This document shows positions 1 to 64,000 of a stretch of 64,000 bases of DNA, piece by piece (position 1 is the first letter of the stretch; every line of letters starts with the position of its first letter). The notes under the pieces were generated by a model, which searched no databases, was not told where the DNA came from, and saw only the letters and a program-made list of their open reading frames with translations. The DNA is from Dyella jiangningensis (GTDB lineage Bacteria; Pseudomonadota; Gammaproteobacteria; Xanthomonadales; Rhodanobacteraceae): contig NZ_NFZS01000001.1 of NCBI RefSeq assembly GCF_003264855.1, positions 744,001 through 808,000 of the forward strand, read 5' to 3'. Position numbers and translations under genes: made by a program.

Positions 1-131
1 TCACGGCGCTTGCTGCATACCGTCTCGCCCAGGTAGATGATGTCGACCGGCCATTGGACAGCCTGGCGATAGAACGCAAACGTGCGTTCGCGCGGCCAGA
101 AGTACTGCAGCGGGCCGAGACTCAGTTTCAT
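1..131 (-). CDS. ubiV: UbiV, O2-independent ubiquinone hydroxylation protein (5' part only)
   Basis: Reading the minus strand from the ATG at 131 gives a 43-residue N-terminus that begins [15 protein letters not shown] and reaches [14 protein letters not shown] at the window edge. This matches the start of the U32-family protein UbiV (YhbV). UbiV works with UbiU and UbiT in ring hydroxylation of ubiquinone without oxygen, and both UbiU and UbiV carry a 4Fe-4S cluster. The gene lies 13 bp downstream of ubiU on the same strand, the usual ubiUV order. Only the first part is in the window, so the cluster cysteines cannot be checked. Confidence 0.85.
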
Positions 132-144
132 GGCATGCATCGTG

Positions 145-1144
145 TCAGTGCCAATGGCGGTGATAGGGGCCAAGCGTGGTTTGATGGCCTTCCGCGTGCC
201 TGGAAAGCGCGGATTGCCATTCTGGGCGCGCCTGCCAGCGCTCGGGTGCGGCGTGGTAGCGATCCAGCGCTTCACGCCAGGTGTGCGTCACCGAGGCCAC
301 GTAGGCCACGCCACGCTGGCGTCCTTCGATCTTCAGCGCGGCCACGCCGGCGCTCGCCAGGCGCGGCAGCAATTCGAGGGTGTTGAGGCTGGTCGGCTCT
401 TCCAGCGCATGGAAAGTCTCGCTGCCTACGGCGTAGCGACCCTTGCATACGGTGGGGTAGCCGGCGGGCTCGGAAGGATCGAAGCGGTCGATCAGCACAC
501 GGTTGAGGCGCACACTGCGGCCGCCGTCGTCGTGTTCCTCCCACCGCACGAAGCTCGCCGGTGAACAGACGCCATGGCGATTCGGCGAGGCGCCGGTGAC
601 ATAGCTGGACAGCTGGCAGCGTCCTTCGACCATGATGCAGAGGCTGCCGAAGGCGAACACTTCCAGCGGCACGGGCGCCTGCTCGCACAACCGTTCCACC
701 TGCTGCACCGACAGCACGCGGGGCAGCACGGCGCGGCTGATGCCGAAGCGCTCGTACATGTAGCGAAGCGCGGGCGCGGTGGTGGCCGAGCCCTGTACCG
801 ACAGATGCCGGGCGAGCTTGGCGTGATGGCGCGCGGCATAGTCGAGCACGGCCATCTCGGCGGCGATGATGGCGTCACAACCGAGCGATGCCGCCTTGTC
901 CACTGCAGCGTACCAGTGCGGCAGACGCGCACTGTCCGGATAGGTGTTGAGTGCGAGGTAGACCTTGCGCTGGCGCGTTTGCGCATAGGCGATGCCTTGC
1001 CGCAGCTCCTCGTCGTTGAAGTTGAGGCCGGGGAAAGGCCCGTGCATTGGTCTGGTCGCGCAGGCCGACGTAGACCGCATCTGCGCCGGCATCCACCGCC
1101 GCTTTCAAGGCCGGCAGGTTGCCGGCGGGACAGACCAGTTGCAT
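145..1144 (-). pseudogene. ubiU: UbiU, U32 family protein, single-base frameshift
   Basis: The minus strand encodes MQLVCPAGNLPALKAAVDAG from the ATG at 1144 and, in another frame, the rest of UbiU (YhbU) to the stop at 145. UbiU is the partner of UbiV in oxygen-independent ubiquinone hydroxylation. The cluster-binding cysteine pattern is visible in the second part (SLCIMVEGRC, then GVCSPASF and TVCKGRY). The frames meet at about 1030-1036, where the strand reads a run of t and c bases. Removing one base there restores the family sequence NARxFPGLNF. Everything else is well conserved, so this is either a homopolymer sequencing error or a very recent mutation. The stop is 13 bp before ubiV. 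Confidence 0.85.
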
Positions 1145-1203
1145 GCAGACCTCGATACCCAGAACGTCGGGCTGCATCCTGATTGTCGCGGGCCAGGGCG
1201 TCG

Positions 1204-1217
1204 CTGACATGCGTCAG
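1204..1217. promoter_or_regulatory. Perfect 14-bp palindrome upstream of ubiU, possible FNR/Dnr-family site
   Basis: The sequence CTGACATGCGTCAG is a perfect inverted repeat centred about 66 bp before the ubiU start. Its form CTGAC-N4-GTCAG resembles the TTGAC/TTGAT-N4 half-site pairs bound by CRP/FNR-family anaerobic regulators, with one or two mismatches per half. UbiUV is used without oxygen, so the placement is sensible, but the match is weak and chance remains possible. Confidence 0.3.
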
Positions 1218-1275
1218 GGGAGAGGCCGATACCCGGACCTATGCTCGACTTCACTACGATGCAGGAGTCACCCGC

Positions 1276-1764
1276 ATGTTCAAATCAAGAATGGCGCTGT
1301 TGCTGTGCGGTGCCCTCGCGCTAGCCGGCCCGGTGTGCGCCGCTCCCCAGCATGACCATGCCGCTCACGCTGCCTTCGACGGCACGCAGGTGCCGGTACC
1401 GTCGCCGCGCTGGGCGGCCGATGAACCGCTGCGCGACGGCATGGGACGCATCCATCAGGCGCTCGATGAGCTCCGTCACCACGAGATGGGTCATATGAGC
1501 GATGCGATGGCGCAGGATCGCGCCGGCCTTATCCTGGATGCAGGTGCCTACATCTTCGCCCACTGCAAGCTCCAGCCGCAGCAGGACGCGGTATTGCACA
1601 GCATGCTGGTGCCGCTGCTGTCGGCGGCGCAGAAGCTCAAGGACCAGCCGCAGGACGTGGCCGAAGTGGCCGCCATGCGCAAGGCGGCGGCGGACTATCC
1701 GCGTTACTTCGATGATCCGGCCTGGGCAGCGGACGCTGCCGCGGAACACGCGCACCACGAGTAG
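1276..1764 (+). CDS. Exported histidine-rich protein, possibly copper-associated
   Basis: This 162-residue protein is not assigned to a named family. It starts at ATG 1276 with an aggag ribosome site about 10 bp before. It opens with a signal peptide (about residues 1-22, ending PVCAA), so it should be periplasmic. Histidine and methionine clusters follow: HDHAAH just after the signal, then HHEMGHM near residue 75, plus a C-terminal HAHHE. These look suited to metal binding. It converges on a TonB-dependent copper-type receptor and a DUF2946 gene, which suggests a role in copper handling. That role is inferred from composition and neighbours only. Confidence 0.65.
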   Translation: MFKSRMALLLCGALALAGPVCAAPQHDHAAHAAFDGTQVPVPSPRWAADEPLRDGMGRIHQALDELRHHEMGHMSDAMAQDRAGLILDAGAYIFAHCKLQPQQDAVLHSMLVPLLSAAQKLKDQPQDVAEVAAMRKAAADYPRYFDDPAWAADAAAEHAHHE

Positions 1765-1771
1765 CAAGGTC

Positions 1772-1802
1772 ACGGAGGACGGCGTGCACCGTCCTCCGTT
1801 TT
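1772..1802 (+). terminator. Rho-independent terminator after the histidine-rich exported protein
   Basis: An 11-bp stem (ACGGAGGACGG pairing with CCGTCCTCCGT), a 6-nt loop and a short T run lie 7 bp after the stop of the plus-strand gene, between it and the convergent receptor gene. Confidence 0.8.
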
Positions 1803-1805
1803 GGC

Positions 1806-3914
1806 TCAGTACTTCACGTCCAGCTTCAGCCAGAACGTGCGGCCCGGTTCATTCACCCGCACCGTATTGACGTAACCCACCAGGCCCGCACTCGCGGCAT
1901 TGACGTGTTCGGCGTAGGTCTTGTCGAACAGGTTGTCGATGCCGGCGGTCACGGTCGTTGCGCGGTCGATGCGATAGCCGCCATTGAGCGAGAACACACC
2001 AAAGCCGGCGCTGGGCCCCAGGTCCTGCCCGACGATATTGCCTTCGCCCACGGCGACACGGTTTTGCGCAGCTGCCAGGCGCCAGAGACCGCCGACCGAC
2101 CACACGCCGGTGTCGTAGGTCAGGCCGAAGCGCGCTTCCAGCGGAGGCATCTGCGGCAAGGGGCGACGCTCCGAGCGGTTCTCGCCCCATGTCCAGGCCA
2201 GGGTCGCATCGGCCTTCCATCGTTCGGCAAGGCTGTAGACCAGGCCGGCTTCGGCGCCGGCGATGCGTGCATCGACATTGCTGGCCTTGCCGGCGCTCAT
2301 GCCGGAACCGTAGTCCATCAGGATGAAATCGTTGACCACGCCGGCGTAACCGGAGACCCAGGCCTTGAGCTGGCTGTCGTGGTACTGCAGGCCGATATCG
2401 AGCTGGGTGGTCTTTTCCGGCTTGAGCTGCTCGAAGCTGGTGAGCGTCTTGTCGGCGTGCCCGCCGAACAGCTCCCAGTAATCGGGAAAGCGTTCCACGT
2501 GGCCAATGCCGGCGTAGAAGGTGGCGGGCATCGCCGCCAGGTCGCGTTCGTAGCGGAGGAATCCCGAGGGAAGCGTCTGCGACCGGCTGGCGTCGACGTT
2601 GTGGCGGGCGGGCCCCATGCCCCCCATGTTCATCATGCCGCCCATGCCTGACATCGAGGTGTTGTCAGGCAGGTCGTAGCCGCGCGTCTGCGCACGATCG
2701 ATGCGTGCGCCGGCGATCCATCGCTCGCGTTCGGCGACGTTCCAGTTGAGCTCGCCGAACGCACCCAGCATGTCCATGCGCGCATCACGCACGCGTGGCT
2801 GGGTGCGGTAGTCCGGCAGCATGCCGCCTGGCGGACCACCCATGCGGCTGGTGTGTACGCTGGAAGAGCCGTCGATGCCGGCCTGCAGTTTCCACGCCTC
2901 AGTCCAGTCGAAGGTGCCGACGACACGACCGCCAACGGTCTTGCGATCCACGTCGCTGGCCATGGCCATGGGCATCATGCTCGACGGATCGGGATGGCGC
3001 AGCGTGTAGTTGTCCATCACGTGATCAGCGTAGTTGTAGTAGAGCTGCGCCTCGAGATGACTGAACACGGCGTCGGGCCGATCATGCTCGATCTTCAGGC
3101 CCGCGCTTTCGCGCAGGAACTGTGCGCCGTCCATGCCGCTGAACGCGTAGGCCGCCTGGCCATTGCCCTTGCCCGCGGAAAGCTCCACACGCGTATTGTC
3201 GTCCGGCGTCCAGCCCACGGCGGCATCGGCATTCCATCGGTCCCAGGAGGAGTGCACGCGGTTGCCATCACCGTCTTCGTAATCCTGGGCGTGCGTATGG
3301 TTCGCACTGACATTCATATAGACGTCCGACGTACCGGCGCGCACATCGATCATCTGATCGTTGCGGCCGGCCGAGCCGCCGAGCAGGCTGCCCTCCAGCG
3401 AGGCATCCGCCTTGGTGTAGCGCTTGAAATCGCGTTCGAACAAGACGGTGCCGGCGGAATTGCCCGGTCCATACAGGACGGTCTGCGGACCCTTGATCAC
3501 CGTCACGCGGTCGTACAGCTGCGGCGAGATATAGGCCGTGGGCGGATCCATGCGCGAGGGGCAGCCGCCGCCGATCTGCCCACCGTCGACCAGCAGGTTG
3601 AGGCGCGAGCCAGCCATGCCGCGCAGCATGGGATCGCCGTTGCTGCCACCTTTGCGGATGGTCGAGAAGCCGGGGATGCTCTTGAGAAAATCCGCGCCAT
3701 CGCTGGCGGGTACAGGTTGGCGTGGCGCCTTGGGATCGGTGACGACGGTCAGCGGGCTTTCCTGCATCGGGGCCGTGATCACGATGGCAGGGAAGGTCAG
3801 CACCGCGTCGGTCGCCAGCGTTGGCGACGCTGCGGCGTAGAGCGCAAGCGCAATCAGGCAGGGGAGCGGCCGCGCCTTGACGGGCGCGTGTTCCCAAGAG
3901 GGGTGTTCAGACAT
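1806..3914 (-). CDS. TonB-dependent copper receptor, OprC-like
   Basis: This 702-residue outer-membrane receptor has a signal-like N-terminus (about 1-35), a plug domain (about 60-170, with RGMAGSRLNLLVDG and the GPQTVLYGPG segment) and a C-terminal barrel ending in FWLKLDVKY with a terminal aromatic residue. The plug contains CPSRM at residues 118-122, the CxxxM element reported as part of the copper site in Pseudomonas OprC. Methionine-rich loops (MMPMAMAS, MSGMGGMMNMGGMG) also point to copper. TonB-ExbBD would energise it. The ATG at 3914 is chosen because a longer upstream reading lacks a signal sequence and overlaps the next gene. The DUF2946 gene lies 70 bp upstream on the same strand, so the two probably form an operon. 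Confidence 0.85.
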   Translation of the reverse strand: MSEHPSWEHAPVKARPLPCLIALALYAAASPTLATDAVLTFPAIVITAPMQESPLTVVTDPKAPRQPVPASDGADFLKSIPGFSTIRKGGSNGDPMLRGMAGSRLNLLVDGGQIGGGCPSRMDPPTAYISPQLYDRVTVIKGPQTVLYGPGNSAGTVLFERDFKRYTKADASLEGSLLGGSAGRNDQMIDVRAGTSDVYMNVSANHTHAQDYEDGDGNRVHSSWDRWNADAAVGWTPDDNTRVELSAGKGNGQAAYAFSGMDGAQFLRESAGLKIEHDRPDAVFSHLEAQLYYNYADHVMDNYTLRHPDPSSMMPMAMASDVDRKTVGGRVVGTFDWTEAWKLQAGIDGSSSVHTSRMGGPPGGMLPDYRTQPRVRDARMDMLGAFGELNWNVAERERWIAGARIDRAQTRGYDLPDNTSMSGMGGMMNMGGMGPARHNVDASRSQTLPSGFLRYERDLAAMPATFYAGIGHVERFPDYWELFGGHADKTLTSFEQLKPEKTTQLDIGLQYHDSQLKAWVSGYAGVVNDFILMDYGSGMSAGKASNVDARIAGAEAGLVYSLAERWKADATLAWTWGENRSERRPLPQMPPLEARFGLTYDTGVWSVGGLWRLAAAQNRVAVGEGNIVGQDLGPSAGFGVFSLNGGYRIDRATTVTAGIDNLFDKTYAEHVNAASAGLVGYVNTVRVNEPGRTFWLKLDVKY

Positions 3915-3984
3915 GGACGTTTTCCGTTTTCGCAGGCCGCAGGACGCCTTGCGGCCATGAGCCGCGAGAGCGAGGTGATGGGTT

Positions 3985-4350
3985 TCAACGCTGCGGGAAA
4001 ACGGGAGGGCCGCGTGGTGCGGCGGCCAGTACGGAAGGTTCCGCGCTGAGCGGCGCGCGGTAGGCAACAGGCAAGCCTGCCGGAGGCTGGTTGAGGGCCG
4101 CCGGCAAGGAGGCGGCCAGCAGCACCGGCTGATGGCTGAGCAGGCCGCAGTAACCGCACTTCTCCATCGACGATGGATGCGGCGCGAGAGGAGGCGCATG
4201 GTCGTGGGGACCATCGCAGTCCATGCCCATCGTCATCGCTGGTGTATCGGCGACGGCCAGGGTCTGCGAAATCATCGGCGCCACCACGGCAAGCCAGATG
4301 GCCGTCATGGCCAGCCAGGCTATCCAGCGTGGTGTTCGCGGGCGTATCAC
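3985..4350 (-). CDS. DUF2946 family protein, copper-associated
   Basis: This 121-residue protein starts at a GTG (4350) with an aggga ribosome site 6 bp before it. A hydrophobic N-terminal helix (about residues 10-30) suggests membrane anchoring or export. The segment HPSSMEKCGYCGLLSH has the Cys-x2-Cys pattern (C65, C68) typical of DUF2946, and HDHAPP and MTMGMDCD add further possible metal ligands. DUF2946 genes commonly accompany TonB-dependent copper receptors. It lies directly upstream of one here, so a joint copper role is likely. The biochemical function of the family is unknown to me. Confidence 0.75.
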   Translation of the reverse strand: MIRPRTPRWIAWLAMTAIWLAVVAPMISQTLAVADTPAMTMGMDCDGPHDHAPPLAPHPSSMEKCGYCGLLSHQPVLLAASLPAALNQPPAGLPVAYRAPLSAEPSVLAAAPRGPPVFPQR

Positions 4351-4531
4351 TCAAATCCCTGTAGGGTGTCGCAACCTTGCGTAGCGATTGCATCATCCCA
4401 TGCGAACGATCGCCGCAGATGTGGCATGCCGTCGCGGCGCGATAGGTTCCATAGCAGGTGTCTGATGAATGTCAGTGAGCGGAGGCGCCGCGTGGCACAG
4501 GATGGCGCATCGGCAATAAGGAGCCCTCGCA

Positions 4532-4840
4532 ATGATCGACTACATTCAGGCCTGGCAATGCATCGGTTGCGGCAAGATCGAGGCGCCCCAGCCCTGCATC
4601 GGCGTATGCCGGGACCGCAAGGTCCTCATGGTGGGCAAGGATGATCACGAGCGCGCGCAGGGCGAGATCGACGCGTTGCGTGCCCAACTGGCGAAGGCGC
4701 ACGCGATGCTCCAGCGATTCGGCTTGGCCAAGCCTCATGAAGGACAGTGGGGGCGTTCGTGGGTCGCGCTTCAGGAAGAGCTGCGCGAAGCACTCGTCGT
4801 GCTTGAAGTGCCGGACGAAGCACAGCCCGCCACCCACTGA
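4532..4840 (+). CDS. Small CxxC protein with probable zinc site
   Basis: A 102-residue soluble protein with an aaggag ribosome site 9 bp before the ATG. The N-terminus reads AWQCIGCGKIEAPQPCIGVC, a four-cysteine arrangement (CxxC, then CxxxC about nine residues later) that should bind one zinc ion. The rest is helical (AQGEIDALRAQLAKAHAMLQ) and may form a coiled coil. I recognise a small family of similar proteins in Xanthomonadales but know no function for it. It converges on the truncated ubiD gene, with only 9 bp between the stops. Confidence 0.65.
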   Translation: MIDYIQAWQCIGCGKIEAPQPCIGVCRDRKVLMVGKDDHERAQGEIDALRAQLAKAHAMLQRFGLAKPHEGQWGRSWVALQEELREALVVLEVPDEAQPATH

Positions 4841-4849
4841 TGCGCCGAG

Positions 4850-5197
4850 CTAGGTGACGACGTCCCGCGCCGACGTCGTGGTGCGCAAGGCCGACCACAG
4901 CGCATCGACGCGACGTTCCACGGCATCGTCGGGCACGATGGGTCGGCTCCAGGCGCGCGTGCTTTCCGCCGGCCACTTGTTGGTGGCATCCAGGCCAAGC
5001 TTCGAACCGATACCCGCCACAGGGCTGGCGAAGTCGAGATAGTCGATCGGCGTGTTCTCCACCAGCATCGCGTCGCGTGCGGGATCGACGCGCGTGGCGA
5101 TGGCCCACAGCACCTGCGACCAGTCGCGCACGTCGATGTCCTCGTCCGTGACAATCACGAACTTGGTGTAGGTGAACTGTCGAAGGTACGACCACGC
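4850..5197 (-). pseudogene. ubiD: UbiD (4-hydroxy-3-polyprenylbenzoate decarboxylase), C-terminal fragment
   Basis: About 115 residues, from [20 protein letters not shown] to the stop at 4850, match the C-terminal quarter of UbiD. Family motifs include [32 protein letters not shown] and GLDATNKWP. UbiD, with the prenyl-FMN cofactor made by UbiX, decarboxylates the ubiquinone precursor. The upstream three quarters are absent. Just before AWSYLRQF the same frame runs into sequence of a different protein (see the next feature). The fragment itself is well conserved, so the break is recent or is an assembly join. Confidence 0.8.
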
Positions 5198-5340
5198 CGT
5201 CGGCGTGGGTGTATTGCCGACCAGCGGATCGTACGGCCAGTTCTGCGTGTAGCTGATGGCATGGCCCGGGTGTTCCGCGGCCGCTGCCCAACTGGTCCAC
5301 CAGAAGAACGCGGTGAGCACGCGGCGGTGTTCCATCTCGC
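5198..5340 (-). pseudogene. norB: Quinol-dependent nitric oxide reductase (qNorB) internal fragment
   Basis: The minus strand reads [22 protein letters not shown] followed by [16 protein letters not shown]. This matches the N-terminal region of single-subunit qNorB, just before the first helices of the catalytic domain (family pattern FFFWTxWAAxTNRP...YTxNWPxEPLVGN). Only about 48 residues are present. At one side it is fused in frame to the ubiD fragment, at the other it abuts the end of an unrelated membrane protein gene on the opposite strand. It cannot encode a working reductase. The outer boundary (about 5340-5353) is approximate. Confidence 0.7.
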
Positions 5341-5348
5341 TTTCCTGC

Positions 5349-5738
5349 GCCATCGCGTTCGTGGGGGCGGTGGTGTTCGAGGTCGTGATCCTGGACGCAT
5401 TGCACCGCAGGTTCGACCGGGCCACGATGGGGCGCATCGAACAGGCGGTGATGCAGCGTGCTCGCCGGGTGATGCCGTGGGTCGTGGGCACGCTCTACGC
5501 GAGCGGTATCGCCATGTTCACCGTCCGCTGTGGCGGGCTACGCTGCCTGCCGACCCATTTCGGCTGGCTGCTGCTGGCCAAGGTGACCCTGGCGCTGGCG
5601 GTGCTGGTGATCTTCATCCGGGCCGTGCGGGCCGGTGACCGGCGAGTCGACCCGTGCGGCTTCCGGCATACCCACCGCATCGTGCTGGTGCTCATGGTGG
5701 GCATCGTTTTTCTGGCCAAGGCCATGTTCTACTTGTAG
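5349..5738 (+). pseudogene. Membrane protein, 3' part only (CopD-like helical protein)
   Basis: About 129 residues, starting [21 protein letters not shown] and ending [10 protein letters not shown], contain three hydrophobic helices separated by charged stretches. The pattern resembles small CopD-type or related integral membrane proteins, but I cannot name the family with confidence. No start codon with a ribosome site is visible. Upstream of 5349 the frame only reads the antisense of the nitric oxide reductase fragment, so the N-terminal helix appears to be missing. tpx follows 23 bp downstream and may once have been cotranscribed. Confidence 0.55.
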
Positions 5739-5761
5739 GCCCTGTCCAACGAGGTGTCCCC

Positions 5762-6262
5762 ATGTCCCAGGTAACGCTCAAGGGCCAACCGGTCCAGGTC
5801 GACGGTCATTTTCCCGCCAAGGGTGAGCACGCGCCGGCGTTCTCGCTGGTTGGCAAGGATCTGGCCGATGTGACACTCGCCAGCTTTGCCGGCAAGCGCA
5901 AGGTGCTCAACATCTTCCCCAGCATCGACACGCCAACCTGCGCCACGTCGGTGCGTCGCTTCAACGAGAAAGCCAGCCAGCTCGACAACGCCGTGGTGCT
6001 CTGCATTTCCGCCGATCTGCCGTTCGCACAGGCCCGTTTCTGCGGTGCGGAAGGGCTGAGCAACGTGGTCACCCTGTCCACCCTGCGCGGCCACGATTTC
6101 CTCAAGCAGTACGGTGTCGCCCTTGCCTCCGGCCCGTTGGCTGGCCTGGCCGCGCGTGCGGTCGTGGTGCTCGACGCCAATGATCAGGTCGTGCACAGCG
6201 AGCTGGTCGGCGAGATCGCGCATGAACCCAACTACGATTCGGCGCTAGCCTCGCTGGGCTAA
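5762..6262 (+). CDS. tpx: Thiol peroxidase Tpx (2-Cys peroxiredoxin)
   Basis: A 166-residue cytoplasmic peroxiredoxin that reduces hydrogen and alkyl peroxides using thioredoxin. The peroxidatic cysteine is C60 in [16 protein letters not shown] and the resolving cysteine is C94 in ARFCGAEGL, the spacing typical of atypical 2-Cys Tpx. Length is normal for the family. The ATG at 5762 begins the expected [11 protein letters not shown]; a longer in-frame reading from 5654 only translates the end of the preceding gene. A terminator follows directly, so it ends its transcript. Confidence 0.95.
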
Positions 6263-6283
6263 GGCTTGTAGCTCGCAGACAGG

Positions 6284-6312
6284 AAAGGGGCCGGCCATGA
6301 TCCGGCCCTTTT
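6284..6312 (+). terminator. Terminator downstream of tpx
   Basis: A GGGCCGG/CCGGCCC stem with a 7-nt loop and a following TTTT run lies 22 bp after the tpx stop. Confidence 0.75.
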
Positions 6313-6331
6313 CTGTTAGGTCGTCCGGCAT

Positions 6332-6362
6332 AAAAAAGCAGCCAGCCGAAGCTGGCTGCTTC
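6332..6362 (-). terminator. Terminator downstream of azurin
   Basis: On the minus strand GCAGCCAGC, a TTCG tetraloop and GCTGGCTGC form a perfect 9-bp stem followed by TTTTTT, 26 bp after the azurin stop. Confidence 0.9.
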
Positions 6363-6387
6363 CCCGGCCCACCGGGGCTCACGCTTG

Positions 6388-6837
6388 TTACTTGCCCAGC
6401 GCCAGCGTGCCCTTCATCAGCGCGGCATGGCCCGGGAAGGTGCAGAAGTAGGCGTAGGTTTCGCCGGCCTTGAGCTTGGCCACCGGCACGGTCACGGTGT
6501 CCGACTCGCCGCCACCCACCAGCTTGGTGTGGGCGATGACCCGGGTATCGTCAGCCTTCACGTAATTCTGGTCGGCGCCGGCCTTCATGCCATCGGCGAT
6601 GATGCCGGCCTCGTCCGCGGAGTGGCCCAGCACCCAGTTGTGGCCCATCGATGCCTTGGGCAGCTTGCCCGTGTGCTTGAGCGTGACGGTGAACTGCTTG
6701 CAGGTCTTGGGTACTTCGATGCTCTTCTGGTTGAACTGCATCGCATCGTTGCCCTCGATGGTCGTGCTGCAGTCGGCCGCCCACAGCGGTGCAGCGAACA
6801 GGCCGAGCAAGGCGAGGGCAAAGGTCTTGCGGATCAT
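6388..6837 (-). CDS. azu: Azurin, periplasmic blue copper protein
   Basis: A 149-residue precursor with a signal peptide (1-20, cleaved after WAA) followed by the mature start [11 protein letters not shown]. Counting from the mature A1, the type 1 copper ligands fall at the classic positions: H46 (GHNWVL), C112 (AYFCTFPGH), H117 and M121. Azurin carries electrons to periplasmic acceptors such as cytochrome oxidases, peroxidases or nitrite reductase. The gene is monocistronic, with its own terminator, and has an FNR/Anr-type box about 76 bp upstream of its start, suggesting induction at low oxygen. Confidence 0.96.
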
Positions 6838-6905
6838 GGGGACATCTCCGTCATTAAAGTCAGAAAAGGCGCGACGATAATGATTCGCGATTGATCGCCC
6901 CGGCG

Positions 6906-6919
6906 TTGATCTGGATCAG
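6906..6919 (-). promoter_or_regulatory. FNR/Anr box upstream of azurin
   Basis: TTGATCTGGATCAG matches the FNR/Anr consensus TTGAT-N4-ATCAA at nine of ten half-site bases. On the azurin strand a CATTAT -10-like hexamer (6877-6882) follows at a distance compatible with a class II activator site centred near -41.5. It is 69 bp from the azurin start codon and the intergenic region has no other gene reading that way. Confidence 0.6.
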
Positions 6920-6973
6920 ATCGATGCGTGTACCGCCCGCATAGCGACATTGCACCGCATGCGTTTGCAGAAA

Positions 6974-7006
6974 CAAAAAAAGGGCCGGATCAACCGGCCC
7001 TTTTTC
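6974..7006 (-). terminator. Bidirectional terminator downstream of gapA
   Basis: AAAGGGCCGG and CCGGCCCTTT form a perfect stem around a short loop, with A and T runs on both sides, 20 bp after the gapA stop. It can work in both directions. Confidence 0.88.
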
Positions 7007-7025
7007 CTGGTGCGTCGTACCGGAC

Positions 7026-8039
7026 TTACTTGGCCGCCATCAGCGCGACGGTCATGTCGAGCATACGGTTGGAGAAGCCCCACTCGTTGTCGTACCACGA
7101 CAGCACCTTCACCAGCGTGCCTTCCATGACGCGGGTCTGGGTCGCGTCGTAGGTGGAGGAGGCCGGGTTGTGGTTGAAGTCGATCGACACCAGCGGCTGC
7201 GTGTTGACGGCCAGGATGCCCTTCAGCGGGCCATTGGCGGCTTCGCTGATGACCTGGTCGATCTCTTCCTTGGTGGTCGGACGCGAGGCGTCGAAGGTGA
7301 GGTCGACGACCGACACGTTGATGGTCGGCACGCGCATGGCGAAGCCGTCCAGCTTGCCGTTGAGTTCCGGCAGCACCAGGCCCACTGCGGCGGCGGCGCC
7401 GGTCTTGGTCGGGATCTGCGAATGCGTGGCCGAACGGGCGCGGCGGAGGTCGGAGTGGTAGACGTCCGTCAGCACCTGGTCGTTGGTGTAGGCGTGGATC
7501 GTCGTCATCAGGCCGCGCTGGATGCCGATCTTCTCGTGCAGCACCTTGGCCAGCGGAGCGAGGCAGTTGGTGGTGCACGACGCGTTGGAGATCACTTCCA
7601 GCTTGGAGGTGAGCTTGTCGGTGTTGACGCCGATGACGAAGGTGCCGTCCACGTCCTTGTCGCCCGGCGCGGAAATGATGACCTTCTTGGCGCCGGCGGC
7701 GATGTGCGCGCTGGCCTTGGCCTTGGAGGTGAACAGGCCGGTGCACTCGAGCACCACGTCCACGCCGAGGGCGCCCCAGGGCAGCTTCGACGGGTCGCGC
7801 TCCGCGCATACCTTGATGCGGTCGCCGTTGACGATCAGATCGCCGCCGTCCACCGACACGGTGCCCGGGAACTTGCCGTGCGCGGTGTCGTACTGGGTCA
7901 GGTGCGCGTTGGTCTCGGCGTTGCCGAGGTCGTTGATCGCAACGATCTGGATCTCGTTGGTGCGACCGGCTTCGTACAGTGCGCGCAGAATGTTGCGGCC
8001 GATGCGACCGTAACCGTTGATGGCGACCTTGATGGCCAT
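7026..8039 (-). CDS. gapA: Glyceraldehyde-3-phosphate dehydrogenase, type I
   Basis: A 337-residue cytoplasmic enzyme that oxidises glyceraldehyde-3-phosphate to 1,3-bisphosphoglycerate with NAD. The N-terminal Rossmann fold shows INGYGRIGR (8-16). The catalytic cysteine is C155 in SNASCTTNC, with H182 as the base. [15 protein letters not shown] near the end is the standard C-terminal signature. ATG start and length are normal. It is divergent from the OsmC-like gene (189 bp between the starts, with a TAAAAT -10-like hexamer at 8103-8108 on the gapA strand). Other glycolytic genes (pyk, fba, pgk) lie within 11 kb but are not cotranscribed. Confidence 0.97.
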
Positions 8040-8228
8040 GTGACAGCGTCCTCCGGAGTGAGGTGACGGAATTGGCGGCTGTGGGACCGCCGTAAAAGCG
8101 TCATTTTAGCTTGAACGGGCTCTCCGGCCCATCCACCGCCTTGCGGCATGGCTGGGGCTGTTCAGCGGAGGCCGGAAGCGCTTGAATCAACTTTTCTTTC
8201 GGGCGCATGCGCCCAGCAGGAGATTGGC

Positions 8229-8699
8229 ATGAGCGAGACGGGACAGACTTTCGGCATCACCCTGGAGCAGGTCGAGAACTTCGAGTTCCGGGTGCGCTTC
8301 GACGACACGGTGGTTCCGGACCTGATCGTGGATGAAGGTGCGCCCCTGGGCGGCGATGCCGGGCCCAATCCCTCGCGCCTCCTTGCTGTCGCCGTGGCCA
8401 ACTGCCTCGCCGCGAGCCTGTTGTTTGCCCTGCGCAAGTACAAGAACACGCCGGGCAGGATGGGCGCGAAGGCCCGGCTGACCCTGGAGCGCAATGAGCA
8501 TGGCCGTCTGCGCATCGCGCATATCGGCGTGGACCTGCAACTCGCGGAGAAGGCCGAGGTGCTCGACTACCTCGATCGCGTGCTGGCGCAGTTCGAGGAC
8601 TTCTGCATCGTGACCCAGAGCGTCCGCCAGGGCATCAAGGTGGATGTCAGCGTCCTGGACGGGGAAGGCAAGCGATTGTCGGTGCCGGGCGAAAGCTGA
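8229..8699 (+). CDS. OsmC/Ohr-superfamily protein
   Basis: A 156-residue protein of the OsmC fold. The conserved cysteines are C59 in VANCLAASLLFALRK and C127 in EDFCIVTQSVR, the pair that reduces organic peroxides in Ohr/OsmC enzymes. The sequence around them is closer to the general YhfA/OsmC-like group than to classic Ohr, so the exact substrate is unclear. Start ATG 8229 is chosen because aggag lies about 7 bp upstream; a longer reading from 8148 has no ribosome site. It is divergent from gapA and may share its control region. Confidence 0.82.
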   Translation: MSETGQTFGITLEQVENFEFRVRFDDTVVPDLIVDEGAPLGGDAGPNPSRLLAVAVANCLAASLLFALRKYKNTPGRMGAKARLTLERNEHGRLRIAHIGVDLQLAEKAEVLDYLDRVLAQFEDFCIVTQSVRQGIKVDVSVLDGEGKRLSVPGES

Positions 8700-8771
8700 G
8701 GCCTGCCGGCGCGGAGCTGTCATGGAGCTGTGGCAGACTTTCCGTTTTCGCTGACACATTCGAACCTATCC

Positions 8772-9581
8772 ATGTCCTTTCCGCGCTTCTCTGCCGCACT
8801 TGCTCTCGCCTGTTTCGTCCTGACGCCCGCCGCGCACGCCTGGGGCCAGCTTGGCCACAGCATCGTGGCCGACCTCGCCCAGCGCCACCTCAGCCCCGCG
8901 GCGGAGGCCGAGGTGGAGCGATTGCTGGCGCCGGAAAACACCAAGTCGCTGGCGGATATCGCCAGCTGGCCGGACGAGATCCGCAACGATCCCGGCAAAG
9001 ACGCACTGTGGAAGCAGACGCGTGCGCTGCACTATGTCGACTTCACCCACGGCGACTGCAACTACACGCCGCCGCGCGACTGCAAGGATGGGCAATGCGT
9101 GGTCGCTGGCATCGACCACTATGCGCAGATCCTCGCCGACAAATCGCAGCCCGACGCCACGCGCCTGGAAGCCTTGAAGTTCGTGGTGCACTTCATCGGC
9201 GACGAGCACCAGCCGCTGCATGGCGGTTCGCGCGACGACAAGGGCGGCAACGCCTATCAGGTCCAGTTCCAGGACAAGGGCACCAACCTGCACAGCGTGT
9301 GGGATTCGGGCCTGCTCAAGACCCGTGGCCTGGATGACAAGGCGTACGCCGACGAGCTGGAATCCCGCGGCACGGTGACCTTGCCCAAGCCCATCGCCCC
9401 CTTCGACAACGCCTATGCGCAGTGGGCGGAAGAGTCGTGCCAGATCTCCCGCGACATCTATCCCGAGGGTCATAAGCTCGATCAGGCCTACGTACAGAAG
9501 GCATTGCCGGTGGCGGAACTGCGCCTGCGCGAAGCGGGGCGTCGCCTGGCGGAAGTGTTGAACCTCGCGCTGGCGCGGTGA
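8772..9581 (+). CDS. S1/P1-type zinc nuclease, secreted
   Basis: A 269-residue precursor. After a signal peptide (1-23, ending AHA) the mature protein starts WGQLGHSIVADLAQ: the N-terminal Trp and the His at mature position 6 are zinc ligands of the S1/P1 nuclease family. Later ligand motifs are SWPDEIR, LHYVDF, GIDHYAQIL, VHFIGDEHQPLHGG and NLHSVWDSGLL. The enzyme should hydrolyse single-stranded nucleic acid or nucleotides in the periplasm or outside the cell with three zinc ions. No clear ribosome site precedes the ATG; it was chosen because the signal peptide begins there. Confidence 0.9.
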   Translation: MSFPRFSAALALACFVLTPAAHAWGQLGHSIVADLAQRHLSPAAEAEVERLLAPENTKSLADIASWPDEIRNDPGKDALWKQTRALHYVDFTHGDCNYTPPRDCKDGQCVVAGIDHYAQILADKSQPDATRLEALKFVVHFIGDEHQPLHGGSRDDKGGNAYQVQFQDKGTNLHSVWDSGLLKTRGLDDKAYADELESRGTVTLPKPIAPFDNAYAQWAEESCQISRDIYPEGHKLDQAYVQKALPVAELRLREAGRRLAEVLNLALAR

Positions 9582-9607
9582 CGCTTGTTCGCTTCGCGAT
9601 TCCCACG

Positions 9608-9632
9608 GGCCCGCCACTGCGCGGGCCTTTTT
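9608..9632 (+). terminator. Terminator after the S1/P1 nuclease gene
   Basis: GGCCCGC and GCGGGCC form a 7-bp stem with a 6-nt loop, followed by TTTTT, 26 bp after the stop. Confidence 0.85.
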
Positions 9633-9981
9633 CTGATCAAAACTTCAGCAGGGCCAGAAAGAATTGCTGCGATGCAAAATCATGCACGCGCATGCTTCAC
9701 GGACGTGCAGGCGAGCCCAGGTGCCCCTACCGGCGCGCCGATGCCCTGGCTTCAGAGTGGCCTCGCATTTTGCATGCCATGACACCAGTATTTGGCCGTC
9801 CGAACGCCAGTGAAGCAGACCAGTGGCTTGAGCTCGGCGCATTCTTGGTTGTCTTTGCGTAATACCACTGGTAGCGGCTGGTCCGCATGCCACAAGCAGT
9901 CCACTTGCATACCGTGGTTGGCAAGAAAAATGCCTGCGCAAACCCTCTGGCAGATCGATCCAATTCTGCTAGCGTGGAACG
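9633..9981. other. Gene-free stretch upstream of pyk
   Basis: About 350 bases between the nuclease terminator and pyk. Short open readings here have no ribosome site or recognisable product. It presumably holds the pyk promoter, but no convincing -35/-10 pair was seen. Confidence 0.4.
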
Positions 9982-11454
9982 ATGACTACTGAATCTACGC
10001 TGCGCCGCACAAAGATCGTTGCCACCCTCGGTCCCGCGACCGACGCTCCTGGCATGCTGGAAAAAATCATCGCCGAAGGCGTCGACGTGGTTCGCCTGAA
10101 CCTCTCGCACGGCCAGCCGGACGATCACCGCGCGCGCGCCGTCGCCGTGCGCGATGCCGCGACCAAGCTCGGTCGCGAAGTCGGCGTCCTTGCGGACCTT
10201 CAGGGCCCGAAGATCCGGGTCGAGCGGTTTGCCCATGGTCCGGTGGAGCTTCGTGTGGGCGATAGCTTCGTGCTGGACTGCAGCCCGGGGGCGCCGCTGG
10301 GCGACGCCACGCGCGTTGGCGTGAGCTACTACGACCTGCCGAAGGACGTGTCCGCCGGCGACGTGCTGTTGCTGGATGATGGCCTGGTCGCGCTGACCGT
10401 CGAATCCGTCGTGGGCGCGGAAATCCGCTGCCGCGTGCTGATCGGCGGCAAGCTGTCCGATCGCAAGGGCCTCAACCGCCAGGGCGGTGGCCTCTCCGTG
10501 TCCGCGCTGTCGGACAAGGACAAGGCTGACATCAAGCTCGCCGCCGAGATCGGCTGTGACTTCCTCGCCGTCTCCTTCGTGCGTTCGGCCGCCGACATGA
10601 ACGAAGCGCGCCGCCTGCTGGAGGAAGCCGGTGGCAAGGCCTCGCTGGTGGCGAAGATCGAGCGCGCCGATGCCATTCCGGTGCTCGGCGAGATCATCGA
10701 TGCATCCGACGTCGTGATGGTGGCGCGCGGCGACCTGGGCGTGGAGATCGGCGATGCCGAGCTGCCGGGCCTGCAGAAGAAGATCATCCGCGAGTCGGTG
10801 CAGCGCAATCGCGCCGTGATCACCGCCACGCAGATGCTGCAGTCGATGGTGCGCTCGCCCATCCCGACCCGCGCCGAAGTGATGGACGTGGCGAACGCCG
10901 TGATCGACGGCACCGACGCCGTGATGCTGTCCGAGGAATCGGCGGCCGGCGCACACCCGGACAAGGCCGTGGCGGCACTGCGCCGCATCTGCCTCGGCGC
11001 CGAACGCCAGTTCGAACCGAAGGAAGATCCGGCGACGCAGGGGCATCACCTGGATCGCACCGACCAGGCCATCGCGCTCGCCGCCATGGTGCTGGCCAGC
11101 CAGCTCGGCGTGCGCGCCATCGTCGCGTTGACCGAGTCGGGCGCCACCGCGCAGTGGCTGTCGCGCTATCGCAGCGCGGTGCCGATCTACGCGCTGTCGC
11201 CGTTCGACGATGCACGCCGCCGCATGTCGATCCTGCGTGACGTGCAGGCCGTGAAGTTCACCCACGTCTCCCAGACGCCGGCCGGCTCTGCACGCGACGC
11301 CGTGCGCCAGCTGTTCGCCGAAGGCAAGCTGACCGAAGGCGATCGCGTGGTGCTCACGCACGGCGACCACATCGGCCAGGGCGGCGGCACCAATACGCTC
11401 AAGCTGCTGTCGGTGGGTGCCGAGGGCGTGGTGGAGTGCTTGCGCGACCTGTAA
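9982..11454 (+). CDS. pyk: Pyruvate kinase
   Basis: A 490-residue cytoplasmic enzyme making pyruvate and ATP from phosphoenolpyruvate and ADP. Family motifs in order: RRTKIVATLGPA (8-19), VRLNLSHG with substrate residues R38, N40 and S42, LADLQGPKIRV (70-80), the B domain, VAKIERADA with the catalytic lysine, VMVARGDLGVEI and ITATQMLQSM. Length is normal and the start is ATG. It is followed 81 bp later by an exported TonB-like protein on the same strand with its own ribosome site. Confidence 0.96.
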   Translation: MTTESTLRRTKIVATLGPATDAPGMLEKIIAEGVDVVRLNLSHGQPDDHRARAVAVRDAATKLGREVGVLADLQGPKIRVERFAHGPVELRVGDSFVLDCSPGAPLGDATRVGVSYYDLPKDVSAGDVLLLDDGLVALTVESVVGAEIRCRVLIGGKLSDRKGLNRQGGGLSVSALSDKDKADIKLAAEIGCDFLAVSFVRSAADMNEARRLLEEAGGKASLVAKIERADAIPVLGEIIDASDVVMVARGDLGVEIGDAELPGLQKKIIRESVQRNRAVITATQMLQSMVRSPIPTRAEVMDVANAVIDGTDAVMLSEESAAGAHPDKAVAALRRICLGAERQFEPKEDPATQGHHLDRTDQAIALAAMVLASQLGVRAIVALTESGATAQWLSRYRSAVPIYALSPFDDARRRMSILRDVQAVKFTHVSQTPAGSARDAVRQLFAEGKLTEGDRVVLTHGDHIGQGGGTNTLKLLSVGAEGVVECLRDL

Positions 11455-11535
11455 GCAGGGTAGCGACGTCGGCCTGCAGCCCGTAAGGCTAGAATCCGGG
11501 TCGACGTCCCCCAACCCATGCGCAGGAGGTTTTCC

Positions 11536-11985
11536 ATGAACATGAAGTCGCGTCGCCACATCCAGGCGATTTCCCTGGCCCTTGCCATGGGCGTGGCCGC
11601 ACCGCTGCTGGCGCAATCGCAGGCGCGCATGGTCGGCCCGGACCGCATCCAGTCGTACTGGATCATGCTAAACACCAAGGTGGATGCCGACGTCCCCAAC
11701 AGCGGCTCCAACATGGACAAGCCCGGTTGCGTGGCGGTGACCTACATGATCGGTTCCGATGGCGTGCCGCAGAACGTCAACGTGGCCAAGGTGGTGCCGC
11801 AGAGCGACCTCGGCGCCGTGGCCAAGAGCGTGGCGGGCAACTTCCGCTACGGGCCTTCGCTCACCAACAAGACGCACGAGCCGGTCAATACGTACTTCAT
11901 CGTGCCGTTCAACCTGCCGGCGGATGCTGCGCAGCGGCAATCCATCATCGACGCGTGCAAGCTGCCGGGCTACAACCAGGCCTGA
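11536..11985 (+). CDS. Exported protein with TonB C-terminal-like domain
   Basis: A 149-residue protein with a strong aggagg ribosome site 7 bp before ATG 11536. A signal peptide (about 1-26, ending PLLAQ) sends it to the periplasm. The remainder, including CVAVTYMIGSDGVPQNVNV and VAGNFRYGP, resembles the C-terminal beta-alpha-beta domain of TonB-family energy transducers, but the N-terminal anchor and proline-rich spacer are missing. It is therefore probably not a functional TonB. Its role is unknown. Confidence 0.65.
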   Translation: MNMKSRRHIQAISLALAMGVAAPLLAQSQARMVGPDRIQSYWIMLNTKVDADVPNSGSNMDKPGCVAVTYMIGSDGVPQNVNVAKVVPQSDLGAVAKSVAGNFRYGPSLTNKTHEPVNTYFIVPFNLPADAAQRQSIIDACKLPGYNQA

Positions 11986-12040
11986 GTCTCGACGCCATGG
12001 CCATTCAGGGGCGCTCAGGGCCCCTCGTGGCCAGATGCCA

Positions 12041-12085
12041 TATACTTGCGGGCCTTTAAGCCTAGCCGCCCCCTTCCAGGGCGGC
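12041..12085 (+). promoter_or_regulatory. Possible fba promoter -10 element and leader hairpin
   Basis: A TATACT hexamer at 12041-12046 is one base from the -10 consensus, without a good -35. Twenty bases later GCCGCCC and GGGCGGC (12065-12085) form a 7-bp hairpin without a T run. Both lie in the 143-bp interval before fba. Tentative. Confidence 0.35.
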
Positions 12086-12128
12086 TTCCACCTTGTGCGG
12101 CCCACACCGCCTAAGTACCGGAGTTGTC

Positions 12129-13136
12129 ATGAGCATCGAAGATCTCGAAAGCGTTGCCCTCGCTATGGTTGCGCCCGGCAAGGGCATCATCGCCATCGAC
12201 GAGTCGACCAACACCATCAAGAAGCGTTTCGAGGCCGTCGGCATCGACAACACCGAAGAGAACCGCCGCGCTTACCGTGAGCTGCTGCTCACCACGCCGG
12301 GCCTCAACGAGCACATCTCCGGCGCGATCCTGTACGACGAAACCATCCGCCAGTCGACCAAGGACGGCGTGCCGTTCACGACGCTGATGAAGAAGAACGG
12401 CATCATCCCGGGCATCAAGGTCGACAAGGGCCCCGTGCCGCTGGCCGGCTTCCCGGGCGACGTGGTGACCGAAGGCCTCGACGGCCTGCGCGAGCGCCTG
12501 CAGGAATACGTGAAGCTCGGCGCCCAGTTCGCCAAGTGGCGCGCCGTGATCAACATCTCCGAGGACAACCCGTCCTCCACCGCCATCGAAGCCAACTGCC
12601 ATGCGCTGGCCCGCTACGCCGCGCTGTGCCAGGAAGCCGGCCTAGTGCCGATGGTCGAGCCGGAAGTGATCATGGACGGCGACCACAGCATCGAAGTCAG
12701 CTACGAAGTGCACGAAGCCGTGCTGCGCAGCCTGTTCAATGCGCTGTACGAGCAGAACGTGATGCTGGAAGGCACCATCCTGAAGGTCAGCATGGTCATC
12801 CCGGGCAAGGATGCGGACGAGCAGGCTGAAGTCGAGGAAGTCGCCGAAGCCACCGTGCGCGTGCTCAAGACCACCGTGCCGGCCACGCTGCCGGGCATCG
12901 TGTTCCTCTCGGGCGGCCAGTCGGACGAGCAGTCGACCGCCCACCTCAACGCCATGAACCGCATGGGCCCGCACCCGTGGCCGCTGTCGTTCTCCTACGG
13001 CCGCGCCATGCAGCAGGCCGCGCTGAAGCTGTGGTCCAAGGACATGAAGGCCAACTACGCCGACGCGCAGAAGACCGTCCACGCCCGTGCGAAGGACAAC
13101 GGTCTCGCCGCGCTGGGTCAGTGGAGCGGCAAGTAA
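12129..13136 (+). CDS. fba: Fructose-bisphosphate aldolase, class I
   Basis: A 335-residue Schiff-base aldolase that interconverts fructose-1,6-bisphosphate with dihydroxyacetone phosphate and glyceraldehyde-3-phosphate. Motifs: GKGIIAIDESTNTIKKRF (18-34), VPMVEPEVIMDGDH (173-186), and GTILKVSMV with the Schiff-base lysine K219. This is the eukaryote-like class I type rather than the zinc class II enzyme, as in many Xanthomonadales. ATG 12129 begins the family N-terminus; a 12-codon extension is unsupported. A REP-type repeat follows 15 bp after the stop. Confidence 0.95.
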   Translation: MSIEDLESVALAMVAPGKGIIAIDESTNTIKKRFEAVGIDNTEENRRAYRELLLTTPGLNEHISGAILYDETIRQSTKDGVPFTTLMKKNGIIPGIKVDKGPVPLAGFPGDVVTEGLDGLRERLQEYVKLGAQFAKWRAVINISEDNPSSTAIEANCHALARYAALCQEAGLVPMVEPEVIMDGDHSIEVSYEVHEAVLRSLFNALYEQNVMLEGTILKVSMVIPGKDADEQAEVEEVAEATVRVLKTTVPATLPGIVFLSGGQSDEQSTAHLNAMNRMGPHPWPLSFSYGRAMQQAALKLWSKDMKANYADAQKTVHARAKDNGLAALGQWSGK

Positions 13137-13151
13137 GAAGCAGCCATTCTT

Positions 13152-13234
13152 CTGTAGGAGCGCACCCAGTGCGCGACCGCAGAGTGGGTGAAACCGCTCC
13201 GTAGGCTTTTCGCGCACTGGGTGCGCTCCTACAG
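13152..13234. repeat. REP/BIME-type palindromic element, copy 1
   Basis: An 83-bp element bounded by CTGTAGGAGCGCACCCAGTG and its reverse complement, with a 30-bp centre. The ends have the form of Xanthomonadales/pseudomonad REP sequences, here as an inverted pair. A second copy lies at 17158-17241 in the opposite orientation; the two share the arms and half the centre. Confidence 0.85.
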
Positions 13235-13261
13235 AAAGAGCGGGGCATTGATGGACCAAAG

Positions 13262-13291
13262 AAAACGGGCGCCTCGCGGCGCCCGTCTTTT
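13262..13291 (-). terminator. Bidirectional terminator between fba and the outer-membrane protein gene
   Basis: ACGGGCGCC and GGCGCCCGT form a 9-bp stem with a 4-nt loop. On the minus strand it is followed by TTTT, on the plus strand by a slightly interrupted T run, so it can end transcripts from both sides. Confidence 0.85.
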
Positions 13292-13314
13292 GTTTCTGTG
13301 TTCCTGAAAACCGA

Positions 13315-13917
13315 TCAGAAGCGGTATTCCGCACTGACCGTGTACAGGTTGGTCGGCAGGTGGATGTTCTTGTCGCTGTCGCTGGCCTGGTAGTAGTCGT
13401 AGTTCAGGCCCACGCTCCACTGCGGGGTGATGTTGTAGCCCACGCCTGCACCGGCGTAGTAGTTGGTGCTGTTGAAGCGCACCGACTGCGGGTTGAACTT
13501 GTCGTTGGTCAGGCCTTCACCCTTGGCGAAGAAGGCACCGCCACGCACTTCGCCGTACCACTTCGGGCTGAAGCTGTAGCGCAGGTCGAGGCCGGCGGTA
13601 GCGCCCTGCAGCTTCGACTTGGCGTCGCCGCCGTAGTTCTGGGTATACAGGCCACGCGCATCGGCTCGGCCCAGGTAGACGTAACCCGCTTCGACGCCGA
13701 GCGACAACTCAGGGTTGAGCGCGAAACGGTAACCACCCTTCACGCCACCGGCGAAATCGCCGTTGTCATAAGGGCCCTTCTTGATCTGGCCGTAGCCGGC
13801 GTTGGCGCCGACATACCAGCCCTGCTGGGCGTTCTGGCCGGCGTCCTGCGCAAAGGCGGCCGGAACAGCCACCAAACCGGCGGCGGCGAAAGCAAGGGCA
13901 AGCATGGTGTTCTTCAT
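13315..13917 (-). CDS. Outer-membrane beta-barrel protein (OmpA/Ail-like), paralogue A
   Basis: A 200-residue precursor with a signal peptide (1-23, ending AFA) and a small beta-barrel of about eight strands with the alternating aromatic pattern (GWYVGANAGYG, GGVKGGYRF, YYAGAGVGYNI). It ends YTVSAEYRF, whose terminal Phe is the outer-membrane assembly signal. The start has gaggag 8 bp upstream. The gene next upstream (14157-14795) encodes a paralogue with a similar leader and C-terminus (SVTAEYRF). Both carry a CTTAAT-N5-CTTAAT repeat about 145 bp before the start codon. Function beyond a surface barrel is unknown. Confidence 0.82.
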   Translation of the reverse strand: MKNTMLALAFAAAGLVAVPAAFAQDAGQNAQQGWYVGANAGYGQIKKGPYDNGDFAGGVKGGYRFALNPELSLGVEAGYVYLGRADARGLYTQNYGGDAKSKLQGATAGLDLRYSFSPKWYGEVRGGAFFAKGEGLTNDKFNPQSVRFNSTNYYAGAGVGYNITPQWSVGLNYDYYQASDSDKNIHLPTNLYTVSAEYRF

Positions 13918-14060
13918 GGGGGTACTCCTCGATTCTTCGTCTTATTTGGGCCAGTCCGCAGCGCCGGGGGTTCGGTCGTTCGCGGCTGGGCACCTCGTGC
14001 CGACGGTGCTGACCCTTAGATAGGGCGGCCCTGAGGAGTTTCAATACCGATTAGTACACA

Positions 14061-14077
14061 ATTAAGAAGGCATTAAG
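14061..14077 (-). promoter_or_regulatory. PmrA-type direct repeat upstream of outer-membrane paralogue A
   Basis: On the gene strand the sequence is CTTAAT-GCCTT-CTTAAT: two identical hexamers with an 11-bp period, the form of a PmrA/BasR box and of OmpR/PhoB-family sites in general. It lies 144 bp before the start codon. The same element precedes the paralogous gene at 14944-14960. Confidence 0.6.
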
Positions 14078-14104
14078 GTTCAGGCCGCTTCCAGCCGGCG
14101 CACC

Positions 14105-14133
14105 AAAAAGAACGGGCGCCCCCGAGGGCGCCC
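14105..14133 (-). terminator. Terminator after outer-membrane paralogue B
   Basis: On the minus strand GGGCGCCC, loop TCGG, GGGCGCCC form an 8-bp stem, followed after GTTC by TTTTT, 24 bp after the stop of the upstream paralogue. Confidence 0.85.
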
Positions 14134-14156
14134 ACATGCTTCTCACAACAAGTTGA

Positions 14157-14795
14157 TTAGAAACGGTATTCGGCCGTAACCGAGGCCGTATCGGTGGACA
14201 GGTCCACGCCCTTCTTCTTGGCGTCGAAATAGTCGTAGCTCACGCCAAGGCTGAAGTGCTGGTTGAAGTCGTAACCCACACCGGCGCCGCCGTACCAGCT
14301 GACGTCATCGAGGTGATGGCGGTTGATCGAGTTGTTGTCGTAGCCATGGCCCTTCCAGCCATAGATGCCGGCACGGCCGCTGACGTACAGGCCGTCCCAC
14401 ACGTTGATCTTGCCGTTCACGCCGGCGGTCCAGCCGCGAAGGTCGTTCTTCTCGCTGGTCTGGTTGACGGGCTGGCTGTTGAAGATGTTCTTCAGCTTGT
14501 AATTGCCCTGGTCGTTGTAGCCGACCTCAACGCCCAGACCCATGTCCTGGCCCACTTTCCAGCGGTAGCCGCCGTTGATGCCATAGGTGGTCGGATGGTC
14601 GTTGTAGGGGCCGTTTGCCACATGACCCTCGCCCACGCTGCCGTTGATGAACCAGTTGCCGCTGCCCACCGGCTGGTAGGGTTGGTAGTTGCCGTTGGCG
14701 GCGGTGCTGGTGGACGAGCTGGTGTCCTGGGCAAAGGCGGGAGCGGCGATGAAGCCGGTCGTGGCCATGGCAATGGCAAGTAGCGTCTTCTTCAT
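14157..14795 (-). CDS. Outer-membrane beta-barrel protein (OmpA/Ail-like), paralogue B
   Basis: A 212-residue precursor with a signal peptide (1-22, ending AFA), a low-complexity Ser/Thr linker (SSSTSTAANG) and a small barrel (NWFINGSVGEG, YGINGGYRWKVG, WYGGAGVGYDF) ending SVTAEYRF. The ATG at 14795 is preceded by ggagtactccc. It resembles the neighbouring 200-residue protein in domain layout, C-terminus and upstream control repeat, so the two look like a tandem duplication. Separate terminators indicate separate transcripts. Function is not established. Confidence 0.82.
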   Translation of the reverse strand: MKKTLLAIAMATTGFIAAPAFAQDTSSSTSTAANGNYQPYQPVGSGNWFINGSVGEGHVANGPYNDHPTTYGINGGYRWKVGQDMGLGVEVGYNDQGNYKLKNIFNSQPVNQTSEKNDLRGWTAGVNGKINVWDGLYVSGRAGIYGWKGHGYDNNSINRHHLDDVSWYGGAGVGYDFNQHFSLGVSYDYFDAKKKGVDLSTDTASVTAEYRF

Positions 14796-14943
14796 GGGAG
14801 TACTCCATATGATCTTTTTTGGGATCGATCCCTGAAAGATCTGCGGGCCGGGGGAAAGGCTGATCGCAGTCACACCCGTTCCATGGGTGCCAGGGGATTA
14901 GAACCATGGGAGCCTGAAGGGTTTCCGTACCCCTTATCCAAAA

Positions 14944-14960
14944 ATTAAGGACAAATTAAG
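14944..14960 (-). promoter_or_regulatory. PmrA-type direct repeat upstream of outer-membrane paralogue B
   Basis: On the gene strand: CTTAAT-TTGTC-CTTAAT, again two perfect hexamers with 11-bp period, 149 bp before the start codon. Downstream of the repeat the two paralogues also share a block with GGTA, GAAAC and TCAGG, consistent with a common promoter architecture. Confidence 0.6.
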
Positions 14961-15040
14961 GTCTTGGGCGTGGGACAGGGGCCCGGCAATCGGCGACAAT
15001 GAGCGTTTTTAGCCGCCATCGCCCCCGGAGAACCCTCTCA

Positions 15041-17045
15041 ATGACCACCCGCCGCGAACTCGCCAATGCCGTGCGCGCCCTCGCCATGGACGCCGTGCAA
15101 CAGGCCAACTCCGGCCACCCAGGCATGCCGATGGGCATGGCGGACATCGCCGAGGTGCTCTGGAACGACTTCCTCCAGCACAACCCGACCAACCCCAAGT
15201 GGTTCAACCGCGACCGTTTCGTGCTGTCCAACGGTCACGGCTCGATGCTGCTGTACTCGCTGCTGCACCTGACCGGCTACGACCTGCCGATGGAAGAGCT
15301 CAAGCGCTTCCGCCAGCTGCATTCCAAGACCGCCGGCCATCCGGAAGCCAGCGAAACCCCCGGCGTGGAAACCACCACCGGCCCGCTGGGCCAGGGCCTC
15401 GCCAATGCGGTGGGCTTCGCGCTGGCGGAAAAGGTGCTGGCCGACCACTTCAACCGGCCGGGCCATGAGATCGTCAACCACCACACCTATGTGTTCCTCG
15501 GCGACGGCTGCCTGATGGAAGGCATCTCGCACGAGGCCTGCTTCGCTGGCCGGCACCTGGAAGCTGAACAAGCTGATCGCGCTGTACGACGACAACGGCA
15601 TCTCGATCGACGGCGACGTGCACGGCTGGTTCACCGACAACACCCCGGAGCGTTTCGAGGCCTATGGCTGGAACGTGATCCGCGGTGTCGACGGCCACAA
15701 CCCCGACGCCATCAAGCAGGCCATCGCCGCGGCCACCTCGCAAAGCGAGAAGCCGACCCTGATCTGCGCCCGCACCATCATCGGCTTCGGTTCGCCGAAC
15801 AAGCAGGGCAAGGAAGAGAGCCACGGCGCCGCGCTGGGCAAGGACGAAGTCGCCAAGACGCGCGACGCGCTGGACTGGCGCTACGGCCCGTTCGAGATCC
15901 CGGCCGAGATCTACGCCGGCTGGGACCACAAGAAGACGGGCGCCGCGCGCGAGCAGGCCTGGCACGACGCGGTGGCCAAGTACTCCGCGGCGTTCCCGGA
16001 GCTGGCTGCCGAGTTCAATCGCCGCGTCGCCGGTGAGCTGCCGGCCGACTGGGCCGAGAAGTCGCAGGCTTTCGTCGACAAACTGCAGGCGGACGGCGTG
16101 GACGTCGCTTCGCGCAAGGCCTCGCAGATGAGCATCGAGGCGTTCGCGCCGCTGTTGCCGGAGCTGATCGGCGGTTCGGCCGACCTGGCCGGTTCCAACC
16201 TCACCAAGTGGAAGGGCAGCGTCGACGCCGGCAATGGCCACGACGCCAAGGGCAACTACGTCTACTACGGCGTGCGCGAGTTCGGCATGAGCGCCATCGC
16301 CAACGGCCTAGCGCTGCATGGCGGTTTCATCCCGTACGACGCCACCTTCCTGGTGTTCTCCGACTACGCCCGCAACGCGGTGCGCATGAGCGCGCTGATC
16401 CCGGCACATGCCATCCACGTCTACACGCACGACTCGATCGGTCTGGGCGAAGATGGCCCGACCCACCAGCCGGTGGAGCACCTGGCCTCGCTGCGCTACA
16501 TCCCGAACAACCAGGTGTGGCGTCCGTGCGACGCGGTCGAATCGGCCATGTCCTGGAAGCTCGCCATCGAGCGCAAGGGCAATCCGGCGTGCCTGGTGTT
16601 CTCGCGCCAGAACCTCAAGCCGCAGCAGCGCAGCGCGCAGCAGGTGGCCGACATCGCGCGTGGCGCCTACGTGCTGTCCGATCCGCAGGACACCAAGTTC
16701 AAGGCCATCCTGATCGCCACCGGTTCGGAAGTGGAACTGGCGATGGAAGCGGCCCGCACGCTGGCCCAGCAGAACGTGCCGGTGCGCGTGGTGTCGATGC
16801 CTTGCACGGAAGTGTTCGACGCCCAGCCGCTGGAATACCGCGAAGCGATCCTGCCGGGCTGGTGCCGCGCGCGCGTGGCGGTGGAAGCGGCCACGTCCGA
16901 CTTCTGGCGCAAGTACGTCGGCCTCGACGGCGACGTGATCGGCATGACCACCTTCGGCGCCTCGGCGCCGGCGCCGCAGCTGTTCGAGCACTTCGGATTC
17001 ACCGTGGCGCATGTGGTCGATGCGGTGAAGCGCGTGATCGGCTGA
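15041..17045 (+). pseudogene. tkt: Transketolase, single-base frameshift in this sequence
   Basis: Transketolase moves two-carbon units in the pentose phosphate pathway with thiamine diphosphate. The first part (from ATG 15041, [20 protein letters not shown]) and the second part (through [18 protein letters not shown] and the C-terminal domain to stop 17045) together give a normal length of about 667 residues. They lie in different frames. The break is at about 15540-15542, where GAGGCCTGCTTCGCTGGCC has one base too many; deleting one T restores [20 protein letters not shown]. The enzyme is normally needed for growth, so a sequencing error is the most likely explanation. ThDP motif [13 protein letters not shown] is just before the break. 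Confidence 0.9.
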
Positions 17046-17055
17046 GTGTGCATTT

Positions 17056-17078
17056 CCCTCTCCCCTCTGGGGAGAGGG
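17056..17078. repeat. Stem-loop CCCTCTCCCC/GGGGAGAGGG after tkt
   Basis: A perfect 10-bp stem with a 3-nt loop starts 11 bp after the tkt stop and is followed by gcagggtgagggg. Similar ccctctcccc...ggggagagggc...gtgagggg elements are common intergenic repeats in Xanthomonadales. No T run, so it is not a classic terminator. Confidence 0.6.
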
Positions 17079-17109
17079 CAGGGTGAGGGGCGGGTCTCGC
17101 CTCAAGCCC

Positions 17110-17144
17110 ACAAAAAACGCCGTGATCATCACGGCGTTTTTTGT
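17110..17144. terminator. Bidirectional terminator between tkt and the HAD phosphatase
   Basis: A perfect 35-bp palindrome, ACAAAAAACGCCGTGAT around a single central C, with A6 on the left and T6 on the right. It can stop transcription from both sides. Confidence 0.92.
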
Positions 17145-17157
17145 GCCTCAGTTTCAA

Positions 17158-17241
17158 CTGTAGGAACGCACCCAGTGCGCGAAAAGCCTACGAAGCGGCA
17201 CGCCGTAACACTGCGGTCGCGCACTGGGTGCGCTCCTACAG
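17158..17241. repeat. REP/BIME-type palindromic element, copy 2
   Basis: An 84-bp element with arms CTGTAGGAACGCACCCAGTG and, inverted, GCACTGGGTGCGCTCCTACAG. It is the reverse complement of copy 1 at 13152-13234, identical through the GCGAAAAGCCTAC side and CTGCGGTCGCGC side and diverged in the middle. It sits between the tkt/HAD terminator and the HAD gene stop. Confidence 0.85.
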
Positions 17242-17252
17242 AAGTGGCGTTG

Positions 17253-17885
17253 TTACGCCGCCAACAACGCCGCCAAATGCTCCGGATCCCGCGCCAGCGC
17301 ATGCGCTCCGGCCTTCTCCAGCTCCTCGCGGCTACCAAAACCCCACAACACACCCAGTCCACGCACGCGATTGGCCACCGCACCGTCGATGTCGAAATGA
17401 CGGTCGCCGATCATCGCCGTCTCTTCCGGCCTCGCGCCGAAATCCTCGAGGGCAGCCTTGATCATCGTCGCCTTCTCGCTATGCGCGCTGGACGGATCCG
17501 GGCCGTATAGACGGCTGAACGCACCGCCGAACGGCAGGTGCTCGATGATCGGCCGGGCATGCCGCTCCGGCTTGCTGGTCACTACGGCGAGTGTGTGGCC
17601 AGCGGCCTGCAGGCGCTCGATCATCGTGTCGATGCCGGGATATACCGTGTGCTCCTGCCAGCCGATGGCATGGAAGCGTTCGTGGTAGTAATCCACAGCG
17701 AGTTCAATGCGATCGTGATCATGGTCCAGCAGCGGCGCAAAGCTGTGCCGCAGCGGCGGGCCGATCCAGTGGCGCATTTCCTGCGGATGTTCCACGCCCA
17801 GCTGCGTCAGCGCATGGCGGACGCTGCCCAGGATGCCGATTTCCGAATCGATCAGCGTGCCGTCGAGGTCGAACAGACAGAGCAT
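17253..17885 (-). CDS. HAD-superfamily phosphatase, phosphoglycolate-phosphatase-like
   Basis: A 210-residue HAD hydrolase. Motif I is FDLDGTLIDS (5-14) with the nucleophile Asp, motif II VVTSKP, motif III lysine about SEKATMI, and motif IV MIGDRHFDIDGA. The cap region and the helix GPPLRHSF resemble Gph/PgpB-type 5'-nucleotidase or phosphoglycolate phosphatases; the real substrate is not determined by sequence. Its ATG overlaps the pgk stop in a TAATG arrangement, so it should be translated by coupling after pgk. A REP element lies 11 bp after its stop. Confidence 0.85.
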   Translation of the reverse strand: MLCLFDLDGTLIDSEIGILGSVRHALTQLGVEHPQEMRHWIGPPLRHSFAPLLDHDHDRIELAVDYYHERFHAIGWQEHTVYPGIDTMIERLQAAGHTLAVVTSKPERHARPIIEHLPFGGAFSRLYGPDPSSAHSEKATMIKAALEDFGARPEETAMIGDRHFDIDGAVANRVRGLGVLWGFGSREELEKAGAHALARDPEHLAALLAA

Positions 17886-19063
17886 TACTTGCCTGCACGC
17901 GCCTTGAGGGCCGCCACGGCCGGGAGTTCCTTGCCTTCGAGGAATTCGAGGAAGGCGCCGCCGCCGGTGGAGATGTAGGACACCTCATCGGCGATGCCGT
18001 ACTTGTCCACGGCCGCCAGCGTGTCGCCGCCGCCGGCGATGGAGAAGGCCGGCGACGCCGCCACAGCGCGGGCCAGCGTCTCGGTGCCATGGCCGAACTG
18101 GTCGAACTCGAACACGCCGACCGGGCCGTTCCACACCACGGTGCCGGCCTTGGCGATCATCTCGGCGTAGCGGCGCGCGGTCTCGGGGCCAATGTCCAGG
18201 ATCATCTCGCCGTCCTTCACCTGGTCGACCGGCTTCACCGTGGCCGGCGCGTGCGCGGAGAACTCCGGCGCCACCACCACGTCGACCGGAATCGGCACGT
18301 CGGCGTTGCGGCGCTTGGCATCGGCGATGACCTTTTTGGCGGCCGGGATGAGATCCGGTTCATAGAGTGAATTGCCGACCGAATAACCCATGGCCGCGAT
18401 GAAGGTGTTGGCGATGCCGCCGCCCACAATCAGCTGGTCCACCTTGCCGATGAGGTTTTCCAGCAAGGTCAGCTTGGTGGAAACCTTGGAGCCGGCCACG
18501 ATCGCCAGCAGCGGATGCGCCGGTTGTTCCAGGGCCTTGCCCAGCGCGTCCAACTCGGCCGACAGCAGCGGGCCGGCGGCGGCGATCGGGGCGAACTTGA
18601 TCACGCCATGCGTGGAAGCCTGGGCGCGGTGCGCGGTACCGAAGGCATCCATCACGAAGATGTCGCACAACGCCGCGTACTTCTTCGACAGGGCTTCGTC
18701 ATCCTTGCCTTCGCCGACATTCATGCGGCAGTTTTCGAGCACCACCACTTCGCCGTCGGCCACCTCGACGCCGTCGAGGTAATCGGCGACCAGGCGCACC
18801 GGCTGGCCCAGCTTGTCGCCCAGCCACTTGGCGACCGGCGCCAGCGAGGATTCGGCGTCGAACTGGCCTTCCTTCGGACGACCCAGGTGCGACAGCACCA
18901 TCACCTTGGCGCCGGCATCGCGGGCGGCCTTGACGGTGGGCAGGGCGGCATCCAGGCGCTGGGTGGAGGTGATGTGGCCGTTCTCGATCGGCACGTTCAG
19001 GTCTTCGCGGATCAGCACGCGCTTGCCGCGCAGATCAAGATCGCTCATGCGGGTAACGGACAC
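17885..19063 (-). CDS. pgk: Phosphoglycerate kinase
   Basis: A 392-residue cytoplasmic enzyme transferring phosphate from 1,3-bisphosphoglycerate to ADP. Family motifs: [49 protein letters not shown] and, near the end, [16 protein letters not shown]. The GTG at 19063 is preferred because gggag lies 7 bp upstream; the ATG five codons later is too far from it. The HAD phosphatase gene overlaps its stop codon. Divergent from the GST gene 136 bp away. Confidence 0.95.
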
Positions 19064-19198
19064 GGCGGAACTCCCTTGGCTTGGATTCGTATGGGCGCCG
19101 GCAGGCGCGAATCGCGTATTGTCCCGCCCGCTCCCCGGCTATGCAAACCACGCGGCAGGTATCCTAGGCGGCGGGTATTTCCCTTCGAGGACATGGAT

Positions 19199-19861
19199 AT
19201 GGGCCAGGATCGGGTGTTGTACGGCTATTGGCGCTCCAGCGCGGCCTATCGGGTGCGCATCGCGCTGAACCTCAAGGGGCTCGCTTACGAGTCGCGCGCG
19301 GTGCATCTGGTGAACAACGGCGGGGAGCAGCACGCACCCGACTACAGGGCGCTCAATCCGCAGGAGCTCGTGCCTTGCCTCGTCGATGGCGGACAGGTGC
19401 TCACCCAGTCCATGGCCATCGTCGAATACCTCGATGAAACGCATCCGACGCCGCCTTTGCTGCCTGCGGACCCTGCCGGACGCGCTCGTGTGCGGGCGTT
19501 GGCGCAGGTGGTTGGCTGCGACGTGCACCCGCTGGGCAATCTGCGCGTGCTGCAGTACCTGGTGAACGGCATGGGCCTGGATGAGTCCGCCAAGGGCGTG
19601 TGGTCGCGGCACTGGATCGGTGAAGGCTTGCGCGCGCTGGAGGCGACGCTGTCCGGCCATGTGGCGACGGGGCGCTTCTGCCACGGCGATACGCCGACGC
19701 TGGCCGACATCTGCCTGGTTCCGCAGCTCTACAACGCCATTCGCTGGAAACTGTCGCTCGACGACTACCCGACCATCCAGCGCATCTACGACGCCTGCCA
19801 GGCGCTGGAGGCGTTCCAGCGCGCGGCGCCGGAGGCACAACCCGACGCCCCGGCGACGTAA
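19199..19861 (+). CDS. maiA: Maleylacetoacetate isomerase / zeta-class glutathione S-transferase
   Basis: A 220-residue protein with the zeta-GST active-site segment YWRSSAAYRVRIALNLKG (SSxxxR) near the N-terminus, LNPQELVPCLVDGG and the ESxA-like TQSMAIVEYLDE glutathione-binding element, then a helical C-terminal domain (LADICLVPQLYNA). Zeta GSTs isomerise maleylacetoacetate in tyrosine breakdown; no other genes of that pathway are nearby, so the physiological role is open. ATG 19199 is chosen because gagg lies 8 bp before it, while the ATG at 19193 is too close. Confidence 0.85.
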   Translation: MGQDRVLYGYWRSSAAYRVRIALNLKGLAYESRAVHLVNNGGEQHAPDYRALNPQELVPCLVDGGQVLTQSMAIVEYLDETHPTPPLLPADPAGRARVRALAQVVGCDVHPLGNLRVLQYLVNGMGLDESAKGVWSRHWIGEGLRALEATLSGHVATGRFCHGDTPTLADICLVPQLYNAIRWKLSLDDYPTIQRIYDACQALEAFQRAAPEAQPDAPAT

Positions 19862-19867
19862 GCCGTC

Positions 19868-20251
19868 GTGGCCGGTTTCTGGGGGAACCTGTGGTGCTGG
19901 CAGCGCGGAAGGCAGGGCAGCGGTTACGACAAGCTGCTGCTCGCCGGCACGCTGTGGCCGCTGCCATGCGATTGCTATCTGCTGCGCTTTCCGACCGGTG
20001 CCTCGGTGCCGCCGCATACCGACCGCGTGGCGCAGGGCAGGCACTACCGGCTGAACATCATCCTGCATGCGCCGCGCCGCGGTGGCGAGTTCGTGTGCGC
20101 GCGGCCCATCCATGCCAGTCGCCGCATCAAGCTGTTTCGACCGGACGTGGAAGAGCACAGCGTCACGACGATCGACGAAGGCACCCGCTGGGTGCTCAGC
20201 ATCGGCTGGGTACGTGGCGCGCGGGGCGGCGATACCCGCCCCGCGGCTTAA
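19868..20251 (+). CDS. Small 2-oxoglutarate/Fe(II) dioxygenase-like protein
   Basis: A 127-residue protein beginning at a GTG 6 bp after the maiA stop, so probably made by reinitiation. It keeps the core of a jelly-roll 2OG-Fe(II) enzyme: H50-x-D52 in PPHTDRV, H97 in VEEHSVT, and R107 in EGTRWVLSIGW that would hold 2-oxoglutarate. The substrate cannot be told. It is shorter than most family members but seems complete around the metal site. It converges on pilU with 6 bp between stops. Confidence 0.65.
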   Translation: MAGFWGNLWCWQRGRQGSGYDKLLLAGTLWPLPCDCYLLRFPTGASVPPHTDRVAQGRHYRLNIILHAPRRGGEFVCARPIHASRRIKLFRPDVEEHSVTTIDEGTRWVLSIGWVRGARGGDTRPAA

Positions 20252-20257
20252 GGTCGA

Positions 20258-21373
20258 TCAGAAGCCCAGACCGTACGGATCGTTGCCGACCAGTTCGGCC
20301 GATTCCGAGTTGCCGCTTTCGGACAGGCGGATCTTGAGGGCGAGACCATCGCGCGAGTCGGCCTTGTTGAGCGCCTCGTCGAGTTCGATGCGGCCTTCCT
20401 TGTACAGGCGATACAGCGACTGGTCGAAGGTCTGCATGCCTTCCTGCAGGCTGCGGTCCATCGCTTCCTTCACGTCGTGCACCTGGCCGCGGCGAATCAT
20501 GTCGCGGATCAGCGGCGTATTGAGCAGCACTTCCACCGCCGGCAGGCGACGGCCGTCCTTGCCGATCACCAGGCGCTGGCTGATCACCGCGCGCAGGTTG
20601 AGCGCGAGGTTCATCAGCACGTTCTTGTGCGCCGATTCCGGGAAGAAGTTGAGGATGCGCTCCAGCGTCTGGTCGGCGTTGTTCGAGTGCAGCGTCGCCA
20701 GGCAGAGATGGCCGGTTTCGGAGAACGCGATGGCCGCTTCCATGGTGTCGGTGTCGCGGATCTCGCCGATCATGATCACGTCCGGCGCCTCGCGCATCGC
20801 GTTGCGCAGGGCCTCGTGGTAGCTGTGCGTGTCCAGGCCGACTTCGCGCTGGTTCACGATCGACTTCTTGTGGCGGTGCAGGTATTCGATCGGATCCTCG
20901 ATGGTGAGGATGTGGCCCGAGGAGTTCTGGTTGCGGTGGTCGATCATCGCGGCCAGCGTGGTCGATTTGCCCGAGCCGGTCGCGCCGACCACCAGGATCA
21001 GGCCGCGCGGCTCCATGATCAGCTCGCGGAAGATGGTCGGTAGCTGCAGCTGGTCGATGCTGGGGATTTCGCTCTTGATCGCGCGAATCACCATGCCCAC
21101 TTCGCCGCGCTGCTTGAACACGTTGATGCGGAAGCGGCCGGCTTCCTTCACCGCCAGCGCCATGTTCAATTCCAGGTCGCGCTCGAACTGGGGCACCTGG
21201 CCTTCGTCCATCAGCGAGTAGGCGATCTTCTTCACCATGCCGCTCGGCAGGCCGGTATTGCCTAGCGGGTAAAGCTTGCCCTCGACCTTGATGTTCACAG
21301 GGGCGCCCGTCGTCAGGAACATATCCGACGCGCCCTTGTCAACCATTAGCTTGAGGAAGTAACCGATGTCCAC
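20258..21373 (-). CDS. pilU: Type IV pilus retraction ATPase PilU
   Basis: A 371-residue cytoplasmic hexameric ATPase of the PilT/PilU family, which helps retract type IV pili in twitching motility. N-terminal MDIGYFLKLMVDKGASDMF is characteristic of PilU. Walker A is GATGSGKST (130-138), the Asp box follows (ILTIEDPIE), Walker B is VIMIGEIRD, and His boxes lie around TGHLCLATLHSNN. The C-terminal tail after the ATPase domain is longer than in PilT. The start is a GTG with aggggat upstream. pilT is not in this window. Confidence 0.92.
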   Translation of the reverse strand: MDIGYFLKLMVDKGASDMFLTTGAPVNIKVEGKLYPLGNTGLPSGMVKKIAYSLMDEGQVPQFERDLELNMALAVKEAGRFRINVFKQRGEVGMVIRAIKSEIPSIDQLQLPTIFRELIMEPRGLILVVGATGSGKSTTLAAMIDHRNQNSSGHILTIEDPIEYLHRHKKSIVNQREVGLDTHSYHEALRNAMREAPDVIMIGEIRDTDTMEAAIAFSETGHLCLATLHSNNADQTLERILNFFPESAHKNVLMNLALNLRAVISQRLVIGKDGRRLPAVEVLLNTPLIRDMIRRGQVHDVKEAMDRSLQEGMQTFDQSLYRLYKEGRIELDEALNKADSRDGLALKIRLSESGNSESAELVGNDPYGLGF

Positions 21374-21456
21374 TCGAATCCCCTAATTTCGTGCGCATTG
21401 CTAAAGTCGATTATGCCCGCCCACAATACGCTGCGACACTCCGAGAGGACTGAGTG

Positions 21457-22047
21457 ATGGTGCACATCTTTTCCCCGCTGTCTGGCCGCCCGAAAGGCGT
21501 CCGTTCGGCGGTTTCGACCCTGGCGCTGGCCACGACGCTGGCGCTTTTCGGCTGCGCGAGCGTGCCGCCACCGGACGGGGCCATGAATCAGGCGCAGGTC
21601 CAGCTGCAGGCGGCACGCGATGCCGATGCCGCCGATTACGCGCCGGTCGACCTGGGCTTTGCCCAGAACAAGTTCCAGCAGGCCCAGAACGCCATGGCCA
21701 GCCGCAAGTACGACGACGCGGCCACCCTGGCGGACGAGGCTCGCGCGGACGCCGAACTGGCCCGCGCCAAGGCGCGCCTGGCCGCCGCCCGGTCGCAGAT
21801 CCAGAGCAAGACCAACGCCAATCGCCAGCTGCGCGAGCAGATCGAGCAATCGCTTTCCGAGCAGCAACAGCAGGACCAGTCGCAGAACTCGGGCCTGCCG
21901 GCGCAGCAGCAGACCCAGGACATGCCGGCGCCGCCGAGCTCTTCGCTCGAACCCATGCCGGAGGGCCAGGGTTTCCAGACGCTGCCGCAGAACAATCCCC
22001 AGCCCGTACCCCAGGTGAACCGTGACGACCAGGGAGGCCACCTATGA
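21457..22047 (+). CDS. DUF4398 lipoprotein
   Basis: A 196-residue protein with a lipoprotein signal: hydrophobic stretch LALATTLALFGCAS with the lipobox cysteine near residue 34. The mature part is a helical DUF4398-type region (AQVQLQAARDADAADYAP..GFAQNKFQQAQNAMA) rich in Ala and Gln, followed by a Gln/Pro-rich tail. ATG 21457 is preferred over the preceding GTG because of the gagagg spacing. Its stop overlaps the start of the next gene by 4 bp, so the two are translationally coupled. Upstream, TTGCTA and CACAAT (21398-21427, 18-bp spacing) may be its promoter. Function unknown; envelope association is likely. Confidence 0.75.
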   Translation: MVHIFSPLSGRPKGVRSAVSTLALATTLALFGCASVPPPDGAMNQAQVQLQAARDADAADYAPVDLGFAQNKFQQAQNAMASRKYDDAATLADEARADAELARAKARLAAARSQIQSKTNANRQLREQIEQSLSEQQQQDQSQNSGLPAQQQTQDMPAPPSSSLEPMPEGQGFQTLPQNNPQPVPQVNRDDQGGHL

Positions 22048-22664
22048 AATCCCTGACCCTACGACTCTCCGCCGTGCTCCTGGCGCTGGCCGCCACCGGC
22101 GTGGCACAGGCCGCCAAGGAAGACATGGACGTGGCTCGCCTGACCAACAGCCTTGACCAGCTGTCCGGCGATCCCAGCCTGGGCGCCTACGCCCAGGCCG
22201 AGCAGGCCCGCGCCCGCGATGCCGTGAACCAGCTGGCCCAGGCCCGCTCGCGTGACCGCGCACACGCCCTGTACCTGGCCGAGCGTCGCGTCGACCTGGC
22301 GCGCGCCACGGCGCAGCTGCAGGACGCCCAGCAGCAGATCAACCGGCTCGACCGCGAGCACGACCAGATCCAGCTCGACGGCAGCCGCCGCGAGGCTGAA
22401 ATGGCCCGCCGCGAGCTGGAGCGCCAGCGCCTGCAATACCAGATGGAGCAGGAGGAATCCGCCCGCCAGCTGGCTGCCGGTGCCGAGGCGACTGCCCAGG
22501 CCCAGGCCCAGGCCGAGCAGGCCAAGAAGGTCGCGGCAGCCCAGGCCCGCGTAGCCAACGCCGCCAAGAAGCAGGCCGAGCTGGCCGCCCAGGCCGCCAA
22601 GCTGATGCGTTCGCAGATGCAGCAGGGCGACAACGGTTCCTCGGACAAGGACCAGGGCAAGTAA
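22044..22664 (+). CDS. Periplasmic coiled-coil DUF4398-like protein
   Basis: A 206-residue protein with a cleavable signal (1-23, ending AQA) and a nearly all-helical, Ala/Gln/Glu/Arg-rich mature region. Its first part (LTNSLDQLSGDPSLGAYAQAEQARARDAVNQLA) resembles the preceding DUF4398 lipoprotein, and residues about 90-190 should form a long coiled coil. ATGA overlap with the upstream gene shows an operon. In some bacteria similar proteins precede an OmpA-type peptidoglycan-binding domain; that domain is missing here and a terminator follows. Likely an envelope structural or scaffold protein, by inference. Confidence 0.7.
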   Translation: MKSLTLRLSAVLLALAATGVAQAAKEDMDVARLTNSLDQLSGDPSLGAYAQAEQARARDAVNQLAQARSRDRAHALYLAERRVDLARATAQLQDAQQQINRLDREHDQIQLDGSRREAEMARRELERQRLQYQMEQEESARQLAAGAEATAQAQAQAEQAKKVAAAQARVANAAKKQAELAAQAAKLMRSQMQQGDNGSSDKDQGK

Positions 22665-22690
22665 GCCCCGCGGGCCGTGTCCGTTGCCAT

Positions 22691-22730
22691 CGAAGGCCGG
22701 CCGGGCTTGGCCCCGCCGGCCTTCGTTTTT
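22691..22730 (+). terminator. Terminator after the DUF4398 pair
   Basis: CGAAGGCCGGC and GCCGGCCTTCG form a perfect 11-bp stem around a 13-nt loop, followed by TTTTT. Confidence 0.9.
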
Positions 22731-23079
22731 GGGGCTCCGGGCCTGTGCGAAGCGGCTTGGCGAGCGCATTGTTCAAGGATCGGCAAGCGCTTGTTCGGGT
22801 TCCGCAAAAGACTGTTCTGGCAGCTTTTTTCTGCCGATCGACTGCGTCATCCCATCCCGAATATGACGCTTGCATGGCTCCATGGCCGGGAGTAGGGTCA
22901 AGTTCCCAGGGGGCACCTTCGCACCCTGGGTCACCGACCTGAATCATGCACTCATCCTTCCCCTCCAAACGTTCTCCATGGACCGGTCAAACGGCATGGA
23001 TCGCGGGTGTGTGCGTGCATTCCTCGTCAGCGGGCGCCGCTCACAAGTGCTCGCCGTTCTCTCCAGAGGAGGTTGCATC
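22731..23079. other. Gene-free stretch upstream of the DUF465 gene
   Basis: About 350 bases with no supported gene. A small inverted repeat CCCAGGG...CCCTGGG lies at 22905-22930. No clear promoter was seen. Confidence 0.4.
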
Positions 23080-23307
23080 ATGTTTGAAAACCAGCAGCGT
23101 GATGATGTCGAAGCTTTGATGAAGGCCGACGCGGAGTTCCGTCGGCTGTACCAGCACCATCGGGAGCTCGACAGCAAGGTGCACGACGCCGAGATCGGCG
23201 TACTTCCCATCGATGACATGACGTTATCGGGCATGAAGAAGGAGAAGCTCCACGCCAAGGAGCGACTCCAGCGCATGTGGGACACCCGAGCGCACCGCAT
23301 CAACTGA
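23080..23307 (+). CDS. YdcH/DUF465 family small protein
   Basis: A 75-residue helical protein with a strong agaggagg ribosome site 7 bp before ATG 23080. The sequence DAEFRRLYQHHRELDSKVHDAE, then LKKEKLHAKERL-like MKKEKLHAKERLQRMWD, is the DUF465 helical hairpin. Family members are small, cytoplasmic and of unknown function. It is monocistronic; a 12-bp hairpin follows. Confidence 0.85.
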   Translation: MFENQQRDDVEALMKADAEFRRLYQHHRELDSKVHDAEIGVLPIDDMTLSGMKKEKLHAKERLQRMWDTRAHRIN

Positions 23308-23329
23308 ATCTGCGAGGTTTCGCATGAAC

Positions 23330-23373
23330 GCGGCCCCGGAAGCCTCCCGCAAGGGAACGGTTTCCGGGGCCGC
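23330..23373. terminator. Hairpin after the DUF465 gene
   Basis: GCGGCCCCGGAA and TTCCGGGGCCGC form a perfect 12-bp stem with a 20-nt loop 22 bp after the stop. No T run follows directly, so termination would be weak or factor-assisted. Confidence 0.5.
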
Positions 23374-23472
23374 AGTATTTCCGGGGAAAGTCGAGGGTCA
23401 CGATGCCTCGGTTATGATCGTGCCCCTTGTCGGCCGCTCCGGTAGCGCCGGCGCACAACCCAAGGAGTTCCC

Positions 23473-24843
23473 ATGACGGTCCACCAGAGTGTCCTCGAAC
23501 TGATCGGACGTACCCCGATGGTACGCGCGCAGCGCCTGGACGTCGGACCGTGTGAACTCTTCCTCAAGCTGGAAAGCGCCAACCCCGGCGGTTCGGTCAA
23601 GGACCGCATCGGCCTGTCGATGATCGAAGGCGCCGAGAAGGCGGGAAAGATCCGCCCCGGCGACACGCTGGTGGAGGGCACCGCCGGCAACACCGGACTC
23701 GGCCTTGCGCTCGTCGCGCAGCAGAAGGGTTACCGCCTCATCCTGGTGGTGCCCGACAAGATGAGCCGCGAGAAGATCTTCAACCTCAAGGCGATGGGTG
23801 CCGAAGTCGTGCTCACCCGTTCGGACGTGGCGAAGGGCCACCCCGAGTACTACCAGGACATGGCCGAGCGTATCGCGCGCGAAACACCGGGCGCGTACTT
23901 CATCAACCAGTTCGGCAACCCGGACAACCCGGCGGCGCACATCGCGACCACGGGCCCGGAAATCCTCGAGCAGCTCGACGGAAGGGTCGACGCCGTTGTC
24001 GTCGGCTGCGGCTCGTCGGGCACGTTGAGCGGCCTGTCCAAGTTCTTTGCTGAGCGGTCGCCAAACACGGAGTTCGTGCTGGCCGATCCGGTCGGTTCCA
24101 TTCTTGCTCAGTACATCAACGACGGGACACTCTCGACCAAGTCGGCCAGTTGGATGGTGGAAGGCATCGGCGAAGATTTCCTTCCCTCCATCAGCGACTT
24201 CACCCGCGTGAAGAAGGCCTATGCGATTCCCGACAAGGAGAGCTTCCTGGTGGCGCGAGAGTTGTTGGCGAAAGAGGGCATCCTCGGTGGTTCGTCCACC
24301 GGCACGCTGCTGGCCGCCGCACTGCGCTATTGCCGCGAGCAGACCACACCCAAGCGGGTGGTGACGCTGGTGTGCGACACGGGCAACAAGTACCTGTCGA
24401 AGATGTACAACGACTATTGGATGCTCGACAACGGCTTCCTCGAACGCGAGCAACATGGTGACCTGCGTGACCTGCTGCTGCGCCCCTTCGCGCAGCGCGA
24501 CACGGTGGTAGTTGGCCCGAACGAGCTGCTGATGACGGCCTATACGCGCATGAAGCTTTACGACGTGTCGCAGCTGCCGGTGATGGACGGCAACCGACTG
24601 GTCGGCATCCTCGACGAGTCGGACGTGCTGATGCATGTGCATGCGGACGAAAGCAAGTTCCGCGATGCCGTGTCCACCGCCATGATCACCAACCTGCAGA
24701 TGCTGGACGTGCGCTCGCCGATCGAGTCGCTGCTGCCGGTGTTCGATCGCGGCCACGTGGCCATCGTGGTGGATGGCGACCAGTTCCTTGGCCTGATCAC
24801 GCGGATCGATCTGCTGAACTACCTACGACGCAAGGTGCATTGA
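23473..24843 (+). CDS. cbs: Cystathionine beta-synthase
   Basis: A 456-residue PLP enzyme condensing serine and homocysteine to cystathionine in reverse transsulfuration. The catalytic lysine is K43 in NPGGSVKDRIG. EGTAGNTGLGLALVA, VGCGSSGTLSG and GILGGSSTGT are PLP-phosphate and substrate loops. Residues from about 340 form a pair of CBS domains (AQRDTVVVGPNELLMTAYTRM; FDRGHVAIVVDGDQFLGLITRIDLL), typical of the two-domain form rather than plain cysteine synthase. In Xanthomonas its partner metB is adjacent; here glmS and the rml-manC operon lie between them. Confidence 0.93.
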   Translation: MTVHQSVLELIGRTPMVRAQRLDVGPCELFLKLESANPGGSVKDRIGLSMIEGAEKAGKIRPGDTLVEGTAGNTGLGLALVAQQKGYRLILVVPDKMSREKIFNLKAMGAEVVLTRSDVAKGHPEYYQDMAERIARETPGAYFINQFGNPDNPAAHIATTGPEILEQLDGRVDAVVVGCGSSGTLSGLSKFFAERSPNTEFVLADPVGSILAQYINDGTLSTKSASWMVEGIGEDFLPSISDFTRVKKAYAIPDKESFLVARELLAKEGILGGSSTGTLLAAALRYCREQTTPKRVVTLVCDTGNKYLSKMYNDYWMLDNGFLEREQHGDLRDLLLRPFAQRDTVVVGPNELLMTAYTRMKLYDVSQLPVMDGNRLVGILDESDVLMHVHADESKFRDAVSTAMITNLQMLDVRSPIESLLPVFDRGHVAIVVDGDQFLGLITRIDLLNYLRRKVH

Positions 24844-24978
24844 TCGGCGGCGACCGATGCGTCCACGATGGCGCATCGCATCGTCGATCCTTCGCCATGA
24901 TAAGTTTGTTGAAATCGCGCGCGTCCAAAGTCGCTGCCCGCGATGGGATATTCGCGCCCTTTCGAAGGAGTAAGAGGT

Positions 24979-26808
24979 ATGTGTGGAATCGTTGCTGCCG
25001 CCGCCCAACGTGACGTGGCACCGCTGCTTATCGTCGGACTCAAGGCGCTGGAATACCGTGGCTATGACTCCGCCGGCCTGGCCGTGCTCGACCGCGGCGA
25101 GATCCACCGCGTGCGAGCCAAGGGCAAGGTGCGCGAGATGGAATCGCTGTACCTGGCCGATCCGTTCCCAGGCAGCACCGGCATCGCCCACACGCGCTGG
25201 GCCACGCACGGCGTGCCGAACGAAGCGAACGCGCATCCGCACATGGCCGGCAGCGTGGCGCTGGTACACAACGGCATCATCGAGAACTACGCGACGCTGC
25301 GGGCGGACCTGCAGGCGCGCGGCCATGTCTTCACCTCGGAAACCGATACCGAGGTGATGGCCGCGTTGATCAACGAACACATGGAAGCCGGCCTGGGCCT
25401 GCGCGAAGCCGTGCTGGCGACCGTGCGCGAGCTGGAAGGCGCGTACGCCATCGCCGTAGTGAGCAGCAAGGAACCCGGGCGCGTGGTGGGCGCGCGCCAT
25501 GGCGCGCCGCTGCTGGTGGGCGTGGGCATCGGCGAACACTTCCTGGGCTCGGACGCGCAGGCGCTCATCCAGGTCACCAACAAGATCATCTATCTCGATG
25601 AGGACGATGTCGCGGATATCACCCGCGACAGCGTGACCATCTACACGCTCGACGGCGACCGCGTCGAGCGCCCCGTGAACGAGAGCGAGCTCTCCGCGGA
25701 TGCGGTGGAGCGAGGTGAATTCCGCCACTACATGCAGAAGGAAATCTTCGAGCAGCCCAACGCCGTGGCCGCCACGCTCGAAGCGCGCATCGGGCCGCAT
25801 GGCGTGCTGCCGGCCATCTTCGGCGTCGATGGCGACGAGATGCTGTCCAAGGTGCGCGGCGTGCACATCATCGCCTGTGGCACCAGCTATCACGCCGGCC
25901 TCGTGGCCAAGTACTGGCTCGAAGAACACGCGCGCCTGCCGGTGGCGGTGGAAGTGGCCAGCGAGTATCGCTATCGCGAAGCCGTGGTGCCCGATGGCAC
26001 GTTGTTCGTCGCCATCTCGCAATCCGGCGAAACGGCAGACACGCTGGCGGCCATGCGCGAATCGCGCCGTCGCGGTTATCTCGGCACGCTGGCCATCTGC
26101 AACGTGCCTGAGTCCTCGGTGGTTCGCGAAGCGGACCTCAAGCTGATGACGCGCGCCGGCCCGGAAATCGGCGTGGCTTCCACCAAGGCATTCACCACCC
26201 AGCTCGCCGCGCTGGCGCTCATGACGCTGCATCTGGCCCAGCAGCGCGGCCTGGACCGCGCACGCTACATCGACCTGTGCACCCAGCTGCAGCATATGCC
26301 GCGCGCCATCGAGAACGCGCTCAAGCTCGAGCCCCAGGTCATCGAACTGGCCGAGCACCTCATCCACCGCCAGCACGCGCTGTTTCTTGGCCGCGGCGTG
26401 CAGTACCCGGTGGCACTGGAAGGTTCGCTCAAGCTCAAGGAAATTTCCTACATCCACGCCGAAGCCTACCCGGCCGGCGAGCTCAAGCATGGCCCGCTGG
26501 CGCTGGTGGACGAAAACATGCCGGTCATTGCCGTGGCGCCCAACGGCCCGCTGCTGGACAAGCTGAAGTCCAACCTGCAGGAAGTGCGCGCCCGTGGCGG
26601 CGAGCTACTCGTCTTCGCCGACGGCGAAGCCAGCCTCGAAGGCAACGGCACCCGCGGCGTCACCCTGCGCATCAACGGCGGCGGCGACTTCATCGCGCCC
26701 GCGGTATTCACCATTCCGTTGCAGTTGCTGGCCTACCACGTGGCCGTGCTGCGCGGCACCGACGTGGACCAGCCGCGTAACCTGGCGAAGTCGGTGACGG
26801 TGGAGTAA
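24979..26808 (+). CDS. glmS: Glutamine-fructose-6-phosphate aminotransferase (isomerizing)
   Basis: A 609-residue cytoplasmic enzyme that makes glucosamine-6-phosphate, the first step to UDP-GlcNAc for peptidoglycan and LPS. The N-terminal glutaminase begins MCGIVAA with the nucleophile Cys2 and has IAHTRWATHG and ETDTEVMA. The synthase half has two SIS domains (GTSYHAGLVAKYWLEE, SQSGETADT, and EGSLKLKEISYIHAEAYPAGELKHGP). Start 24979 is required because Cys2 must follow the initiator Met. A bidirectional terminator follows. It lies next to the polysaccharide supply genes but on the opposite strand. Confidence 0.97.
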   Translation: MCGIVAAAAQRDVAPLLIVGLKALEYRGYDSAGLAVLDRGEIHRVRAKGKVREMESLYLADPFPGSTGIAHTRWATHGVPNEANAHPHMAGSVALVHNGIIENYATLRADLQARGHVFTSETDTEVMAALINEHMEAGLGLREAVLATVRELEGAYAIAVVSSKEPGRVVGARHGAPLLVGVGIGEHFLGSDAQALIQVTNKIIYLDEDDVADITRDSVTIYTLDGDRVERPVNESELSADAVERGEFRHYMQKEIFEQPNAVAATLEARIGPHGVLPAIFGVDGDEMLSKVRGVHIIACGTSYHAGLVAKYWLEEHARLPVAVEVASEYRYREAVVPDGTLFVAISQSGETADTLAAMRESRRRGYLGTLAICNVPESSVVREADLKLMTRAGPEIGVASTKAFTTQLAALALMTLHLAQQRGLDRARYIDLCTQLQHMPRAIENALKLEPQVIELAEHLIHRQHALFLGRGVQYPVALEGSLKLKEISYIHAEAYPAGELKHGPLALVDENMPVIAVAPNGPLLDKLKSNLQEVRARGGELLVFADGEASLEGNGTRGVTLRINGGGDFIAPAVFTIPLQLLAYHVAVLRGTDVDQPRNLAKSVTVE

Positions 26809-26811
26809 TGC

Positions 26812-26849
26812 TCAAAACAATGCGGCGCGATTGCGCGGCATTGTTTTGA
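26812..26849. terminator. Bidirectional terminator between glmS and manC
   Basis: TCAAAACAATGC...GCATTGTTTTGA with an inner GCGC/GCGC pairing forms a long stem with TTTT on either strand. It sits in the 61-bp gap between two convergent genes. Confidence 0.9.
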
Positions 26850-26869
26850 TGTCCTATGGCTCAAGCGGT

Positions 26870-28282
26870 TCAAGATCGCCCGTAAGCGTCCTCCAGCCTG
26901 ACGATATCGTCTTCGCCGAGATAGCTGCCTGATTGCACCTCGATAATCTCGAGTGGCACTTTGCCAGGATTGCGCAGGCGATGAACGCTACCCAGTGGAA
27001 TATAGGTGCTCTGGTTTTCGCCGAGGAGAAAGGCCCGGTCGTCACAAGTTACTTCGGCGGTGCCGGAAACGACGATCCAATGCTCGGCGCGGTGGTGATG
27101 CTTCTGCAGACTAAGTGCTGCGCCTGGCTTGACTACGATGCGCTTGACCTGGAATCGATCTGCCGACTCGAGCGAGTCATAGCTGCCCCAGGGACGGCGA
27201 ACCACACGATGGAGGGAATGCTCTGGGCGCCCAGCGGCTTTCAACTCGTCTACCACGCGCTTGACGTCCTGAGCCGCATCGCGGTGGGCCACCAGGGTGG
27301 CGTCCGGCGTGCTGACCACGATCAGGTCATGAACGCCGACAGTTGCCAGCAGATGATGGTCATGCGAGCGAAGCAGGGAGTTGCAAGTATCGACGGCGAT
27401 GGTGTCGCCTTCGCGGAGGTTGCCTTGTGCATCACGCGCACCCGCGAGCCACAGCGCGGACCATGAGCCAATGTCGCTCCAGTCGCATTTCACTGGGATA
27501 ACCACGGCGCGCTGGGTTTTCTCCATCACGGCGTAGTCGATGGAGTTGTCCGGCACCTTGGAAAAAGCATCGGTGCTAATGCGAACGAAATCGAGGTCCG
27601 ATTTGGCCGAGGCATGGGCGGCACTTACTGCCGCGAGCATATCCGGCGCATGCTGTCCGAGTTCCTCCAGGTATACGGAGGCTTTGAACATGAACATGCC
27701 GGAGTTCCAGTCGTAGCTGCCATCGTCCAAATACGACTGCGCCGTGGCGAGGACGGGCTTCTCGACGAATTGGGCTACGCGGAAAGCGCCATCAGTGATT
27801 GCCTCGGCGCGGCGAATGTACCCGAAACCGGTTTCAGGGCGGTCCGGGCGAATGCCGAAGGTAACCAGCCAGCCCTCGTTGGCTGCGGGCAAGGCGGCTG
27901 CCACCCCGTCAGTGAAGCTCTTGGCGTCACCAATCAGGTGATCTGCCGGCAACACCAGCAGGATTGCCTCCGGATCGCGTTCGATTGCCTGTAGAGCACC
28001 CAGGGCAATTGCCGGGGCGGTATTGCGCGCGACCGGTTCGAGCACGATGGTGGCGCCTTCGATCCCGGATTCGAGCAGCTGCTCGGCGGCAAGAAAGCGA
28101 TGATCCTCGCTAGCTACCACGACCGGCGAGGCAGCGTCGGGTAACTGCTGAGTGCGTGCGACGGTTTGCTGGAACAGCGTTCCCTGTCCGGTCAACGACA
28201 GGAACTGCTTAGGCAGGTTCTTGCGCGACACAGGCCACAGCCGAGTGCCGCTGCCGCCGCTGAGAATCAGTGGAATCAACAT
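26870..28282 (-). CDS. manC: Mannose-1-phosphate guanylyltransferase / mannose-6-phosphate isomerase
   Basis: A 470-residue bifunctional enzyme (ManC/XanB/AlgA type). The N-terminal guanylyltransferase has LSGGSGTRLWPVSRK (8-22) and FVEKP; the C-terminal isomerase cupin (about 355-460) has PGAALSLQKHHHRAEHWIVVSGTAEVTC-like metal-binding residues. It supplies GDP-mannose. It begins 3 bp after the rmlD stop and is the last gene of a five-gene operon, with a terminator shared with glmS behind it. The phosphomannomutase partner is at 55713-57068. Confidence 0.93.
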   Translation of the reverse strand: MLIPLILSGGSGTRLWPVSRKNLPKQFLSLTGQGTLFQQTVARTQQLPDAASPVVVASEDHRFLAAEQLLESGIEGATIVLEPVARNTAPAIALGALQAIERDPEAILLVLPADHLIGDAKSFTDGVAAALPAANEGWLVTFGIRPDRPETGFGYIRRAEAITDGAFRVAQFVEKPVLATAQSYLDDGSYDWNSGMFMFKASVYLEELGQHAPDMLAAVSAAHASAKSDLDFVRISTDAFSKVPDNSIDYAVMEKTQRAVVIPVKCDWSDIGSWSALWLAGARDAQGNLREGDTIAVDTCNSLLRSHDHHLLATVGVHDLIVVSTPDATLVAHRDAAQDVKRVVDELKAAGRPEHSLHRVVRRPWGSYDSLESADRFQVKRIVVKPGAALSLQKHHHRAEHWIVVSGTAEVTCDDRAFLLGENQSTYIPLGSVHRLRNPGKVPLEIIEVQSGSYLGEDDIVRLEDAYGRS

Positions 28283-28285
28283 GGT

Positions 28286-29221
28286 TCACAATCCTTTGGA
28301 TGCAAGTTCGCGAATGACTTGGGCCAGCCCTTCATCCCAGTCGGGCAGCGTAACCGCGAACTGCCGCTGAAAGCCCGAGTTGTCCAGCACTGAGTAGGCC
28401 GGGCGCCTGGCAGGCGTCGGGAAGTCGGTGGTGCCTATGGCCTGCACATCGGGCTTGCACGAGAGCAGACCCGCATCGGCGGCCTGTTCGAAGATGGCTG
28501 AGGCAAAGCCGTGCCAGGTGGTCGCACCACTGGCAACTAGATGATGGATGCCCTCAAGCGCCTCGCGCTCGACACCGTTGGCGGCAAGCCAACGCTGCAG
28601 TGCGATCAGGGTGCCGTCCACGATCAAGGCCGTGGAGGTCGGTGCGCCATGCTGGTCGGCAACCACCTTTAGGTGGTCTCGCTCGGCGCCAAGCCTCAGC
28701 ATCGTGCGCAGGAAGTTGTTCCCGTACGGGGCATAGACCCAAGCCGTGCGGAAGATGAGGTGGTGCGCCCCGCTATCGCGCAGCGCCTGCTCGCCGGCGA
28801 GCTTGCTGCGACCATAGGCTCCCAGTGGCGAAGTGACAGCGTTCGTTGCATACGGGCGTTGGGATGAACCGTCGAACACATAGTCGGTGGAATAGTGCAC
28901 GACCAGTGCATGGTGACGCGCGGCCCACTCACCGATCGCGCCGACGGCGGTGCCGTTGACCTGAGTCGCGAGGCCTTCTTCTAGTTCCGCCTTGTCCACA
29001 GCGGTATATGCCGCGGCATTGACGATTACGTCTGGACGAAGACGATCCAGCAGTTCGCACAGGTGGCAGGGAGAGGTCAGGTCCCCTGCCTCGCCTTCGC
29101 CACCGTCGATGAGCTGGCCGTTGCGGCAAACCGGAAACAGCGTGCCAAGAGCCGCCAGCCCACCGTCACGAAGGAAGCTGCGGCCTAGCTGGCCATTGGC
29201 GCCTAGCAGGGCGATCCTCAA
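28286..29221 (-). CDS. rmlD: dTDP-4-dehydrorhamnose reductase
   Basis: A 311-residue extended SDR that makes dTDP-L-rhamnose with NAD(P)H, the last pathway step. The glycine motif is LLGANGQLGR (5-14), the catalytic YxxxK is within YGRSKLAGE, and YSTDYVFDG and FRTAWVYAP are typical. The start is TTG: rmlC ends CGTTGAGG so that the TGA stop and the TTG start overlap. No ATG or GTG fits, because the family N-terminus [11 protein letters not shown] begins exactly there. This suggests strictly coupled translation. Confidence 0.92.
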   Translation of the reverse strand: MRIALLGANGQLGRSFLRDGGLAALGTLFPVCRNGQLIDGGEGEAGDLTSPCHLCELLDRLRPDVIVNAAAYTAVDKAELEEGLATQVNGTAVGAIGEWAARHHALVVHYSTDYVFDGSSQRPYATNAVTSPLGAYGRSKLAGEQALRDSGAHHLIFRTAWVYAPYGNNFLRTMLRLGAERDHLKVVADQHGAPTSTALIVDGTLIALQRWLAANGVEREALEGIHHLVASGATTWHGFASAIFEQAADAGLLSCKPDVQAIGTTDFPTPARRPAYSVLDNSGFQRQFAVTLPDWDEGLAQVIRELASKGL

Positions 29222-29775
29222 CGCTGGTACTCCGGCAGCCTGTCCTGAGGAACCTCTTTGAGTAGCAAGGCCTTTTCGTCTTTGCCGGACAGCAATGGAT
29301 GGCTGATGGGCCAGTCCACAGCAATGTCGGGGTCATTCCAGCGCACGCCGGCATCGGCGATAGGGTCGTACAGCGCTGTGCATTGGTAAGCGAAGGTGGC
29401 GAACTCCGACAGCACGCAGAAGCCGTGGGCGAAACCCTCCGGTATCCAGAAGTGCCGATGATTTTCCGCCGTCAGCACGACTCCTTCCCATCGACCGAAG
29501 GTGGGTGAGCCGCGTCGGATGTCGACGGCGACGTCAAAAACCTCGCCTTCGAGCACGCTTACCAGCTTGCCCTGCGGGTTTGGCCATTGATAGTGCAACC
29601 CGCGCAACACGCCCTTGGCCGACCGCGAAACGTTGGATTGCACGAGCGCGCCTGTAATGCCGGCCTCGTGGAACTTCGCCTGGTTGTAACTCTCGTAGAA
29701 GAAACCGCGCGAGTCACCGAATACCTGTGGCTCGATGACCATGGCACTAGGAAGGGTAGTCTCGATCACCTTCAT
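29218..29775 (-). CDS. rmlC: dTDP-4-dehydrorhamnose 3,5-epimerase
   Basis: A 185-residue cupin epimerase of dTDP-rhamnose synthesis. Motifs: [37 protein letters not shown] with the catalytic His, and [16 protein letters not shown]. The ATG at 29775 overlaps the rmlA stop (ATGA). A longer reading to 30045 only translates rmlA in another frame. Length is normal. Confidence 0.95.
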
Positions 29776-30659
29776 GCCACGTAGCCCTGCTGGGTGAGGT
29801 TGCGCAGATATTGACCATAGCCAGTCTTGGAAAGAGGTTCTGCCAGCTGCAACAACTGCTCGGCGTTGATCCAGCCGCTGAGGAAGGCAATCTCCTCGGG
29901 ACAGCACACCTTCAGGCCCTGACGGTGTTCGATGGTCTGAATGAAATTGCCGGCTTCCATTAGTGATTCGTGCGTGCCGGTATCCAGCCAAGCGTAGCCT
30001 CGACCGAGTTGCTCCAGGTGAAGCGAATCGTCGGACAGATAGCAACGATTGAGGTCGGTGATCTCGAGCTCTCCTCGGGGCGACGGTCTCAGTTGGCTGG
30101 CATACTCGCAGGCACGGCCATCGTAGAAATACAGTCCAGTTACCGCATAGCTGGATTTGGGCTTGGCTGGCTTTTCCTCCAGGCCGATGACTTTGCCACT
30201 TGCATCGAACTCGGCTACGCCGTAGCGCTCGGGGTCACGCACCCAGTAACCGAACACGGTCGCACCGTGCTCGCGGGACGCTGCGCGACGCAGCCGTTCG
30301 GTGAGGCCAACGCCGTAGAAGATATTGTCGCCGAGCACCAGGCAGCTTGGGTCGGTGCCCACGAAATCGCGACCGATCACGAAGGCCTGCGCCAGGCCGT
30401 CGGGCGATGGCTGCACGGCATATTTGATCTTGATACCCCACTGCGAGCCGTCGCCGAGCAGTCGTTGGAACAGTGCCTGCTCGTGTGGCGTGTTGATCAC
30501 TAGGATCTCCCTGATGCCAGCCAGCATCAGAGTCGCTAAGGGGTAATACACCATGGGCTTGTCATAGACAGGCAACAGCTGTTTGCTGACGGCCTGGGTG
30601 ATTGGATAAAGCCGGGTGCCGGATCCACCGGCAAGGATGATGCCCTTGGTGGTGGTCAT
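29772..30659 (-). CDS. rmlA: Glucose-1-phosphate thymidylyltransferase
   Basis: A 295-residue nucleotidyltransferase making dTDP-glucose, the committed step to dTDP-L-rhamnose. N-terminal [16 protein letters not shown] contains the nucleotide-binding signature; [13 protein letters not shown] and [22 protein letters not shown] follow. The ATG at 30659 overlaps the rmlB stop in ATGA form. Confidence 0.95.
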
Positions 30660-31705
30660 ACGCCGAGGCGCTCCATACGGTAACTGCCATCGAGCACGCG
30701 GTCCGTCCAACTATGATTCGACAGGTACCAGTCGACAGTGAGTTCAATGCCGCTTTCAAAGGTTTGCGACGGGCGCCAGCCGAGTTCATCCTGCAATTTG
30801 CTCGAATCGATCGCATAGCGGCGGTCGTGGCCCGGGCGATCCTTGACGAACGTGATCAGGGATTCGCGCTCATGGCCACTGGCAAGTGGCCGTCGGGTAT
30901 CAATGAGTGCGCAAATGGTCTTCACGACCGTGATGTTCTCGCGCTCTGCGTTGCCGCCGACGTTGTAGGTCTCGCCAATGCGTCCAGCTTCCAGCACCCG
31001 CTGGATTGCAGAGCAATGGTCGCCTACGTACAGCCAGTCGCGGATATTCAGGCCGTCGCCGTATACAGGCAGCGGCTCGCCGGCCAACGCCTTCTGAATG
31101 ATCAGTGGGATGAGCTTTTCGGGGAACTGATATGGCCCGTAATTGTTGGAGCAATTGGTCGTGACGGTTGGCAGGCCATATGTATGGTGGAACGCCCTCA
31201 CCAGATGATCGGACGCTGCCTTAGAAGCAGAGTAGGGCGAGTTCGGGGCGTAGGCGGTAGTTTCTTTGAACTTGCCTTCGGCGCCGAGCGAACCGTAGAC
31301 CTCGTCGGTGGATACGTGCAGGAAACGGAACGATTCGCGTGCCTGGCCTTCGAGTTCGCGCCAGTAGTCGCGGGTACATTCAAGCAGCCCGAGCGTGCCT
31401 ACTACGTTGGTTTCGACGAAGGCGGCGGGTCCATCAATGGAGCGATCAACATGCGATTCGGCGGCGAAATTCACCACGGCATCGGGGCGGTGTTCGGCCA
31501 GCAGCCGCCGGCATAGCGTGCGATCGCCGATATCCCCTTGCACGAAAACGTGCCTGGTGTCAGCCCCGATCGAGGACAGGGTACTCAGGTTGCCAGCATA
31601 GGTGAGCTTGTCCAGATTGATCACCCGGTTCCCCTGGCGCACGGCCTGAAGCACGAAATTGGCCCCGATGAACCCGGCTCCGCCGGTTACTAGCAATGTC
31701 TTCAT
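30656..31705 (-). CDS. rmlB: dTDP-glucose 4,6-dehydratase
   Basis: A 349-residue extended SDR, first gene of the rmlBACD-manC operon. The Rossmann motif is [10 protein letters not shown] (8-17), [14 protein letters not shown] holds the catalytic Thr/Asp/Glu, [14 protein letters not shown] holds the YxxxK, and [17 protein letters not shown] is family-specific. The 219-bp space to the divergent metB must carry the operon promoter; no convincing hexamers were identified. Confidence 0.95.
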
Positions 31706-31924
31706 AGATCCCTGATGGCGGCATGGTGGTGCACCGCGGTTGTGTCATGACTCAACTGAAGGAAAAGCTTACTATTTGACGGCCCACAAGCCTATGCTGA
31801 ACGGTTTTCGCGGTAAGGAAGTGGCAGGTTTGCCACGGCCCGGGCCGGTCCCGACAGCTTTGGTAGGGGATCATTGTCGGCCATGTCCCAAAAACGTGTT
31901 GTCGACTCATAACTGGCGGAATTC

Positions 31925-33091
31925 ATGGCGAAAAAGACCACCACCCCGTTCGGCCTGGGTACTCGGGCCATCCACGCTGGGCAGCATGCGGACCCGGCCA
32001 CCGGCGCCATCATGACGCCCATTTACGCGACGTCGACCTACGTGCAAAGCAGCCCGGGCGTTCACAAGGGCTACGAGTACTCACGCACCCAAAATCCCAC
32101 CCGAATGGCCTATGAACGCTGCGTGGCTGACCTGGAAGGAGGGCGGGCCGGTTATGCATTCGCTTCTGGCCTTGCGGCGGCGAGCACCGTACTCGACCTA
32201 CTCGAGAGCGGTAGTCATGTCATTGCGATGGACGATCTGTACGGTGGCACCTACCGCCTCTTCGAGCGAGTCCGTCGCCATTCCGCCGGCTTGGATTTCA
32301 GTTTCCTAGACCTCAATGATCTGGGTGCGCTAAAGGCGGCTCTTCGTCCGAATACACGCATGATCTGGGCGGAGACGCCGACCAATCCGATGCTCAAGTT
32401 GGTTGACCTTGCCAAACTTGGCGCATTCGCGAAAAAGCATGGGCTGATCTTGGTCGTTGACAACACGTTCTGCTCTCCCATGCTGCAGCGCCCACTTGAG
32501 TTCGGCGCGCATCTGGTTCTTCATTCAGCGACGAAATACCTCAATGGCCATTCCGACATGGTCGGCGGCATTGTGGTGGTGGGCGATGACCCTGTCCTCG
32601 AGGAACGCATGGGCTTCCTGCAGAACTCGGTGGGTGCGGTGGCGAGTCCGTTCGATTCGTTCCTGGCCATGCGCGGACTGAAGACGCTGCACTTGCGCAT
32701 GCAAGCTCACTGCGAGCACGCGCTGGAGCTCGCGCGATGGCTGGAAAAGCACCCGGCCGTCAATCGTGTGATTTACCCTGGCCTGAAGAGCCACCCACAG
32801 CATGCACTGGCCCGCCGGCAAATGGACGGTTTTGGAGGCATCATCAGCATTGAGGTGTATGGTGGTCTGCGCAAGGCGCGTCGTATGCTTGAGCGCTGCC
32901 ATCTGTTCGCACTGGCCGAATCGCTGGGTGGCGTCGAAAGCCTCATTGAGCACCCCGGCGTCATGACTCACGCCTCGGTTCCTGCAGCCAATCGAAAGCG
33001 GTTGGGCATCAGCGATGGTCTCATTCGCCTGTCCGTCGGTGTGGAGGATGTTGAAGATCTCAGGGCGGAACTCTCCGTTGCTCTGTCCTGA
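31925..33091 (+). CDS. metB: Cystathionine gamma-synthase/lyase family enzyme (MetB)
   Basis: A 388-residue PLP enzyme of the Cys/Met metabolism family. TRAIHAGQHADPATGAIMTP starts the protein, YSRTQNPTR and FASGLAAAS follow. LVLHSATKYLNGHSDMVGG holds the PLP lysine, and SLGGVESLIEHPGVMTHAS is the family end motif. Sequence alone does not separate synthase from lyase activity. The nearby cystathionine beta-synthase would support a lyase in reverse transsulfuration. In Xanthomonas this gene marks one boundary of the O-antigen locus; the same seems true here, with wzm starting 49 bp after its stop. Confidence 0.9.
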   Translation: MAKKTTTPFGLGTRAIHAGQHADPATGAIMTPIYATSTYVQSSPGVHKGYEYSRTQNPTRMAYERCVADLEGGRAGYAFASGLAAASTVLDLLESGSHVIAMDDLYGGTYRLFERVRRHSAGLDFSFLDLNDLGALKAALRPNTRMIWAETPTNPMLKLVDLAKLGAFAKKHGLILVVDNTFCSPMLQRPLEFGAHLVLHSATKYLNGHSDMVGGIVVVGDDPVLEERMGFLQNSVGAVASPFDSFLAMRGLKTLHLRMQAHCEHALELARWLEKHPAVNRVIYPGLKSHPQHALARRQMDGFGGIISIEVYGGLRKARRMLERCHLFALAESLGGVESLIEHPGVMTHASVPAANRKRLGISDGLIRLSVGVEDVEDLRAELSVALS

Positions 33092-33140
33092 TTTCGTCAT
33101 TAAGTCATTTCGATAAGTACAGCAGGGAAACTCTGGCTAC

Positions 33141-33971
33141 ATGAGTTCATTGATTGAAGCGGCGGGCAAGCGACTGCGAGGCCCATTTTCCGCACTGATT
33201 GAACATCGATCATTAACCATCGAGCTGGCCAAGCGCGACATTCTTGGGCGTTATCGCGGCGCGAGTTTCGGCTTGCTGTGGTCGCTCATAAGTCCGTTTT
33301 TGATGCTGGGGGTTTATACCTTTGGTTTCGGCTTCATCATGAAGAGTCGCTGGCCTCAGACTAACGGCACAGACACGCACTTCTCGGTGATCTTGTTCGT
33401 TGCGCTCATCGTCCATGGTTTTTTTTCCGAGTGCCTCAATCGTTCGCCTTCGCTCATCACGTCGCAGCCTAACTTCGTGAAACGGGTGATCTTCCCCTTG
33501 GAAATCTTGCCCTGGTCCATGTTGCTCTCGGCATTGTTTCACTCGCTCATGAATGTGCTTGCATTCATACTCCTAAGGCTTGCCATGGAGGGCACGATCG
33601 CTTGGACAGTGGTCTATCTGCCGCTGGTGATGCTGCCGTTGATCCTGCTGACGCTAGGTATATCCTGGCTACTGGCCGCGCTTGGTGTTTATTTGCGAGA
33701 TATCGGGCAGATAACCCCAGTGCTCGCGACGGCTCTCTTGTTTCTGTCATCGGCGATGTATCCTTTGTCGGCCGTGCCCGAGCGATATCGCTTCTATTTC
33801 GAGCTCAATCCCCTGACGTTTATCATCGATCAGGCGCGTGAGGTTGGGCTCTGGGGGCATTCCCCGAACTGGCTGGGGTTGTTCCTCTACGCCCTTGGGG
33901 GACTTTTCGTGTCATACGTTGGCTACGCCTGGTTCAAAGCAACGCGTAAGGGTTTTGGCGATGTCCTCTGA
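33141..33971 (+). CDS. wzm: ABC transporter permease for O-antigen export (Wzm)
   Basis: A 276-residue ABC-2 type membrane protein with six predicted helices and the short cytoplasmic N-terminus SLTIELAKRDILGRYRGASFGLLWSLISP typical of polysaccharide export permeases (RfbA/KpsM/TagG). It would form a channel dimer with Wzt and move undecaprenyl-linked polymer across the inner membrane. The last 11 bp overlap the start of wzt. GC content falls here compared with the housekeeping genes, as expected for a variable locus. Confidence 0.9.
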   Translation: MSSLIEAAGKRLRGPFSALIEHRSLTIELAKRDILGRYRGASFGLLWSLISPFLMLGVYTFGFGFIMKSRWPQTNGTDTHFSVILFVALIVHGFFSECLNRSPSLITSQPNFVKRVIFPLEILPWSMLLSALFHSLMNVLAFILLRLAMEGTIAWTVVYLPLVMLPLILLTLGISWLLAALGVYLRDIGQITPVLATALLFLSSAMYPLSAVPERYRFYFELNPLTFIIDQAREVGLWGHSPNWLGLFLYALGGLFVSYVGYAWFKATRKGFGDVL

Positions 33972-35328
33972 ATGCGCCATTCGCGTCAACAACCTGAGCA
34001 AGTCGTTCCCGATCTATGACAAGCCGTATCATCGCCTACTTCAAATGGTGGCGCCTGGCCCGAAACAGCGCTGGTTCCGGGAGTTTCAGGCCCTTAAGGG
34101 CGTCGACCTTTCCGTCGCTCGTGGCGAAACGCTTGGCATCGTCGGGCGAAATGGCTCGGGCAAATCGACGCTGTTGCAGTTGATCTGCGGCACTCTCACT
34201 CCCACAAGCGGAACGGTGGAGGTGCAAGGGCGCATCGCTGCACTATTGGAACTCGGGTCGGGCTTCAACCCCGACTTTACCGGTCGCGAGAATGTGTACC
34301 TCAACGGTGCAGTGCTGGGACTAACTCAAGAAGAAATCCGCGAACGCTTTGACGAAATCGCTGAATTTGCGGAGATTGGCGAGTTTATCGAGCAGCCTGT
34401 AAAGAGCTATTCGAGCGGCATGTATGTGCGCTTGGCATTTGCGGTTGCTATCAACGTCGATCCGGAAATCCTGATTGTCGACGAGGCACTTTCAGTTGGC
34501 GATGAAGCTTTTCAGCGCAAATGCTTCGCGCGCATTAACAAGATCAGGGATGCTGGGGCCACTGTGCTTTTTGTATCTCACTCAGCTGGCGCGGTAACCG
34601 AGCTGTGTGATCGAGCACTGCTGCTGGATCACGGTGAGCTCTTGCTTCAAGGCGCGCCAAAGTTCGTGGTGTCGCGATATCACAAGATGCTATATGCGCC
34701 AGCGGAACGCGTTGCCGCGATCCGCGAGTCGATTCGCAACCACGAAGACGAAAGCCCATACTCCCTGAGCGCGGCGCATTCGTCTGACGGCGACGCGAGG
34801 ATCGAAGCTGTCCCCGGTGGTGCGACGGTTGCGGACGACGATAGTGAGGCTTACCTAGACGAGGGACTCGTGCCCAAAAGCACGCTTTCTTATGAGGACC
34901 TGGGCGCAGTCATCGAGGATGCTCACATCGAGACCCTCGGTGGGCGTCGAGTCAATGTCCTGAAGTCTGGTAACCGATATACATACGTCTACAACGTGCG
35001 CTTTCATGTGGCGGCCGAGGCCGTGCGTTTCGGCATGTTGATAAAGAGTGTGACCGGACTCGAGTTGGGAGGCGGGCAGTCCGCCACACTCGAGGACACC
35101 TTGCCGTTGGTTGAAGGGGGGAGTGTCCTGACCGTGCGTTTCCAGTTCCGTTGCTTGATGGCTCCTGGTGCGTACTTCCTCAATGCCGGAGTGCTCGGCA
35201 GGGTGGGGGATGGCGAGGTCTACCTCAACCGGCAGATCGACGTGGCGATGTTCCGGGTGATGCCTGATCCCCAGCGTCTGGCCACTGCAATGGTGGACTT
35301 CGAGATTAGCCCTTCGGTTGAATTCTGA
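33961..35328 (+). CDS. wzt: ABC transporter ATPase with C-terminal carbohydrate-binding-type domain (Wzt)
   Basis: A 455-residue protein. The nucleotide-binding domain has Walker A GRNGSGKST (62-70), signature SYSSGM (149-154) and Walker B ILIVDEAL (170-177). About 200 extra residues follow (from about 255), including YVYNVRFHVAAEAVRFGMLIKS and MAPGAYFLNAGVLG, typical of the Wzt C-terminal beta-sandwich that recognises the modified non-reducing end of O-antigen in O8/O9a-type systems. That extension implies that export here is linked to a terminal modification. ATG 33961 lies inside the end of wzm. A long spacer (about 245-320) separates the domains. Confidence 0.92.
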   Translation: MSSECAIRVNNLSKSFPIYDKPYHRLLQMVAPGPKQRWFREFQALKGVDLSVARGETLGIVGRNGSGKSTLLQLICGTLTPTSGTVEVQGRIAALLELGSGFNPDFTGRENVYLNGAVLGLTQEEIRERFDEIAEFAEIGEFIEQPVKSYSSGMYVRLAFAVAINVDPEILIVDEALSVGDEAFQRKCFARINKIRDAGATVLFVSHSAGAVTELCDRALLLDHGELLLQGAPKFVVSRYHKMLYAPAERVAAIRESIRNHEDESPYSLSAAHSSDGDARIEAVPGGATVADDDSEAYLDEGLVPKSTLSYEDLGAVIEDAHIETLGGRRVNVLKSGNRYTYVYNVRFHVAAEAVRFGMLIKSVTGLELGGGQSATLEDTLPLVEGGSVLTVRFQFRCLMAPGAYFLNAGVLGRVGDGEVYLNRQIDVAMFRVMPDPQRLATAMVDFEISPSVEF

Positions 35329-35656
35329 CAGGCTTGTCCCGCAGCGTTGGCAGCAACGGGAGGAGTAGACTCCCCGCCCTTTACCTGTACGCGTTCAGCT
35401 TATTCGTTCAATTATTTCAGTAAAGCCGCACACGTAAGCCTGGGCTAGACTTGTTTTTAGGCACGCTCGCTAGCGGCGGATGGCCGTCATAACCGCATTT
35501 GGTGCGCGGACATGGCATGGCTAGACGCCGGCTTTCCCTGAGATGAATTTGCAGTGCCCGGCACGGTATGGAGCCGCGTGGGCGCCTAAACGAGCGATTT
35601 TCATCGCTCAAGTTCGACCGGTAACGCCTCGGTACGCTTTTGAAGCAAGGTATGGT
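35329..35656. other. Gene-free stretch between wzt and the large glycosyltransferase gene
   Basis: About 330 bases of lower GC. A weak hairpin GGGAG...CTCCC lies at 35358-35374. An in-frame upstream extension of the next gene to 35543 exists but has no ribosome site or recognisable sequence. No clear promoter. Confidence 0.4.
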
Positions 35657-38089
35657 ATGCAATTTTCAACACTTGGCAGAATGCTAGAGCGGCTGGTGCG
35701 CAGCGTTAAAGGCAAACTGCGGGCAAATGCGTCTGGGGCTGATGTAGAGGGAATGGTTGTGAGAACAGATGAGAGCCGCGCAGGGGGCGGTGAGGGGCTG
35801 GCCTGCATATCGCTAGCGGATTCCGGACTATTCGACCGGGGCTGGTATCTGTCGATGTATGAGGATGTTGCGCGTCATGGGGTTGATCCACTGGATCACT
35901 ATCTCAACAACGGTTGGCGAGAGGGTCGGTCGCCAAGCGCGTTCTTCGACGCCCGATGGTACCTTTATCACTACAAGGACGTGATGGAGGCATCGGTCGA
36001 ACCGCTCAATCACTATCTGTCCAATGGTTTTGCAGAAGGGAGAATGCCTAACCCATTCTTCGACGATGAGTGGTACATAGGTACGATCGAGCGTGAGTTT
36101 GACGAAAAGGATCTGACCTCCTACGCGATTTACCTTAAGCGTGGATTGGCATCTGGTCACTCCCCTTTGCCCGAGCTGCAACCACTTTATTGGGCAAGAA
36201 AAGACGTGCCCGCCGATGCGTACGGCCAGTACAAGCGACTGGTTGCTGCGATGCGGCCGTGGTGGGAACGATTTGGCCGAGCAAAAGTGGCCATACTCGC
36301 GGCCTTGTACAGTCCCTATGAAGACAGTTCGTTGCTGTCCAACGCGGGGAGTGATGCGATAGAGAAGTTCATAGGTTTCCTTGAGCTCGCATGGACCGAG
36401 AATGCACCCCCGGGCCCACTTTTCCAGGAAAGCTATTACGAGCGCGTCCTGTGGAATCGGGGAATCGTGCGGCAGCCGGGCGAAACATTGCTGCAGCACT
36501 ACCTTCGCGCCGGGTTTGATCTGCGCCTCGTACCCACCGCCAATTTCGACGATGCTGCTTACTATCAGCAGAATCCCGATATAGACCCATCGTTCTGTTG
36601 GGGGTTCGAACACTTCATCAAGAATGGCGTGTTCGAAGGCCGTCGTTCGACTCGCGCTCCTCGCCCGGTAATTGCGCAACTCATGATGCAGGGAAATGAT
36701 CGTGAAGCGCGTATCAACAACTGGAAGTACTTCCTTTCATCCTGCGGCGAGTCTTTGGAATTGGATGGCGTCTATCAGCGCGTATCCCATTACGCAAAAG
36801 TAGTCGACGACATCTTCCGCTCCTCCGCATTCGGGGAGACCATGAGGCGGGCCGTTCGCATCGAGCCCGCTATCGGTGACCCGGAGGATATTAGCGATGT
36901 ACTTGTCCCGCCCTTTCATGATGCACGTGACATGGCGCGGCGCGCTCTGCGCGAACGGTTGCTGCAGGCTCACTACGATACCGTCGTTTGCGTGCCGTGG
37001 ATTCGAACGGGAGGTGCGGACCTCGTTGCCTGCCAGATCAGCCAAGCCATCCGCGACGCCCGCCCGGACGAGTCCGTACTCATCGTGCGTACGGATCAGC
37101 CTCATTTCGATCGCCCGGAATGGGTGCCACACGGTGTGAGCGTCATTGATGCGTCGGACATCTTCAAATGTCTGCCGCCCATTGACGCGCAACTGTTGCT
37201 ATACGGCATGCTGATGGGGCTCGCGCCGACGCGGGTGGTCAATGTCAACAGTCGCCTGTGTTGGGACACGCTGGCTCGATTTGGTTCGCGGCTATCAAAT
37301 AGCATTCATTTGTATTCCTACCTGTTTTGTTGGGACCACACACCGCGCGGCTTTCGTGCAGGTTATCCCAGCGAATTTTTCCCCGAGACCGCGCACAATC
37401 TCAGCGCGATCTTCACGGACACGGTGTATTTGAAGAACGAGTTGGACGGCATTTACCGGCCTCCTGCCTCCATCCGTGATCGGATCATTCCACTCTTTTC
37501 TCCCGCGAAGACTGACGTCATCGGGCCAGCCATGGTGGAAGTAAGCGTGGGGCGGGCTAAACATCGACGTCGCTGGAAAGTTTTGTGGGCCGGAAGGCTT
37601 GATCGTCAAAAGCGGTTCGACCTTGTCCAAGAGATCGCGAAGGCCATGCCAGACGTCGATTTCCTTTGTTGGGGTTCGGCGCTTCTGGATGCGCCGCCGA
37701 ATCATGAAAAAACCCCTGTCAACCTGAAGCTTCATGAGGGGTTCTCATCATACGATGAGCTGCCGTTGGATGATGCGGATTTATGGCTGTTCACCTCCGA
37801 ATGGGAGGGCATGCCAACCCTTCTTGTCGAATTGGCTCACAGAGGCGTAAGCATCGTCGCAAGCGCAGTTGGCGGGGTGCCCGAACTCATTGATGAGGAA
37901 ACGGGCTGGCCGGTGAACCAAGTGCGCAGTATTGATGCCTATGTGTCGGCCATTCGAGAATCGCTGGCTTCGCCCGCACAGCGCGTGGCGCGGGCCGTGA
38001 AGCTTCGGGAGCGTGCCCGTGCACGCCATAGCATGGCGTCGTATGTAAAGCAGATCTCTGAAGTTTTGAACAACGAGGGTGCGGTTTGA
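35657..38089 (+). CDS. Large glycosyltransferase: N-terminal WYL-repeat region plus GT4 domain
   Basis: An 810-residue cytoplasmic protein. The first 350 residues carry repeats of about 40 residues with the pattern FDxxWYLxxYxDV...PLxHYLxxGxxEGRxPxxFFD (two clear copies, two degenerate copies later, including FDDAAYYQQNPDI). The same repeat occurs in other large bacterial polysaccharide glycosyltransferases. The C-terminal half is a GT-B fold: KVLWAGRLDRQKRFDL and EWEGMPTLLVELAHRGVSIVASAVGGVPEL are GT4 donor-site motifs. The start at ATG 35657 follows gcaagg; it is uncertain by a few codons. It overlaps the next gene by one base, so both belong to one transcript. Sugar specificity is unknown. 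Confidence 0.8.
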   Translation: MQFSTLGRMLERLVRSVKGKLRANASGADVEGMVVRTDESRAGGGEGLACISLADSGLFDRGWYLSMYEDVARHGVDPLDHYLNNGWREGRSPSAFFDARWYLYHYKDVMEASVEPLNHYLSNGFAEGRMPNPFFDDEWYIGTIEREFDEKDLTSYAIYLKRGLASGHSPLPELQPLYWARKDVPADAYGQYKRLVAAMRPWWERFGRAKVAILAALYSPYEDSSLLSNAGSDAIEKFIGFLELAWTENAPPGPLFQESYYERVLWNRGIVRQPGETLLQHYLRAGFDLRLVPTANFDDAAYYQQNPDIDPSFCWGFEHFIKNGVFEGRRSTRAPRPVIAQLMMQGNDREARINNWKYFLSSCGESLELDGVYQRVSHYAKVVDDIFRSSAFGETMRRAVRIEPAIGDPEDISDVLVPPFHDARDMARRALRERLLQAHYDTVVCVPWIRTGGADLVACQISQAIRDARPDESVLIVRTDQPHFDRPEWVPHGVSVIDASDIFKCLPPIDAQLLLYGMLMGLAPTRVVNVNSRLCWDTLARFGSRLSNSIHLYSYLFCWDHTPRGFRAGYPSEFFPETAHNLSAIFTDTVYLKNELDGIYRPPASIRDRIIPLFSPAKTDVIGPAMVEVSVGRAKHRRRWKVLWAGRLDRQKRFDLVQEIAKAMPDVDFLCWGSALLDAPPNHEKTPVNLKLHEGFSSYDELPLDDADLWLFTSEWEGMPTLLVELAHRGVSIVASAVGGVPELIDEETGWPVNQVRSIDAYVSAIRESLASPAQRVARAVKLRERARARHSMASYVKQISEVLNNEGAV

Positions 38090-38796
38090 TGCAGATTTCA
38101 GCCATTTTGACGGGCCACTCGGAAGGTCTGCTTAGCGGCCCGTCCATAGCGAGTTTTCGCGAAGCGATTGACTTCGCCCGTGGCCAGGGCATTTCTGTTG
38201 AGCCCATTGTCATCCTAGATCGTCCCAGTGCGTTGACTCGAGAGATGTTCGTGGACGCCAAGTCTTGGGGCGGAACCTTATTCACTACTGAATTTGGTGA
38301 TCCTGGTTTGGCGCGGAATCATGGCGTGGTGCAAGCAACGGGAGACTTTGTCACTTTCCTCGACGCAGATGACTTATGGAGCTTCAACTGGCTTGCGGCA
38401 GCTCACGCGCTTTGCGTGCGTGAAAACCGGGACGTCATTGCGCATTCTCAACTCAACATGATCTTTGGGCGTGAGCGCGCATACTGGCTGCATGTGGATT
38501 CCGAGCACCCTGACTTTGATCCTGGCTACTTGCAAATAGGTAATTACTGGGACGCACTTTCTTTTGCGCCACGGCACATCTTCCAGGATATTCCGTTTCA
38601 TAAGAATGAGCTCTCGACCGGATATGGGCATGAGGATTGGCACTGGAACTGTTTGACCTTGTCCAAGGGCTACCCGCATAAGCCAGTGCAGGATACGGTT
38701 CACATGAAGCGTCGGCGCCTTGGTTCCCAAAGCGCCAGAGCGAACAGCAGTGACGTAGTGCCGTGGCCAACAGACATGGTGCTGTTCACGGTCTGA
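38089..38796 (+). CDS. GT2-like (GT-A fold) glycosyltransferase
   Basis: A 235-residue protein. ISAILTGHSEG, the donor-site region FGDPGLARNHGVVQATGDFVTFLDADDLW with the DADD metal-binding motif, and YGHEDWHWNC with an acid-rich acceptor segment indicate a small GT2-type transferase. It lacks the long C-terminus of most family members. The ATG shares a base with the stop of the preceding glycosyltransferase gene (TGATG), which implies coupled translation and a joint role in polymer assembly. Confidence 0.75.
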   Translation: MQISAILTGHSEGLLSGPSIASFREAIDFARGQGISVEPIVILDRPSALTREMFVDAKSWGGTLFTTEFGDPGLARNHGVVQATGDFVTFLDADDLWSFNWLAAAHALCVRENRDVIAHSQLNMIFGRERAYWLHVDSEHPDFDPGYLQIGNYWDALSFAPRHIFQDIPFHKNELSTGYGHEDWHWNCLTLSKGYPHKPVQDTVHMKRRRLGSQSARANSSDVVPWPTDMVLFTV

Positions 38797-38883
38797 TCTG
38801 CCGTCGTGAGCTAGATTGCGCATGGGTTGTACATCAGTCGCCACCCCGCCTGGTACCACTTTTCGCAAGCGGCAAAACTACGT

Positions 38884-40434
38884 ATGCAAGAGATGCAGAA
38901 CAAGAAATTGATTGTTGTCCTGGGTATGCACCGTAGCGGTACGAGTGCAGTCACTCGTTCGCTCCAGACCTTGGGGGTGGATCTGGGGGATGCACTCGTT
39001 CCTGCCGTGGCCGGTGACAACGACAAGGGATTCTGGGAAGACGCAGATACGCTGTCGATCAACCAAGACATCATGTCGGCACTGGATGTCAGCTGGTGCC
39101 CGTTGAGCCCGTATCGATGGTCCAGGATCGATGCGGACAAGATGCAGGAGTTCCGATTGCAGGCCATGGAGCTCCTGATCGGTAAACTCAAGGACGTGCC
39201 CGCGTTTGGCCTCAAGGATCCGCGTCTGACTAGGCTCCTGCCGTTCTGGCAGCCGATTTTTCGGGAGCTTGGCGTTGATGTGCACTATGTGCTGGTGGTG
39301 CGCAATCCACTCAGCGTTGCGGCATCGCTGAAGCGTCGAAATGGTTTCGCCGAGTTTCGCAGCCATTTGCTTTGGCTAAGGCACGTCGTGCCCAGTTTCT
39401 TGGATACCTGCGGGTTGCCCCGGGTCGTAGTCAGCTATGAACGGATGATGGCTGATCCGGAGGTGCAGCTGCGCCGGATCGCTGCTGGCCTGGATATGCC
39501 CCTGAACGAAGAGTCGAGCGCGTTTCTCGATTACACCCGAAACTTTCTCAGCCCGGAATTGCAGCATGAGCACCACACCGTCGACGAGCTCGATGTTGCC
39601 GGCGACGACGTGCCTGTCCAACTCCGGCATGTCTATGCGGCGCTGCGAGGCATGGCCAGTGACGCGATTTCTGACGGCGACTCGACGATCTACGAACTCT
39701 TCCTTGAGGTCGACAGATATCTCTCCGGCATGGAGAGCAGCCTTGCTTACATCGATCGATTGGAGGAGCGCAACGAGGAGTTGCTGCACACTATTCCGAC
39801 AGAAGCGGTGGCCCGGATCGCTGAGCTGGAGTCGGCCTACCAGAAGCTCGCGGAAGGACAAGCCTGGCTCGAATCCCAGCGCGATGAATGGGAAAAGCTG
39901 GCCGAGAGCCGAGAGCAACATGTGGCTGAGCTTACTGAGTCGATAAAGGTAAGCGAGCAGCTTCGGTACACGTCTTCGGCGGAATTGACCAGTCGCGTGG
40001 CCGAACTCGAGTCGGCCTATCAAGCGCTCTCGGAAGGACAGGCATGGCTCGAGTCCCAGCGCGACGCATGGGAGAAGTTGGCCGCAATCCGGGAGCAGCG
40101 TATCGCCGAACTTTCCGCATTGGTCAAAGAGTTCGATCGGGCGCAGCACCCGGCCCTGCCGGAGGTGCGCGGTCGCCTGACGGAACTGGAGGTGGCCTAT
40201 GACGCGCTGCTCAATGGAAACACGTGGCTGGAGTCTCAGCGCGATGCGTGGGAGAAACTGGCAGCAAGCCGGGACCAGCGCATAGCCGAGCTATCTGTGG
40301 CACTGAAGAAGTACGAAGAGGGCAACGCCTGGCTGGAATCACAACGGCAGGCCTGGGAATTGCAGGCCAAGGCGTTTGCGGCACGCTTGTTGGAGTTCGA
40401 AGGTCACTCGTCCGAGTCGACGCAGGGCGTTTGA
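38884..40434 (+). CDS. Sulfotransferase fused to tandem coiled-coil repeats
   Basis: About 516 residues. The N-terminal 240 residues are a PAPS-dependent sulfotransferase: P-loop LGMHRSGTSAVTRSL (5'-phosphosulfate binding) and VVRNPLSVAASLKRR (3'-phosphate binding), plus FGLKDPRLTRLLPFW. From about residue 300 come three repeats of exactly 60 residues, each with ELESAYxxLxEGxAWLESQR then DAWEKLAxxRExRIAEL, and a shorter fourth. They should make a long coiled coil. An enzyme domain plus coiled-coil ruler, encoded beside wzm/wzt, recalls WbdD of E. coli O9a, though WbdD is a kinase/methyltransferase. The start is uncertain; ATG 38884 or 38893 is most likely. Confidence 0.8.
   Translation: MQEMQNKKLIVVLGMHRSGTSAVTRSLQTLGVDLGDALVPAVAGDNDKGFWEDADTLSINQDIMSALDVSWCPLSPYRWSRIDADKMQEFRLQAMELLIGKLKDVPAFGLKDPRLTRLLPFWQPIFRELGVDVHYVLVVRNPLSVAASLKRRNGFAEFRSHLLWLRHVVPSFLDTCGLPRVVVSYERMMADPEVQLRRIAAGLDMPLNEESSAFLDYTRNFLSPELQHEHHTVDELDVAGDDVPVQLRHVYAALRGMASDAISDGDSTIYELFLEVDRYLSGMESSLAYIDRLEERNEELLHTIPTEAVARIAELESAYQKLAEGQAWLESQRDEWEKLAESREQHVAELTESIKVSEQLRYTSSAELTSRVAELESAYQALSEGQAWLESQRDAWEKLAAIREQRIAELSALVKEFDRAQHPALPEVRGRLTELEVAYDALLNGNTWLESQRDAWEKLAASRDQRIAELSVALKKYEEGNAWLESQRQAWELQAKAFAARLLEFEGHSSESTQGV
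39781..40320 (+). repeat. Three tandem 180-bp repeats inside the sulfotransferase gene
   Basis: The segments starting at 39781, 39961 and 40141 align with each other at exactly 180-bp spacing, for example gagctggagtcggcctac, gaactcgagtcggcctat and gaactggaggtggcctat at the same offset. They encode the 60-residue coiled-coil repeats. Third-position differences show that they are old enough to have diverged. Confidence 0.85.
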
Positions 40435-40460
40435 AGGACATTGCCATTGCCCGCTTTCTC

Positions 40461-40486
40461 GCCGTGCCTGGACGGCACGGCATTTA
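40461..40486 (+). terminator. Hairpin terminator between the sulfotransferase and methyltransferase genes
   Basis: GCCGTGCC and GGCACGGC form a perfect 8-bp stem with a 5-nt loop 26 bp after the sulfotransferase stop, followed by only ATTT. It lies between convergent genes. Confidence 0.55.
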
Positions 40487-40542
40487 GGAAATGGTCCTGC
40501 GGATTGATCGTGATGCGACTGTGCCTGATTCAGACTATCGCA

Positions 40543-41400
40543 TCATTCCTTCTGCAGAACGACGACTTCCTGGAAAAAAGGAATGGCTGGAAAAATGTCC
40601 TTGACCGACAAGATGCGGCCCCAGATGTCCTTGATGTAGTTCTGCGTATAGAACACGTTCGAGCTGTACGAGCGCTCGGTATGCCAACGAAAGACCGTCC
40701 TGTCGTTGGGCAACGTGGGGCTGTCTTTGGCGGCCACGTAGTCCGGGTGGTCGATGAGCGCTCCGTAGATGGGCCACGCGGGGGTCATTTCGCGCCATGT
40801 GCGCTCTTCGTGGATGGTCAGCCAGGCGATGCCGCCGGGACGAAGTATCCGGCGTAATTCCATGAGCCAGGTTGTATCGAAGCACTCGATATGCGTGAAG
40901 ACGGAGAATGCAGTGACGACGTCGATGCTATTGTCCGGCAGTGGCAGGGTTGGCACGCTGGTGTTTTGAAAGACCTTGATATCACGGCGCAAATTCCTTC
41001 CGACCCAGTCGACATGTGCGCGGTTGATGTCGCAGCCGATGACTTCCGGGAAGTCCTTGTTCGCATGGCGGATCAATCGCCCGGTGGCGCAACCTATGTC
41101 CAGAAGGCTCCCATGCCGTGCGCCCTTGCGTTCTAGCCATTCCATCAACTGGCAGTAGTCACGCAGGCCGGATGCCCAATAATTAAAGTGATTGGGGCCG
41201 TAGTAGCCCTCCCGTTGCTCTGTCGATGGGATGGGATAGGTGTCGGCCTCGAGGGCTGCTTCGAGGGGAATGCGAGAGCGATCCCAAGGAACTTCACCGG
41301 TGTCTTGCCCCAGGTGGTCACGTGCGATTCCCACGTTCTCGCCGCGTGTCTCCGCGCGTGAATTGATGGAAATCATGTCTTCCCAAGTTATATCCGCCAC
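40543..41400 (-). CDS. SAM-dependent methyltransferase (class I)
   Basis: A 285-residue protein with a Rossmann methyltransferase core: SLLDIGCATGRLIRHA (motif I), VIGCDINRAHVDW, LPLPDNSIDVVTAFSVFTHIE (motif IV) and LRRILRPGGIAWLTIHEE. The start is GTG 41400, supported by gagga 7 bp upstream; an ATG eight codons later lacks a ribosome site. In ABC-exported O-antigens methyltransferases often cap the chain end, so a sugar O-methyl group is a reasonable but unproven product. It is convergent with the sulfotransferase gene. Confidence 0.8.
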   Translation of the reverse strand: MADITWEDMISINSRAETRGENVGIARDHLGQDTGEVPWDRSRIPLEAALEADTYPIPSTEQREGYYGPNHFNYWASGLRDYCQLMEWLERKGARHGSLLDIGCATGRLIRHANKDFPEVIGCDINRAHVDWVGRNLRRDIKVFQNTSVPTLPLPDNSIDVVTAFSVFTHIECFDTTWLMELRRILRPGGIAWLTIHEERTWREMTPAWPIYGALIDHPDYVAAKDSPTLPNDRTVFRWHTERSYSSNVFYTQNYIKDIWGRILSVKDIFPAIPFFQEVVVLQKE

Positions 41401-41639
41401 TGACTAGTCCTCGACTGATCGTTTCGGAACCCGCTGGGCAGCCATATTGGGATAGCATCCCTGGTCTCGCCCACGGCCTTGACAGTCGCGCCCTGGTCAG
41501 CGAGAAGGTGCCAGGGCACGATAGACGTCATGTTTGGTTGAGCGTCTCAGTACTGCCCGACTACCTTGCCAAGTTGACGGGGTCCTTGCAATGCCAGTCA
41601 TTCGCCAAGATGCAATCTTGCGACCAAGCGTCAATACAG

Positions 41640-41793
41640 GCCGGTTAACCGGCTACAATTCGGAGCCGACACGGCCCTTTACGGTGTTGGTGGGGAGGCT
41701 ATTGTCCGGCGACAGGCTTGGCCATTCAGTGCTCTGAGGACGCTCCATTACGTGCGCTTTGCAGCGTTTGCTCCGTAGGGCGAGCGCTTTTTT
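41640..41793 (+). ncRNA. Candidate small RNA or attenuated leader upstream of the acyltransferase gene
   Basis: A 14-bp perfect palindrome GCCGGTTAACCGGC (41640-41653) directly abuts a TACAAT -10-like hexamer (41654-41659). About 100 bp later a strong rho-independent terminator stands alone: an 11-bp stem (41763-41773 with 41778-41788, three G-U pairs), loop CGTA and a T6 run. No coding frame in between has support. The terminator ends 23 bp before the acyltransferase ATG, so it is either the end of a roughly 130-nt RNA or a leader attenuator. No matching -35 was found. Confidence 0.4.
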
Positions 41794-41815
41794 ATCTCGA
41801 ATCTGGGAATGCAAT

Positions 41816-43051
41816 ATGATGGTGTCGACGACCCCGGCCCGTGGGGGGAGTGCCCGTGTATTTGGTCTGGACTTGCTGCGCGCAATCGCCGTGCTATCGG
41901 TGCTTGCCGGCCATAGCTTGGATCATGGCAAGGCGCCGGTCTGGATGGTTCGTTACATTGCTCCCCTGGCTGTTTACGGCGTGGAAATCTTCTACGTACT
42001 AAGCGGCTTCCTGATCGGGCATATCCTTTTGCGCTCCGTCGCTTCGGGCAAGTTGCATAACCCCACGGACATCCTAGATTTCTGGAAGCGACGCTGGGCG
42101 AGAACGCTTCCGCTTTATATGTTCTTCCTGTTGGTGTACTTGCGATTTGATTATCACGGCCCGGGTGATCTTCGCCAGGTCTGGTCGTTCTTCGCGTTCC
42201 TGCAGAATTTTGCGTGGCAGATCCCGCCATTCTTCACCCACTCGTGGAGCTTGGCGGTTGAAGAGTGGTTCTATCTCCTACTACCGGTCGTCTTCTTGAC
42301 ATTTCATTGGTTGCTCAAGTCTGACGGAAAGGCGATTTTTGCGACGGCCCTGGTTTTCCTGCTCGTTCCGCTGGCGAGTCGATTGGTGATCGGGCACCAC
42401 CTCACCGATTGGCCTGGTTACGATGGCTATATTCGCCAGACAGTGGTCTGTCGACTCGACTCTATTTTTATGGGCGTGCTTTGCGCCTATATGCGCATTC
42501 ATTACCCGGGTTTCTTTGAGCGAAGCGTAAAATTCTGGTGGGTGGGCTTTGGCTTGTTTGCGCTGCTCTACATGATCCTGTCGGTCATTCACTACTTCAA
42601 TCCGGCCAGCGCATGGGCCCAGGCGGCCTATCTCCCGTTGCTGTCGTTCAGCATCGCGTGCATGGTGCCGGCAGCTAGTAAGCTGCGTTCGACCGGGCTT
42701 TCGGTGCTCGATGTCTTTATTTCGCACACCAGCAAGGTGTCGTACTCCCTCTACTTGGGCCATATCAGCATGCTGACTCTGGTGCTAGGAATCATGGACC
42801 AGTTTGGCTGGGTGGCAGATTCGCTACACCGAACCGCGTTGCTGTACATCGCACTGGCCATTTTCTACTACGCCTTCGCAAATCTGACCTATCTGCTTGT
42901 GGAACAACCGTACATCAAGCTGCGCGATGTACGCATGGGGCATTCGGACGTGCGTAGCGGCAACGTCGCTATCGCCGTAGGGTCACCGGATCCAGCAGGG
43001 CAGCCTGTGCCGGAGTTGGGGCTACTCGTCGCTGAGCCGGATCATTCCTGA
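41816..43051 (+). CDS. Acyltransferase 3 family membrane protein
   Basis: A 411-residue integral membrane protein of the OafA/WxcC/NodX family with about ten helices. GLDLLRAIAVLSVLAGHSLDHG holds the catalytic-type histidine in the first helix, YVLSGFLIGHILL and WKRRWARTLPLYMFF follow, and HSWSLAVEEWFYLLLP is the family motif. Such proteins O-acetylate (or otherwise acylate) polysaccharide during or after export. A short variable C-terminal tail follows the last helix. The start is one of two adjacent ATGs (41816 or 41819). It is convergent with the epimerase gene (21 bp between). Confidence 0.88.
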   Translation: MMVSTTPARGGSARVFGLDLLRAIAVLSVLAGHSLDHGKAPVWMVRYIAPLAVYGVEIFYVLSGFLIGHILLRSVASGKLHNPTDILDFWKRRWARTLPLYMFFLLVYLRFDYHGPGDLRQVWSFFAFLQNFAWQIPPFFTHSWSLAVEEWFYLLLPVVFLTFHWLLKSDGKAIFATALVFLLVPLASRLVIGHHLTDWPGYDGYIRQTVVCRLDSIFMGVLCAYMRIHYPGFFERSVKFWWVGFGLFALLYMILSVIHYFNPASAWAQAAYLPLLSFSIACMVPAASKLRSTGLSVLDVFISHTSKVSYSLYLGHISMLTLVLGIMDQFGWVADSLHRTALLYIALAIFYYAFANLTYLLVEQPYIKLRDVRMGHSDVRSGNVAIAVGSPDPAGQPVPELGLLVAEPDHS

Positions 43052-43072
43052 TGGCCGTGCCGCGTCATACGC

Positions 43073-44014
43073 TCAGTGAGGGACATGCTCAATCTTCTGA
43101 GAGATCCATTGAGCCGTCGATGCAAGGCCCTCCTTCAGCGAGGTCCGAGGTGCCCAGCCCAGTTCCTGAAGTGCTAGTTCAGGCGAAAGGACGCTGGTCG
43201 GCACATCAAAAGGCCGAGAAGGTAGATAACGACGCTCAACGTCGTGCCCGATCACTTGCTCAATCAAGCTGATGAGCTCGTTGAGATCTGTACCTCGTCC
43301 TGAGCTGACGTTGAATACGCTGTGAGGACCTTCGTAGCGGATCGCTCTGGCGAAGGCCTCAGCAACGTCGCGCACATAGATATAATCGCGCGTGACGCTT
43401 CCATCGCCCCAGATTTCGATGGGTTGATTATTTAGCGCCCGGTGCAGGAATACACCCACTGCTCCTTGTGCTGTTTCTACGCGCTGCCGTTCGCCGAAAG
43501 GATTGGTGACGCGGAGGATAGTGGCCTTGACTCCGTACATCCTCTGATACATGAGCAGATACTTTTCAATGGCTAGCTTAGTAATGCCATATGAAACATG
43601 TGGCTCAGTTGGATGGTTCTCGTCAATGGGCAGGTAGACGGGACTCCCATACACAGTGCCGCCTGAAGAGATGAAGACAATCCGCCGCACATCCTTTTGA
43701 ACCATCGCGTTCAGCATCTGAAGCGTTGCTACCAAGTTGCTCTGGACGTCGTAGATGGGGTCGTCGTTCGAGCTTTTCGGAAGAGTCGATGATACGAGAT
43801 GGACGACAGCGTCCATGCCATCAACGGCCTCGGCCACCTCATGCTGGCTGAGCAAATCACCCGTCAGCCACTCGACCTTTTCGGATGGAAGAAAGGAGCG
43901 ATAGGGCTCGACCCGCGGACGCTCAAAGATACGCAGCTCATGGCCATCAGCAAGCAGGCGGTCCACAATGGACGAGCCGATAAAACCGCCGCCACCGAAA
44001 ATCACTGCCTTCAT
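43073..44014 (-). CDS. NAD-dependent sugar epimerase/dehydratase (GalE-like)
   Basis: A 313-residue extended SDR: GGGGFIGSSIVDRLL (8-22), VFISSGGTVYGSP with the catalytic Ser/Thr, YGITKLAIEKYL with YxxxK, then NPFGERQRVETAQGAVGVFLHRAL. It is closest in form to UDP-glucose/UDP-GlcNAc 4-epimerases and related sugar-nucleotide enzymes; the substrate cannot be fixed from sequence. gaggt lies 8 bp before the ATG. It lies downstream of the glycosyltransferase at 44135 with a 120-bp gap, probably the last gene of a minus-strand unit. Confidence 0.8.
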   Translation of the reverse strand: MKAVIFGGGGFIGSSIVDRLLADGHELRIFERPRVEPYRSFLPSEKVEWLTGDLLSQHEVAEAVDGMDAVVHLVSSTLPKSSNDDPIYDVQSNLVATLQMLNAMVQKDVRRIVFISSGGTVYGSPVYLPIDENHPTEPHVSYGITKLAIEKYLLMYQRMYGVKATILRVTNPFGERQRVETAQGAVGVFLHRALNNQPIEIWGDGSVTRDYIYVRDVAEAFARAIRYEGPHSVFNVSSGRGTDLNELISLIEQVIGHDVERRYLPSRPFDVPTSVLSPELALQELGWAPRTSLKEGLASTAQWISQKIEHVPH

Positions 44015-44134
44015 CAGGTTCTACCTCTTCACGAAAATGGGACCAGCCATGGACCGGGCGGCGTTCCCCTTGGTCCCGCTTGCTGGACAGTCAGCACCAC
44101 TAATGGTGGCGGTGAGACATTAAAACATGAGTTC

Positions 44135-45271
44135 TCACACAGGTTGCCAGGAGGCGATAATTGAATGTAGTTCATCAAGCCTATCTCGGTACCGGATGCC
44201 GGTGGCGCGGTGGCCAACGCTATCGCGGACCTTTTGGCTGGCGCGCCTACCTAGTTGGCGCCCTTGATCAGGTGAATCTGCAAGCGTCACCATATGCCCA
44301 GCGGCCTGTTCGACATTGGCGTCGGCCCATACCTGATTTTCCGCATGGGGATATTCACCCGGCTTCACGGGTACCAGGTTGTAGTCGACGAGATAAGCGC
44401 AGTCGCTGTCCATGAAATCGAGATTCCCGGAGTAGGCGGTCGCTATGACTGGTTTGCCGAGGTACATGGCTTCCGCTAGGCCGCGACCGAAACCCTCGGA
44501 ACGATGCAGGGACACAAAGGCATCGCAGCAGTGGACCAGATTCTTCGTGTCGTTGTCTGTCATGGCTTGGTCGACCAGGACCACACGATCCCGAAGCGGG
44601 GTAATTGCCTCAATCAGTGCCGCCAGTGCCTGCGGCGCAGCGTGGCTACCGTGCGTCTTGATGACAAGGCACACGTCAGCGGTTGGCCTCTGCCTGCGGA
44701 GCAATTCGAAGGCTTTGATAACCGCGCCAGGGTTCTTGCGAGCAGCGTAAGAACGGAAATCGAAGAAAAACAGAAATGCGTAGCTTGACTCGGGAATGCC
44801 GAAGTAGCGTCGCGATCGAAACGATGAAAGTACCACCTCACAGGCCAGGGGCATGCGTATAAGTGGTTTGTTGATAACCGGACGGAGCGCATCGAAGATG
44901 AACTGGGTCGGAGCCCAGATCTCATCGACGCGATTAAGCTGCTCGGCCCAGGCACTGGGATACTGGCTCAGCTCCCATGCGGGATAGATGATGTTGTATG
45001 AATCGTTAGGCAGCCTGTCGCCCAGCGTCTCCAGTGCTTGCTCAATTTCATCACCGTTCAGATGAAAAATATTGAGCTTGCCGGGACTGGTGGTGAGGAA
45101 AGGTTGAAGTTCCTCCAGCACATCCGAGTCGGGACGATTGATTCGATACAGATCAAGGACGCCTGGCCGAACGGCCACGGAGCGCAGTGCACGAAAGGTG
45201 CATCGCACGTCCTCGCCCCTGCCGATGGGGGCAAACGGGTGTCCCACAAGACACGTGGAAATATCTGTCAT
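44135..45271 (-). CDS. GT4-family glycosyltransferase
   Basis: A 378-residue GT-B protein. YNIIYPAWELSQYPSAWAEQLNRVDEIWAPTQF is the pattern seen in a group of GT4 enzymes of O-antigen clusters. FFFDFRSYAARKNPGAVIKAFELL and SLHRSEGFGRGLAEAMYLGKPVIATAYSGNLDFM (the E-x7-E donor motif) complete the active site. It follows the GT2/WbsX gene by only 9 bp and should be cotranscribed. Sugar and linkage are unknown. Confidence 0.85.
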   Translation of the reverse strand: MTDISTCLVGHPFAPIGRGEDVRCTFRALRSVAVRPGVLDLYRINRPDSDVLEELQPFLTTSPGKLNIFHLNGDEIEQALETLGDRLPNDSYNIIYPAWELSQYPSAWAEQLNRVDEIWAPTQFIFDALRPVINKPLIRMPLACEVVLSSFRSRRYFGIPESSYAFLFFFDFRSYAARKNPGAVIKAFELLRRQRPTADVCLVIKTHGSHAAPQALAALIEAITPLRDRVVLVDQAMTDNDTKNLVHCCDAFVSLHRSEGFGRGLAEAMYLGKPVIATAYSGNLDFMDSDCAYLVDYNLVPVKPGEYPHAENQVWADANVEQAAGHMVTLADSPDQGRQLGRRASQKVRDSVGHRATGIRYRDRLDELHSIIASWQPV

Positions 45272-45280
45272 GGTGTGCGC

Positions 45281-47593
45281 TTACCCGAGTGAATAACGAG
45301 TCTTTCGAATGAGGCGGTCGTAATCCCGGGCATTGCGAAGTGCTTCCAGGAAGGTATGTCCGAAGCGACGATCGGGCTCCAGGTAGGCGCCCTCCGCCCA
45401 TTCGTTCCACGCATTGATGAAGACGAGCCGCTCATCACCTGTGTATTGCTGCTTAGTGCGGGCAATCGTCGTTTCCAGCCACGCTTGAAATGCCCCAGGC
45501 GTAGCGTTGTCAAAGGCGTAACTGTTGTTTTGCCTTCTGGGAGTATTGTCCCAGCCCGGCATCGCACCTAGAAAGCGTTTGTAGGGGGGCAGTTCACGCG
45601 TTGCATAGCGCACGGCGATGTCGCGATAGTCAGCCACTGCGCCCTGAAAGTCAGCATTCAACAGCGGCGTGGAGACGGGTCGTGGCTCGGCCATGCCCTG
45701 CGGGGGAAACTCCACGGCCGCATCGCAACCAAGCTCGCTTGGATGGGTGCCTGCTGAGACCAGCTCAAACGACTCCACCTGGGCGATGTAGATTTCGCCA
45801 ATGCCTTCTTCACGGCAGGTTTTGCGCCAGATGGCGGCGGTGCGAGCGAAATCGGGGAACAGCGTTATGCGATAGACCAGTATGAGGGGCTTGCCGTTGA
45901 TCCGTATGTAATTGGGACTGCGGAAGTAGCGAATGAGGTCGCGAATGACAGCTTCATCGTCTTCATCGGAATGACTCTGAGCCATGAGCACATCATGCTC
46001 TTGGCCATCCCAACGACGCGTCCAGTTTTCATTGGCCCAACACAGGCAGAATGGGAAATCCGGGCGACCGGTTTTCAGCATGTTTTCCAGAGGCCGCTCT
46101 AGTAGCCGATGCCCGGCAAACCAGTAGTAGTAATAGCAGAAGCCACCCAGGCCGTACCGTCGGGCAAGGGCGGCCTGCATTTCCATCGCTTCGGCAACGC
46201 GCAGGTCGTAGAAGCCAAGGTCCGCCGGCAGGCGAGGCTGATAATGACCGACGTAATTTGGCTGTGCCTTGGTGACATTCGTCCATTCAGTGAAACCGGG
46301 GCCCCACCACAGGTCGTTCTCTGGAAACGGATGGAATTGCGGGAGATAGAAGGCGATGGTGCGGACATCGTCCATACGATCAAGTTCGGCTCTCCAGCGG
46401 GAGGTGAACTTGGCCAAATTGGTTGAGATGCAGCGAAGTTTGTAGTCGCTCTCCAAACCGTCTGACGTACGGCTCAAGTGATGGAGAACGGTTGCATTTG
46501 GGCAGTAGACGATGCGCTTGCCTTCGGCGCGTAACCGCATGGAAAGGTCAGAGTCCTCACAGTACGCGGGAGCAAAGGTCTCGTCGAAACCGCCCAGTCG
46601 TTCGAAATCCTCCCTACGCACGAGCAGGCAAGCACCACTGCAATAGTCCACGTCCCGCTCGTACGAGTATCGAGGCAAGTCCGGAAGGTCGTTGAGACCG
46701 ACCATTTCGGAAGTGCCGTCGGCGTGCAAAGTCGTGCCAGCCTCCTGCAACCAGCCATTTGGATAGGCAATGCGTGGACCAACAGCCCCGATATCTGCGG
46801 AGCCATCGATGCACGCGACAAGCGCTGACAACCAGCCCTTTGTTACCTGCACGTCGTTGTTCAGAAGGACGAGCAGGCGCCCCTTGGCAAATTTCGATGC
46901 GGCGTTGCAGTTACGAAGAAAGCCCAGATTTTCGGGTTGGGAGACAATGCGAACGTGAGGAATCGCGCCCAGTACCCGAGCACTCTCATCCGTAGAAGCA
47001 TCATCGGCAATCAGGACTTCAAACGACGGCCCCGCATCTCTCGCGGTTTCTGCAATGGAGGCCAGGCATTCCAGCGTCGTCGTGAGATGGTTGTACACGG
47101 GCACCAAGATGGTGACATCCGGGCACTCGGAGGGAACTGGCAGGCGGATGCCGTTGGCTGAGGCATCCGGGGATTGCTGGCTGAAGTCAAGGACAGCAAC
47201 TTTCTTGGGGCTCTTCGACAGGCGTTGCTCCGTGAAGGTAGCGTCGATGCGCTCGCGGACGTCCCGGTAATCGAGCCACTCCTGAGTGCCGTCAGCACGC
47301 CACAGGATATTGTGCGCGTGCGATGCGGTGGAGTAGATACCCTTTTCCGCAGACGTTGTCGTTGGGCATGGCGCATGTGTGCGCTCATAAGCCGCCCAGC
47401 GCTGGTAGGCGCCTGTGCGCTCGAACACCTTTCCGGTGTATGTGAAGATCACGCGCTTGACCGCCAGCTTCTTTGCCGGGGCCAGCGGCGTCCAACGATA
47501 GATCCTGTCGACGATGTTTACGGTGCGAAGACGCATCCCCCGTGTTAACCGGCTGAGAAAATCGCTGGCATTGGCTGGTGAACGCGTGGTCAT
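45281..47593 (-). CDS. Fusion of GT2 glycosyltransferase and WbsX/GH99-like domain
   Basis: A 770-residue protein. Residues about 155-400 are a GT2 domain: VTILVPVYNHLTTTLECLAS, IADDASTDES, LLVLLNNDVQVTKGWL and YCEDSDLSMRLRAEGK. Residues from about 435 form a Glyco_tran_WbsX (GH99-like) domain: RTIAFYLPQFHPFPENDLWWGPGFTEWTNV, FCLCWANENWTRRWDG and VFINAWNEWAEGAYLEPD. This two-domain layout is known from O-antigen and capsule clusters. ATG 47593 follows aggag at 7-bp spacing; a longer reading lacks a ribosome site. GT4 and epimerase genes follow. Confidence 0.87.
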   Translation of the reverse strand: MTTRSPANASDFLSRLTRGMRLRTVNIVDRIYRWTPLAPAKKLAVKRVIFTYTGKVFERTGAYQRWAAYERTHAPCPTTTSAEKGIYSTASHAHNILWRADGTQEWLDYRDVRERIDATFTEQRLSKSPKKVAVLDFSQQSPDASANGIRLPVPSECPDVTILVPVYNHLTTTLECLASIAETARDAGPSFEVLIADDASTDESARVLGAIPHVRIVSQPENLGFLRNCNAASKFAKGRLLVLLNNDVQVTKGWLSALVACIDGSADIGAVGPRIAYPNGWLQEAGTTLHADGTSEMVGLNDLPDLPRYSYERDVDYCSGACLLVRREDFERLGGFDETFAPAYCEDSDLSMRLRAEGKRIVYCPNATVLHHLSRTSDGLESDYKLRCISTNLAKFTSRWRAELDRMDDVRTIAFYLPQFHPFPENDLWWGPGFTEWTNVTKAQPNYVGHYQPRLPADLGFYDLRVAEAMEMQAALARRYGLGGFCYYYYWFAGHRLLERPLENMLKTGRPDFPFCLCWANENWTRRWDGQEHDVLMAQSHSDEDDEAVIRDLIRYFRSPNYIRINGKPLILVYRITLFPDFARTAAIWRKTCREEGIGEIYIAQVESFELVSAGTHPSELGCDAAVEFPPQGMAEPRPVSTPLLNADFQGAVADYRDIAVRYATRELPPYKRFLGAMPGWDNTPRRQNNSYAFDNATPGAFQAWLETTIARTKQQYTGDERLVFINAWNEWAEGAYLEPDRRFGHTFLEALRNARDYDRLIRKTRYSLG

Positions 47594-47746
47594 GATCAGG
47601 TCTCCTAGCTCCCCATGATCCCATGGATCATGGCGGAGCCAAATAGGCTGAAGCCCTGTTTTGGCTGAATAAAACCCGCTCGGGCCTTGGAAATCGAGTA
47701 TGACGGCTGCCTGAGGGGCGCCGGGGATGGGCATCGAACAGGGAGA

Positions 47747-47787
47747 TAAAAAGGTAGGGCTGCCCTGGAAGCGGCCACTGGGCAGCC
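47747..47787 (-). terminator. Possible terminator between the IS relic and the GT2/WbsX gene
   Basis: On the minus strand GGCTGCC, a 16-nt loop, GGCAGCC and then CTACCTTTTTA make a terminator-like structure upstream of the glycosyltransferase gene. It could shield it from transcripts entering from the IS side. Confidence 0.4.
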
Positions 47788-47884
47788 GGAAGTAGTCTGA
47801 CCCCTTGGAGATAACATTTGCAGGTGAGGCCTCTGCCAGGCTGTCTACCAGCAGTTATCGGAGATGATGCGGACTGCTGCTCAT

Positions 47885-48763
47885 TTAGTTGACGCGGCCT
47901 AAAACTAGCGCTGGCTCTTGCACGAGCTGTATTGAACTGATGTGGCCGATGGTCGAGTGGCGTCGTTTGCTGTTGTAGCGCCGTTCGATGTGGTCGAACA
48001 CATCGGCCTTTACCTTGAGCCGGCTCGATACGCGTGGGCGTCAGTGCGTTCGGTCTTGAGCGATTTGAAGAAGCTTTCCATCGCCGAGTTGTCCCGGCAT
48101 TTACCCGAGCGGCTCTTGCTGAGGATAATGTCAAGCTCGCCGAGCAGGTGCTCAATGCGAGTGCTGGTGTATTGGCTGCCACGATCCGAATGATGCAGCG
48201 CCGGCTCGGGTCGACGCCATACAGCCTTCACCAGCGCGTCGGGCACCAGTTGCGCCGTCATCCACGACTGCATCGACCAGACGACGCGAAGCGGACACTG
48301 ACCCAGCACCATAGCGACATACCGCTGGACTTCGCTCGTCCACGAGCACATGAAGTCGGCGACCCACTTCTGGTTCGGCGCGTTCGCCTTGGGGTTGTCG
48401 ATCGAGCAGATTCGGCTCAGTCGCTTCGGTCCGTCGGCAGTGGGTCACACCGAAGCCCCGCTTCGAGTACACCGAGCCAGAAATGGCGTGAACCTTAAGT
48501 CTGAACGCTCTCGAGAAGGCTCTGGCGAGCTTGTTGCGACGGTACCTCGTCACATCACATGGGCGCCGACTCCGCGGCCGAACGAGCCATGCGTAGAACC
48601 CGCTGCGCGGGACACCGAGTGCCTCACAGATCAGGCTCCTCGGCGCTTCACCACAAAGCAGAACTTCGCGTCGACTCCCTGGCGAAATAGGCCGCGGCCT
48701 TTTGCAGCATGTCGCGCCTCATCTTGAGCTTGGGGACTTCTTCGTAAAAGAGGCTTTCTTCAT
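47885..48763 (-). mobile_element. IS3-family insertion sequence relic
   Basis: The minus strand shows, in shifting frames, pieces of an IS3-type transposase. The OrfA end reads LRRDMLQKAAAYFARE-like. The OrfB start reads ICEALGVPRSGFYAW. The OrfB integrase core reads LHHSDRGSQYTSTRIEHLLG, then SKSRSGKCRDNSAMESFFKSLKTE. The C-terminal end reads FDHIERRYNSKRRHSTIGHIS. The DDE-region first aspartate segment and several stretches are lost or frameshifted, so it is inactive. No terminal inverted repeats or target duplication could be assigned. It sits at the boundary between two halves of the polysaccharide locus. Confidence 0.8.
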
Positions 48764-48800
48764 GGTCCGGTTAGGCTGCTCCCGCCCAGACCAGATCCAT

Positions 48801-50903
48801 TCAAGGTTCTACTCGCACAGCCCCATCTGCCTGAGTCGTGATGATCTGGCTTCCGGTGGCGATCGGCATGCCTAGCGGATGGAACCAGGCAACGGTCTCC
48901 TGCACCAGGTTCACCTCCAGCTGGTATTCGCCGGGAGCCGCCGGTGGCTCAATGAGCAAGTCGAATTCTTGGCTTTGGCCGGGCTTGACGTCGCCAGAAA
49001 CGTCCTTGCGCGTATCCCAGCCTGCACCCGACGGGAGAGGGGCACGGGTCGGCGAGAATCGCCAGGAGAAGCGCACGGGGTGGTCGTCGTCCGAAACGGA
49101 TGGGAGCAACTCCCTGGAGTTGTTCCGCAGGGTCAGGCGAACATGCAGCTTGCCCTTCTCCGGCGTGATCCGGTCAATTGACGGTACCAGTCCCTTGATG
49201 AGGTCTTCTGGCAATTTGCCCACAAAGCGCGTGCGGCCAAGGAGGGTGGGCAGTGGTGAGCAGCGCACGTCACTACCGACCACTACGGTTCGCTTCACCA
49301 ATGCCACATAAGCCTGATAGTCCAGTCCGGCGAAGGCGGCATAACCCATCAGCCGGTTATTGACCACGGTGCAGGGGTCGGTGTCGCGTTCCACGTAGCC
49401 TACTGGCCAGTTGCCAGAGTACCCGTTCAGAGTTACCCGATTCATGAGCTGGGCCAGGCGCATGCCATCGTCTTCGGTGAGGAAGGGGCGTTCGTCGGTG
49501 CGGATTGGCACGAACAGAATGGCGTCCGGGGCGAGCGAAGGTGGTGTGCGAGCTAATAGCGATTCGATTCGTTGGTTCGCCTCGACAAGCGGTACCTTGG
49601 GCGTGTTGTAAGCCGCGTACTCCACAATCATCAGGATTGTCAGTAGCGCGGCTGCCGTTGCCTTGATGGCCTGTCTGTCCGGTGATAAGGCCAGCCAGTC
49701 ATAGCCGCTCATGGCTAGGACGGCCAAAGGGAACAACATAACCATGCCAATCCGAGTTACGGCCCGCACAGCATTCGCCAGAGGCAGGTGGTAGACGAAC
49801 GTATAGAGGCTGTGGTTGTGGACGGACAGCGTGAGAGCCACCAGGAAGGCGATGGCTCCAAACATGGCGAGGTTACGACGGCCGGGCTGACGAGCCATGC
49901 CGATGATGGTGAGCACGATCGCCGAGCCACCAAAAAACATCTGGTGCTCCCATCGCATCGGCACGCTGTGTATGCGGGTGGTGAATCTGGACCACAGTAG
50001 CGATTGATCACTTAGCGCATAACTGGCCACCCTGGGCAACATCGTGCTGACTTCGCTGTAGTCGCGGTGGAACCCAAACAGGTGCGAATAATGGAGATAG
50101 GGATAGAACAGCGCGAGCAGTGCGACGGCGCAGGCAACGATTGTCAAAACGCTACCGACGGTCTGTCCCAAAATCAGCTTGCGCACATCTCCGAGCAGGG
50201 ATGCGAGGGGACGCCATGGGCCCTGGTCCTTGCGCAACAACGCCTGCGCGAGGAAATAGCCGATGATCAGCAAGAGCAGGAAGTAGCCGAGGTAGATCGA
50301 GCAGTAGAACTCCACGGTGAGCCAGAGCGTGGCCAGGGCAAAGTGCCGGCCATGGCCCTGCTCGATGAAACGTTGCCATGCCAGCATTGCCAGTGGGACG
50401 GCAAATCGGTAGGACAGTTGGGCGTGACCAACCTGCGCGCTTACAACGAAAGAGAAGGTGAAGATGAACGCGCCGATGGCGCTGCCTCTCACGGTGCCTC
50501 CCATTCGACGCAAGGTGTAATAGCACGCCGTAAAGTTCAGTGCTGGGGCGACAGTGAACCAGCCGATGAAGGCCTGCTCAGGTGTCAGACCCAGCATGCG
50601 CATCGCGATATAGACCAACCCTGTGCCGAAGTGATTGTCGCTGAACGCCAGCGTTCCTTCGTAGGGATAGAAGAAGCCCGGGCTCCACAACTTCGGATCC
50701 AACCCCACCACCCAGCGATATAGATGCTCAAGGATCAGGTTGTTGAACCGACCGTCGAGCAAGTCACCTGGCATGGATCGGAAGTAGTCGGATTGGCGCA
50801 GGATGACCAGCCCGAATCCGATAGCCAGCAGGCCAACAGGCCACAGCAAGCTGCGCTTGACCGAGGAGGTGGCCACGATCGAGTTGGGGTTGTCCAAAAT
50901 CAT
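48801..50903 (-). CDS. Polytopic GT-C-like membrane protein with C-terminal soluble domain
   Basis: A 700-residue protein with about 11-12 membrane helices in the first 440 residues. The first periplasmic loop (SMPGDLLDGRFNNLILEHLYRW) has the acidic GDxxDxR pattern of GT-C glycosyltransferases, which use polyprenyl-phosphate sugars. The last 240 residues are soluble and probably periplasmic, ending with a beta-sandwich-like stretch (LHVRLTLRNNSRELLPS, PGEYQLEVNLVQE). ATG 50903 with ggaaga upstream is chosen over a start at 51035, which would add a non-hydrophobic leader. It lies 61 bp downstream of ugd, near gtrA/gtrB-like genes, and is a candidate GtrC-type transferase. Confidence 0.65.
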   Translation of the reverse strand: MILDNPNSIVATSSVKRSLLWPVGLLAIGFGLVILRQSDYFRSMPGDLLDGRFNNLILEHLYRWVVGLDPKLWSPGFFYPYEGTLAFSDNHFGTGLVYIAMRMLGLTPEQAFIGWFTVAPALNFTACYYTLRRMGGTVRGSAIGAFIFTFSFVVSAQVGHAQLSYRFAVPLAMLAWQRFIEQGHGRHFALATLWLTVEFYCSIYLGYFLLLLIIGYFLAQALLRKDQGPWRPLASLLGDVRKLILGQTVGSVLTIVACAVALLALFYPYLHYSHLFGFHRDYSEVSTMLPRVASYALSDQSLLWSRFTTRIHSVPMRWEHQMFFGGSAIVLTIIGMARQPGRRNLAMFGAIAFLVALTLSVHNHSLYTFVYHLPLANAVRAVTRIGMVMLFPLAVLAMSGYDWLALSPDRQAIKATAAALLTILMIVEYAAYNTPKVPLVEANQRIESLLARTPPSLAPDAILFVPIRTDERPFLTEDDGMRLAQLMNRVTLNGYSGNWPVGYVERDTDPCTVVNNRLMGYAAFAGLDYQAYVALVKRTVVVGSDVRCSPLPTLLGRTRFVGKLPEDLIKGLVPSIDRITPEKGKLHVRLTLRNNSRELLPSVSDDDHPVRFSWRFSPTRAPLPSGAGWDTRKDVSGDVKPGQSQEFDLLIEPPAAPGEYQLEVNLVQETVAWFHPLGMPIATGSQIITTQADGAVRVEP

Positions 50904-50964
50904 GATGTCTTCCGTCGTAACATGACGAATGAGCGTAGGCTCGGAGTGACTGAGCCGTACTACC

Positions 50965-52284
50965 TCAGCGGCCGATGGGATAGTGTTCGAAACCGAGTGC
51001 GCGGAGTTCACTTGGCTCGTAGAGGTTGCGGCCATCGAAGACGACAGGCGTGCGGAGGAGTTGCTTCAGTTCGACGAAATCGGGGCACCGGAACTCCTTC
51101 CATTCGGTCACCACGATCAGCGCGTCCGCCTTGCGCAGCACGTCCGTCTGCGACCTGATTAGCTCGAGGCCCTGTGCGTCGCCGAAGACACGATGTGCCT
51201 CCTCGTGCGCCACCGGATCATAGGCGGCGACCGTGGCGCCTCTGGCCAGCAAGTCGCCAATGAGGACGCGACTCGTTGCTTCACGCATATCGTCGGTATT
51301 CGGCTTGAACGCCAGCCCCCAGACGGCAAAATGCCTGCCCTTCAGATCCTCGCCAAAGCGCTTGCAGATCTTTTCGGTCAGAACACGTTTTTGCGCATCG
51401 TTGGCCTCCTCCACCGACTGCAGCACGCGTAGCGTTTGTCCTGCCTCTTCGCCTGAGCGAATCAGTGCCTTCACATCCTTGGGGAAGCAGGAGCCGCCGT
51501 AACCGCAGCCGGCATACAGGAAGTGATAGCCGATGCGCGGATCCGAGCCGATGCCGCGGCGTACTAGCTCGATGTCCGCACCGAGCTTTTCCGCGAGCAG
51601 GGCAAGTTCGTTCATGAACGAAATGCGCGTAGCCAACATGGCGTTTGCTGCGTACTTGGTAAGTTCCGCTGAGCGCACGTCCATCAGCACCAGCTTGTCG
51701 TGATTGCGCTGGAACGGCGCGTAAAGCGCCTTCATGAGAGTGATGCCGCGCTCGTCGTCGGCGCCCACGACGATTCGATCCGGCTTCATGAAGTCGTCCA
51801 CCGCGGATCCTTCTTTGAGGAACTCAGGGTTGGACACGACGGAATAGTCGATGACCGCGCAGCGGGCGGACAGCTCCTCCGCGATTGCTGCGCGGACCTT
51901 GTCTGCCGTACCAACCGGCACCGTGCTTTTGTCGATGACTACCTTGTACTCGTTCATCCGCCGGCCGATGTTCTTCGCCGCCTCAAGTACATATTGCAAG
52001 TCAGCAGAGCCGTCTTCGTCAGGTGGCGTGCCGACTGCGATGAACTGCGCGGTGCCGAAGGCGACAGCCTGGTCGATGTCCGTGGTGAAGTGAAGCCGGC
52101 CTGCCGCCACGTTGGAGGCAATGATCTTGTCCAGGCCGGGCTCATGGATGGGGACGCCGCCTTCCTGCAGGACGCGAATCTTCTCGGGGTTCACATCCAG
52201 GCACAGGACGTCGTTACCCATTTCGGCAAGGCAGGCGCCGGTCACCAGGCCCACGTATCCAGTTCCAACAACGGTGATTTTCAT
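50965..52284 (-). CDS. ugd: UDP-glucose 6-dehydrogenase
   Basis: A 439-residue enzyme oxidising UDP-glucose to UDP-glucuronate with two NAD. N-terminal [19 protein letters not shown] (5-23) is the Rossmann motif, and [15 protein letters not shown] holds the catalytic C266. YDPVAHEEA and [10 protein letters not shown] are C-terminal family motifs. Together with the UDP-glucuronate decarboxylase at 54414-55364 it provides UDP-xylose. Confidence 0.95.
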
Positions 52285-52463
52285 CGTTCGACTACCTGCG
52301 GGCCTTGTAGAAGACCTCGTTGAGATGAATAGGGTAAGTCGTGCGGCCCATTACCTCTGGGGCTTGGTCACGGGAGAAGCAACGCCGGATGTTGAATAGG
52401 TCGCGTGGAGCTTGCGAAACCTGCCCATGGCATGGGATGACGAAAGTTCCTTTCGCCGCACAG

Positions 52464-52497
52464 CGTCGATTGCCGCTACTGGCAGCGGTAATCGACG
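52464..52497 (-). other. Strong hairpin spanning the stop codon of the 203-residue membrane protein gene
   Basis: CGTCGATT-x-CCGCT pairs with AGCGG-x-AATCGACG (13 pairs, one mismatch) around a 6-nt loop. The TAG stop (52476-52478) starts in the loop/stem border. No T run follows. A second small hairpin CGAAAG/CTTTCG lies at 52441-52455. It may stabilise or stop the upstream transcript. Confidence 0.5.
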
Positions 52498-53087
52498 TCG
52501 GATGTGCTGTCGCGAAACGGATCGGTCAGGGTGTCCGTATAGGTCCCCATCAGCAGGCGATGCTTTGGTAGAAGGTTGTTGCGGAAGAAGCGGCTGATGG
52601 AAGCCAGCCGCCGGCCCTTGTCCGTCAACAGCACGCAGCCATCCCGGATTACGATGGTGCCTGATTGCAACTGCTCGGTGAGGCGCACGTCCACCAGACG
52701 GTCTTCCTTGACGTATTCCTTGGTGAAAACTTGTTCGAAAGCATTTTCGCGGATGCCGCCACCGCGTTGCTCCATTTTCTCGAGGATATAGAAGGAGAGT
52801 GAGCGATCAAGCACCGTGGGTACCGAAATGGCGAAGCCGTAACCAAGGAGCAACCATATGACGATCAGCTGGAGTTTCTCCACCGGCCCAAGCACCTTGA
52901 ACCAGTGGCCTCCCCACAACAGTGCGCTGCATAGGGTGGTAGCGATGATCCCATCGAGAATGGCGCTGTAGAACACTACGTTCACCCGCAGATACAGCGA
53001 GTGGATGACATAGGTTGCCAGCAGCACGACCACGAAGACCGCCGTGATTGCGACGAGGCGGCCGATCTTTATTGCTTGAATACCCAA
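52476..53087 (-). CDS. Unrecognised membrane protein, 3 helices plus possible winged-helix tail
   Basis: A 203-residue protein in the gtrA/gtrB-like gene group. It begins with TTG at 53087, preceded by cggaggaaagc, and overlaps the gtrA-like stop by 19 bp; no ATG is available near. Residues about 9-28, 37-58 and 69-90 are hydrophobic helices. The remaining 110 residues are soluble and charged: LEKMEQRGGGIRENAFEQVF, then LTEQLQSGTIVIRDGCVLLTDKGRRLASISRFFRNN, which has a winged-helix-like pattern. I do not recognise the family. Its overlap suggests a fourth component of the glycosylation module. Confidence 0.6.
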   Translation of the reverse strand: MGIQAIKIGRLVAITAVFVVVLLATYVIHSLYLRVNVVFYSAILDGIIATTLCSALLWGGHWFKVLGPVEKLQLIVIWLLLGYGFAISVPTVLDRSLSFYILEKMEQRGGGIRENAFEQVFTKEYVKEDRLVDVRLTEQLQSGTIVIRDGCVLLTDKGRRLASISRFFRNNLLPKHRLLMGTYTDTLTDPFRDSTSDVDYRCQ

Positions 53088-53470
53088 AGCTTTCCTCCGA
53101 AATAACTGCAAACCATCTGCAGGAACGTGCCGATCAGGAAGCCCGTGCGATAGTCGAGCTTGGCCATGTCCGTCCAGGCGAACAGCACCGCGGCCTGCAA
53201 CAAAGCAAGGGCTGCATACAGCAGCCAGAAGCGCCCCAGTTGGTGCCAGACCGATTCTTTGGTGCCCGGAAACACGAAGTGGCGGCTTCCGAGGAACGAC
53301 GCCGTGATGCCGATGACAGCGGCGATGAAGTTGGCGACACCTGCCGACGGCACATGCGCAACATGGATGCACGCGCCCAGGACGGCGTAGCTAATGCAAG
53401 TGGCCGCCATCCCGTTGATGACGTAGCGGACCGGTTGGTGCCTGAGGAGGCTAGAGGTCGCGCTGGTCAT
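53069..53470 (-). CDS. GtrA-like flippase-type membrane protein
   Basis: A 133-residue protein with four predicted helices of the GtrA family. Motifs: VRYVINGMAATCISYAVLGACIH at the N-terminus, then FIAAVIGITASFLGSRHFVF, and FLIGTFLQMVCSYFGGKLWVFK at the end. GtrA proteins are thought to move undecaprenyl-phosphate-linked sugars to the periplasmic side. The gene overlaps the gtrB-like gene upstream by 20 bp and the unrecognised membrane protein gene downstream by 19 bp. Confidence 0.85.
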   Translation of the reverse strand: MTSATSSLLRHQPVRYVINGMAATCISYAVLGACIHVAHVPSAGVANFIAAVIGITASFLGSRHFVFPGTKESVWHQLGRFWLLYAALALLQAAVLFAWTDMAKLDYRTGFLIGTFLQMVCSYFGGKLWVFKQ

Positions 53471-54407
53471 GACGCGTCGCGAATATCTGGTCGACCAGCA
53501 GGCGATAGTCCAGCGGGAGCACCGTGCTACCGCGGGCTATACCGGTAAGCATGAGCGTCATCAGCGTGATGGCGCCTGTCTGAAGGAAGACCAGCAGCAA
53601 CAGCCCAAGCGCGACCGAGAACCAGCCCGGCGTGGCATAGCCAAGGGTCTTGAGCACGATGGCGACGCTAACGCCCAGCAGTGAAAGAACCGCGACGCTG
53701 GTGCAGGCGATGCCAACCCGGACAAGGACATCTTCGGCAAAGATCATCAGGCCCTTGAAACCGTGCAGCGCCAGGCCCACGAAGTTCATCTTGCTTTTGC
53801 CCGCATAGCGCGGCCCGCGGTCAAGGGCGCACGTGCGCCACCTCAGGCGCGACACGAGAACCGTGCCGGCTACGTGGGTGGCCAGTTCACCCATGGAAGC
53901 CAGGCGGCGTGTGGCCGTACCGTTCAGCGCCATGAAATTGCCGAAGCTGATCCTGCGTCCCGTGAGCAAGCTGAAAAGCCACTTGTAAACCACGTAGAAC
54001 GTCTTGAAGCGCAACGTCTCGACGCGGCTCTTCCGCTGAGCGACGACCACATCGACCTCGGACGCGTCCAGCTCATCGAGCAAGCTGCCGATAGTTTCAG
54101 GAAGGTCTTCGCCATCGGAGTCCATGACGACTACACGATCGATGTCGCTAAATTTGTCAGCGACATAGGCCAAGCCCACCGCAATGGCGCGCTGATGCCC
54201 GACGTTGCGTTTGAGGCGAATCACCGTGCCATCCACGTTGGCGTCGAGCATGCCTTGCAGCGTCAATGGTTGCCGCACCGAGCCATCATCCACAGCCACG
54301 ACATGGATCTCCGTACCGCAGGCTTTTGCCAGTTCGGAGAAAAGAATGGTGGAAGCTTCAGTGTCCTCGAACACCGGTGTGACGACAATGAGCTTGGGGT
54401 GGCGCAT
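53451..54407 (-). CDS. GtrB-like polyprenyl-phosphate glycosyltransferase (GT2)
   Basis: A 318-residue membrane-anchored GT2 enzyme. LIVVTPVFEDTEASTILFSEL, VVAVDDGSV, LKRNVGHQRAIAVGLAYV and VVMDSDGEDLPETI (DxD-type metal site) form the catalytic domain; two helices near the C-terminus (about 225-300) match GtrB/DPM1-like enzymes. It would attach a sugar from a nucleotide donor to undecaprenyl phosphate. UDP-xylose from the adjacent uxs gene is the likely donor, inferred from context. The start lies 6 bp after the uxs stop. Confidence 0.85.
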   Translation of the reverse strand: MRHPKLIVVTPVFEDTEASTILFSELAKACGTEIHVVAVDDGSVRQPLTLQGMLDANVDGTVIRLKRNVGHQRAIAVGLAYVADKFSDIDRVVVMDSDGEDLPETIGSLLDELDASEVDVVVAQRKSRVETLRFKTFYVVYKWLFSLLTGRRISFGNFMALNGTATRRLASMGELATHVAGTVLVSRLRWRTCALDRGPRYAGKSKMNFVGLALHGFKGLMIFAEDVLVRVGIACTSVAVLSLLGVSVAIVLKTLGYATPGWFSVALGLLLLVFLQTGAITLMTLMLTGIARGSTVLPLDYRLLVDQIFATRHDQRDL

Positions 54408-54413
54408 CGCGAC

Positions 54414-55364
54414 TCAGACTCCGAGGCGCTTGCGGAAATAATCAACAGTTTCCTTCAGGCCATCGTCGAGCGAGACCTTGGGGCTCCAGTCGAGCTTTGT
54501 CCTGGCTTGCGTGATGTCGGGCTGGCGCTGCTTCGGATCGTCGCTTGGCAGTGGCTGGTAGGTGATCTTGGATTTGCCGCCCACCAGTGATACGACCTTC
54601 TCGGCTAGTTCAAGCATGGTGAACTCGCCAGGATTGCCGATGTTGATCGGGCCTGTGATGTCAATTGCACTGTTCATCAGGCGGCGCATACCCTCGATGA
54701 GGTCATCAACGTAGCAAAAGCTGCGCGTCTGAGTGCCATCGCCATAGATGGTGATCGGCTCCCCTTTGAGCGCCTGGACGATGAAGTTGCTTACGACGCG
54801 ACCATCGTTGGGGTGCATACGTGGGCCGTACGTGTTGAAGATACGCATGACCTTGATTTCGAGCTGGTGTTGGCGCCAGTAGTCGAAAAAGAGCGTTTCC
54901 GCACACCGCTTGCCTTCGTCATAACAGCTGCGGATGCCCACCGGGTTGGTGCGACCCCAGTAAGACTCGGGCTGAGGATGGACTTCCGGATCACCATATA
55001 CCTCAGACGTTGACGCCTGGAGAATGCGCGCTCTTGTGCGCTTTGCGAGGCCAAGCATGTTGATGGCACCGTGAACGCTTGTTTTGGTGGTCTGGACGGG
55101 ATCGTGCTGGTAGTGGACGGGCGACGCCGGGCAAGCCAGGTTGTAGATCTGCCCCACTTCTACATAGAGGGGAAAGGTTACGTCGTGGCGCAGCAGCTCG
55201 AAGGAAGGGTGGCCGATAAGATGCCGGATGTTGTCCTTCGAGCCCGTGAAGAAGTTATCCACGCAGAGAACGTCGTGTCCCGCTTCAATCAGGCGGTCGC
55301 ACAGGTGGGAGCCAAGAAATCCCGCGCCGCCGGTAACCAGAATCTGGCTCAAAATCTTCTCCAT
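54414..55364 (-). CDS. uxs: UDP-glucuronate decarboxylase (UDP-xylose synthase)
   Basis: A 316-residue extended [37 protein letters not shown] starts the Rossmann fold, [24 protein letters not shown] and [28 protein letters not shown] are highly characteristic of UXS, and [15 protein letters not shown] holds the YxxxK. It converts UDP-glucuronate (from ugd) to UDP-xylose. It is the first gene of a tightly packed unit uxs-gtrB-gtrA-unknown. A 349-bp upstream gap probably contains its promoter. Confidence 0.93.
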
Positions 55365-55712
55365 GAAAAATCGTTGGTTATTTCCCGGCCGCTTCCTGTC
55401 TGAAAGCGGGACAAGATCAGTCGCTTTCCTTCACCAAAAGGGAGGGTTTCGGTCGAAAGATCCGGATCGTCGACGATGTTATAGCTGAGCTTCCCCGCAA
55501 AATCCGCAATATGCTACTTGAGCAGGGGCAGGGCGGTGAACCGGCCCCGGGGGAAACCACCAGTGTGCCGAAAGGCCGGGTTCAGCAGTCGGCCCGTGAC
55601 CAGAGGCGGGATTTTCCCGGGCCCCGGCGGCAACAGGGTGGCCTGGCCAGGCGGGGCAAGTCTGAGCGAAAGCTGGCGGCAGCGGCGATCACGCTAACTT
55701 TCAGGCCGGGGC
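55365..55712. other. Gene-free stretch between manB and uxs
   Basis: About 350 bases. The manB-proximal half is very GC-rich with short palindromes such as GGCCTGGCCAGGC. No gene with a ribosome site was found. It should contain the uxs promoter and end of the manB transcript, but no clear hexamers or terminator were identified. Confidence 0.4.
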
Positions 55713-57068
55713 TCAAGCCTGAAGCTGCGCGCGAATCTCATCAGTCTGCCGCATCATCAAGGCGTGATCAGCGCGCGCCTCGACGTTCAGGCGAAGTAGC
55801 GGTTCAGTGTTTGAGCTGCGCAGGTTGAATCGCCAGTCGCCGAAATCCGCGCTGATACCGTCCGTGTCATCGAGCACAGGATTCTGACCGGCGAAGTACT
55901 CCATGACACGTTCGATGGAAGCCTTTGCGTCGAAGACAACGAAATTGATCTCGCCGCTGCAGGGGAAGGCGCTCATGCGATCTTCGACCATGCCGGCAAG
56001 TGACTGGCCAGTGGACGATACGAGACCCGCGATGAGCAGCCACGGGATCATGCCGGAATCGCAATAGGCGAAATCACGGAAGTAGTGATGCGCGCTCATT
56101 TCGCCGCCGTAGACGGCGTTCTCCGCGCGCATGCGCTCCTTGATGAAGGCGTGGCCGGTTTTGCTCTGGACTGGGATGCCGCCCGCCGCGCTCACCATTT
56201 CGATCGTGTTCCACGTCAATCGCGGGTCGTGGATGATCTTTTCGCCTGGGTGCTTGGCCAGCAGCGCTGTTGCCAGCAGGCCGACCAGGTAGTAGCCCTC
56301 AATGAATCGGCCCGAGGCGTCGAAGAAGAAGCAGCGGTCGAAGTCGCCGTCCCAGGCGATGCCGAAGTCCGCACCGTGAGCGCGGACGGCGTCGGCGGTG
56401 GCCTGCCGGTTTTCCGGAAGCAGTGGGTTGGGTATCCCATGGGGGAAATGGCCATCCGGCTCGTGCTGGATACGCACAAACTCGAAGGGCAGATGCGATG
56501 CCAGCTCGTCGATCACCAGACCGGCACCGCCATTGCCGGGGTTGGTGACGATCTTCAGCGGCTTGAGCGACGCCGCGTCGACATAGGTCAACAGGTGCGC
56601 GACATACGCGCTCTTGTCGGCGGCAATCCGCACGGTCCCGGGAGCGGCAGACTCGACATACCGACCATCGGCAACGTGGTCGCGGATGGTGAACAGGCCC
56701 GAATCACCGCTGACGGGCCGGGCGCCTTCGCGCACGAGCTTGAGCCCGTTGTAGTCCATCGGGTTGTGGCTGGCGGTCACCATGATGCCGCCAGCCGCAC
56801 CCAGATGGGCCGTCTGGAAATAAACCTCTTCGGTGCCGCAAAGCCCGATATCGATGACATCGCGTCCACTGGCCGTGATGCCGTCAGCCAACGCGTCCTG
56901 CAGGGCAGGACTGCTCAGCCGCACGTCGCGGCCGAGCACGATGGGCCCTGGACCCAGCAACTGGGCCGTGGCATTGCCGATGCACTGGGCGAGGTCTTCG
57001 TTCAGTTCGTCCGGTACACGACCGCGAATATCGTAGGCTTTGAAGCTCTTGAGGTTGATTTCACTCAT
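55713..57068 (-). CDS. manB: Phosphomannomutase/phosphoglucomutase (ManB/XanA type)
   Basis: A 451-residue alpha-D-phosphohexomutase. [14 protein letters not shown] begins the protein, [15 protein letters not shown] carries the phosphoserine, [14 protein letters not shown] is the magnesium loop, [13 protein letters not shown] is the sugar-binding loop, and [16 protein letters not shown] the phosphate-binding C-terminal motif. It makes mannose-1-phosphate (and probably glucose-1-phosphate) for manC and rmlA. It follows etfA by 6 bp on the same strand, as near the etfA side of the Xanthomonas locus. Confidence 0.93.
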
Positions 57069-57074
57069 CGGGCA

Positions 57075-58016
57075 TCAGAGCGCTTGTTCGAGTTCCGGAA
57101 TGATCTTGAACAGATCACCGACCAGGCCGATGTCGGCAATCTCGAAAATCGGTGCCTCGCCGTCCTTGTTGATGGCCACGATGGTGCCGGCGTCCTTGAT
57201 GCCGGTGAGGTGCTGGATGGCGCCGGAGATGCCAATCGCAATGTACAGCTCGGGGGCGATGATCTTGCCGGTCTGGCCCACCTGCAGGTCGCTCGGCACG
57301 TAACCGGCGTCGACAGCGGCACGCGAAGCGCCCACGGCCGCACCGATCTTGTCGGCGAACTTGAAGATGATCTCGAAGTTTTCCTTCGAGCCCACGCCGC
57401 GACCACCGGAGACGACCTTGCACGCGCTCTGCAGGTCCGGGCGATCGCTCTTGCCGGACTGCAACTCGACGAAACGAGTGTGTGAGGGCAGGGCAACGTC
57501 CACCGACAGGGCTTCGACCGGGGCGTTGTTGGCGCCCGTCGCCGCGGCGGCCCAGGAGGCCGTACGGATGGTGGCGACCACGGTGGTGTTGGCGTCGGCT
57601 TCGACCGTGATGATCGCGTTGCCGGCGTAGATCGGGCGCTTGAACGTGTGGGCGCCTTCCACGCTCATCACGTCGCTGACCTGGGCTACGCCGAGCAGGG
57701 CGGCGACGCGCGGCAGCACGTCCTTGCCGAACGTGGTCGACGGGGCGAACGCGTGGCTGTAACCCGCGGCGGCCTTGGCGATCTGCGGGGCCAGCACGGC
57801 AGCCAGCGGATGCACGTTCTCGGCGCGAGCGATGGTCAGCACGCGGCTCACGCCTTCGATCTTGGCGGCTTCTGCGGCGACGGCGTCGACGTTGTCAGCC
57901 AGCACCAGTACGTCGATGGCTTCGGGCTTGATCGCCGCGGCTGCGCTCACGGCGCGTGCGGTGGAGGAATTCAGCTTGCCGTCCAGGTGTTCGGCGATGA
58001 CGAGAATCTTGCTCAT
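57075..58016 (-). CDS. etfA: Electron transfer flavoprotein alpha subunit
   Basis: A 313-residue FAD-binding subunit. The N-terminal domain begins [23 protein letters not shown]; the C-terminal FAD domain has [53 protein letters not shown] and [22 protein letters not shown]. It passes electrons from acyl-CoA dehydrogenases to ETF-quinone oxidoreductase. etfB is 21 bp upstream. In Xanthomonas etfA marks one border of the O-antigen locus. Confidence 0.96.
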
Positions 58017-58037
58017 GTCATGTCTCCTTGAGGCTGC

Positions 58038-58784
58038 TTAGAGCAGACCCTTCTGCTTCAACGCCGCGACCAGCTCGGCCGCATCCTTCACCATCACGCC
58101 CTTGCTGCGCTTGGCAGGTGCGGCGTAGTGCGTGGTCTTGAGATGGTCATTGGCTTCCACGCCCAGCGACGCGAACTCGATGGTGTCGATCGGCTTGGAC
58201 TTGGCCTTCATGATGTCCGGCAGCTTGATGAAGCGCGGTTCGTTGAGGCGCAGGTCGGTGGTGATCACGGCCGGCAGTTCGGCTTCGATTACTTCGAGAC
58301 CCGCGTCGACTTCACGGGTCACCATGGCCTTACCGTCGGCGATCTCGACCTTGCTGGCGAACGTCGCCTGCGGACGGTCCCACAGCGCGGCCAGCATCTG
58401 GCCGGTCTGGTTGGCGTCGTCATCGATGGCCTGCTTGCCGAGGATGACCAGGCCCGGCTGTTCTTTTTCGATCAGCTTCTGGAAGATGCGGGCAGCAGTG
58501 AGCGGCTGCACGGCGTCGGTGGTCACCACGTGGATGGCGCGGTTGGCGCCCATGGCGAGGCCGTTGCGCAAATGCGCGGTAAGGTCCGCCGGGCCGATGC
58601 CGACCACCACGACCTCTTCGGCCACGCCCATTTCGCGCAGGCGCAGGGCTTCTTCCAGGGCGATGTCGTCGAACGGGTTGGCGGAAAGCTTCACGCCATC
58701 AGTCACGACGCCGGTGCCATCGGGTTTCACCTGGATGCGGACGTTGTAGTCCACGACGCGCTTGTAGCCGACCAGAATCTTCAT
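58038..58784 (-). CDS. etfB: Electron transfer flavoprotein beta subunit
   Basis: A 248-residue protein with MKILVGYKRVVDYNVRIQVK at the start and VVGIGPADLTAHLRNGLAMGANRAIHV in the nucleotide-binding domain; it binds AMP and pairs with EtfA. ATG 58784 is preceded by agagga at 7 bp. A longer frame to 58838 lacks support. Confidence 0.95.
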   Translation of the reverse strand: MKILVGYKRVVDYNVRIQVKPDGTGVVTDGVKLSANPFDDIALEEALRLREMGVAEEVVVVGIGPADLTAHLRNGLAMGANRAIHVVTTDAVQPLTAARIFQKLIEKEQPGLVILGKQAIDDDANQTGQMLAALWDRPQATFASKVEIADGKAMVTREVDAGLEVIEAELPAVITTDLRLNEPRFIKLPDIMKAKSKPIDTIEFASLGVEANDHLKTTHYAAPAKRSKGVMVKDAAELVAALKQKGLL

Positions 58785-58893
58785 TGCGGTTCCTCTGTCG
58801 GGCGCCTGATGGGCGCCTTGGGTTGTGCGAATGGCCATTCTAGCCGATGGACCATCCGCACACGAATGGCGGTTGAGCCTCGCTGACCCGGGG

Positions 58894-61017
58894 TTAGTCC
58901 AGCGCCTTTTGCAGTGTCCGGCCGGCTGCAGCAGGCGAGAAATGGGTTGCGACGTTGTCCATCCCGTTTACCGACAGGGTGGCCCAGAGTTCCGGGTCGT
59001 TGGCAAGGCGCTGGGTCATCTCGGCGAAGCCAGCGGCATCGTTTGCGACAAGGACGTCGATACCATCCCTCAGCTTCATGCCCTCGACCGCCAATGAGGT
59101 GGCCAGCACCGGCAGCCCATGGCTCATGGCCATGTTGATCTTGCCTTTCACGCCCGCGCCGAAACGTAGTGGTGCGATGGAAGCGAGCGCCCCCTCCAGC
59201 CAGGGCGTTAGGTCGGGAACGCGCCCGTGCAGCTCTAGCCCAGGCATGGCGAGTTCGTCGCGTGCCGACGCCGGGACGTCGCCCAGCACATGGATGCAAA
59301 TACCGGGGATGTGGGCGCGCAAGACCGGCAGAATGTCAGTGGACATCCATCGGATGGCGTCGGCATTGGGCGGGTGGCCGAACCCACCAATGAAAACGAG
59401 ATCGCCGCGCTTGCCCTGGGATCGGCTGCAGCCGTGCACATGGTGGATGTTGGAGAGCAGCTCCACTCGTGCCTGGGGCACCTCCGTGGCCAGCAGGTCC
59501 TGCTCATGAGGACTGACCACGAAGGTAATGTCCGCCTCTCGAATCAGGGCCAGCTCACTCTTGCGCGAAACGAGTGCCTGGCGAGCCATGGCCGGACTAC
59601 CGCTGACTTCGGCTGCTCGTTGCTCGCGTAGGAAGTGCAGGTCCACGGTGTCAAAGAGCACGCGTGCCTTGGTCGCATACTTGCGTACAAGCGAAATGTA
59701 CTGCCCTGCAACGGTATGCCGGCAAAGCATTACGGCATGTAGCTGGTCACCATTTTCTCGTAACCATGAAAGCAGATCGGGAACCCATGGGCGGTCCAGT
59801 ACTTCTGTGCCAAGACAGCCTAGCGTTGCAATTTCTTCCTCGCTTGCGTGGCCGTCGTCGGGGAGGAAGAGCGTGTGCCAGCCCAGGTCATCGAGGATCT
59901 TGAGAATGGCGCACAGACGCAAAGAGCCCGAATCGCGTGTTGGATCCGGAGTCATGGTGTCTACCACCAGAACGCTTCCACGTCGCCGCCAGTTCAAGGC
60001 CCGTATCAGTGATGTGCCTTTGGGTGGCTGCTGGGTCAATAACGAGCTCCACTTGGCCGCGAACTTCGCTTGGTTCTGAAGCTGGTGGCGCTTCATGCCC
60101 GAATGCAGGTCGGTGCCTGCACTGATGCCTTCGTAGTGGACGACCGTGCTGGATGGTTCGTAGTAAACCTTCAGGCCCAATTGTCTGACCGCGAATGCTA
60201 GGTCAGTATCTTCGTAGTACCCGGGCGCGTAACGTAGATCAAATCCGCCTACCCGATTGAATATCTCCCTGCGGATCATCAGGGATGCTCCGCTCACGTA
60301 ATCGACCTCGCGGCGGCATCTCCAAGCAGGTGCATCCCTGGGTTCGAAGCGACCTGCGGTCCAGCCTGAGCCGTCCGCAAAAACCAATCCGCCGGCCTCC
60401 TGCAATCGCCCGTCCGGATACACGAGCCTGCTACCCGCGATGCCACAGTCTGGCCTGTCCGCGAAGCACGCAAGCAATCCAGTCAGCCACTCGGGCATGA
60501 CCTGCGTGTCATTGTTCAGGAACAGCAGGAACTCGCCGCGAGCAGCCCCTGCGCCAGCATTGCAACTGCCGACAAAACCGAGGTTCGCCGCATTGCGGAT
60601 AAGGCGTAGTCCACCAATTTGCGAGAGAACTTCTGCGGTGTCGTCTGGGGACATGTCGTCCACGACTATCACTTCAAAAGCCGGGGCGGATGTGTTTCGC
60701 AGGAGGGAGCGGAGGCAAGCCAGCGTATACGCAATCTTTCCGTGGACCGGAATGATCATTGAGACCAGCGGTTCGGCAGCGCTCGGGAATTCGAACGGCG
60801 AGAAGGGCACGTCCAACGCATCGACTTGCAGCGAATCATCAACGGCGGGGCGTTGCTTGAATTCCTGTCTGACACGAGCAAAGGTGCCTCGCCAGCCACG
60901 CAATGCCACGCTGCTACGAAATCGTTGCAGCGTGTAATGCAAGCGCCGGAGGCGCCAAGTCAATCTAGCGGACAGCGGCGCGCCCTCAGAGATTCTGATA
61001 ATTCGGCCCCGACCCAC
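58894..61017 (-). CDS. Large two-domain glycosyltransferase (GT2 plus GT4)
   Basis: About 707 residues. Residues about 85-330 are a GT2 domain: VSMIIPVHGKIAYTLACLRSLL, VVDDMSPDDT, FLLFLNNDTQVMPEWL and YYEDTDLAFAVRQLG. Residues about 350-700 are a GT-B/GT1-4-type domain: LVFIGGFGHPPNADAIRWM and PLRFGAGVKGKINMAMSHGLPVLATSLAVEGM. Such fusions act on O-antigen or cell-surface glycans. The proposed GTG start (61017) overlaps the ETF-QO stop by 32 bp and is uncertain; an internal TTG at 60963 is an alternative. The gene is placed between the ETF-QO and etfBA genes on the same strand. Confidence 0.82.
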   Translation of the reverse strand: MGRGRIIRISEGAPLSARLTWRLRRLHYTLQRFRSSVALRGWRGTFARVRQEFKQRPAVDDSLQVDALDVPFSPFEFPSAAEPLVSMIIPVHGKIAYTLACLRSLLRNTSAPAFEVIVVDDMSPDDTAEVLSQIGGLRLIRNAANLGFVGSCNAGAGAARGEFLLFLNNDTQVMPEWLTGLLACFADRPDCGIAGSRLVYPDGRLQEAGGLVFADGSGWTAGRFEPRDAPAWRCRREVDYVSGASLMIRREIFNRVGGFDLRYAPGYYEDTDLAFAVRQLGLKVYYEPSSTVVHYEGISAGTDLHSGMKRHQLQNQAKFAAKWSSLLTQQPPKGTSLIRALNWRRRGSVLVVDTMTPDPTRDSGSLRLCAILKILDDLGWHTLFLPDDGHASEEEIATLGCLGTEVLDRPWVPDLLSWLRENGDQLHAVMLCRHTVAGQYISLVRKYATKARVLFDTVDLHFLREQRAAEVSGSPAMARQALVSRKSELALIREADITFVVSPHEQDLLATEVPQARVELLSNIHHVHGCSRSQGKRGDLVFIGGFGHPPNADAIRWMSTDILPVLRAHIPGICIHVLGDVPASARDELAMPGLELHGRVPDLTPWLEGALASIAPLRFGAGVKGKINMAMSHGLPVLATSLAVEGMKLRDGIDVLVANDAAGFAEMTQRLANDPELWATLSVNGMDNVATHFSPAAAGRTLQKALD

Positions 61018-62587
61018 CCTCTGGCGTTACCCAGTTGATGATCTGGTAGGGGTCCTTGATGTCGCAGGTCTTGCAGTGCACGCAGTTGGCGGCGTTGATC
61101 TGCAGGCGTTTGCCTGCTTCGTCGTCGACGATCTCGTAGACGCCGGCGGGGCAGAAGCGGGTGCAGGGGTTGCCGTATTCGACGCTGCATTGGGTGATGC
61201 AGACGTTGGTGTCGGCGACCTGCAGGTGGATGGGCTGGTCTTCGTCGTGTTCGGTGGCGGCGAAGTAGACGCCGGCCAGGCGGTCGCGCGGCGGCAGTTC
61301 GCGCTGCACGTAATCGCGCTTGGGTTCTTCCTGCTGGCCGAGTTTGTGCAGGGAGGACCAGTCGGCCTTGTTCTTCAGCGTCCACGGCGAGGCGCCGCCC
61401 ACGACGGTTTCCCAGGCGGCGTTGAGCATGCCGAACCACAGGCCCTTCTTGAAGGCGGGCTTGATGTTGCGCACCTTCTTCAGCTCGGCCATCACGTCGG
61501 AGGCGCGCAGCTTGGCGTCGAAGCCGGCCGGGTTGAGCTCGGTGGCAGCCAGGTGTTCGGCGGCGAGCATGCCGCTCTTGATGGCCTGGTGCGTGCCCTT
61601 GATCTTGGGCACGTTGAGCAGGCCGGCGGTGTCGCCGATCAGCAGCGCGCCCGGCATGTCCAGTTTGGGCAGCGACTGGTAGCCGCCGGTGACGATGGCG
61701 CGTGCGCCGGCCGAAAGGATCGTGCCGCCCTCCAGCAACGACTTCACCGTCGGGTGGTTCTTCCACTGCTGGAAGGCTTCCCACGGCTGGTAGTTGGGGT
61801 CGGTGTAGTCCAGGCCACTGACGTAGCCCAGCGCGATGCGGTCCTTGTCCAGGTGGTACAGGAAGCTGCCGCCGTAGGTGTGGCTGTCGGCCGGCCAGCC
61901 GAAGCTGTGCACGATCTTGCCCGGCTGCACGCGGCCGGCCGGCACCTGCCACAGTTCCTTGATGCCGATGGAATAGCCCTGCGGGTCGCTGTCCTTGTCG
62001 AGCGCGAAGCGCTTGATCAGCTGCTTGGTGAGGCTGCCGCGCGCGCCTTCGGCCAGCACGGTGACCTTGGCCTTGATGTCGATGCCCTGGGTGTAGCCCG
62101 CCTTGTGCGAACCATCCTTCGCCACGCCCATGTCGCCGATGCGCACGCCGGCGACGGAACCGTCGTCGTTGTAGACATTGTCGGCGGCGGCGAAGCCCGG
62201 GAACACGTCCACACCCAGCGCTTCGGCCTGCGGCGCCATCCAGGCGCACATGGCGCCGAGGGAGACGATGAAGTTGCCGTGGTTGTTCATGCCTGGCGGC
62301 ACCGGCAGCTTGCGTTCGCCGGTCTTGGTGAGCAGCCAGAACTCGTCTTCGGTGGCCGGCACGCAGATCGGCGGTGGGTTGTCGCGCCAGCCGGGCAGCA
62401 GTGCGTCCAGCGGCTGCGGTTCGATCACCGCGCCGGAAAGGATCTGGGCGCCGATGGTCGATGCCTTCTCGATCACGCACACGCTCACGTCCGGCTTGAG
62501 CTGCTTGAGGCGAATGGCGAAGGAGAGGCCTGCGGGGCCTGCGCCGACGACGACGACGTCGTATTCCATCAATTCGCGGTCGCTCAT
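60986..62587 (-). CDS. Electron transfer flavoprotein-ubiquinone oxidoreductase
   Basis: A 533-residue inner-membrane-associated flavoprotein that passes electrons from ETF to ubiquinone. [22 protein letters not shown] is the FAD motif, [14 protein letters not shown] and [23 protein letters not shown] are typical. The C-terminal domain has [18 protein letters not shown] and [26 protein letters not shown], which bind one 4Fe-4S cluster. ATG 62587 ([10 protein letters not shown]) fits the family. The upstream reading to 63781 is only the antisense of the amidase gene. Confidence 0.94.
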   Translation of the reverse strand: [533 protein letters not shown]

Positions 62588-62755
62588 GGCGTAACTCCAA
62601 CTGGCTGGTGCGGCACGATTCCGTTCCCCCACGTATGGAAACGGGCAAACCGGCATTGTCCGGGTTCGGGGCTTGCCGGGCAACGTGGGGCTGAATCTTG
62701 CAAACCCTTCATCTCCGGTGGTGATAATCGACCGTGAGACCCAGGGAAGAAGAAC

Positions 62756-64000
62756 ATGAACCTGCAACCCCCGATCAATGATCTCGACCAGCGCCGGGCG
62801 ACGATGTGTCAGCTGTTGCATTGGCTGGCGGTCGATCGGGTGCAGCCGCAGTCGTTGGCCGAGACCTACCTGGAGGCCATCGAGCGCCTCAACCCCGAGC
62901 TCAACGCCTATGTCAGCCTGAGCTCGGCCATGCTGCAGGAGCAGGCGCTGGCGGCCCAGCATCGCCGCCGCGACGGCGTGATCGGGCGGCTCGACGGCAT
63001 TCCGATCGCGCTGAAGGACAACTTCGACGTGGCCGGTTGGCCGACCCGGGCCGGCCTGGCCGGTCGTCGGCAGGCGGTCGCCGATGACGCCCATGTGGTG
63101 TCGCGGCTGCGCGCCTCGGGCGCCGTGATCATCGGCAAGACCAATATGGACGAGGGCGCGCTGGGCGCGACCACCGACAATCCGCATTACGGTGCCACCC
63201 ACAATCCGCATCGCCATGGCTATACCGCGGGCGGTTCGTCGGGCGGCGCCGCTGCCGCCGTGGCGGCTGGCCTTGCGGTGGCCGCGGTGGGTTCGGATAG
63301 CCTGGGCTCCATCCGCATCCCCGCGAGCTATTGCGGCGTGTATGCGCTCAAGCCCACGCATGGTGAAATCTCGGCGCGCGGCATGGTGCCTGCGGCGCGG
63401 CGACTCGACACGGTCGGCCTCATCGCGCGCAGCGCCGATGACCTCACCGTGTTGCTGCAGGTCTTGGCCGGCTACGACGCCGACGATCCGCGCTCGCGCC
63501 GCCGTCGCGTGGCCTTGTCGCCGCCGGACTGGGAGCCGGGCCGTTTGCGCGCCGGTTTCCTGCCCGACCTCGCCGCGCTGGGCGTGCATCAGGACGTCAT
63601 TACCGTGTTCGAGGCGGCCTTGGCCAATTGGCCGCGTGAGCTGGGCGAACGTCGCACGGTGGATTTTTCCGATTGGGATTTTGCACGCACGCGTCGCGCC
63701 GGCTTCCTGCTGATGGAGGCGGAGATGCTGGGTACGTTCGCCGCGGATCTGGCCGATACCGAGGCGCGCGTGTCCGAGCACTTCCGCCGGTTGCTTGGCT
63801 ACGCGGCGGGCAAGAGCGCGGCCGACTATGCCTGCGCCGACCGCGTGCTCGACGCGGCCACGCTCAAGATGCGCCGCCTGTTTGCGCAGATCGACGTGCT
63901 GGTGTTGCCCACCACGCCGCAGGGTGCGTTCCCGCTTGATGGTCCCGTGCCCGATTCGCAGGCGGACCTGACCAGCTTCGCCAGTCTGGCCGGTTGCCCC
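62756..64000 (+). CDS. Amidase signature enzyme, 3' end outside the window
   Basis: The first 415 residues read from ATG 62756, with ggaaga 7 bp upstream, to the window end. LDGIPIALKDNFDVAGWPTRAG holds the catalytic lysine (K87), YTAGGSSGGAAAAVAAG the cis-serine (about S161-S162) and VGSDSLGSIRIPASYCGVYALKPTHG the nucleophile (about S185). The nucleophile loop reads DSLGS rather than the common DTGGS. The group includes GatA, allophanate hydrolase and many amidases. The overall style (AtzF/AtzE-like amidase) suggests a stand-alone hydrolase rather than GatA, but the substrate is unknown. Confidence 0.88.
   Translation, partial: MNLQPPINDLDQRRATMCQLLHWLAVDRVQPQSLAETYLEAIERLNPELNAYVSLSSAMLQEQALAAQHRRRDGVIGRLDGIPIALKDNFDVAGWPTRAGLAGRRQAVADDAHVVSRLRASGAVIIGKTNMDEGALGATTDNPHYGATHNPHRHGYTAGGSSGGAAAAVAAGLAVAAVGSDSLGSIRIPASYCGVYALKPTHGEISARGMVPAARRLDTVGLIARSADDLTVLLQVLAGYDADDPRSRRRRVALSPPDWEPGRLRAGFLPDLAALGVHQDVITVFEAALANWPRELGERRTVDFSDWDFARTRRAGFLLMEAEMLGTFAADLADTEARVSEHFRRLLGYAAGKSAADYACADRVLDAATLKMRRLFAQIDVLVLPTTPQGAFPLDGPVPDSQADLTSFASLAGCP

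Follow-up and report, generated by a model that had tools for sequence, protein, structure and literature searches.

The window, i.e. the whole 64,000-nucleotide stretch of Dyella jiangningensis DNA that we analysed, contains an LPS locus in which metB, wzm, wzt, a GT4 gene, a GT2 gene and a sulfotransferase gene follow one another on the same (+) strand. metB (31925..33091) forms the left flank, next to wzm (33141..33971; PF01061, E 2.3e-23), encoding an ABC-2 membrane protein, and wzt (33955..35328, start approximate; PF00005 and PF14524), encoding an ABC ATPase with a C-terminal domain of the carbohydrate-binding type. The same operon-like run continues with the gene for a large GT4 glycosyltransferase (35543..38089; PF00534, E 2.8e-9) with N-terminal WYLxxYxDV repeats, and with that for a GT2 glycosyltransferase (38086..38796; PF00535, E 5.3e-10) lying directly upstream of the sulfotransferase gene (38884..40434), which is the third gene after wzt, not the first. 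The GT4 repeats are of the form FDxxWYLxxYxDV...HYLxxGxxEGR. Further O-antigen genes extend up to the right flank at 57075..58838 (− strand), which we take to be etfA-etfB (homologues 94-97% identical in L035); a GT2-WbsX protein (45281..47734, − strand; PF14307, E 2.7e-136) is a candidate part of the polymerase. metB and etfA also flank the lps locus of Xanthomonas oryzae, and the locus of the window is this metB-etfA LPS site known from Xanthomonas (PMC524487).

The initial annotation placed the sulfotransferase gene 3.6 kb after a Wzt with a carbohydrate-binding-type C-terminal domain, and this holds: wzt ends 3.56 kb upstream, and its product carries a Wzt_C domain (34888..35298, + strand; PF14524, E 3.8e-26), the proposed reader of a sulfated chain end, whose similarity tracks the sulfotransferase (see below). 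Against solved structures, the C-domain alone gave a weak match (2r5o, E 0.026). Of 61 genomes, 20, own genome included, match the sulfotransferase with an E-value of at most 1e-6. In nine of the 20 related loci that we fetched, the metB homologue lies beside wzm and the order is metB-wzm-wzt followed directly by the sulfotransferase gene; four further ones have a more distant wzm/wzt pair within the same 20 kb.

The ORF was confirmed from the ATG at 38884 to the stop at 40434 (+ strand), and encodes 516 aa. AlphaFold2 (mean pLDDT 87) predicts with high confidence a sulfotransferase fold for the N-terminal part (aa 1-262; 38884..39669, + strand), followed by ~200 residues of helix. The N-terminus matches Pfam Sulfotransfer_3 with E 1.5e-5 and 25.8 bits, slightly below the 27-bit gathering cut-off, which the relative L030 exceeds with 33.2 bits; no NCBIfam family scores above its cut-off for the protein, the top match being NoeE with 18 bits versus 500. 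PAPS sulfotransferases are characterised by a phosphosulfate loop (GxxRSGTS-like) and a 3'-phosphate-binding R-x7-S pair. The window protein has the loop as GMHRSGTS (aa 14-21), then KDPR (111-114) and the R140...S148 pair; loop and pair are invariant in an alignment of 10 rows, and MHRSGTS, R140 and S148 do not vary in a second alignment of 45 rows either. The R...S stretch aligns with tyrosylprotein sulfotransferases and the predicted fold with PAP-bound enzymes, heparan sulfate enzymes being among the fold matches. The predicted fold and motifs bear out the PAPS-type sulfotransferase domain that had been proposed: by fold and motifs, the domain appears to belong to the PAPS-dependent sulfotransferase superfamily, and would be catalytic. 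With Pfam, neither a methyltransferase nor a kinase was found in the window protein, while both were found in the WbdD relative L149 described below.

Lack of a PAPS pathway had been named as one of the points that would speak against the proposed sulfate cap; the genome has two PAPS-making gene sets. It carries two APS kinase genes, one in what we presume to be cysD-cysNC, ~4.5 kb beyond the window end (L171:6512-9303), the other in a sulfate-assimilation cluster, within an ATP-sulfurylase/APS-kinase fusion that we likewise take to be Sat-APS-kinase (L172:8902-11154). An APS-kinase match is present in 60 of the 61 genomes, and two or three such matches, some of them weak, in all 20 same-genus genomes, with or without the sulfotransferase; one genome (G007) has an APS-kinase match ~32 kb from wzt and no sulfotransferase match. 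A PAPS supply dedicated to the locus by the nearby cysD-cysNC was rejected, since APS-kinase matches are a trait of the genus. The donor pathway exists, without a specific link to the sulfotransferase gene.

The C-terminal part of the protein is a predicted coiled coil (aa 306-506; 39799..40401, + strand). Structure prediction of the coil, proposed as a check in the initial annotation, gave long helices at residues 306-419 and 426-506 (AlphaFold2, single chain), interrupted near aa 420-425. Hydrophobic residues recur with a period of 3.52-3.53, whose power is reached by 0.5% of 1000 shuffles (wider residue set) or by 0/1000 (LIVMF); arithmetically, this period is close to 60/17, as expected from seven heptads plus one hendecad. 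Self-identity is maximal at an offset of 60 residues (75/187 positions), which defines unit 1 (39796..39975), unit 2 (39976..40155) and unit 3 (40156..40335), each of 60 aa and on the + strand, and a partial fourth unit (40330..40401, + strand). The WLESQR motif occurs at residues 328, 388, 448 and 483; the fourth core (WLESQRQAWE at aa 483) lies 35 residues, i.e. five heptads, past the third, not 60.

The repeats had been described as three exact 60-residue copies plus a partial fourth. The period and the partial copy stand, but exactness had to be dropped: units 1 and 2 are identical at 34/60 positions, 1 and 3 at 29/60, and 2 and 3 at 33/60 (48-57% pairwise), they share 102-119 of 180 bases, and Tandem Repeats Finder found no DNA repeat in the whole window. 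Near-identity between units is limited to the core W-L-E-S-Q-R-D-x-W-E-K-L-A. The same codon is used at only part of the identical residues (17/34, 13/29 and 17/33 for the unit pairs); from this codon and base identity the duplication looks old, with the core conserved at the protein level. Used as a query, the coil sequence matched in the window's own genome only (1/233 family genomes and 1/369 class genomes). A ruler read in number of repeats is not supported in the form initially stated: the repeats are inexact, the 60-residue unit is in no other searched genome, and other coils differ in repeat length. The plausible variable is coil length, not repeat number.

We scanned 106 sulfotransferase proteins, window included, and observed internal repeats at residues 250-620 in 35. 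Of these 35 repeat-bearing coils, 28 have a period divisible by 7, as do 12/12 of those with at least 70% identity; the window's period, 60 residues, is not divisible by 7. Note that coils favour multiple-of-7 periods anyway; high identity between repeats points to putative duplications that keep the register. As a control, 36 non-sulfotransferase proteins encoded directly after wzt also have coil repeats, none at 70% identity, and we therefore rejected tandem repeats as a speciality of the sulfotransferases. Tandem repeats of 71-98% identity, with periods of 14, 21, 35, 42 and 56, were seen in the coils of L058, L189, L190, L204, L215, L237 and L238, which are candidates for length variation between strains. 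Coil lengths of relatives come from a crude composition rule. The hydrophobic moment of the last 40 residues, a crude measure for which coil windows themselves reach 0.50, is at most 0.35 in the window protein, 0.52-0.72 in four of five relatives, and 0.32 in L215.

We then considered the gene position directly after wzt, hereafter the slot. In the family, 184 of 233 genomes have a Wzt match at E 1e-60, and 100 of 233 a sulfotransferase match at E 1e-12. The slot sample comprises 87 distinct Wzt loci (86 genomes, 19 genera), a larger set overlapping the 20 loci above; as these were picked from the top of the listing and then downward with skips, the sample is non-random and favours window-like Wzt. 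G022, where a sulfotransferase lies next to wzt in L034, and the contig fragment G074 are outside this set; L077 was dropped as a duplicate of L170, and L166 was dropped from the cap-type test, having no next ORF. In L071, where the script picked a spurious frame, the sulfotransferase was assigned manually, and L148 offers less than 2 kb of downstream sequence.

The sulfotransferase is the gene directly after wzt in 42 of the 87 loci, from 14 of the 19 genera. It lies 3-4 kb beyond wzt in four more, window among them; in a loose count, L052, L076, L114 and L170 were assigned by this downstream sulfotransferase (L076 by match positions), which in L114 and L170 is diverged and short (323 and 361 aa). 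The other occupants were clustered by single linkage at E below 1e-10, with Pfam names taken from one or two members each. A WbdD-like cluster occupies the slot in three loci (L143, L148 and L149) and a GT99 cluster in four (L152, L157, L161 and L167); the one member tested of each gave, respectively, a match of the L149 protein to PDB 4ax8, WbdD (E 1.2e-45), and of the L157 protein to PDB 5fa0 (E 3e-95), which we take to be WbbB. Three methyltransferase clusters (eight, six and five loci), DUF4915 (seven loci) and singles make up the other occupants. As WbdD and WbbB have been proven to act as terminators (PMC3482155; PMC11231755), positive controls exist within the slot itself, and both a WbdD relative (L149) and a GT99 cluster member (L167) are found in the window's own genus. 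By a crude rule, 15 scanned non-sulfotransferase slot proteins have a coil-like stretch of 51-217 residues.

Some slot occupants are worth recording in their own right. DUF4915 follows wzt in L126, L128, L129, L134, L137, L140 and L163; the scanned members contain a coil-like stretch, and in L140 glycosyltransferases stand behind DUF4915, which is possibly another cap enzyme. In L155, of the same genus, the gene after wzt encodes a different sulfotransferase-like protein of 255 aa with an HIPKTAGTS motif. In L132, wzt is followed by a 223-aa protein (L132:2868-3536) that has no Pfam match at E 1e-5 and looks SGNH-hydrolase-like by eye, and then by an ORF of 1524 aa.

The type of the Wzt C-domain varies with the occupant of the slot. 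Where the C-domain scores at least 140 bits to that of the window, a sulfotransferase adjoins wzt or lies within 4 kb in 43/43 loci (window included); the six loci between 100 and 140 bits are evenly split between a divergent sulfotransferase (three) and DUF4915 (three); below 100 bits, the sulfotransferase is found in 0/38. Identity of the ATPase half overlaps between the extreme sets (64-78% at 140 bits or more versus 49-66% below 100 bits). The nearest neighbour in another genus has the correct cap type in 72/75 cases by C-domain versus 65/75 by ATPase half, or, with the four loci re-assigned by their downstream sulfotransferase, in 79/79 versus 70/79. After regression of the C-domain on the ATPase half, the observed residual was reached in 0/2000 permutations. 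At an ATPase similarity of 0.60-0.65, same-cap pairs have the closer C-domain (median 0.27 versus 0.08), while the two lowest ATPase-similarity bins, with 10 same-cap pairs, display no clear C-domain difference (0.09 versus 0.07 and 0.05 versus 0.07). L129 seems a chimera-like case: its ATPase half is near both a sulfotransferase locus (0.79 to L125) and its own cap type (0.77 to L126), whereas its C-domain groups with its own cap type (0.54 versus 0.31). The DUF4915 cap type splits into two groups of Wzt C-domains. Conserved residues of the sulfotransferase-type C-domains (68 rows) appeared mostly structural by eye and picked out no sulfate site. Overall, the type of the Wzt C-domain is a better predictor of the cap-enzyme type than the ATPase half.

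To see how far the family extends, one genome from each of 84,980 species was scanned, yielding at least 590 candidate stretches, at least 567 of them relatives; the best 80 loci were analysed. Among these best 80, a Wzt ATPase part (>40% identity) ends at most 1 kb upstream in 22, with a C-domain at 39-54% identity to the window's in 19 of them; the distant Wzt-linked loci include Pseudomonas, Vibrio, Azoarcus, Massilia, Thiobacillus, Aeromonas and Desulfobulbaceae. In 14 of the best 80, Wzt is found at another position within 10 kb, and no Wzt was seen around the sulfotransferase in 44, five of these with little upstream DNA, so the sulfotransferase family is wider than its Wzt-linked set. 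Fusions are frequent: the same ORF contains a GT2 module in 35 of 115 sulfotransferase ORFs (behind the sulfotransferase in 34), a WbsX domain, related to the 45281-47734 protein of the window, in 13 (all behind), and the repeat module of the window's GT4 in nine (eight behind). In these fusions, sulfotransferase, coil and glycosyltransferase are arranged as in known terminators.

One relative belongs to a locus with genetic data. L242:4047-7415, from Aeromonas salmonicida ATCC 33658, is an ORF with the same number of residues (1122) as stated for WbbB (wbsalmo ORF20); its N-terminus is a sulfotransferase domain with 40% identity to our query (E 1e-43), which Pfam did not flag, followed by a coil (crude rule) and two glycosyltransferases, with Wzt upstream. 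It thus shares with the window protein the N-terminal sulfotransferase-family domain, the coil and the upstream Wzt, but is fused to glycosyltransferases, and the ORF compared comes from ATCC 33658 whereas the published strain is A450. A separate Sulfotransfer_1 gene is located between this WbbB counterpart and wzt. In A450, deletion of wbbB, wzt, rmlB or gtf-2 abolishes the O-antigen (PMC4483657). In the available text of that study, the authors assign WbbB residues 130-290 to capsule biosynthesis, discuss as sulfotransferase only the separate ORF19, and report no sulfate in the O-antigen; terminal residues can escape detection by NMR (PMC11127046).

Chains of E. coli O9a are capped by WbdD, whose coil of ~200 A determines their length; once capped, they are cleared for export by way of the Wzt C-domain (PMC5082667; PMC3482155). 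The window protein resembles WbdD of E. coli O9a and K. pneumoniae O3 in having an N-terminal, here putative, cap enzyme on a long coiled coil, encoded beside Wzm and a Wzt with a C-module. However, the cap enzyme of WbdD is a methyltransferase plus kinase and that of the window protein a sulfotransferase domain, and WbdD has a C-terminal membrane-associated region whereas the window protein, by the crude moment measure above, shows no marked amphipathic helix at its C-terminus. Having neither methyltransferase nor kinase, the protein falls outside the WbdD family, and we would class it among the coiled-coil terminators, as a variant with a sulfotransferase. WbbB of K. pneumoniae O12 (GT99 Kdo-transferase, coil and polymerase modules) has the enzyme-coil-glycosyltransferase layout of the fused sulfotransferase relatives, but differs in cap enzyme family, and the glycosyltransferases of the window are separate proteins. 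ORF6 of K. pneumoniae O7 and ORF7 of O4 likewise represent new terminator chemistries in coiled-coil proteins, with methyltransferase-kinase and Kdo GT137 caps, respectively (PMC11231755); no word beginning with 'sulf' occurs in the main text of that paper. Azoarcus sp. Aa7 (L215) has a sulfotransferase-coil protein next to a Wzt whose C-domain is 47% identical, with a similar, WLxSQRDxWE-type core in the coil; this protein has six 35-residue units, one of them degenerate, where the window protein has three 60-residue units and a part.

From this comparison, we regard it as probable that the protein is a terminator of an ABC-transporter-exported O-antigen on the WbdD principle, with a sulfate cap; catalysis, the terminal sulfate, its reading by Wzt and the length set by the coil would all be parts of this reading. 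The protein likely works like a WbdD-type terminator. In such a scheme, the undecaprenyl-linked chain would grow by the action of glycosyltransferases located where the coil meets the membrane. With a rise of 1.5 A per residue, a coil of ~200 residues would hold the sulfotransferase roughly 300 A away. Once the free chain end reaches the sulfotransferase, sulfate from PAPS would be transferred onto the terminal sugar and elongation would stop; the Wzt C-domain would then recognise the sulfated end, and export would start. As no marked amphipathic C-terminal helix is apparent and the gene is third after wzt, recruitment may use the neighbouring GT4 or GT2. Of the original proposal, the WbdD-like terminator with a sulfotransferase as cap enzyme and the Wzt C-domain as reader gains strong comparative support from the shared slot, the covariation and the fusions; its repeat-number ruler does not.

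Other explanations have to be weighed against a terminator. Sulfotransferases commonly decorate polysaccharides along the chain, and heparan sulfate enzymes are among the fold matches of the domain; the protein might accordingly sulfate internal sugars of the repeat unit, with a coil that only scaffolds the assembly complex and a chain length set otherwise. We consider this unlikely, given that relatives of known terminators (WbdD and GT99) occupy the same slot with the same layout, and that Wzt C-domain and enzyme type go together, a pattern more to be expected of a cap than of a decoration. A sulfotransferase fold that does not sulfate, but binds glycans or transfers another group in a protein that is mainly a scaffold or ruler, would fit the Pfam score slightly below the curated cut-off; the relative L030 is above this cut-off, however, and the invariance of MHRSGTS, R140 and S148 over 45 rows, the alignment of the R...S stretch with tyrosylprotein sulfotransferases and that of the fold with PAP-bound enzymes make such a protein very improbable.

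Block inheritance, in which Wzm, Wzt and the sulfotransferase gene merely travel together while the enzyme modifies another glycan, could also generate the observed association. The ATPase half of Wzt covaries with cap type as well (65/75), and the Xanthomonas lps locus has been described to vary in a way that suggests horizontal transfer (PMC524487). Block transfer explains part of the covariation between Wzt and cap; as its sole cause, it is the least probable of these alternatives and has very little credence with us. Covariation is stronger for the C-domain than for the ATPase half (72/75; residual test 0/2000), in L129 the C-domain goes with its own cap type while the ATPase half is near both, and fusions tie the sulfotransferase domain to glycosyltransferases.

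Among the titles and abstracts retrieved from open-access papers, none described a sulfotransferase as an O-antigen chain terminator, though an earlier mention is possible. Among the nearest matches, the available text of PMC4390846, PMC13171606 and PMC3526765 has no bearing on a sulfotransferase terminator, and only that of PMC4483657 does. In our best reading, what is new is the cap chemistry, and what is known is the principle of a coiled-coil terminator.

A broader generalisation can be offered tentatively, as a possibility that we hold with less assurance than the terminator itself: sulfate may commonly serve as the cap that ends ABC-transporter O-antigen chains, in Pseudomonadota and beyond, with a slot after wzt open to a range of interchangeable cap enzymes (sulfotransferase, WbdD, GT99, several methyltransferases and DUF4915), a Wzt C-domain that would constitute a readable cap code, and coil rulers retuned by register-keeping tandem duplications. 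The slot is a source of further, as yet unread cap enzymes, and the ruler model can be tested on coils of naturally differing length. If true, a charged, PAPS-dependent cap would be added to the chain ends named in the cited papers (methyl, methyl-phosphate and Kdo), the unassigned sulfotransferase domains in O-antigen loci, e.g. that of A. salmonicida, would be explained, and the chemistry of the chain end would become predictable from sequence.
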